Origin: an uncultured Chloroflexota bacterium
GTDB taxonomy: Bacteria; Chloroflexota; Dehalococcoidia; Lucifugimonadales; UBA826
Length of the DNA: 32,473 nucleotides
NCBI GenBank assembly: GCA_913045625.1
Contig: CAJWPE010000012.1
Span: forward strand, 1 to 32,473
Direction of reading: 5' to 3'
Below, piece by piece: positions 1 to 32,473 of this stretch (the stretch's first letter is position 1; each line of letters starts with the position of its first letter). The notes beneath the pieces are model-generated. The model saw only the letters and a program-made list of their open reading frames with translations. It searched no databases and was not told the DNA's origin. A program made the translations under genes and the position numbers.

Positions 1-404
1 GGCGCCATGCAGCTGAAAATGTTGTCAGTCTGATGCCTCTTACATTTATGAACTGGTCTGCTAAACGTTGAGTCACAGCCTGAAAAGTGGCGAGTGGCCT
101 TCCGAATTGTTCCCTTTCGCTGGTATATGAGGCGGTCATTTTCAGCGCTGTTTCAGTTACCCCTAACTGGGTTGCGCAAAGGCTGACGAGTAAAATCTGG
201 TGAAGCCAAGCGACACTTTCCTTACCGCCTATTTTTTTAGCAGGTGTAGATTCAAACGACAACTCCCAGAGAGGTTCGCCCCGAGTTGAGGTGCAAGTTC
301 GCATAGTAATATTTGAATCTTCTAGATCAACTATGAAAAGAGAAGGTTCGCCATCACCCATGGCTGTTACTAAAGCTGAATCAGCATGGTGTGCATATTC
401 GACT
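1..404 (-). CDS. Acyl-CoA dehydrogenase internal/C-terminal fragment, fused in frame to MetK; runs off the left edge (probable chimera)
   Basis: Minus-frame translation ...[36 protein letters not shown]...[57 protein letters not shown]... The [24 protein letters not shown] segment is typical of acyl-CoA dehydrogenases. No in-frame stop to the window edge. Confidence 0.8.
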
Positions 405-1201
405 AAAATTTTTCTACCAGTTAAGCCAGTGTCTCCTACAGGTCCTCCTATTACGAATCTACCAGAAGGATTAACAATATACCTGGTATCTTTTAGAAGA
501 TTAGGTGGAATGATGGGTTTTGCTACAAATTCTATTAAGTCTTTTTCAATCTGCTCATTAGAAATATCTGGATCGTGCTGGTTGCTGAGTAGAATAGTGT
601 GAACTCGTACCGGAACACCTTTTGAGTATTCAACTGTGACTTGAGATTTACCATCTGGACGTAGATAAGGTAAAGTTCCGTTTTTTCTAACTTCAGATAA
701 TTTTTGAGCTAATTGATGAGAAAGAGACATTGGAAGAGGCATTAATTCAGGAGTTTCGTCGCACGCAAATCCTACCATCATTCCTTGATCCCCTGCGCCT
801 AAAGAGTCAATTTCTTCATCAGAGACAGATGAGTCACGCGTTTCTAGTGAGTTTGATACACCTGAAGAAATATCAGAGGATTGTTCGTCTACGGCAACCA
901 TAACTCCACAAGATTTGTAATCGAATCCATAGGAAGGATCTGTATATCCAATTGATTTGATAGTATCTCTAACAATGGAAGGAATATCAACGTATCCTTC
1001 AGCAATAGTCATCTCGCCCATTACCACTACTAGTCCAGTTGTACATGCAGTTTCACAGGCAACTCTTGCCCTAGGGTCTAGTTTTAACATAGCGTCTAAA
1101 ACGCTATCTGAGATCTGATCACAAATTTTATCTGGGTGACCTTCTGTTACTGATTCAGAAGTAAATAAAAATGATGATGATTCCAAAAATGTTAAACTCA
1201 T
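405..1201 (-). CDS. metK: S-adenosylmethionine synthetase, N-terminal about two thirds; C-terminal part missing
   Basis: Translation [38 protein letters not shown]...[16 protein letters not shown]...[16 protein letters not shown]...[23 protein letters not shown]; hallmark MetK motifs (EGHPDK, GAGDQG, GGPxGDxGLTGRK). Confidence 0.9.
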
Positions 1202-1230
1202 TGCTTTCTCCAATCTAAAGGTTTTTTAGT

Positions 1231-2508
<1,278 letters not shown>

Positions 2509-3456
2509 TTATGAAATTCTTTTTGGTAAGGTATCGTTATTGTTTAAGGGTTCAAAAGTTGTCATTCCATGTATGCCACGGAATCTGTCTTCAATGTCGC
2601 TATGGGTAATTTGAGCTAGTTTTTCTGTGCTGAATCCTTCAACTGCAAATGAGCCCATTACTGAAGCTACAATTAAAGCTTTTCTTAAAGACTGAGGAGA
2701 CAAATCATCAGAACCAGATAAATATCCCATAAATCCACCTGCAAAACAGTCTCCTGCTCCAGTCGGATCTATAACTTTTTCTATTGGAAAAGCAGGAGCG
2801 GTAAAAATATCTCCTTCATTAAACATGATTGCGCCATGTTCTCCTTTTTTTACAATTACAATTCTAGGACCTAATTGTCTGACAAATTTAGCAGCAGTAA
2901 TTATATTATCCTTTTTTGTGAATGATTTAATTTCGTTTTCATCCATAAAAATTATGTCTACATTTTCAATTACAGATGAAAGGTTATTTTGATGATCATC
3001 AATCCAAAAATTCATAGTATCTAAAGCTACAATTTTGGGTTTAGTTTGCATTTGATCTAGGACTTGATTTTGTATTTTTGGATCAATATTTGCTAAAAAC
3101 AAATATTTGGAATTTTTATTGGAAGTGTTTAAAGTCGGATTGAAATTTTCCAATACATTTAGATGAGTCTCTAAAGTTTCTCTCTGATTAAAATCATCAT
3201 CATTGTATTTTCCGGACCATCTAAAGGTTTCTCCATCAACTTTTTCTAATCCGTCAATATTTACTCCTGATTTTTCGAGCATAGAGAAATATTTTTCAGA
3301 ATAATCACTACCAACTACTCCTACTAGGCTAGAGGATGTGAAAAAACTTGAAGAAATAGAAAAGTAAAAAGCTGATCCTCCCGGTGCATTTTCACGGGAA
3401 CCAGATTTTGTTGAAACGGAATCGTAAGCAACTGTACCTACTACTAACAGAGACAT
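2509..3456 (-). CDS. PfkB-family carbohydrate/adenosine kinase-like protein
   Basis: 315 aa; GGSAFYFS near the N-terminus and the PfkB signature DPTGAGDCFAGGFMGYL; located in the ahcY/metK cluster. Confidence 0.85.
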   Translation of the reverse strand: MSLLVVGTVAYDSVSTKSGSRENAPGGSAFYFSISSSFFTSSSLVGVVGSDYSEKYFSMLEKSGVNIDGLEKVDGETFRWSGKYNDDDFNQRETLETHLNVLENFNPTLNTSNKNSKYLFLANIDPKIQNQVLDQMQTKPKIVALDTMNFWIDDHQNNLSSVIENVDIIFMDENEIKSFTKKDNIITAAKFVRQLGPRIVIVKKGEHGAIMFNEGDIFTAPAFPIEKVIDPTGAGDCFAGGFMGYLSGSDDLSPQSLRKALIVASVMGSFAVEGFSTEKLAQITHSDIEDRFRGIHGMTTFEPLNNNDTLPKRIS

Positions 3457-3459
3457 GTT

Positions 3460-3813
3460 CTATAGATCAGTTCCTGTACTTGTTGGGTAGCCTTTTTCAA
3501 TCCAGGTAGGTGTTCCTTCTTCAATATTGAATAGACGATCAGATTCAATTCCCATAGCAGCTGCCATTTCACATGCGAGGCCACTTCGGACTCCAGCTGC
3601 ACATATAAAAAACAATTTTTTATCAGAAGGAAGTTCTTCAATTCTAGCTAAAATTTCATCAACTGTAATGAATTGTGCATCAGTTACATGTCCTTCTAAG
3701 TATTCATCCATTCTTCTGACATCAACAAATGCTACTTCATCAGATCCATGGAATTCAACAGCCTCATCGACTGAAATTCTGTTGTAGGGTTCGCCTTCAA
3801 CTTGTCTTGGCAT
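3460..3813 (-). CDS. Rhodanese-like domain protein
   Basis: 117 aa; FVDVRRMDEYLEGHVTDA...KLFFICAAGVRSGLA, catalytic Cys loop CAAGVRS. Confidence 0.9.
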   Translation of the reverse strand: MPRQVEGEPYNRISVDEAVEFHGSDEVAFVDVRRMDEYLEGHVTDAQFITVDEILARIEELPSDKKLFFICAAGVRSGLACEMAAAMGIESDRLFNIEEGTPTWIEKGYPTSTGTDL

Positions 3814-3822
3814 ATTATTCTC

Positions 3823-4551
3823 CTAGGTTCTTATTTTATCTATTTGACTAGCCAAATCTGGTAAGTCTTTAGCTACGATGTCTATATAATCTTCATCATT
3901 ATTATCAACTTGTGTGTCCGGTCCAAATTCCATTGGTCTTGGAATGTATGCTGTTGCCATACCATTCTTTTTTGCTGCAGATAAATCACCTTTATGAGCC
4001 GCAACCATCATAATTTCTTCAATAGGGAACCCAAGAAATTGTGACGTACTTAAATAAGCTTCATTGTCAGGTTTGTAATGGTTACATAACTCAGCTGATA
4101 AAATTGTATCCCATGGAAGTCCACCAAATTTTGCCATATTAACTAAAAGTGAAACATTTCCATTTGATAATGTGCTAATTACATAATTTTTTTTCAGCAT
4201 AGTTAATCCTTTAACTGAGTCGGGCCAAGGGTCCAAGCGATGCCATGCGTGATTTAAAAAAACCTTTTCTTTTTCAGTTAACTGATCAATCTGGTAACTC
4301 TTAAGTAGTTCATCAAGAATTATTCTATGGAGATCATCAATTTTCATCCATGGAAGTTGTCCAGTTCTTACTTTATTCATTGAAGGTCCGTAGCCTGCTC
4401 TCCATTCGTCAGCGAATTCGTCGGGATTTAACTCTACGCCCTGATTAGAAAGAATTTGTTGTACCTCTCTTGAAATACTTGACCTCCAATCTACTACTGT
4501 TCCAAAGACATCAAAAGTCATAGCTTTAACATTTTTTAGAGATTCATTCAT
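3823..4551 (-). CDS. HAD-superfamily hydrolase, haloacid dehalogenase type II-like
   Basis: TFDVFGTVVDWRSS motif I; STLSNGN motif II; YKPDNEAY; VAAHKGDLSAAKKNGMATAYIPRP. Confidence 0.85.
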   Translation of the reverse strand: MNESLKNVKAMTFDVFGTVVDWRSSISREVQQILSNQGVELNPDEFADEWRAGYGPSMNKVRTGQLPWMKIDDLHRIILDELLKSYQIDQLTEKEKVFLNHAWHRLDPWPDSVKGLTMLKKNYVISTLSNGNVSLLVNMAKFGGLPWDTILSAELCNHYKPDNEAYLSTSQFLGFPIEEIMMVAAHKGDLSAAKKNGMATAYIPRPMEFGPDTQVDNNDEDYIDIVAKDLPDLASQIDKIRT

Positions 4552-4562
4552 TTTTGCTCCAA

Positions 4563-6068
4563 TTAATTTGAAAATTTTGCGGCAACATGACGTCTTTGAA
4601 TTTTTCCAGTAGCAGTTCGAGGAAGTTCTTGGACAACAAATATTTTAGAAGGAATTTTAAAATCAGCGATATGTTTTGAGCAATATGCTTGAATATCAGT
4701 TTCTGATATTTCTCCTGATAAAACCACTGCGGCCTGAACTATTTCTCCATATTTTTCATCTTGAATTCCGAAAGATACTGCTTCAGAAATTAAAGGGTGT
4801 TGAATTAATGCAGCATCTACCTCTAGGGGTGAAATTTTTTCTCCACCTCTGTTGATCAGCTCTTTTAATCGACCAGTTAGAGTTAATACGTCTTTTACAG
4901 ACAATTGCCCTTGATCTCCCGTTCTAAACCACCCATTTGTAAATGCTTCTGCGTTTGCATCAGGATTATTATGATATCCCTTTGTGACATTTGAACCTTT
5001 AATTACTACTTCTCCCGTTTGTCCGTATGATAAAAGGTTTCCTGATTCATCCATGATTGAAATGTCTACGCCTGTCCCTATACCTACTGTTCCAGGGCTT
5101 CTGCTACCAGGAGGTAACAAGTTGGATGACATTTGGTGAGATGCCTCAGTCATACCATAGGCTTCTAGTACTGGAGCTCCAAATCTGTTTTCTAGTTGGT
5201 CAAATACTGATGGAGCTAATGCTGATGAACACGATCTAATTAGTCTAAATGATTTACTTGGAGCATTATCATCATTTGCCCGCATTAGAAGAATTTGATG
5301 AATAGTAGGGACTGCAGAAAACCATGTTGCGTTGTAGTCTAATCTGTCTTGCCAAAAAGTACTTGCACTAAATCTTTCAGGGATCACAATTGTTCCTCCA
5401 CTAAATAGTGAAGATAAAGCTACTCCTATTAATCCATGAACATGAAATAACGGCATCACAACTAGTGCAGTATCATCTCCGTTTAGTAAGTAAGTTTTGG
5501 AAATATTACTTAGAGATGTCATTAGATTTTTATGAGTTAAGGGTACTCCTTTAGGCCTGCTAGTAGTACCAGAGGTGTGCAAGAAAAGAGCAATGTCTTT
5601 TTCGTCGGGTGCAGCAACTGATTTTGATTTAGTTAAGTTTGTACCATTTTTTTGAATTTCTAATTTTTCATCAGAGTTGATTTTTACTGAAGCAATCTCA
5701 ATATTAAGTTCGTTTGCTGCTTCAATTGCAATTTTTGCATTCTCTTTTATGATCACTAACTGTGACTCTGTATCTTCCATATAAAATTTGAACTCATCTT
5801 TTGTGTAAGCTGAGTTAAGGGGTGCTGCAATGGCGCCTGAACGAGTGACAGCCAAAAATACAATCATGAACTCAAGCCCGTTGGGTAATACTATTGAAAC
5901 TGTTCTGCCTTTTTTGACGCCTGAAGCAGACAATATCTCAGCTACTCTTTCAACTTCATCATGAAATTGGCCATATGTTTTTTGAACCCCATTAGGTACT
6001 ACAACACATAAATCATCTTTAGGACGATTTGATAAAATGTTTGCAAGAGTGCTCATAGGATTCTCCAA
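4563..6068 (-). CDS. AMP-dependent acyl-CoA synthetase/ligase
   Basis: LHTSGTTSRPKGVPLTHKN, YGMTEASHQ, GWFRTGDQG, GRLKELINRGGEKISPLEVD, PRTATGKIQRR. Confidence 0.93.
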   Translation of the reverse strand: MENPMSTLANILSNRPKDDLCVVVPNGVQKTYGQFHDEVERVAEILSASGVKKGRTVSIVLPNGLEFMIVFLAVTRSGAIAAPLNSAYTKDEFKFYMEDTESQLVIIKENAKIAIEAANELNIEIASVKINSDEKLEIQKNGTNLTKSKSVAAPDEKDIALFLHTSGTTSRPKGVPLTHKNLMTSLSNISKTYLLNGDDTALVVMPLFHVHGLIGVALSSLFSGGTIVIPERFSASTFWQDRLDYNATWFSAVPTIHQILLMRANDDNAPSKSFRLIRSCSSALAPSVFDQLENRFGAPVLEAYGMTEASHQMSSNLLPPGSRSPGTVGIGTGVDISIMDESGNLLSYGQTGEVVIKGSNVTKGYHNNPDANAEAFTNGWFRTGDQGQLSVKDVLTLTGRLKELINRGGEKISPLEVDAALIQHPLISEAVSFGIQDEKYGEIVQAAVVLSGEISETDIQAYCSKHIADFKIPSKIFVVQELPRTATGKIQRRHVAAKFSN

Positions 6069-6128
6069 TCTGTATTTAGTTTCTTACTTTTACATTTAGG
6101 TCTGTTCATGTCAACAGTCATTTTAGAT

Positions 6129-7109
6129 CTATTTTTTTCTATACCATTTGATAGCATCTGCAATCCCTTGTTCAATAGACATTCTAGGTTCCCAATTAAG
6201 TAAATCTTTTGCAGTAGTTATATCAGCGAAATTTCCAGCAACATCACCTGGTCTAGGTTCAATTATTGTTGTGTCTAGTTCAATTCCCACAACTTCTTCA
6301 AAAACAGAAATCATTTCTTTTACTGTTAGTCCACTTCCGCTTCCAATATTTATCGGAATAAAAGGTAAATGTTCAGAAGTGATTACATTGATTTGTTCTA
6401 AGGCTTTTAAGTGAGCTTCTGCTAAGTCCCATACATGAACATAGTCTCTAATACCTGTTCCATCTTTTGTGTACCATTTATTTCCAGTGATGGTGAATCT
6501 TTTATTTTTACTTTCATATGCTTGAATCAATTTACCTAACAAGTGTGTTGATATTGAAAAATCAGGCCCAGATCTCATTTTAGGATCTGCTCCAATAGGA
6601 TTAAAGTATCTTAGAGATACACATTTCATACCGTAAGCCTTACAGAAATCTTCAAGAATAAATTCCATTGATAATTTTGTTTTTGCATATGGACTACTGG
6701 GTTGGAGTTCTGAAGTTTCTGAAACAATTTGTTCATCTATTGATCTATATAGAGAGGCTGTGGAACTAAATATAATGTTAGAAATATTGGCTTCTTTCAT
6801 CCAATTTAAAAGAGTTAAAGTTTTGATTACATTCTCTTGATAATATTCACTAGGATTTGATACAGATTCAGGAACCACAATTTTTGCTGCACAATGAATT
6901 ACAGCATGAATATTTTTATGATCTAATTCAATTTGTTTTAAAGCTTTAATATTTCCTATGTCATTTTGGTAAAAATTTGGAGAATTAGATACTTTGCTGC
7001 CCTCGGAAGATAAATTGTCTATTATGATTACTTCATATCCCTTATCTTCTAATGCAGAACAAATTGTAGATCCTATATAACCTGCTCCACCTGTGATTAA
7101 AATTTTCAT
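6129..7109 (-). CDS. galE: UDP-glucose 4-epimerase
   Basis: ITGGAGYIGSTICSALEDKGYEVIIIDNLS; SSPYAKTKLSME (YxxxK); LRYFNPIGADP; DGTGIRDYVHVWDLAEAHL. Confidence 0.92.
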   Translation of the reverse strand: MKILITGGAGYIGSTICSALEDKGYEVIIIDNLSSEGSKVSNSPNFYQNDIGNIKALKQIELDHKNIHAVIHCAAKIVVPESVSNPSEYYQENVIKTLTLLNWMKEANISNIIFSSTASLYRSIDEQIVSETSELQPSSPYAKTKLSMEFILEDFCKAYGMKCVSLRYFNPIGADPKMRSGPDFSISTHLLGKLIQAYESKNKRFTITGNKWYTKDGTGIRDYVHVWDLAEAHLKALEQINVITSEHLPFIPINIGSGSGLTVKEMISVFEEVVGIELDTTIIEPRPGDVAGNFADITTAKDLLNWEPRMSIEQGIADAIKWYRKK

Positions 7110-7182
7110 ATAGTTCTCTATTGATGATTGGTTTAATATGTTAGCCTGAACTACATTATTCTAACTTTTCAGGAGTGTAAAT

Positions 7183-7797
7183 ATGATCTATGAATTTCGC
7201 ACTTATGACTTAAAACCTGGATCTTTACCTGTTTTTGGAGAAAGAGTATTAGAAAAATTAGATAAAAGGTTGGAGTATTCTCAATTAGGAGGATATTTTT
7301 ACACTGAAATTGGACCACTAAATCAAGTGGTTCATATTTGGCCATATCAAGATTTGAATGAACGGAATCAAATTAGATCCAAGACTTTAGAAGATGGGAT
7401 TTGGCCTCCTGATGGTACAGGAATTGTAGAAAAATTAAATTCAGAAATTATGTTGCCTGCTAAATTTATGGATCCATTAACTCCTCGATCTATAGGCCCT
7501 ATTTATGAAATACGGACTTATATGTTTGCTCAAGGCGACCTTCCCAAAGCATTAACTGCATGGGAAAAATCAATTGATGAAAGAAAAAAATATTCACCTT
7601 TTGTAGGTTGTTGGTACAGTGATATTGGTCAATTAAATAAAATGGTTCATATTTGGGCTTATTCGAGTTTAGAACATCGTGCCGAAACTAGAAAAACTGT
7701 AGTAGAAAAAGGAGTTTGGCCTCCAAAAGATAGAACACCTTTACTTTCTCAAGAGAGTAAAATATTACTACCATTTGAGTTTTCCCCTCTGCAATAA
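7183..7797 (+). CDS. NIPSNAP-family protein with two tandem NIPSNAP-like repeats
   Basis: Repeats beginning IYEFRTYDLKPGSL...VVHIWPYQDLNERNQIR and IYEIRTYMFAQGDL...MVHIWAYSSLEHRAETR. Confidence 0.85.
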   Translation: MIYEFRTYDLKPGSLPVFGERVLEKLDKRLEYSQLGGYFYTEIGPLNQVVHIWPYQDLNERNQIRSKTLEDGIWPPDGTGIVEKLNSEIMLPAKFMDPLTPRSIGPIYEIRTYMFAQGDLPKALTAWEKSIDERKKYSPFVGCWYSDIGQLNKMVHIWAYSSLEHRAETRKTVVEKGVWPPKDRTPLLSQESKILLPFEFSPLQ

Positions 7798-7805
7798 TTT
7801 ATTTC

Positions 7806-8924
7806 ATGATGAGTAATAAAAGATTTCATGGATTAGATGCATTACGAGGTATCGCTATGGTTCTAGGAATTGTGTTGCATGCTGCTTTGCCATATGTTCC
7901 TGGATTAGAAATCATTTGGCCTGCTAATGATCAGTCATCTTCCGTTATCACCATTATTTTTCAATTTATACATATGTGGAGAATGCCGCTATTTTTTATT
8001 TTGGCTGGATTTTTTGCAAGATTGTTAATTGATCGTAAAACATGGAATAAATGGTTAACTAATAGGGTCCTCAGAATTGGGATTCCTATATTAATTTTTT
8101 CTCCAGTAATGGCAATTACTTTACCGTGGATCTACATGTATGGATGGATGGGCGAAATTAATGTTAAATTCTCAATCGAGGGCTACCCCCACCATTTATG
8201 GTTTTTATGGCATTTATTAATTTTTGTTTTAATTTCTTGTGCTATTAATCCACTAAATAGTTTTTTTAAAAAAATACAATTATTCAAGTTTTTAAACAAG
8301 ATAATTTTTCAGAGTAAATTTCCTTTAATTTTAATATTTTCTATAACATTTTTGATCTTATTATCAGAAGGAGAATTGATTTTGAATCCTTTTGCTTCTA
8401 GTTTGTATTTTCTGTTGGGATATTCACTTTATAAAGATTTACAATATTTTCAATTTATAGTTTTGCATTGGAAAAAATACCTGTTGATAGGATTAATTAT
8501 TTCTTGTCTATTTTTGATTCTTGAAAATTTTAGATACTATGATTTTAATTACAGATTATCACCACAAGAACTTAAGGATTTTCAAGGTTTAATGTGGTTA
8601 GTTAATCAGCCAATCAAAGTGACTGGTGCAATATTTATATCTTTTGCATTCATTGGTTTATTTGAATCTAAAATCACACAATTCAATTCATTAGGACGGT
8701 TTTTGTCCGATTCTGCGTATTGGATGTATTTGATCCATCTGCCCATAGTCAACTTGATTGGATTTTATTTATTTCAGTTTAAATTTGTACCAGAAATAAA
8801 GTTTTTGATTTCAATTTTTGCTACGCTATTTATATCGTTATTGACTTATAAGCTTTTCGTGAGATCTACCTATTTGGGTATTTTATTGAATGGAAATAAG
8901 TATCCGTTTACGAAAACCTTGTGA
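7806..8924 (+). CDS. Acyltransferase 3-family integral membrane protein
   Basis: N-terminal RFHGLDALRGIAMVLGIVLHA, HHLWFLWHLLIFV, multiple TM segments. Confidence 0.85.
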   Translation: MMSNKRFHGLDALRGIAMVLGIVLHAALPYVPGLEIIWPANDQSSSVITIIFQFIHMWRMPLFFILAGFFARLLIDRKTWNKWLTNRVLRIGIPILIFSPVMAITLPWIYMYGWMGEINVKFSIEGYPHHLWFLWHLLIFVLISCAINPLNSFFKKIQLFKFLNKIIFQSKFPLILIFSITFLILLSEGELILNPFASSLYFLLGYSLYKDLQYFQFIVLHWKKYLLIGLIISCLFLILENFRYYDFNYRLSPQELKDFQGLMWLVNQPIKVTGAIFISFAFIGLFESKITQFNSLGRFLSDSAYWMYLIHLPIVNLIGFYLFQFKFVPEIKFLISIFATLFISLLTYKLFVRSTYLGILLNGNKYPFTKTL

Positions 8925-10032
8925 CATTAAATGCAGATATGTCAATTTCGGGTTCTTTATTCATGACAAGATCAGATGTGATTTTTGCCATACCTGGACC
9001 AAGTAGAATTCCTTTTCTGCCTGCTCCTGTACCCAAAAAAACATTATCTATTTGTGGTGCAGATCCCAATATCACTTTCCCGTCTATACTCAATGGCCTA
9101 AGGCAGGCAGTGTGATATACGAGCTCAGCATCATCTAATCCGTGGATCATGTGAGTTAATGATTCTAAAACTGAATTTCTTCCATATGGTGTTGGGGAAT
9201 CTTGGAATCCTATATCTTCTTCAGTAGTTCCAGCCCATATAAGACCATCAGGTTTAGTTACAGCATAGTTATGTTGGTATCCAGCACATGCCTTCAATTC
9301 TACAGATTCAGACTTTAATCTGAGGATTTGTCCCTTTAAAGGCCGTATAGGGACATTGATTCCCAACCAATCAGAAACATTTCCGGACCAAGGTCCCATG
9401 CAAAGTACTAGTTTATCAAAATAGATTTTTTCTTGGTGAGTTGAAACGGATTTTGCTAAATGGTTTTCAATTTGAATTCCAGTAATTTCTTTGTTTAAAA
9501 TTTCCACACCCAGTTTTTCACAGCTTTGAGTTAATGCGAGAACTAGTCTGTAAGGTTCTACGTCACATACTCCTTCTGTGTAAACTGCTCCAATAATTTC
9601 AGGGTTTAAATTGGGTACGATTTCTAGAGCAGTTTTGGTGTCAACCCACTCAACTTTATAGTTGTCTACTTGTTGGCGCCATTTCATTGTTTGTTCTGCT
9701 TCTTTGCGTTCCTCATCGTTAAATACTAAATCGATTGCAGGTCTAAATCTGTGATGATAATCAACACCTGATAACTCTGGAAGCTCTGAAGAAAATTCGT
9801 GATGTTTTGCCATTCCTAATTTAGCTAGATCAAATACAGGTGAAATACTGCTGGGATCTCCAGCTTCTCCAAGGGGACTGAGTCCTCCGAATGCAAATCC
9901 AGAAGCATGGCTACCAATAGAATCTTTTTCTAAAACTGCTACTTTTAATCCTGATTTAGCCAAAAAGTATGCAGTAGAAAGTCCTACAATTCCTCCACCT
10001 ATTATACAAATTTCATAATGAGTTGATTCCAA
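8908..10032 (-). CDS. FAD-dependent oxidoreductase (DAO/glycine oxidase-like)
   Basis: CIIGGGIVGLSTAYFLAKSGLKVAVLEKD dinucleotide-binding motif; GPWSGNVSDWLG; IRPLKGQIL; GAGRKGILLGPGMAKI. Confidence 0.88.
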   Translation of the reverse strand: MESTHYEICIIGGGIVGLSTAYFLAKSGLKVAVLEKDSIGSHASGFAFGGLSPLGEAGDPSSISPVFDLAKLGMAKHHEFSSELPELSGVDYHHRFRPAIDLVFNDEERKEAEQTMKWRQQVDNYKVEWVDTKTALEIVPNLNPEIIGAVYTEGVCDVEPYRLVLALTQSCEKLGVEILNKEITGIQIENHLAKSVSTHQEKIYFDKLVLCMGPWSGNVSDWLGINVPIRPLKGQILRLKSESVELKACAGYQHNYAVTKPDGLIWAGTTEEDIGFQDSPTPYGRNSVLESLTHMIHGLDDAELVYHTACLRPLSIDGKVILGSAPQIDNVFLGTGAGRKGILLGPGMAKITSDLVMNKEPEIDISAFNVTRFS

Positions 10033-11394
10033 TTAAAAATCAGCCTCCAGTTTAGTAATTACCACATCTAATTGTGACACAAAGTGATCTATTTCGTCAT
10101 TACTAATACATAGAGGAGGTGCAATTGGAATCACATCACCTGCTCTTCCAAACAACTGATGCTCTTTCATCAATAAAGTTGCTTTGTCAGCTAATTTGAA
10201 GCTAGGGTCGAATTTTTCTTTAGTTTCCCTGTTTTTCACTAACTCTACTGCGCATAGAAGTCCCTTTCCACCCCGTACATCTCCCACGATCTCATGACTT
10301 CTTAATTGTTGTAATTTTTCAAAAAGATAATCTCCCATTTCAGCAGAATTTTGCACAATATTTTCAGCTTCCATAATCCTCAAGTTTTCTATACCTGCAG
10401 CACAAGAAGCTGGATTGCCACCAAATGTGATTAATTGTCTGAAAACAGAATCATCTGATCCTTCAAACTCACTTGCGATTTTTTTACTAGCGATAGCTGC
10501 TCCTATAGGAAGGTATCCGCTAGTTAAGGCTTTAGCTACAGTAGTGATATCTGGTTTGATACCCCAATGTTCTGAAGCAAAAACTTTTCCAGTTCTTCCA
10601 AAGGCATTGATTACTTCATCGCAAATTAAAACTACTCCGTATTTGTCACAAATTTCTCTGATTGTTGGCCAATATTCCGGATGAGGGATATGAATTCCAG
10701 CAGCTGCAGAAATAGGCTCTCCAATGAAAGCTGCTACGGATGAAGGCCCTTCATGAAGAATTGCTCTTTCTAATTCTTTAGCACACTCTAAAGTACATCC
10801 TCCCTTACTGCCGCAACATCGGCCCCTATAGCTATCAGTTTGTTCAATATGAATATTTCCAGGAACTAGAGGTCCAAATCTAGATGAAGGGAATATCCCT
10901 CCTCCTAAACTCATTGTTGCAAGTGTACCCCCATGATAGGATCCTCTTCTGCTAATAATTTTCCATCTATTTCTTTCTCCGATATTGTATTGAAAATTTT
11001 TGGCCATTTTCATAGCCGTTTCAACAGCCTCTGATCCTCCGCTAACAAAATATATTCTAGAGTCTTGGTCTGGTGATAATGATGCAACTTTTGCAGCTAA
11101 TTCTGCTGTAATTGGAGTTACAGTTCCTCCAGGAGAGTAAGAAATGTTAGTCATTTGCTTGTGTACTGCGTCAGCAATTTCACGTCTTCCATGTCCAAGA
11201 TTGACCAACCACATACTTGATAAAGTATCGAACCACTGATTTCCATCTGTGTCGTTTACCCACACCCCTTGAGCAGAATCAACTAGAGTAATTCCATTAT
11301 CCCCAAACATTTCATCAGTTTGTTTTGCGTGAGGCCAAAAATGTTCAGCAGCGTTTTGTTTTATTATTTCTAAGTCTTCACCTGATAAAACCAT
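10033..11394 (-). CDS. Class III PLP-dependent aminotransferase
   Basis: FVSGGSEAVETAMKMA, YHGGTLATMSLGG, ICDEVINAFGRTGKVFA, TTVAKALTSGYLPIGA (PLP Lys). Confidence 0.92.
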   Translation of the reverse strand: MVLSGEDLEIIKQNAAEHFWPHAKQTDEMFGDNGITLVDSAQGVWVNDTDGNQWFDTLSSMWLVNLGHGRREIADAVHKQMTNISYSPGGTVTPITAELAAKVASLSPDQDSRIYFVSGGSEAVETAMKMAKNFQYNIGERNRWKIISRRGSYHGGTLATMSLGGGIFPSSRFGPLVPGNIHIEQTDSYRGRCCGSKGGCTLECAKELERAILHEGPSSVAAFIGEPISAAAGIHIPHPEYWPTIREICDKYGVVLICDEVINAFGRTGKVFASEHWGIKPDITTVAKALTSGYLPIGAAIASKKIASEFEGSDDSVFRQLITFGGNPASCAAGIENLRIMEAENIVQNSAEMGDYLFEKLQQLRSHEIVGDVRGGKGLLCAVELVKNRETKEKFDPSFKLADKATLLMKEHQLFGRAGDVIPIAPPLCISNDEIDHFVSQLDVVITKLEADF

Positions 11395-11406
11395 TTTATT
11401 TCCTTT

Positions 11407-12042
11407 TTATTCAAAAAATGAAATTGCTAGAATCCAAAAAAGTACAATCAATATACTGATTCCCAAAAATATCACCGCACGGTTTTGCAAAATCTTTTTA
11501 TTATTTAGTATTTTCAGTTCTTCGATTTCTGCGTATAACTCGTCTTCTCTTTTTTTAAGAGTGGAAAGATGTTCTTTTTGATTGAATTCAGATTCCATGC
11601 TCAAAACTTTGTTTAATCTTCTAGAGTGTCTTTCTTCTCCTGTATATTTTGCGTCTATAAATGCTTTTACAAGTTCTTTGGCTACTTCTATCCCGATAAT
11701 TCTTGACCCAATACATAAAAGGTTCATATCATCATGCTCAACACCCTGATGAGCTGAATAAATATCATGACATACTGCAGCTCGTGTTCCTTTGATTTTG
11801 TTAGCAGCAACTGATGCCCCTACTCCACTTCCGCAAATCATGATTCCTCTATCAGTTTCTTGTTGTGAAACATTATCAGAGATGATTTTAGCGAAGTCAG
11901 GGTAATCGTCTGTAGATTCATATTCATAAGGGCCTAGGTCAATAGCTTCATGGCCCAAAGATTGAATGTGTTCTATTAATTCTTTTTTAAGTTCAAACCC
12001 ATTATGATCAGCTGTTAATGAGATTCTCATGATTTCTCCCAC
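11407..12042 (-). CDS. rpiB: RpiB/LacA-type sugar-phosphate isomerase with C-terminal coiled coil and TM segment
   Basis: ISLTADHNGFELKKELIEHIQSLGHEAIDLGP...GIMICGSGVGASVAANKIKGTRAAVCHD...NLLCIGSRIIG. The C-terminal extension HLSTLKKREDELYAEIEELKILNNK...AVIFLGISILIVLFWILAISFF is hydrophobic. The start may be a few codons downstream (MRISLTADHN). Confidence 0.9.
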   Translation of the reverse strand: MGEIMRISLTADHNGFELKKELIEHIQSLGHEAIDLGPYEYESTDDYPDFAKIISDNVSQQETDRGIMICGSGVGASVAANKIKGTRAAVCHDIYSAHQGVEHDDMNLLCIGSRIIGIEVAKELVKAFIDAKYTGEERHSRRLNKVLSMESEFNQKEHLSTLKKREDELYAEIEELKILNNKKILQNRAVIFLGISILIVLFWILAISFFE

Positions 12043-12135
12043 GATTTCTATGCAGATTGTAAATTTTTAAATTTATAAGTGCAATGGATAGAATGGTTGA
12101 TTAGTTATTTAGAGTAATATTAGATCGGGTAATAA

Positions 12136-12897
12136 ATGTCTACGAAAATACAATTAGTAAAACAGTCAGAAATATTCATCAATCCTACAGATTTGATGAC
12201 ATATATGCATGAAATGTCAGAAAAATTTTATACAGAGAAGACTGTGTATTTATCTCCTGTTGAAAAAAATGCGTCTAAATCTATTACTCCTAAAATTTCA
12301 GGACCTGTTATTGAGAAGTTAGTTGATGAATTAGATGAGTCAATGACTGGATATATGATAATTCGTAGAGATACGGATGTTTCTGTAATTGTTCCTCCTT
12401 TTCCATTTTCTATGGATGCAATAATTGAAGGTGACGATACGATTATGTTGGAAGATATGTTTGACTCTTCATTTGAAGTTGGAGTAATACTAATTAGATT
12501 AGGTAGATTTGCTGTAGGGGTTTTAAAAGGAGATCAATTGATCTCATCTAAGACGGATACTAGACAAATGAAAAACAGGCATCGTGCGGGAGGGTCTTCT
12601 CAAAGAAGATTTGAAAGAAGTAGAGAACGACTGATCAGAGAACTTTTTGATAAAACTTGTGAAGTTTCTAAATCCTTGTTTGAACCAGAGAAATCTACGA
12701 TCAAATATGTTTTTTTAGGGGGAGAAAAACATACTGTAGGTCGGTTTTTAAACAGATGTGAATATCTCCATAAATCAGGATTTGATATTCAGAGTAGGAT
12801 ACTTTCAGTCGATGTCCCAAATAATGATGCAATCAAATCAATTCACCAAGAAGTGTATAAATCTAAACTTCTCAATTACAAAATAGTGATCGGTTAA
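12136..12897 (+). CDS. Vms1-like release factor / bacterial VLRF1-type peptidyl-tRNA hydrolase candidate
   Basis: 253 aa; GRFAVGVLKGDQLISSKTDTRQMKNRHRAGGSSQRRFERSRERLIRELF contains the GGxSQxRFxRxRE-type signature of bacterial VLRF1 proteins; YVFLGGEKHTVGRFL follows. Confidence 0.6.
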   Translation: MSTKIQLVKQSEIFINPTDLMTYMHEMSEKFYTEKTVYLSPVEKNASKSITPKISGPVIEKLVDELDESMTGYMIIRRDTDVSVIVPPFPFSMDAIIEGDDTIMLEDMFDSSFEVGVILIRLGRFAVGVLKGDQLISSKTDTRQMKNRHRAGGSSQRRFERSRERLIRELFDKTCEVSKSLFEPEKSTIKYVFLGGEKHTVGRFLNRCEYLHKSGFDIQSRILSVDVPNNDAIKSIHQEVYKSKLLNYKIVIG

Positions 12898-13650
12898 TTA
12901 TTTAGCAGTATATCCTCCATCAACTAGAAGAGTTGATCCGGTTATGAAGGACGAATCATCCGAAGCTAAAAAAAGAGCTGTGTTAGCCACTTCTTCAGGT
13001 TTGCCCATTCGGCCCATAGGATGAAGTTCTTCAATGATTTTTTTGGTAGCTTGATTTTCAGTTAATGATTTTGTCATATTTGTTTCTATGAATCCTGGGC
13101 AAATTGCATTGACTCTAATTCCAAATTGAGCCATATGATTAGCTAATGTTTTTGTTAACTGAATAACCGCTCCTTTTGATGGAGGATATGGGTTTAATGG
13201 TGTTCCTAATGTGTCTGGATAACCTACTACACCCATTATGGAAGCGAGATTGATAATGGAGCCTTGTTTTTGAGATTTCATCACCTCTATGGCATATTTA
13301 GATACTAGAAAAATTCCTTTCACATTGACTTCCATGACTCTGTCCCAAATTTCCTCATCATTATTTGTGTTAGGAATAGCATTTCTACTAGTTACTCCTG
13401 CACTATTTACTATTATGTCGATAGTGTTAAATTTTGTGGCAGTGTCACTAATAAGTTTTTCTACTTCAGAAGATTTTGTAACATCTGACTGTATTTGAAT
13501 CACATTGTCTTCAAAGTTCATTTGATCGATGTCTGTAGCAATTACTTTGGCCCCGTGTTCTGAGAAAAGTTTTACACAAGAAGCTCCTATGCCAGAACTT
13601 GCACCTGTAATTAAAGCTATTTTTCCATCTAATCTTTTTTGAGAAGTCAT
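12898..13650 (-). CDS. Short-chain dehydrogenase/reductase
   Basis: ALITGASSGIGASCVKLFSEHGAKV; NSAG; YPPSKGAVIQLTKTLA; GRMGKPEEVANTALFLASDDSSFITGSTLLVDGGY. Confidence 0.93.
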   Translation of the reverse strand: MTSQKRLDGKIALITGASSGIGASCVKLFSEHGAKVIATDIDQMNFEDNVIQIQSDVTKSSEVEKLISDTATKFNTIDIIVNSAGVTSRNAIPNTNNDEEIWDRVMEVNVKGIFLVSKYAIEVMKSQKQGSIINLASIMGVVGYPDTLGTPLNPYPPSKGAVIQLTKTLANHMAQFGIRVNAICPGFIETNMTKSLTENQATKKIIEELHPMGRMGKPEEVANTALFLASDDSSFITGSTLLVDGGYTAK

Positions 13651-13738
13651 TTATCACCCAAATAAATAGGCTTTTAAGATATCACAATTGTCTCTTTATG
13701 GGAGACACTGTTAGAATCCCCAAATTGAGAGGTGAATT

Positions 13739-14077
13739 ATGCCAGAATATAAGCAACATGTATTAGTTTGTGATGTAGTTAGAGATGATGAAAAACATTG
13801 TGGAGATAAAGGTGGTGGAGATGTGAAAAAGAAATTTGCTGAAGTTCTAGCAGCAAATGACTTACGGAATGATGTGTATCTTTCAAGTGTAGGATGTACA
13901 AGCCAGCATGGCTTATGTCAAATGGATCAAGCAAGTGTGATCATATATGGTGTTAATAACCAAGGTACGTGGTACGTAGCTGACGTAGATGATGTTGAAA
14001 CTTTAGTTAATGAACACATCAAAAATGGAATTATAGTTTCATCATTATTAAATGAAAAAATGAAGGTTAAAATTTAG
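13739..14077 (+). CDS. Thioredoxin-like [2Fe-2S] ferredoxin-type protein
   Basis: HVLVCDVVRDDEKHCGDKGGGDVKKKF...VYLSSVGCTSQHGLCQMDQASVIIYGVNNQGTWYVADVDDVETLVNEHI; resembles the thioredoxin-like 2Fe-2S ferredoxin fold. Confidence 0.7.
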   Translation: MPEYKQHVLVCDVVRDDEKHCGDKGGGDVKKKFAEVLAANDLRNDVYLSSVGCTSQHGLCQMDQASVIIYGVNNQGTWYVADVDDVETLVNEHIKNGIIVSSLLNEKMKVKI

Positions 14078-14080
14078 ATA

Positions 14081-14545
14081 TTAATCAGAAATTTCTGCGA
14101 TAATTTCTATTTCTATGGGCCAATTATTAGGCAAGCTAGATACTCCTATTGCGCTTCTTGCATGCCTACCCTTGTCCCCAAACACTTCAACTAACAGGTC
14201 TGAACATCCGTTTGTAACTGCGGGGGGGTCAAAAAAGTCAGGGCTGGAATTAACCATTGATAGTACTTTTACGATTTTGGAGACTTTTTCTAAATCACCT
14301 AAATATCCTTTAAGTCTAGCTAATATGTTTATGGCAGTTAGTCTAGCTGATTCGTATCCATCTTCAATACTCAAATCTATGCCAAGTTTTCCTTTGAATT
14401 CTCTACCATCTGAACTAGGCGCTGGCCCTACTCCAGATAGATAAATTAAGTTTCCAGTCCTTACTACAGGAACGTAGTTGGCAACAGGTGCGGGAGAATT
14501 TGGTAAAATAATACCTAATTCTTGAATTTTTGATTCTGCAGACAT
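14081..14545 (-). CDS. RidA/YjgF family protein
   Basis: VPVVRTGNLIYLSGVGP; RLTAINILARLKGYLGDLEKVSKIVKVLSMVNS; GRHARSAIGVSSLPNNWPIEIEIIAEI. Confidence 0.9.
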   Translation of the reverse strand: MSAESKIQELGIILPNSPAPVANYVPVVRTGNLIYLSGVGPAPSSDGREFKGKLGIDLSIEDGYESARLTAINILARLKGYLGDLEKVSKIVKVLSMVNSSPDFFDPPAVTNGCSDLLVEVFGDKGRHARSAIGVSSLPNNWPIEIEIIAEISD

Positions 14546-14553
14546 TTTGCCTC

Positions 14554-15780
14554 CTAATTTAGTCGTCTTATTTTTTTGTTAATAGAAAAATATAATAATG
14601 TAAGAACAAATAATAATGTTCCACTGATGGTTAATGAGTTGGCGGTTCCTATTTGTTCAGCTAGTATTCCGAATGGTACCGCACTTAAGGGCATCAATCC
14701 AAATGCCATCATTGCTAAGCTCATTGTTCGGCCTCTAAATTCAGTTGCTGATTTCATTTGAATTAAAGTCATAGTTAATGACATGAAAGCTGCACTAGAT
14801 AGTCCTATAAAAAAAAGAAAAATTAATGCAATTAAATATTCATTTGTTTGCGCAAAAGTTGCTAATGACAATCCCCAAAGAAGACCAAAAAATATTAATA
14901 TTTGCCCTTTTTTTGAACTTTTACCCAAAGCTGCTAATCCAAACGTCCCTACAGTTGCTCCAATTCCAATTGACATTAATAAGTATCCTAATCCATCTGC
15001 GTTTATCCCCAGAATTTCTTTTGCCCAAGCTGGAATTAATACAAAATATGGGAATCCAAACATTACTGCAATAAACATTAATATGAATAACATTCTTAAT
15101 TCTATGTTAGAAAATGCATATTGCATTCCTGCTTTAATATCATTTAGAAAAGATTTAGATTTTTCGTTTCGTTTTGTTTTTTCATAGGTGATTATTGAAA
15201 TAATTAACGCCGACATTAGGAATGTAAAAGATACTGCTATAAACGTACCAGATGTATCTATTAAAATTATAAGAATTCCTGCTATTGCTGGTCCGAATGC
15301 CCTAGATAGATTGTTGCTCGTATTACTTAAAGATATGGCATTCATTAGTTTGTTTTCAGGTACTAAATCAGAGATCATTGCTTGTCTACTCGGCATATTT
15401 AATGACATTAATGATCCATTACAGAAGGCAATTAAAACAACATGCCAATATTGAACTAAGTCAAAGTAATCTAATAAAGCAAGGATTATGATTACTACTG
15501 CATTAGAAAATTGACTAATAGTAATTAGTTTTTTTCTGGAAACTCTATCTGCTAAAGCTCCAGTGATTGGGGAGAAAAAAGTCATAGGTAGTGCAAATGC
15601 TAGAGTCATGATTGAAAGTAAAAAAGGGGAATCGTCAGTAAGCCTTAAAATTAACCAACTTCTTGCTGTGATTTGCATATTTAAAGCAAGCCAAGAAGCA
15701 AAAGATGCCAACCAAAACCATCTGAAATTTTTGTGAACAAACGAAGTAAATATGGATTGATTATTATCTGATTGATGCAA
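14554..15780 (-). CDS. MFS transporter (enterobactin exporter EntS-like family)
   Basis: 12-TM pattern; WFWLASFASWLALNMQITARSWLILRLTDDSPFLLSI; PITGALADRVSRKKLI. Confidence 0.88.
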   Translation of the reverse strand: MHQSDNNQSIFTSFVHKNFRWFWLASFASWLALNMQITARSWLILRLTDDSPFLLSIMTLAFALPMTFFSPITGALADRVSRKKLITISQFSNAVVIIILALLDYFDLVQYWHVVLIAFCNGSLMSLNMPSRQAMISDLVPENKLMNAISLSNTSNNLSRAFGPAIAGILIILIDTSGTFIAVSFTFLMSALIISIITYEKTKRNEKSKSFLNDIKAGMQYAFSNIELRMLFILMFIAVMFGFPYFVLIPAWAKEILGINADGLGYLLMSIGIGATVGTFGLAALGKSSKKGQILIFFGLLWGLSLATFAQTNEYLIALIFLFFIGLSSAAFMSLTMTLIQMKSATEFRGRTMSLAMMAFGLMPLSAVPFGILAEQIGTANSLTISGTLLFVLTLLYFSINKKIRRLN

Positions 15781-15917
15781 TGTTAAGAAAAATTATCACT
15801 AGTAACGAATACAGTCAATTAATTCATGTATTACTTTTCTATTATTAGACATTTTTTTTTGTGTAATTACAATTGGTATCAAGTATGATTTAGAAATATA
15901 TTCTGGAGGATAATTTA

Positions 15918-16958
15918 ATGAGTGCAGATAATTTAAATATTGGATTAATTGGTGCAGGAGGGAATACTAAATTAAGGCATATTCCTGGTTTTAATTCTCA
16001 GGAGAGTGTTTTTATTCAAAGTGTATGTAACAGGTCAAAAGAGTCTGGTCAAAAAGTCGCTGATGAATATGGGATTGAAGTAGTACACGAAAATTGGGTT
16101 GAATTATTAGAAGACCCTAATAATGACGCAGTATGTATAGGTACATGGCCGTACATGCATTCAAATATGGTTATTTCAGCATTAGAAAATGGAAAACATG
16201 TAATGACTGAAGCTAGGATGTGTACAACTGCTGCCGAAGCTCATTTGATGTTAGAAACTTCTAAAATGTATCCAGAATTAATTACCCAAATTGTCCCTGC
16301 TCCACATACTTTAAATCTTGATAAGACAATCAAAAAATTAATTTCAGAAGGTTATTTAGGAGACATTATTTCAATTGATGCCTCTGTTACTCAAGGAGGG
16401 TTTATAGATAAAAATAAACCTTTCCATTGGAGGCAAAGTAGAGATTTAAGTGGTTATAACATTATGGGTTTGGGTATTTGGTATGAAGCTATTATGAGGT
16501 GGGTTGGAGATGCTGCAACTGTACAGGCTTTGACTAAAATTAATGTTCCTACCAGAATTGATGAAGATGGTAATACTCAGTTTATTACTGTTCCAGATCA
16601 TGTTGAAATCATATGTGAAATGTATTCAGGCCCTATGATGCATATTAGATTTAGTGATGTCCTAGGCCATGCTTCAGAAGATACCATTTGGTTGTATGGA
16701 ACAGAAGGTACCTTAAAAATTGATGGAACAAATCGAAAAATTTTTGGTGGCAGACGGTCGGATACTGATTTGAAAGAAATTGCTATTAAGCCTGATTTGC
16801 AAGGTGATTGGAGAGTGGAAGAAGAATTTATTAATGCTATTAGAGGACAAGAAAAAATTACTCACACTACGTTTGAAGATGGTGTACGGTATATGGAATT
16901 TATCGAAGCTGTTACTAGAAGTGCTCAGGCTGGTGAGAAAATACATTTGCCATTTTAA
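15918..16958 (+). CDS. Gfo/Idh/MocA family oxidoreductase
   Basis: NIGLIGAGGNTKLRHIPGF; DAVCIGTWPYMHSNMVISALENGKHVMTEARM. Confidence 0.9.
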   Translation: MSADNLNIGLIGAGGNTKLRHIPGFNSQESVFIQSVCNRSKESGQKVADEYGIEVVHENWVELLEDPNNDAVCIGTWPYMHSNMVISALENGKHVMTEARMCTTAAEAHLMLETSKMYPELITQIVPAPHTLNLDKTIKKLISEGYLGDIISIDASVTQGGFIDKNKPFHWRQSRDLSGYNIMGLGIWYEAIMRWVGDAATVQALTKINVPTRIDEDGNTQFITVPDHVEIICEMYSGPMMHIRFSDVLGHASEDTIWLYGTEGTLKIDGTNRKIFGGRRSDTDLKEIAIKPDLQGDWRVEEEFINAIRGQEKITHTTFEDGVRYMEFIEAVTRSAQAGEKIHLPF

Positions 16959-16967
16959 GGACTCTTT

Positions 16968-18167
16968 ATGATTTATAACTATGAACAATTGACAGCTAAA
17001 TCATTGCCTCCAGACATAAATATGCCTCTAGGTTTGGCAGCGGATGTTAAATATGTTTTTTCAGTTACTTACACTGATCCTGATGCCATGGAGTTAGATG
17101 GATTAGCAAAAGTGACTTCAGATGTTGTGCTAAGAGAAGGGAAAAATTTGGCTGCGTATCCTCCGGTTCAGGGAGATTTGGGTTTAAGGGAATTTATTGC
17201 TCAAGAACTTGAAAATAAAAGAGGCGCAAAAGTCTCTGTAGACAATATTTTTTTATCTAGTGGGGCTGGTGGAGCGTGTCAGGTATTTGTTGATGCTTAT
17301 ATTGATGATGGTGATTATGTTTTGATGGATCAGTTTTGTTATCACGGCAGTTTGAATATGTTCTTAAAGAAAGGAGCACAAATCATTCACAGTGAAATGG
17401 ATGATTTTGGATTGATTCCTGAAAAAGTTGAAGAGAACATTCAAATGTTAATTTCTCAGGGAACCAAACCCAAAATGATTTATACAATTTCCGTTTTTCA
17501 TAATCCTACAGGGATTACTTTGAGCTATGAGAGAAGAAAGCAACTTATAGAAATTTCAAAGAAATATGGGGTTCCAATTTTAGAAAATGAATCATACGCA
17601 GATTTTCGTATTGATGGGCCTGATTTGCCTCAATCAATGATAGGTATGGATCAAGATGGAGGTGTGATGCATATCTCAGCTTTCACAAAGTTAATGGGTT
17701 GTGGTTTAAGATTGGGATTTGGAGTTTTTCCAGAGCAAGCTCGACCTCCATTAGATGTAATTAAATATGGAGTTAGTCCTAGTCACTTAACATCTATGGT
17801 TGTTCATGAATATTTAAAATCTCATAAAACTGAGTATGTTAGTAATGTTGAAAAATCTTTGCAGGCAAAACGTGATGCTATGTTGCAATCTTTAGGAGAA
17901 TATTTTCCTCCTTCATGTACTTGGAGTGAACCAAATGGTGGAATGATGATTTGGGTAAATCTTCCAGAAGGTACAGATACTTGGAATGCATTGGATAGAG
18001 CAGTAGAGAGAGGTGTTAAATATAATCCAGGTCCAATTTTTAGATCAGATAGAGAGGGGCGAAATCAATTACGCCTTACATTTAGCCATAATTCTCCCGA
18101 AGAAATTAAAGAAGGAATTGCTATTTTAGCCGATGTATTTGAAAAGGAAGGATTTTTTAATGAGTAA
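16968..18167 (+). CDS. Class I/II PLP-dependent aminotransferase (2-aminoadipate/valine-pyruvate type)
   Basis: YPPVQGDLGLREFIAQEL; SVFHNPTGITLSYERRKQLIEI; NESYADFRID; ISAFTKLMGCGLRLGFGVFP. Confidence 0.88.
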   Translation: MIYNYEQLTAKSLPPDINMPLGLAADVKYVFSVTYTDPDAMELDGLAKVTSDVVLREGKNLAAYPPVQGDLGLREFIAQELENKRGAKVSVDNIFLSSGAGGACQVFVDAYIDDGDYVLMDQFCYHGSLNMFLKKGAQIIHSEMDDFGLIPEKVEENIQMLISQGTKPKMIYTISVFHNPTGITLSYERRKQLIEISKKYGVPILENESYADFRIDGPDLPQSMIGMDQDGGVMHISAFTKLMGCGLRLGFGVFPEQARPPLDVIKYGVSPSHLTSMVVHEYLKSHKTEYVSNVEKSLQAKRDAMLQSLGEYFPPSCTWSEPNGGMMIWVNLPEGTDTWNALDRAVERGVKYNPGPIFRSDREGRNQLRLTFSHNSPEEIKEGIAILADVFEKEGFFNE

Positions 18168-18459
18168 TAAGAATGATCTGACTTCTGATGAAATTCGTCA
18201 TCTAGCAGCTTTGACTCGGATATCTATGACAGATGATGAAGTTGTGAAAATGAGAGATGAAATGTCGAACATTTTGGATAGTATCGCTGTATTAAATGAG
18301 ATTAATACTGATTCTGTAGAGCCAACTGGACATTCTGTAGATCTTAAGTCAGTTTTAAGAGAGGATATTTCAAAAGATTCATTATCTACAGAAGAAATTT
18401 TAATGAATGCCCCAAATCATGACGAAGATTTAATCAAAATTAAACCTGTTTTTGAATAG
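18160..18459 (+). CDS. gatC: Asp-tRNA(Asn)/Glu-tRNA(Gln) amidotransferase subunit C
   Basis: DLTSDEIRHLAALTRISMTDDEVVKMRDEMSNILDSIAVLNEINTDSVEPTGH; ATG at 18160 preceded by AAGGAAGG. Confidence 0.9.
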   Translation: MSNKNDLTSDEIRHLAALTRISMTDDEVVKMRDEMSNILDSIAVLNEINTDSVEPTGHSVDLKSVLREDISKDSLSTEEILMNAPNHDEDLIKIKPVFE

Positions 18460-18466
18460 AGGTAAT

Positions 18467-19930
18467 ATGAATCAAAATGATTTGAAGAATCTGACGATAG
18501 AAAATGCAAGATATTTGCTAGATTCACGTCAGGTCAGCAGTTTAGAGTTAACGGAATCCTATTTAGAAAGAATTGATAATACTGAATCAGATATAAATTC
18601 TTTTGTGACTGTTTCTAAAGATACTGCTATTAATGATGCTAAAAATGCTGATACGTTAATAGGTTCTGGTAACCAAAAGCTACTTACTGGAATTCCATTA
18701 CAGCTTAAAGATAATCTATGCACACGGGGAATTAGAACAACGTGTTCTTCGAAAATGTTGGAAAATTTCATTCCACCCTATGATGCGTTTGTTACAGAAA
18801 AACTTAAAAATCAAGGCGCAGTACTGCTAGGAAAGGGGAATCTGGACGAATTTGCTATGGGTTCTTCTACTGAAAACTCTGCATTCCAATCTACAAAAAA
18901 CCCTTTTGATATTACTAGAGTTCCCGGAGGAAGTAGCGGTGGTCCTGCAGCTTCAGTTGCAGCTTCTCAATGTTTATTTTCATTAGGATCTGATACTGGT
19001 GGCAGTATTAGGCAACCTGCCTCACTTTGTGGGGTTGTAGGATTAAAGCCTACTTATGGAAGAGTTAGTAGATATGGATTGATTGCTTTTGCTAGTTCCT
19101 TAGATCAAATTGGGCCTATTACCCACACAGTCAAAGATAGTGCAATGGTACTCAATAATATTGCTGGATTTGATTCTAATGATTCTACTTCTTTAAATGT
19201 TCCAGTACCTAATTATTTGGAAACGATTGATAAAGGCATTAAGGGATTTAAGATTGGAGTTCCTAAAGAATATTTTCATGAGGGAATAGATCCTGAAATA
19301 GAAAAAATAATTAGAGATTCATTAAAAGTATTAGAAAATTTAGGGGCTGAAATTACAGAAATTTCTCTTCCTTTGACTGAATATGCTCTTTCTGTTTACT
19401 ACATTATTGCTCCCTCGGAAGCTTCAGCTAATTTGACTAGATATGATGGAGTGAAATACGGATTTAATTATATTGAATCAGAAAGTATGTGGGACGGAAT
19501 TGAAAAGACACGTCAATTTGGATTTGGAGATGAAGTAAAACGCAGAATACTTTTGGGAACTTATGCATTGTCTTCTGGTTACTATGATGCTTTTTATCTG
19601 AAAGCACAAAAGGTAAGAACTTTAATTCGAAAAGAATTTGAAGATGCTTTTAGTAATTTTGATGTTTTAGCAATGCCAACTTCTCCTTCAACTGCTTTTA
19701 AATTGAATGAAAAAATGGATGATCCCATGCAGATGTATTTAAATGATATTTTTACTATTCCAGCCAATATAGCAGGTATTCCTAGTATTTCTATTCCAGC
19801 TGGTATGAGTCACGAGTTACCAGTTGGATTACAGATGATGTCAGGTGCTTTACAAGAAGAAAAATTATTTCAAGCTGCTTATGCTTTTGAGCAAGCTACT
19901 GAATGGCACAAAATTAAACCTGAAATTTAG
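18467..19930 (+). CDS. gatA: Asp-tRNA(Asn)/Glu-tRNA(Gln) amidotransferase subunit A
   Basis: Amidase signature PGGSSGGPAASVAASQCLFSLGSDTGGSIRQPASLCGVVGLKPTYGRVSRYGLIAFASSLDQIGP; ATG 18467 after GAGGTAAT. Confidence 0.95.
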   Translation: MNQNDLKNLTIENARYLLDSRQVSSLELTESYLERIDNTESDINSFVTVSKDTAINDAKNADTLIGSGNQKLLTGIPLQLKDNLCTRGIRTTCSSKMLENFIPPYDAFVTEKLKNQGAVLLGKGNLDEFAMGSSTENSAFQSTKNPFDITRVPGGSSGGPAASVAASQCLFSLGSDTGGSIRQPASLCGVVGLKPTYGRVSRYGLIAFASSLDQIGPITHTVKDSAMVLNNIAGFDSNDSTSLNVPVPNYLETIDKGIKGFKIGVPKEYFHEGIDPEIEKIIRDSLKVLENLGAEITEISLPLTEYALSVYYIIAPSEASANLTRYDGVKYGFNYIESESMWDGIEKTRQFGFGDEVKRRILLGTYALSSGYYDAFYLKAQKVRTLIRKEFEDAFSNFDVLAMPTSPSTAFKLNEKMDDPMQMYLNDIFTIPANIAGIPSISIPAGMSHELPVGLQMMSGALQEEKLFQAAYAFEQATEWHKIKPEI

Positions 19931-19938
19931 AGGATCAA

Positions 19939-20613
19939 TTGACTCAATCAGATGAGGAGCATCTGTCTATAAGTATTAGAGGGTTGCAAGAATGGGATAT
20001 AGAAGACCCTAAACAATTAGGCAGAGGTTTAATAATAAAAACCACTAGAGGTGATTTGAGGACAATAGTTCATCATGATCCAAATTTACCTACTACTAAA
20101 GGAGTTATTTGGGTGGGTGGTGCATCTGGAGGATTTGATGGCCCTGCCAATGGTTTATATAAGAATTTGGGCGAAAAACTCAATCCTGCCATTACATCAT
20201 TACGTATAGATTATCGTATCCCAAACGATTTAATTGAATGTGTAATGGATACACTTGCTGCAGTTTCTTTTTTGGTTGGGACAGGACACCAAGAATTAAT
20301 TTTGGTAGGACATTCTTTTGGAGGTGCAGTTGTGATTAAATCAGCCTCATTTAGTGATCAAGTTAAAAGTGTCATTGCTTTAGCTAGTCAAACAGCTGGA
20401 GCCACTGAGGCAAATCTTGTTACTCCTAGATCATTGTTATTGATTCATGGTGATGAAGATATAGTTCTGAGTCCCTTATGTTCTCAAACAATTTATGATT
20501 GGGCTGAAGAACCCAAGGAATTGTTTTTACTTAGTGGAGCTAGCCATTCTTTCAAAGAAACTGAACAAGAATTGACCGAAAAAGTAGAGCAGTGGATTCG
20601 AAACGTTTTGTGA
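19939..20613 (+). CDS. Alpha/beta hydrolase
   Basis: LILVGHSFGGAVVIKSA nucleophile elbow; SLLLIHGDEDIVLSP; SGASHSF; TTG start, TGA stop. Confidence 0.83.
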   Translation: MTQSDEEHLSISIRGLQEWDIEDPKQLGRGLIIKTTRGDLRTIVHHDPNLPTTKGVIWVGGASGGFDGPANGLYKNLGEKLNPAITSLRIDYRIPNDLIECVMDTLAAVSFLVGTGHQELILVGHSFGGAVVIKSASFSDQVKSVIALASQTAGATEANLVTPRSLLLIHGDEDIVLSPLCSQTIYDWAEEPKELFLLSGASHSFKETEQELTEKVEQWIRNVL

Positions 20614-20689
20614 TATTTGGATAGCTATCGCACCGTGCTTAAGTTATACTCCAAATTCTGAAAATAAAATCATTTGGAGGACTTTCATA

Positions 20690-21496
20690 ATGGGCGAATT
20701 AGATGGAAAGGTTGCTATAGTCACTGGTGCTGGAAGATTGCGTGGAATTGGTCGAGCTGCTGCTATTTCTCTAGCTAAATTAGGAGCCGATGTAGTTGTA
20801 ACAGGTACAGGAAGAAACCCTGAAAATTATCCTGAAGATGAAAAAGCTATCGGTTGGAGAGACATAGAAAGTGTTGCTGATTTAGTAAGAGCAGAAGGAA
20901 CAAGAGCTTTGCCTTTAGTTGCTGATGTTACTAATAGAGATCATGTTAAAAATATGATCGATCAAACCATTAAAGAATTAGGTAGGATAGATATATTAAT
21001 CAATAATGCTGCTTATGCTAGGGCCGAAGATAGAGTTCCAATTTTAGATTTGAATGAAGATACATTTCAAAAAGTTGTGGATATCAAAATTACGGGCACA
21101 TTTTTATGCACTAAGGGCGCAGTAGAACATATGATTAAACAAGGCGATGGTGGAAAAATAGTAAATATTTCTTCTGCTGCAGGTAAAAGAGGATCGGCAA
21201 ATTTCCTTGCATACAATGCGGCCAATTTTGGGATTGTAGGTATGACTCAATCTATGGCAAAAGAATTAGGGCCTCACAATATAAATGTTAATTGTGTTTG
21301 TCCTGGTGCAGTTGATACTTCTAGAATGGATGTTGTGCGAGATGATTGGGACACCATGGCAGCAAACACCCCAATTGGTAGAAATGGTACTGACGATGAA
21401 GTAGGTGATTTTTGTGCATATCTTTGTACTGAAGCATCTTCTTGGATTCATGGTCAATCTATTAACCAAAATGGTGGATCAGTTATGGAACACTAA
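20690..21496 (+). CDS. Short-chain dehydrogenase/reductase
   Basis: AIVTGAGRLRGIGRAAAISLAKLGADVVV; INNAAYA; YNAANFGIVGMTQSMAKELGPHNINVNCVCPGAV. Confidence 0.9.
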   Translation: MGELDGKVAIVTGAGRLRGIGRAAAISLAKLGADVVVTGTGRNPENYPEDEKAIGWRDIESVADLVRAEGTRALPLVADVTNRDHVKNMIDQTIKELGRIDILINNAAYARAEDRVPILDLNEDTFQKVVDIKITGTFLCTKGAVEHMIKQGDGGKIVNISSAAGKRGSANFLAYNAANFGIVGMTQSMAKELGPHNINVNCVCPGAVDTSRMDVVRDDWDTMAANTPIGRNGTDDEVGDFCAYLCTEASSWIHGQSINQNGGSVMEH

Positions 21497-21544
21497 ATCG
21501 TCTTAATTGACCTTCTCGTAATATGGTTGCTAAGATGAAATTAT

Positions 21545-21621
21545 GGGCGGTTAGCTCAGTGGTTTAGAGCGCTGCGTTGACATCGCAGAGGTCACAAGTT
21601 CGACTCTTGTACCGCCCACCA
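21545..21621 (+). tRNA. tRNA-Val(GAC), CCA encoded
   Basis: Acceptor GGGCGGT/ACCGCCC, D arm TTAGCTCAGTGGTTTAGAGC, anticodon stem-loop CTGCG-TTGACAT-CGCAG (GAC), T arm CAAGTTCGACTCTTG, terminal ACCA. Confidence 0.95.
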
Positions 21622-21636
21622 TCAGGGAGGAATGTT

Positions 21637-22368
21637 ATGAAAGAGTTGCTTACTCTTTATGATACTAAATATAGAGTTGAAGGTATGACTTGCCAAGCCT
21701 GTGCTGATTCTATTGAGTCTGCTATTTCTGTATTGCCTGATGTTTCGTTCGCTTCTGTTTCTTTATTAGACAAAGAATTGCTAGTTCAATCTGACCAGAT
21801 ATTAGAGTTAAACCATTTGAATTCAGCTATTTCAACATCAGGCGATTATAAAATTTTGAGTAATGACCCTAGTTTGTTTTCTCAAATTTATAACTATTTT
21901 GATTCAAAAAAACCAATAGTTATAGCATTAATTTTAGTTTCGCTTAGCTCCTTGAGCTTACAAGTACCTAACTCGAGTTTTAACTTAAATAGTTGGCTTA
22001 CTTCATATATGGGTATATTTTTCCTTTTATTTTCCTTTTTGAAATTACTGAATGTTTCAGGGTTTAGTATGACTTTTAAGAGATATGATGTGATTTCAAA
22101 ACAATTCGGACCTTTTGCTATTGCATATCCATTTATAGAATTGTTACTTGCTTTAGCATTTTTAACTCAATCCTTTTTGATATTTGCGAATATTGCCACA
22201 TTAATTTTTATGCTTTCTCAATCTATTGGTGTCATTAAAGTGATGAAAAATGGAGAAAATATTCAGTGTGCTTGTATGGGAACTGCTATCAGTTTGCCGA
22301 TTTCATCTCTAACTCTATTTGAAAACTTAGTCATGATATCTATGGCAACATATATGCTCTTAATTTAA
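21637..22368 (+). CDS. Heavy-metal-associated (HMA) domain fused to a MauE-like redox membrane domain
   Basis: YRVEGMTCQACADSIESAI (HMA GMTCxxC), then four or so TM segments and MKNGENIQCACMGTAISLP resembling MauE-type CxC. ATG at 21637 after AGGGAGG; the longer ORF start at 21577 lies inside the tRNA. Confidence 0.75.
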   Translation: MKELLTLYDTKYRVEGMTCQACADSIESAISVLPDVSFASVSLLDKELLVQSDQILELNHLNSAISTSGDYKILSNDPSLFSQIYNYFDSKKPIVIALILVSLSSLSLQVPNSSFNLNSWLTSYMGIFFLLFSFLKLLNVSGFSMTFKRYDVISKQFGPFAIAYPFIELLLALAFLTQSFLIFANIATLIFMLSQSIGVIKVMKNGENIQCACMGTAISLPISSLTLFENLVMISMATYMLLI

Positions 22369-22439
22369 ACTTAATACTTGTTCACGAGTGAATATAATGC
22401 CTTGGAAATACAAATAACTAAATTTGAAGGAATAGAAAA

Positions 22440-22847
22440 TTGGAATTAAATCAAGCTCAGAAAATTATTGAAGGTGCCCAAAATAAATCAAATGAATTAT
22501 CAGCAAACTTTTGTATTAGTGTTGTTGATCCACGCGGTGATTTAATTGTATTTATTCGAGAAGATGGTGCTCCATGGAGGAGCGTTTTTATAAGCCAGGG
22601 TAAAGCTGCTGCTTCTGCAGCATTTATGCAACCTAGTGGTAAACTTGCTGAAGGTGGACCTAACCCTATTCATCAAGGATTAATGTCTATGCTAGGGGGT
22701 AGAATGATTCCGGGTCAGGGTGGCTTGCCAGTATATGACCGTGAAACAATTATAGGAGCGGTGGGCGTAAGTGGAGGTACTCCACAGGAAGATGAAGAGG
22801 TTGCAGCAGCAGGGATAAGTTATGCGGGATTGAGTATTTCTATATAA
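22440..22847 (+). CDS. GlcG/HbpS-like heme-binding family protein
   Basis: LSANFCISVVDPRGDLIVFIREDGAPWRSVFISQGKAAASAAF...GGLPVYDRETIIGAVGVSGGTPQEDEEVAAAGI; TTG start. Confidence 0.85.
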   Translation: MELNQAQKIIEGAQNKSNELSANFCISVVDPRGDLIVFIREDGAPWRSVFISQGKAAASAAFMQPSGKLAEGGPNPIHQGLMSMLGGRMIPGQGGLPVYDRETIIGAVGVSGGTPQEDEEVAAAGISYAGLSISI

Positions 22848-22855
22848 TTTATTTT

Positions 22856-24493
22856 CTATTGTAAATTAAGTTCTGTGTACCCACTTTGTGCTACTTCATC
22901 ACACCTTTTTCTGTAAGATTGAGCGGTTCCACTATAGCGCGCAAGTATTCTTTTATTTTTACCTTCAACATTTGTGTTTATACCAGTCATCCAAGAATCG
23001 ACTTTGTTAGATAACAAATGTTCTCCTTGTTCGGCAACGTAATCTGCCCAAGTTTGTACAGCTTCTGTAGTGGCTTCGGCCCTAGTGTATGAATTATTTC
23101 TCATAAAATTAATTGTGTCTGTAATCCATTCAACATTGTATTCAATACTTCTTGGATTATTTCCTAACAAGGCATGTGGCCCCATTACCATAAACATGTT
23201 GGGGAAGTTTGATACCTGAAGACCTAAAAATGTTTCTAGATTTTTTGCCCATTGATTTTTCAATTTCAGTCCATTCATACCTTGAATATCAATTTTGTCG
23301 AAGCTTCCAGTGATTGCATTAAACCCAGTAGCATAAATAATTATGTCAAATTCAAATTCTCTATCTGTAGTTTTTAAACCATCTTCTGTGATACTTAGAA
23401 TAGGTGTTTCTGTCAGATCAATTAGTTCTACATTGTCTCTGTTATATGATTCGAAGTAATGAGTTTCAAGTGGAACTCTACGAGTTCCAAAACCATGATC
23501 TTTTGGTATCAGTTTTTCAGCTGTTACAGAATTGTTGACCCTTGATCTGATTTTATTCGCTACAAATTCAGACATTAATTTGTTGGCTTCAGGGTCAATG
23601 AGCATATCTTTGAAGTTACCCTGCCAAATCCCAAATCCTCTGCTCTGGTAAAGATCTTCCCAAAAGTCTTCTCTTTCTTTTTCGGAAACCTCAAATGTTC
23701 CTCTGGAATCCAATGTATGAAGAAAACCTCCTACAGTATCCCAACATCTTTGGAAGATATTTTTGTAACTAGACCTGATTTCTTCCATTTCATCTTTTGG
23801 AATTGTTCCATTATGAAGAGGGGCGCACCAGTTTGGTCTTCTTTGGAAAACTGTTAAACTGCCTGCTACTTTGCATACTTCTTGGATAGTTTGGACACCG
23901 CTGGCTCCAGTTCCGATAACTGCTATTTTCTTACCATCTAAATCTATAGGTTCATGTGGCCACCTAGAAGTGTGAAATGATCTACCATTAAAGGATTCAA
24001 TTCCATCTATTTTAGGTAGAGTGGGTTCTGATAAAATTCCAACAGCTGAAATTAAAAATCTTGATATGAAAAATTCACCATTTTCTAAAGTTGTTGTCCA
24101 AATTCTTTGATCATTATTAAAAATTGTAGATTTAACTCTGCTAGAGAACTGAATATCTTTTTTTAAATCGAATTTTTCAGAGACATATTGTAAATATTTT
24201 AGAATTTCAGGTTGTGAAGCAAAATGCTCTTTCCAGTCCCATTCTTTTAATAATTCATCAGAGAAAGAATATCCATATGAATAACTTTCTGAATCAAATC
24301 TGGCTCCTGGATATCTGTTCCAATACCAAGTTCCACCTACACCAGTGCCTGCTTCAAGTACTTTTACTTTTAGTCCAGATTCGCGAAGTTTGTAAAGTTG
24401 GTATAGGCCCGATATCCCTGCTCCGATTACAATTACATCGTAATCTAAATCTTTGTCTTCTATGATTTGAGTTTTAGTATCTAATTGTGTCAT
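22856..24493 (-). CDS. Flavin-containing/Baeyer-Villiger-type monooxygenase
   Basis: DVIVIGAGISGLYQLYKLRESGLKVKVLEAGTGVGGTWYWNRYPGARFDSESYSY; fingerprint GRSFHTSRWPHEP; second Rossmann KIAVIGTGASGVQTIQEV. Confidence 0.93.
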   Translation of the reverse strand: MTQLDTKTQIIEDKDLDYDVIVIGAGISGLYQLYKLRESGLKVKVLEAGTGVGGTWYWNRYPGARFDSESYSYGYSFSDELLKEWDWKEHFASQPEILKYLQYVSEKFDLKKDIQFSSRVKSTIFNNDQRIWTTTLENGEFFISRFLISAVGILSEPTLPKIDGIESFNGRSFHTSRWPHEPIDLDGKKIAVIGTGASGVQTIQEVCKVAGSLTVFQRRPNWCAPLHNGTIPKDEMEEIRSSYKNIFQRCWDTVGGFLHTLDSRGTFEVSEKEREDFWEDLYQSRGFGIWQGNFKDMLIDPEANKLMSEFVANKIRSRVNNSVTAEKLIPKDHGFGTRRVPLETHYFESYNRDNVELIDLTETPILSITEDGLKTTDREFEFDIIIYATGFNAITGSFDKIDIQGMNGLKLKNQWAKNLETFLGLQVSNFPNMFMVMGPHALLGNNPRSIEYNVEWITDTINFMRNNSYTRAEATTEAVQTWADYVAEQGEHLLSNKVDSWMTGINTNVEGKNKRILARYSGTAQSYRKRCDEVAQSGYTELNLQ

Positions 24494-24561
24494 CTGATAT
24501 TTTTATCAGAAAACCACATAAAAATACAATGAGGAGTTATAAACCCCATATTTTATTAATT

Positions 24562-25194
24562 CTAGTCTTCAGAACGTAAGAATAAAAAACCTAATATTAT
24601 TGTTAGAATTAAACCTAGTATGAAAGGAATTCCCATAATGTCATTTTCATACATGGAAATCGCAATTATGCTTCCAAATAAACCATTAGCAATAACAAGC
24701 CCTGCGACTATTTTATTAATAGTTGACTGTACAAATATCCCACCACCTATAACTGCAATTCCAAGAAATAGAACAGAAATACCCCAACCTCCAATTGCAT
24801 TTGAAATTGGATAAACAGTGTTCGCTAGGGCCATATTTCCATTAGCTACAGAATCACCTACCAATACTAATAATGGGTATTCGATGGTAGTTATTGCTAG
24901 TCCTACAATCGCAACTATTGTTCCTGCTCTAGCGAGTGGATACCCTTTACCCCCTGTCATTTCGTAGCTTAATCCTCCAAAAGCAACAACAATAATTAGC
25001 CATCCTAGAAGTCCTATAGCAGCACCTATTTCAAATACGTCAGCATTTGCTCCAAGCTTAGCTATAAATGCAGCTTCATTAGAAGGAGATTCTGGGAAAG
25101 TTGCTACAATTCCTGTGATTCCTATAAATCCTATTAAAGTGATTATAGGACCTGAAATTAAGGCCCAACTTGTTAATTTACGGCTAGATAGCAT
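24562..25194 (-). CDS. Integral membrane protein, tandem paralogue 1
   Basis: 210 aa, about 6 TM; MLSSRKLTSWALISGPIITLIGFIGI...FLFLRSED; aligns by eye with the two neighbouring ORFs. Confidence 0.75.
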   Translation of the reverse strand: MLSSRKLTSWALISGPIITLIGFIGITGIVATFPESPSNEAAFIAKLGANADVFEIGAAIGLLGWLIIVVAFGGLSYEMTGGKGYPLARAGTIVAIVGLAITTIEYPLLVLVGDSVANGNMALANTVYPISNAIGGWGISVLFLGIAVIGGGIFVQSTINKIVAGLVIANGLFGSIIAISMYENDIMGIPFILGLILTIILGFLFLRSED

Positions 25195-25199
25195 TTTTA

Positions 25200-25829
25200 T
25201 TATTCCTTAGATCTGATTGTTAAGATTCCTGTAACTACTAAAAGGATTGCATTACCTAAATATCCTATAATCATTAAATCTGATGAGTAATCAATAATAG
25301 CAATTGTTGCACCAGCTAGTCCTATGACTATAAATGCATAAGCTAAAATCATGCTGAAATTCTTTTGAATTAAAATCGCAAGTCCAACGATAGAGAATCC
25401 TATAAGTGTAAAGAAGGTAGCCCATGATCCTATAGCTTGAGCAAGATTGTAAAACATAATGCCATCTAGGAATCCTTCAGAAGCTCCCCATTCAGCTGCA
25501 TTGCTAAATAGAGCTGACTCCATTATGAATCCTGCAGTCCCCATTACATAAATTATTGTACCGGCTAACATTATTTGAGATCCTGAACCATCTTTCATTT
25601 GGGAGTTTAATAATGCTATTCCTGCTGCATGCAAACATAATCCAAATGTTCCTATTATGGATCCGAATTCAATTATATCGGCATTTTCACCCATTAATTT
25701 AATGAATTCAGTACTACCATCAGGTGTTGACCCACCTAAAGCTGGAAATACAAATCCAAGAAAACCGACGAAAGTCACAATGGGACCTAAAGTTAATATC
25801 CAACCTGTTAATGACCGTGAAGCTAACAT
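25200..25829 (-). CDS. Integral membrane protein, tandem paralogue 2
   Basis: 209 aa; MLASRSLTGWILTLGPIVTFVGFLGF...YSSDLMIIGYLGNAILLVVTGILTIRSKE. Confidence 0.75.
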   Translation of the reverse strand: MLASRSLTGWILTLGPIVTFVGFLGFVFPALGGSTPDGSTEFIKLMGENADIIEFGSIIGTFGLCLHAAGIALLNSQMKDGSGSQIMLAGTIIYVMGTAGFIMESALFSNAAEWGASEGFLDGIMFYNLAQAIGSWATFFTLIGFSIVGLAILIQKNFSMILAYAFIVIGLAGATIAIIDYSSDLMIIGYLGNAILLVVTGILTIRSKE

Positions 25830-25831
25830 TT

Positions 25832-26452
25832 TTACTCCTTTGATCTTAAGATTAATATTCCTGAAATTAATGCAAGTAATGCACTACCTAGGTACCAAAC
25901 AAACATCAAGTCAGACGTGTAATCCCATAGGGATAATACTGAGCCGACTAAACCTATTACAATAAAAGCATAAGCAAGGATTGTGTTCAGATTTTTTTGA
26001 ATAGCTAATCCTAAACCAACTATTGCAAAACCTATTGCAACTGTTGATACCCCAAAAGAGCCTAGTGCTTGAGAGATGTTAAAAAATGATAGGGCATTTA
26101 CCAAATCTCCATTTGATGCTTGAGAACTTGAAGATACCAAAAGAGCACCCTCACCTATGAGCATAGTGGTACCTAATATAATAAAAAGTATCCCTAATTG
26201 CATATAAGGAGATCCTGTTCCGTCTCCCATCATGGTATGCAATAGTCCTAAACCAGCTCCTGTAAGAATTAATCCTAAAGTTCCGATCACAATACCTAAT
26301 AAAACAATTTGGGTGTTATTTCCCATAGAAGTTAGAAATTCACTTGATCCGTCAGGAGTTCCAGTGACTGGTAATAATAGGCCTAAAAATCCAACAAAAG
26401 TAATAATCGGGGCCGCAATTAAAACCCATCCAGTTAGTAAACGTAATGACAT
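25832..26452 (-). CDS. Integral membrane protein, tandem paralogue 3
   Basis: 206 aa; MSLRLLTGWVLIAAPIITFVGFLGLL...YTSDLMFVWYLGSALLALISGILILRSKE. Confidence 0.75.
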   Translation of the reverse strand: MSLRLLTGWVLIAAPIITFVGFLGLLLPVTGTPDGSSEFLTSMGNNTQIVLLGIVIGTLGLILTGAGLGLLHTMMGDGTGSPYMQLGILFIILGTTMLIGEGALLVSSSSQASNGDLVNALSFFNISQALGSFGVSTVAIGFAIVGLGLAIQKNLNTILAYAFIVIGLVGSVLSLWDYTSDLMFVWYLGSALLALISGILILRSKE

Positions 26453-26540
26453 TAGTGATTTTCTCCATATGATTTTTAAAAATTATGCTTAAAAATTGTT
26501 ACATGGATTAAATAAAATATTAATACATTTTCAGCGTATT

Positions 26541-27497
26541 TTAATTGTCTTGTTCTTCAACATTACTTTCTGAAGGATTTTCTGTATCAGAATTTGATTT
26601 TGTTTGAATCTGATCAGCAACAATCATTGCTTCAGTCATTTGTTTCATGATTTCATTTGACCCACCCGCTCCATATGGGATTAAAACGGCATTGTTCTGT
26701 CCCGTTGTTCCAATATCTCTTAGAGCATCAAAATATTGGACCATCATTACCATATTCATTACATCTTGAGTTTTGACTTCAGTTCCGGTTACTTCTTTTA
26801 AGTCAGAAATTGATTCTTTGAACCCGTCTATAATTGCAGCTCTTTGTTGAGCAACTCCTTGTCCCTGTAATTTTTTAGATTCGGCGTCAGCCTCAGCATT
26901 TTTGACCTGACGGATTTTATCTGCTTCAGCTTCATTTAGAGCAGCTACTCTAAGTCTGGCTGTAGCGTTGATTTGGTTCATTGCGTCTTTAACATTAGGA
27001 TCAGGGTCTATATCTGTGATTAATGATTTAATTATTAGATAACCAAAGTCATCCATTGAGTCTGATAAATCCTCTTTAATTCTTTGAGCTATATCGTCTT
27101 TTGTTTCAAATACTTCGTCTAACGTTTTTTTAGGAACTTCACCTCTCACTACGTCATACACATATGAAGTTATTTGTGTGTTGACGTTAGTCAATCTATA
27201 GAATGCATCAAATATTTTTTCAGTTACTGCTACGAACTGAACTGATACACCCAAATTCACAAAAACATTGTCTTGAGTTTTAGTTTCTACTGGTACATCT
27301 AGTTGTCTTATTCTAATGGATTCTTTTCCAGCTACTCTTTCAATGATTGGAATTTTGAAATGAAGACCAGGACTCAAGATTCTATTGAATTTTCCTAGCC
27401 TTTCTATAATACTCATGCTTTGTTGAGGTACTATGACAATACTGAAGAAGATTAATACAATGAGTATGATGACTATGGGTATAAATAAAAAATCCAT
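26541..27497 (-). CDS. SPFH/Band 7 (stomatin/QmcA-like) membrane protein
   Basis: VPQQSMSIIERLGKFNRILSPGLHFKIPIIERVAGKESIRIRQLDVPVETKTQDNVFV...INATARLRVAALNEAEADKIRQVKNAEADAESKKLQGQGVAQQRAAI. Confidence 0.92.
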   Translation of the reverse strand: MDFLFIPIVIILIVLIFFSIVIVPQQSMSIIERLGKFNRILSPGLHFKIPIIERVAGKESIRIRQLDVPVETKTQDNVFVNLGVSVQFVAVTEKIFDAFYRLTNVNTQITSYVYDVVRGEVPKKTLDEVFETKDDIAQRIKEDLSDSMDDFGYLIIKSLITDIDPDPNVKDAMNQINATARLRVAALNEAEADKIRQVKNAEADAESKKLQGQGVAQQRAAIIDGFKESISDLKEVTGTEVKTQDVMNMVMMVQYFDALRDIGTTGQNNAVLIPYGAGGSNEIMKQMTEAMIVADQIQTKSNSDTENPSESNVEEQDN

Positions 27498-27559
27498 TTG
27501 ATGCTCCTTTGACTCAATTTAGAAAGGTGGAAGTTGAATATAATTGTAACTTAAATAAG

Positions 27560-28072
27560 TTATAAGCTTCTCCACTCTATAAATGTTTCCTGACTTAAAA
27601 ATTTTCTCTGTTGCTCATCAACTGCTTTTTCAACAGCTTCTTCCCAGATCGAATTCATTAATTCCCTAGAAAAATTGAAAGATCCATCTGACGAGTCTCT
27701 TAAAGATATTCTCCAGATCCATTTCATTTCTCGACCTGAAATTGGGATGTCTCCTTGAAAATTACCCACTGGAACTATTTCAGTGGTTCTTAACCAAGAC
27801 TGGAATTTTTCGTAGAGTTCATTAACCTGTCTGCCGTTTGTCCACTCTATCTCATAATATTCCAGATAATCCCAATGGTAGGATTCTTCTTGTCTTCTTT
27901 CTTTTTCGGGTATCTGATCAAACTTTTGGAGCCATTTATCGATTGTTTCTATACTGATAGTTTCACTACCAAAAATTGATTCAAGATTTGTTCTGATAGT
28001 GTTTGCATCGGGCTTGAGATTGGAAAAATATAAGTTGTAAGCTGTGTAAAGTTGTTTGTCTTGTATGTCCAT
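27560..28072 (-). CDS. Hypothetical protein
   Basis: 170 aa ORF divergently oriented to the Sec operon; no recognised family. Confidence 0.6.
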   Translation of the reverse strand: MDIQDKQLYTAYNLYFSNLKPDANTIRTNLESIFGSETISIETIDKWLQKFDQIPEKERRQEESYHWDYLEYYEIEWTNGRQVNELYEKFQSWLRTTEIVPVGNFQGDIPISGREMKWIWRISLRDSSDGSFNFSRELMNSIWEEAVEKAVDEQQRKFLSQETFIEWRSL

Positions 28073-28125
28073 AGTTTTCCTGCTGGTGTAATATCAACTA
28101 AATTAATCATATTATAGAATTATTG

Positions 28126-28443
28126 ATGGATAATAAAACACTTCAAAATTTAATTGTTAATCAAATGTCGTCTGGTGTTAATTTGCGTCCTTTAGCGGGA
28201 TTTAAAATGGATTTTTCTGCAAACCCGGAATTTCAAAAAGTTTTTTTTGCGGCAAGTTGTGAATGTGGAACTTCGGCTTTATTAAGTTTGGAAGTGTCTA
28301 TTCATAAGTCAGACTATGAAATTAATAATGCATTACCGTCATTAATTGAAAAATTACAAAATCAAGAAAAATCTTTTCGTAGCATGAATTGCACAATGCA
28401 CGGTATGATGAGGAAAGGTTTTATAGAAGACAAAGATGAGTGA
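28126..28443 (+). CDS. Small conserved-looking protein, first gene of the putative selenoprotein operon
   Basis: 105 aa from ATG 28126, with CEC and NCTMH Cys/His positions; its TGA stop overlaps the next ORF's GTG (GTGA), suggesting translational coupling. Confidence 0.65.
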   Translation: MDNKTLQNLIVNQMSSGVNLRPLAGFKMDFSANPEFQKVFFAASCECGTSALLSLEVSIHKSDYEINNALPSLIEKLQNQEKSFRSMNCTMHGMMRKGFIEDKDE

Positions 28444-28910
28444 GATTTTTTATGCCTAAAGATATGTCAGAATCAGATGCTTTAGAAAGTGCTCAAAAAT
28501 TTTCTGAACGATACGTTTCTAAGGGCCCTTATGAATTTTTTCCAGAACAAGAAGTTGTTAGTGAAGTTCAGAAAGGTCTAGCTGAAAATCATAGAAATAA
28601 AGGATATCGTTATTGTCCTTGAATGCCATTAAGTGGCGATCCAGTTGAGGATCGTAAGAAAATTTGTCCATGTGAACGTCATCATGAGGACATAGCTCGC
28701 GATGGATTTTGTATATGAATGTTTTTCGTTAGCGAAGAGTTTCTTCGCAAGTATGAATCTGGAGAAGAATTTTCACAAACTATTGATGAAGCTGTGCCTC
28801 TTGGTACTGAACTTTTTGAGAATACTGGTGGTAAAAAAGAATTTAACCAACGACGTAGATCTGAAGATCAAAAAGATGAAGAAGATACAGAAGACAAAAA
28901 AGACAATTAG
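28440..28910 (+). CDS. Ferredoxin:thioredoxin reductase catalytic (beta) chain homologue, selenoprotein with two Sec (UGA 28620-28622 and 28716-28718)
   Basis: One frame (codon starts divisible by 3) from 28440 to TAG 28908-28910 when two UGAs are read through: ...QEVVSEVQKGLAENHRNKGYRYCP[U]MPLSGDPVEDRKKICPCERHHEDIARDGFCI[U]MFFVSEEFLRKY... This matches FTR architecture CPC...CPC...CxC with UGA at the second Cys of the first motif and the last Cys of the third. Alternative start ATG 28452. Confidence 0.88.
28637..28654 (+). promoter_or_regulatory. Putative bacterial SECIS hairpin for FTR UGA-1
   Basis: CGATCC-AGTTGA-GGATCG, 6 bp perfect stem, G in first two loop bases; loop starts at 28643, 21 nt after the last base of the UGA. 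Confidence 0.6.
28732..28748 (+). promoter_or_regulatory. Putative bacterial SECIS hairpin for FTR UGA-2
   Basis: GCGAAGA-GTT-TCTTCGC, 7 bp perfect stem (or 6 bp with loop AGTTT); loop starts at 28739, 21 nt after the last base of UGA 28716-28718. Confidence 0.65.
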
Positions 28911-28945
28911 AGTATAATGATTTCATATACTTCAAGGAGTTTTCA

Positions 28946-29194
28946 GTGAGTGATCCAGTAAGAGTTTTTACCTCAGTAGGTTGAGGCCCTTGTCACATGG
29001 TGAAGGTGTATCTTTCACGAAATAATATCGAATATTCAGAGCATAATGTCTCCCAAGATCGTGATTCGCTTAAAGAATTAGTATCTATGGGCTTTAGAAG
29101 TACTCCGGTTACAGTAATTGGCGACGAAAATGTTGTTGGTTATAGTCCAGCCAAACTAGAACAAGCATTAAAAAATTCTGGATATATAGAATAA
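28946..29194 (+). CDS. Glutaredoxin-family selenoprotein with UGPC redox motif (Sec at UGA 28982-28984)
   Basis: GTG start with AAGGAG 6 nt upstream: MSDPVRVFTSVG[U]GPCHMVKVYLSRNNIEYSEHNVSQDRDSLKELVSMGFRSTPVTVIGDENVVGYSPAKLEQALKNSGYIE; glutaredoxin fold motifs including TPVTVI; UGPC replaces CxxC. Confidence 0.9.
29000..29018 (+). promoter_or_regulatory. Putative bacterial SECIS hairpin for Grx UGA
   Basis: GTGAA-GGTGTATCT-TTCAC, 5 bp stem (extendable by G-T/G-C), loop beginning GGU; loop starts at 29005, 21 nt after the last base of UGA 28982-28984. Confidence 0.6.
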
Positions 29195-29259
29195 TTACCA
29201 ACCTAGTTGACTGTTTATAGTTCTCTAAATAAAATCTTCATTCAACTTGTGTTTTATAC

Positions 29260-29335
29260 GGCCCCGTGGTGTAGCGGTTAACATGCAGCCCTGTCACGGC
29301 TGAGATCGACGGTTCGAATCCGTTCGGGGTCGCCA
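29260..29335 (+). tRNA. tRNA-Asp(GTC), CCA encoded
   Basis: Acceptor GGCCCCG/CGGGGTC, anticodon stem-loop CAGCC-CTGTCAC-GGCTG (GTC), T loop GGTTCGAATCC, discriminator G then CCA. Confidence 0.95.
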
Positions 29336-29338
29336 TCA

Positions 29339-29578
29339 TCAATTAGTTTTATATTTACCTTTTTTCTTCTTTGTTTTCTTTTGTTCAAAGATTTGATCGA
29401 TTCGTACAAATGGATTGTCTGAATAATCTTTAGAGTGTCCAGTGTGCCAGCATTCATGGTGCCTACATTCGTATGCTGTTTGGTTCCCATCTTTATTAGA
29501 GGGGTCGGAGTTAATTCTTGAAACTGCAATTAATGCCGCGTTTTTGTTCGGGTATTTGATTTTTTTATTGCAATTCAT
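29339..29578 (-). CDS. Small zinc-ribbon-like protein
   Basis: MNCNKKIKYPNKNAALIAVSRINSDPSNKDGNQTAYECRHHECWHTGHSKDY...: one N-terminal Cys, A-rich helix, YxCxxxxCWHxGH, basic tail; resembles small YRCxxCxxWHxGH proteins. Confidence 0.55.
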   Translation of the reverse strand: MNCNKKIKYPNKNAALIAVSRINSDPSNKDGNQTAYECRHHECWHTGHSKDYSDNPFVRIDQIFEQKKTKKKKGKYKTN

Positions 29579-29730
29579 AATCTGAATTATAATCCTTAAA
29601 CTTATTGTATTCATAAATTTGATACTATTTATGACTTTTTCAAGTTGTAATTACAGGTGAATTCATATAGTGTTGAGCGCTGTGTGAATTTATTTTCAAT
29701 CACATATAAATATTAAAGTTATGAAGTTTC

Positions 29731-31314
29731 TTGATATCATCTAGATTAAAATTATTCTTATCTAAATATAATTTTGTTGCTAACCCCAAGAATGACATTC
29801 TATCGGGATTAACAGTAGCTCTAGCTCTTGTTCCTGAAGCTATTGCATTTGCTTTTGTAGCGCATGTTGACCCTCTTGTAGGTTTGTATGCAGCTTTCTT
29901 TGTAGGTTTTATCACTTCTGTTTTTGGTGGCAGAAGCGGAATGATTTCAGGTGCTACAGGGGCTATGGCGGTGGTAATGGTTAGTTTAGTGATCGTACAT
30001 GGTGTGGAGTATCTTTTTGCTACTATTATTCTTACTGGATTAATACAAATTTCTGCAGGTTTATTACGATTAGGTAAATTTATCAATTTGGTTCCGTACC
30101 CAGTAATGTTAGGGTTTGTAAACGGACTGGCTATCGTAATTTTTCTTGCACAATTAGGACAATTTAAAGAAACTTCAAAAACTGATGCTATCGTTCATTC
30201 TGAAGACCATCTTTCTCATAATGCTTTAGATGTGGTTTTTTCAGGTGGATGGCTCAACCAGAATGCTATGATCACGATGATGATTCTTACAGTAATTACT
30301 ATGGGAATAATTATTGCTTTACCTAGAATCCCACGAATTGGAAAAATTATTCCAGCACCTCTTGCATCTTTAATAATTGTGACACTTGTGGTGATCGGTT
30401 TTAATCTTGACACCAAATCAGTTGGAGACTTAGCTAGCTTATCTGGTGGGTTACCACCATTTCATTTTCCTGAAGTTCCTTTGAATGTATCTACATTTCT
30501 AATAATTATTCCTTATGCTTTTACACTTGCAGGGATTGGATTAGTCGAAAGCCTACTTACTTTGACACTTATAGATGAGATTACTGAAACTAAAGGTGAT
30601 CCTGACTTGGAGTGTTTTGGACAGGGGTTAGCAAATTTCGTATGTGGTTTTTTCAAAGCAATGGGAGGATGTGCAATGATTGGTCAATCAATGATCAATA
30701 TGGAATCTGGTGGAAGAGGAAGATTGTCAGGTTTTACTGCTTCATTAGCATTATTAGCATTTGTATTATTTTTATCAGGACTAATAGAAATGATTCCTTT
30801 AGCGGCATTGACTGGAATAATGATGATGGTAGTAATAGGTACCTTCGCATGGCCTTCATTTAAGCTTTTGTTGAAAATTCCAAGAGAAGATGCAATAGTC
30901 GTTATTTTAGTTACTGTAGTTACAGTAATGCAGGATCTTGCTGTGGCCGTTCTTGTAGGGGTGATATTTTCTTCTCTAGTATATGCATGGAAATCATCTA
31001 GGCAGATTAAAGTTAGTAACCTAGAAGAATCAGATCAACAATCTCAAATTTTTACATTACAAGGGGACTTGTTTTTTGCTTCAATATCAAGATTTAAAGA
31101 AATTTTAAATCCCAATCGATACAAGACTGATGAAGTTTTTCTAGATGTAAGTCAGGCAAATCTTTTTGATCATTCTGCGTTAGAAGCATTAGATGCTCAA
31201 ACTTCAAAGTTTAAAGAAGCAGGCAAAACTCTTAATTTGAAAAATGTTCAACCTGAAGCTCTTAAAATCATAGAGAAATCAAAAACTGTCTATCATATTA
31301 ATGTGACAAAATAG
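29731..31314 (+). CDS. SulP-family anion transporter with C-terminal STAS domain
   Basis: NDILSGLTVALALVPEAIAFAFVAHVDPLVGLYAAF...GGRSGMISGATGAMAVVM; STAS-like FTLQGDLFFASISRFKEIL...VFLDVSQANLFDHSALEAL. TTG start. Confidence 0.93.
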   Translation: MISSRLKLFLSKYNFVANPKNDILSGLTVALALVPEAIAFAFVAHVDPLVGLYAAFFVGFITSVFGGRSGMISGATGAMAVVMVSLVIVHGVEYLFATIILTGLIQISAGLLRLGKFINLVPYPVMLGFVNGLAIVIFLAQLGQFKETSKTDAIVHSEDHLSHNALDVVFSGGWLNQNAMITMMILTVITMGIIIALPRIPRIGKIIPAPLASLIIVTLVVIGFNLDTKSVGDLASLSGGLPPFHFPEVPLNVSTFLIIIPYAFTLAGIGLVESLLTLTLIDEITETKGDPDLECFGQGLANFVCGFFKAMGGCAMIGQSMINMESGGRGRLSGFTASLALLAFVLFLSGLIEMIPLAALTGIMMMVVIGTFAWPSFKLLLKIPREDAIVVILVTVVTVMQDLAVAVLVGVIFSSLVYAWKSSRQIKVSNLEESDQQSQIFTLQGDLFFASISRFKEILNPNRYKTDEVFLDVSQANLFDHSALEALDAQTSKFKEAGKTLNLKNVQPEALKIIEKSKTVYHINVTK

Positions 31315-31325
31315 GTTAATTTGTC

Positions 31326-31341
31326 AGCGTTGTAGAACGCT
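31326..31341. terminator. Possible hairpin between convergent genes
   Basis: AGCGTT-GTAG-AACGCT perfect 6 bp inverted repeat just after the SulP stop, overlapping the stop of the minus-strand gene; no clear T-run. Confidence 0.3.
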
Positions 31342-32473
31342 ATTGATTGGGAGCGTTTCTAAAGTCAGTATGACCTTCAGCTCCAAGCCACCATTGAATT
31401 GTCATGTTGTTACCCGAGCTAGAAACAAAACGCATAACTCCATAACGGTTGTTCTGTTTAAATAAGATGAGACCATCATTTTGGGCTCCTCCGCTAGAGC
31501 TAACATCTTCAGAGCATATTCCAACGTTGGGTCCCCTTGAGAATGAGAATGTAGATACATTCCCTAATTCACTGAAACTATCAAAACCGTCATATGAACC
31601 GTTGTGGTAGGTCATATTTCCGTTACAGCCGTGTCCGTTAGGGTTGACTCGAGCGATGTCTACATGCCCATGACCTCCATCATTGTAATAATAGAAATAA
31701 CCTTTCTTAGTTCCTCCTGAAGACCACCACATTCTTGATCCTGTGCCGATGCTGTAGCTGCCGCTTTCAGCCATCACAGTGGTTCCGTGAGTCCCATGCC
31801 AGTTAGCAGACGCGGGAGTAGGAGTAGGAGTAGGAGTTGGAGTAGGTGTAGCAGTTGGTGCCGGAGTAGGAGTAGGGCTAGTAGTTCCAGATACAATTAT
31901 AGTTGCTACAGATTTATTTCCAAATTCAGAATTTGCACTTGTGCCAGTGCATGAATATTGTAGGCTTCCACCAAATTGCATGTAATAGACACCCGGTTCG
32001 TTGGGAGCATTAAAACTTACAGTTTTATTTACATTTCCACCTCCTTGTGTACCACCACTTCTTAGACAATTTTCAAAAGTGTCAGGGATTTTCACATAGA
32101 ACTGAACAATACATCCAGGGCAATATGTTGCATGGGTATATGTCATAGAAATTGCGGCAGTCATTGCTGCATTTGGATTCACAGTAATTACATTTGAACC
32201 CGAATTATTTAAGTTAACTTGATTCCAGGTAGTACTTCTACCTGCATAGCTGACAGAGTGAGGTAAAGAATTAGAATTGTATCCTTGTTGGTTTGGGACA
32301 GGTGTAGCAGTAGGTACGGGAGTGGGAGTGGGTGTGGGGCTAGGAGTAGGTGTAGCAGTTGGTGCCGGAGTAGGGCTAGGAGTAGGGCTAGGAGTAGGAG
32401 TAGGAGTAGGAGTAGGTGTAGGTGTTTGGGTAGCTGTAGGGATTATAGAAAAATTAGGGTTAGGTGTAGAACT
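31340..32473 (-). CDS. Secreted/surface protein with Pro-Thr-rich linkers, 5' end beyond window
   Basis: Frame stays open from TAG at 31340-31342 to the window edge: [68 protein letters not shown]...[29 protein letters not shown]...[30 protein letters not shown]... Confidence 0.8.
31812..31880. repeat. Low-complexity repeat encoding a TPTPTP linker
   Basis: Repeated ggagta/ggtgta hexamers on + strand, (PT)n on minus translation. Confidence 0.8.
32296..32435. repeat. Second, longer low-complexity repeat encoding a TPTPSPTP linker
   Basis: Repeated ggagta/ggtgta/gggcta hexamers. Confidence 0.8.

Follow-up and report, generated by a model that had tools for sequence, protein, structure and literature searches.

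In ferredoxin:thioredoxin reductase (FTR), ferredoxin feeds a [4Fe-4S] cluster, residue 87 of the catalytic chain is stabilised by this cluster and residue 57 attacks the disulfide of the target. Selenoprotein forms of the enzyme have been on record since 2008, when Zhang and Gladyshev described two FTR selenoprotein sequences in GOS data; one of them carries two predicted selenocysteines (Sec) exactly at both redox-active Cys, together with a predicted SECIS element (PMC2398784). A family with two Sec is listed under NF041072 in the selenoprotein table of a 2026 review (PMC13188914), and the NCBIfam equivalog of that number bears the name 'FtrB family double-selenoprotein'. The gene described here lies in a window of 32,473 nucleotides (the whole stretch of DNA that was analysed) and had been picked out by a sequence-only reading, which knew of no described FTR with both active-site residues replaced by Sec. 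The novelty of that claim was lost on comparison with these sources. Sec at the same two residues was published in 2008, the review entry gives the family two Sec, and the window protein passes the NF041072 model; therefore, the double-Sec FTR is already known.

The window protein shares with the GOS sequence JCVI_READ_1093012271142 the two Sec at the redox Cys (PMC2398784). In that account the GOS protein is known from a single read, whereas the window FtrB is placed in Chloroflexota, in a conserved cassette and with one hairpin per UGA. Compared with NF041072 (FtrB_double_U), the match covers the whole length, the two Sec are shared and no difference was seen, so nothing sets the window protein apart from the rest of the family. 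What the present analysis adds is that the family is tied to SAR202-type genomes and that its members cluster together as one group of the sampled tree. The features of the locus are as follows.

28126-28443, + strand: small uncharacterised protein of 105 aa, first gene of the cassette, with invariant CxCGT (C45, C47) and MxCxxH (C89, H92)
28452-28910, + strand: FtrB-family double-selenoprotein, catalytic chain of a ferredoxin:disulfide reductase, 152 aa when read through (PF02943, NF041072)
28620-28622, + strand: TGA codon 1, predicted Sec at the Synechocystis FTR Cys57 position (1DJ7 alignment; in 35/35 fetched loci)
28636-28655, + strand: predicted bacterial SECIS-type hairpin for UGA1, GCGATCC-AGTTGA-GGATCGT (7-bp stem, +16 to +35)
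28716-28718, + strand: TGA codon 2, predicted Sec at the Synechocystis FTR Cys87 position (1DJ7 alignment; in 35/35 fetched loci)
28732-28748, + strand: predicted bacterial SECIS-type hairpin for UGA2, GCGAAGA-GTT-TCTTCGC (7-bp stem, +16 to +32)
28946-29194, + strand: putative Sec-containing glutaredoxin (Grx), GUGPCHMVK, 82 aa, start GTG (PF00462, E=2.4e-12)
28982-28984, + strand: in-frame TGA, predicted Sec as the first residue of UxxC in the glutaredoxin (the Grx gene has a TGA in 45/45 double-Sec FtrB genomes)
29000-29018, + strand: predicted SECIS-type hairpin of the Grx, GTGAAGG-TGTAT-CTTTCAC (stem at +18 to +36)

The FtrB gene is a single frame running from ATG 28452 to the TAG at 28908-28910, and only the TGAs at 28620-28622 and 28716-28718 interrupt it. 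The ATG at 28452 is the likely start; an alternative GTG at 28440 overlaps the stop codon of the gene upstream. When both TGAs are translated as U, the frame reads ...GYRYCPUMPLSGDPVEDRKKICPCERHHEDIARDGFCIUMFFVSEEF.... The read-through protein was matched by Pfam FeThRed_B (PF02943) with E=4e-22, and by NF041072 over its whole length with 227.4 bits against a cut-off of 160, which places it in the equivalog. In the HMMER alignment with the Synechocystis FTR catalytic chain (1DJ7), U61 falls on residue 57 and U93 on residue 87, while Cys is kept at positions 55, 74, 76 and 85, i.e., at all four [4Fe-4S] ligands. These four cluster Cys are invariant across the FtrB family alignment. Thus the sequence-only reading was borne out in its description of the sequence and of one frame broken by two TGAs alone, in its exact mapping of the UGAs and the cluster Cys, and in the FTR beta-chain family search that it had proposed. 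The AlphaFold model of FtrB, built from 24 close relatives, was poor (pLDDT 52) and was not used.

The order to which the genome belongs was represented by 250 genomes, of which 45 have a gene above the NF041072 cut-off; all 45 copies contain exactly two TGAs, which excludes chance as their source. The two TGAs occupy the same columns throughout the fetched loci. One further genome (G545) has the FtrB gene in two pieces. The named relatives are SAR202 cluster and Dehalococcoidia records, and in the sampled tree the proteins with Sec at both sites (UU) form one group with a support of 99/98. At the same two columns other Chloroflexota carry Cys/Cys, Cys/Sec (L048, L049, L051-L054) or Sec/Cys (L027); the Cys/UGA alternation that the earlier reading had proposed to look for was seen at both positions. 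In the tree of these sequences, which has several long branches and an unsure deep placement, Cys and Sec must have been exchanged more than once. As an observation of its own, the single-Sec catalytic chains of these other Chloroflexota, with Sec at 87 only in the six former loci and at 57 only in L027, provide natural intermediates for a comparison.

Each UGA of FtrB is followed by a potential hairpin, with stem arms GCGATCC/GGATCGC for UGA1 and GCGAAGA/TCTTCGC for UGA2. A G is present in the apical loop of both, and the spacing after each UGA is fixed across the family. Among 30 distinct sequences, the UGA1 hairpin had on average 6.7 of 7 positions paired, as against 4.49 (SD 0.21) when synonymous codons were shuffled within each gene; for UGA2 the corresponding values were 6.9 of 7 and 4.78 (SD 0.19). 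The shuffle is a fair control because the amino acids at the hairpins are invariant or nearly so. Cys/Cys homologues showed only 2.1/7 pairs at the UGA1 offset and 2.0/7 at the UGA2 offset. The single Sec/Cys homologue had 6/7 pairs after its UGA and 2/7 after its Cys. The six Cys/Sec homologues had only 3.8/7 pairs after their UGA when read at the offset of the UU proteins, so that their SECIS element must be different or lie at another place. Changes in the stem pairs were mostly one-sided (G-C to G-U), and compensatory double changes were rare. As the changes are one-sided and the sequences are related, the case for the hairpins is one of synonymous constraint and not of covariation. Taken on these terms, the pairing is strong evidence for two separate predicted SECIS elements in the UU FtrB family, one per UGA.

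The genome to which the window belongs, that of a marine, SAR202-type member of the Chloroflexota, is a 1.42 Mb draft of 96 contigs, with an estimated completeness of 94.6% and a contamination of 7.5%. All four genes of the Sec machinery that the sequence-only reading had named as a check were detected above their cut-offs: selA with 518 bits (cut-off 268), selB with 358 bits (242), the tRNA-Sec gene selC with 67.6 bits (47) and selD with 375 bits (125). The selD gene (L022, G000:C18:15966-16886) itself has an in-frame TGA near the N-terminus (CAGUASK) and would encode a Sec-containing selenophosphate synthetase.

Two other explanations of the TGAs were considered. UGA might have changed its meaning to a standard amino acid (Cys, Trp or Gly) with no selenium involved, and the presence of three UGAs close together in two adjacent genes would fit such a change. 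On the other hand, TGA is the stop codon of 3 of the 34 window genes taken as real and Trp is encoded by TGG (121 codons), so there is no call for a reassignment across the genome; moreover, the Sec machinery is complete, the UGAs sit on the catalytic Cys columns, and the hairpins that follow them are missing from the Cys/Cys homologues. We consider reassignment extremely improbable. Hardly more credible is the view that FtrB is a pseudogene or that its TGAs arose from faulty sequencing or assembly, for which one could cite the fragmentation of the draft into 96 contigs and the split copy in G545. The identical pair of TGAs in 45 independent genomes and in named SAR202 records, as well as the invariant residues around both, speak against it, and here the earlier reading had judged correctly. 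Decoding of UGA as Sec in FtrB is thus very well supported by the machinery, the conservation of the two TGAs, and hairpins that are absent from Cys/Cys homologues and exceed the synonymous-codon null. With the same evidence and the position of the UGAs in the catalytic columns behind it, the proposal that both residues of the redox disulfide are Sec was upheld, and we regard it as highly probable that the window protein is an FtrB family (NF041072) member with Sec at both sites.

The gene downstream of FtrB is preceded by a Shine-Dalgarno-like AAGGAG at about 28933-28938. Its product belongs to the Grx domain family, with UGPC in place of the usual motif, i.e., the UGA replaces the first Cys of CxxC. 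Its hairpin, in which the first arm is GTGAAAG in most relatives, had on average 6.96 of 7 positions paired among 27 distinct sequences, compared to 4.39 (SD 0.20) in the codon shuffle. Sec-containing glutaredoxins with UxxC are a known selenoprotein class (table of PMC13188914), and the window protein resembles them in its PF00462 match. It differs from the known ones in that no NCBIfam model which it matched gave a score above its cut-off, the best being TIGR02196 and TIGR02194, and in accompanying the double-Sec FtrB in 45/45 genomes. The scores below the NCBIfam Grx cut-offs suggest that a precise family model may be lacking.

For the small protein upstream, no accepted Pfam or NCBIfam match was obtained, the Pfam matches being at chance level, and the profile search found no solved relative. 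The AlphaFold model was confident (pLDDT 85), and Foldseek with this model returned nothing significant from the PDB or BFVD. With its CxC and CxxH motifs, the 105-aa product is probably a metal-site protein.

The three genes occur together. In the sample of 250 genomes, the Sec-Grx accompanies all 45 double-Sec FtrB genes and the small protein 44 of them. Beyond these genomes the small protein was found in G545 only, and a TGA-bearing Grx, at the threshold used, in G545 and G512 only. The hypergeometric values for the co-occurrence are near 1e-46, which overstates independence, as the genomes are related; co-inheritance within one order partly reflects shared ancestry. The Grx gene lies directly 3' of FtrB in most loci, the departures being G471, where it is near FtrB on the opposite strand, and G501, where it is about 16 kb away. 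No description of a cassette of FtrB, Grx and the small protein was found in the accessible portions of the open-licence literature, texts on selenoprotein operons included, which is weak evidence of absence, and a search of this literature for SAR202 and selenocysteine gave nothing relevant. The fixed partnership of FtrB with a putative Sec-Grx and an uncharacterised, metal-site-like protein thus seems to be unreported.

The sequence-only reading had called the enzyme a ferredoxin:thioredoxin reductase. Its assignment to the FTR catalytic-chain family stood, while the thioredoxin-specific name is probably too narrow, given the undetected FeThRed_A, the closest solved structures and the constant Sec-Grx neighbour. 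All cluster and catalytic columns of the Synechocystis and plant catalytic chains (1DJ7, 2PUK, 7BZK) align with FtrB, but Cys57 and Cys87 are replaced by predicted Sec, and the FeThRed_A (PF02941) variable chain, which is part of the classical heterodimeric FTR, had no match in the window genome at its 94.6% completeness. The closest solved sequences were not the chloroplast enzyme but 4tpu ('Rubredoxin') and 7pwe ('Ferredoxin-thioredoxin reductase subunit B'), which we take to be ferredoxin:disulfide reductases of archaea and bacteria. They share the CxC...CxC...CxC pattern with FtrB, although both of their catalytic positions are Cys. As FeThRed_A was undetected, 'ferredoxin:disulfide reductase' is the safer name. 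A classical heterodimer reducing thioredoxin, with the neighbouring Sec-Grx not being its substrate, would agree with the homology of the catalytic chain to the plant and cyanobacterial FTRs. We find it unlikely, considering that no variable chain was matched, that 4tpu and 7pwe are the best PDB matches and that the Sec-Grx is present in every double-Sec FtrB genome. The lack of FeThRed_A and the best solved relatives make a stand-alone ferredoxin:disulfide reductase the more likely type of enzyme, as judged from sequence comparison.

For such a stand-alone enzyme the following route may be proposed. Each Sec of FtrB would be inserted at its UGA by means of its own SECIS hairpin. Reduced ferredoxin would give electrons to the cluster one at a time; the Sec at 87 would adjoin the cluster and the Sec at 57 would attack the substrate. 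Between turnovers the resting Sec pair may be a diselenide or a pair of selenolates. The UGPC glutaredoxin encoded next to FtrB would, with its selenenylsulfide (Sec-Cys) bond, be the likely and most economical substrate; once reduced, it could hand the reducing power to target proteins, if electrons flow in this direction. The small CxC...CxxH protein may be a dedicated partner, e.g., an electron donor, a scaffold or a target. We think that a relay is somewhat favoured in which electrons pass from ferredoxin to the 4Fe-4S cluster, on to a diselenide FtrB and finally to the Sec-glutaredoxin. For the wider proposal, that FtrB is at the heart of a redox module, so far undescribed, with three genes and three Sec in SAR202-type Chloroflexota, leading from ferredoxin over 4Fe-4S and diselenide to selenenylsulfide, we see the chances as about even. 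If true, such a module would be the selenium counterpart of the ferredoxin/thioredoxin chain. An iron-sulfur disulfide reductase with an active-site diselenide would, if true, be chemically unusual and would probe why the cost of two Sec is worth bearing for an enzyme. The link to the Sec-glutaredoxin and the small uncharacterised protein provides a concrete candidate substrate for FtrB.

Some other features of the window were recorded. A SulP-type sulfate permease family protein with a STAS domain is encoded at 29731-31314 (+ strand), and a tRNA-Asp gene lies between the cassette and this gene. Hexamer tandem repeats (GGAGTA), VG-rich in one frame, occur at 31815-31876 and 32300-32425, in and beyond the ORF at 31340-32182.
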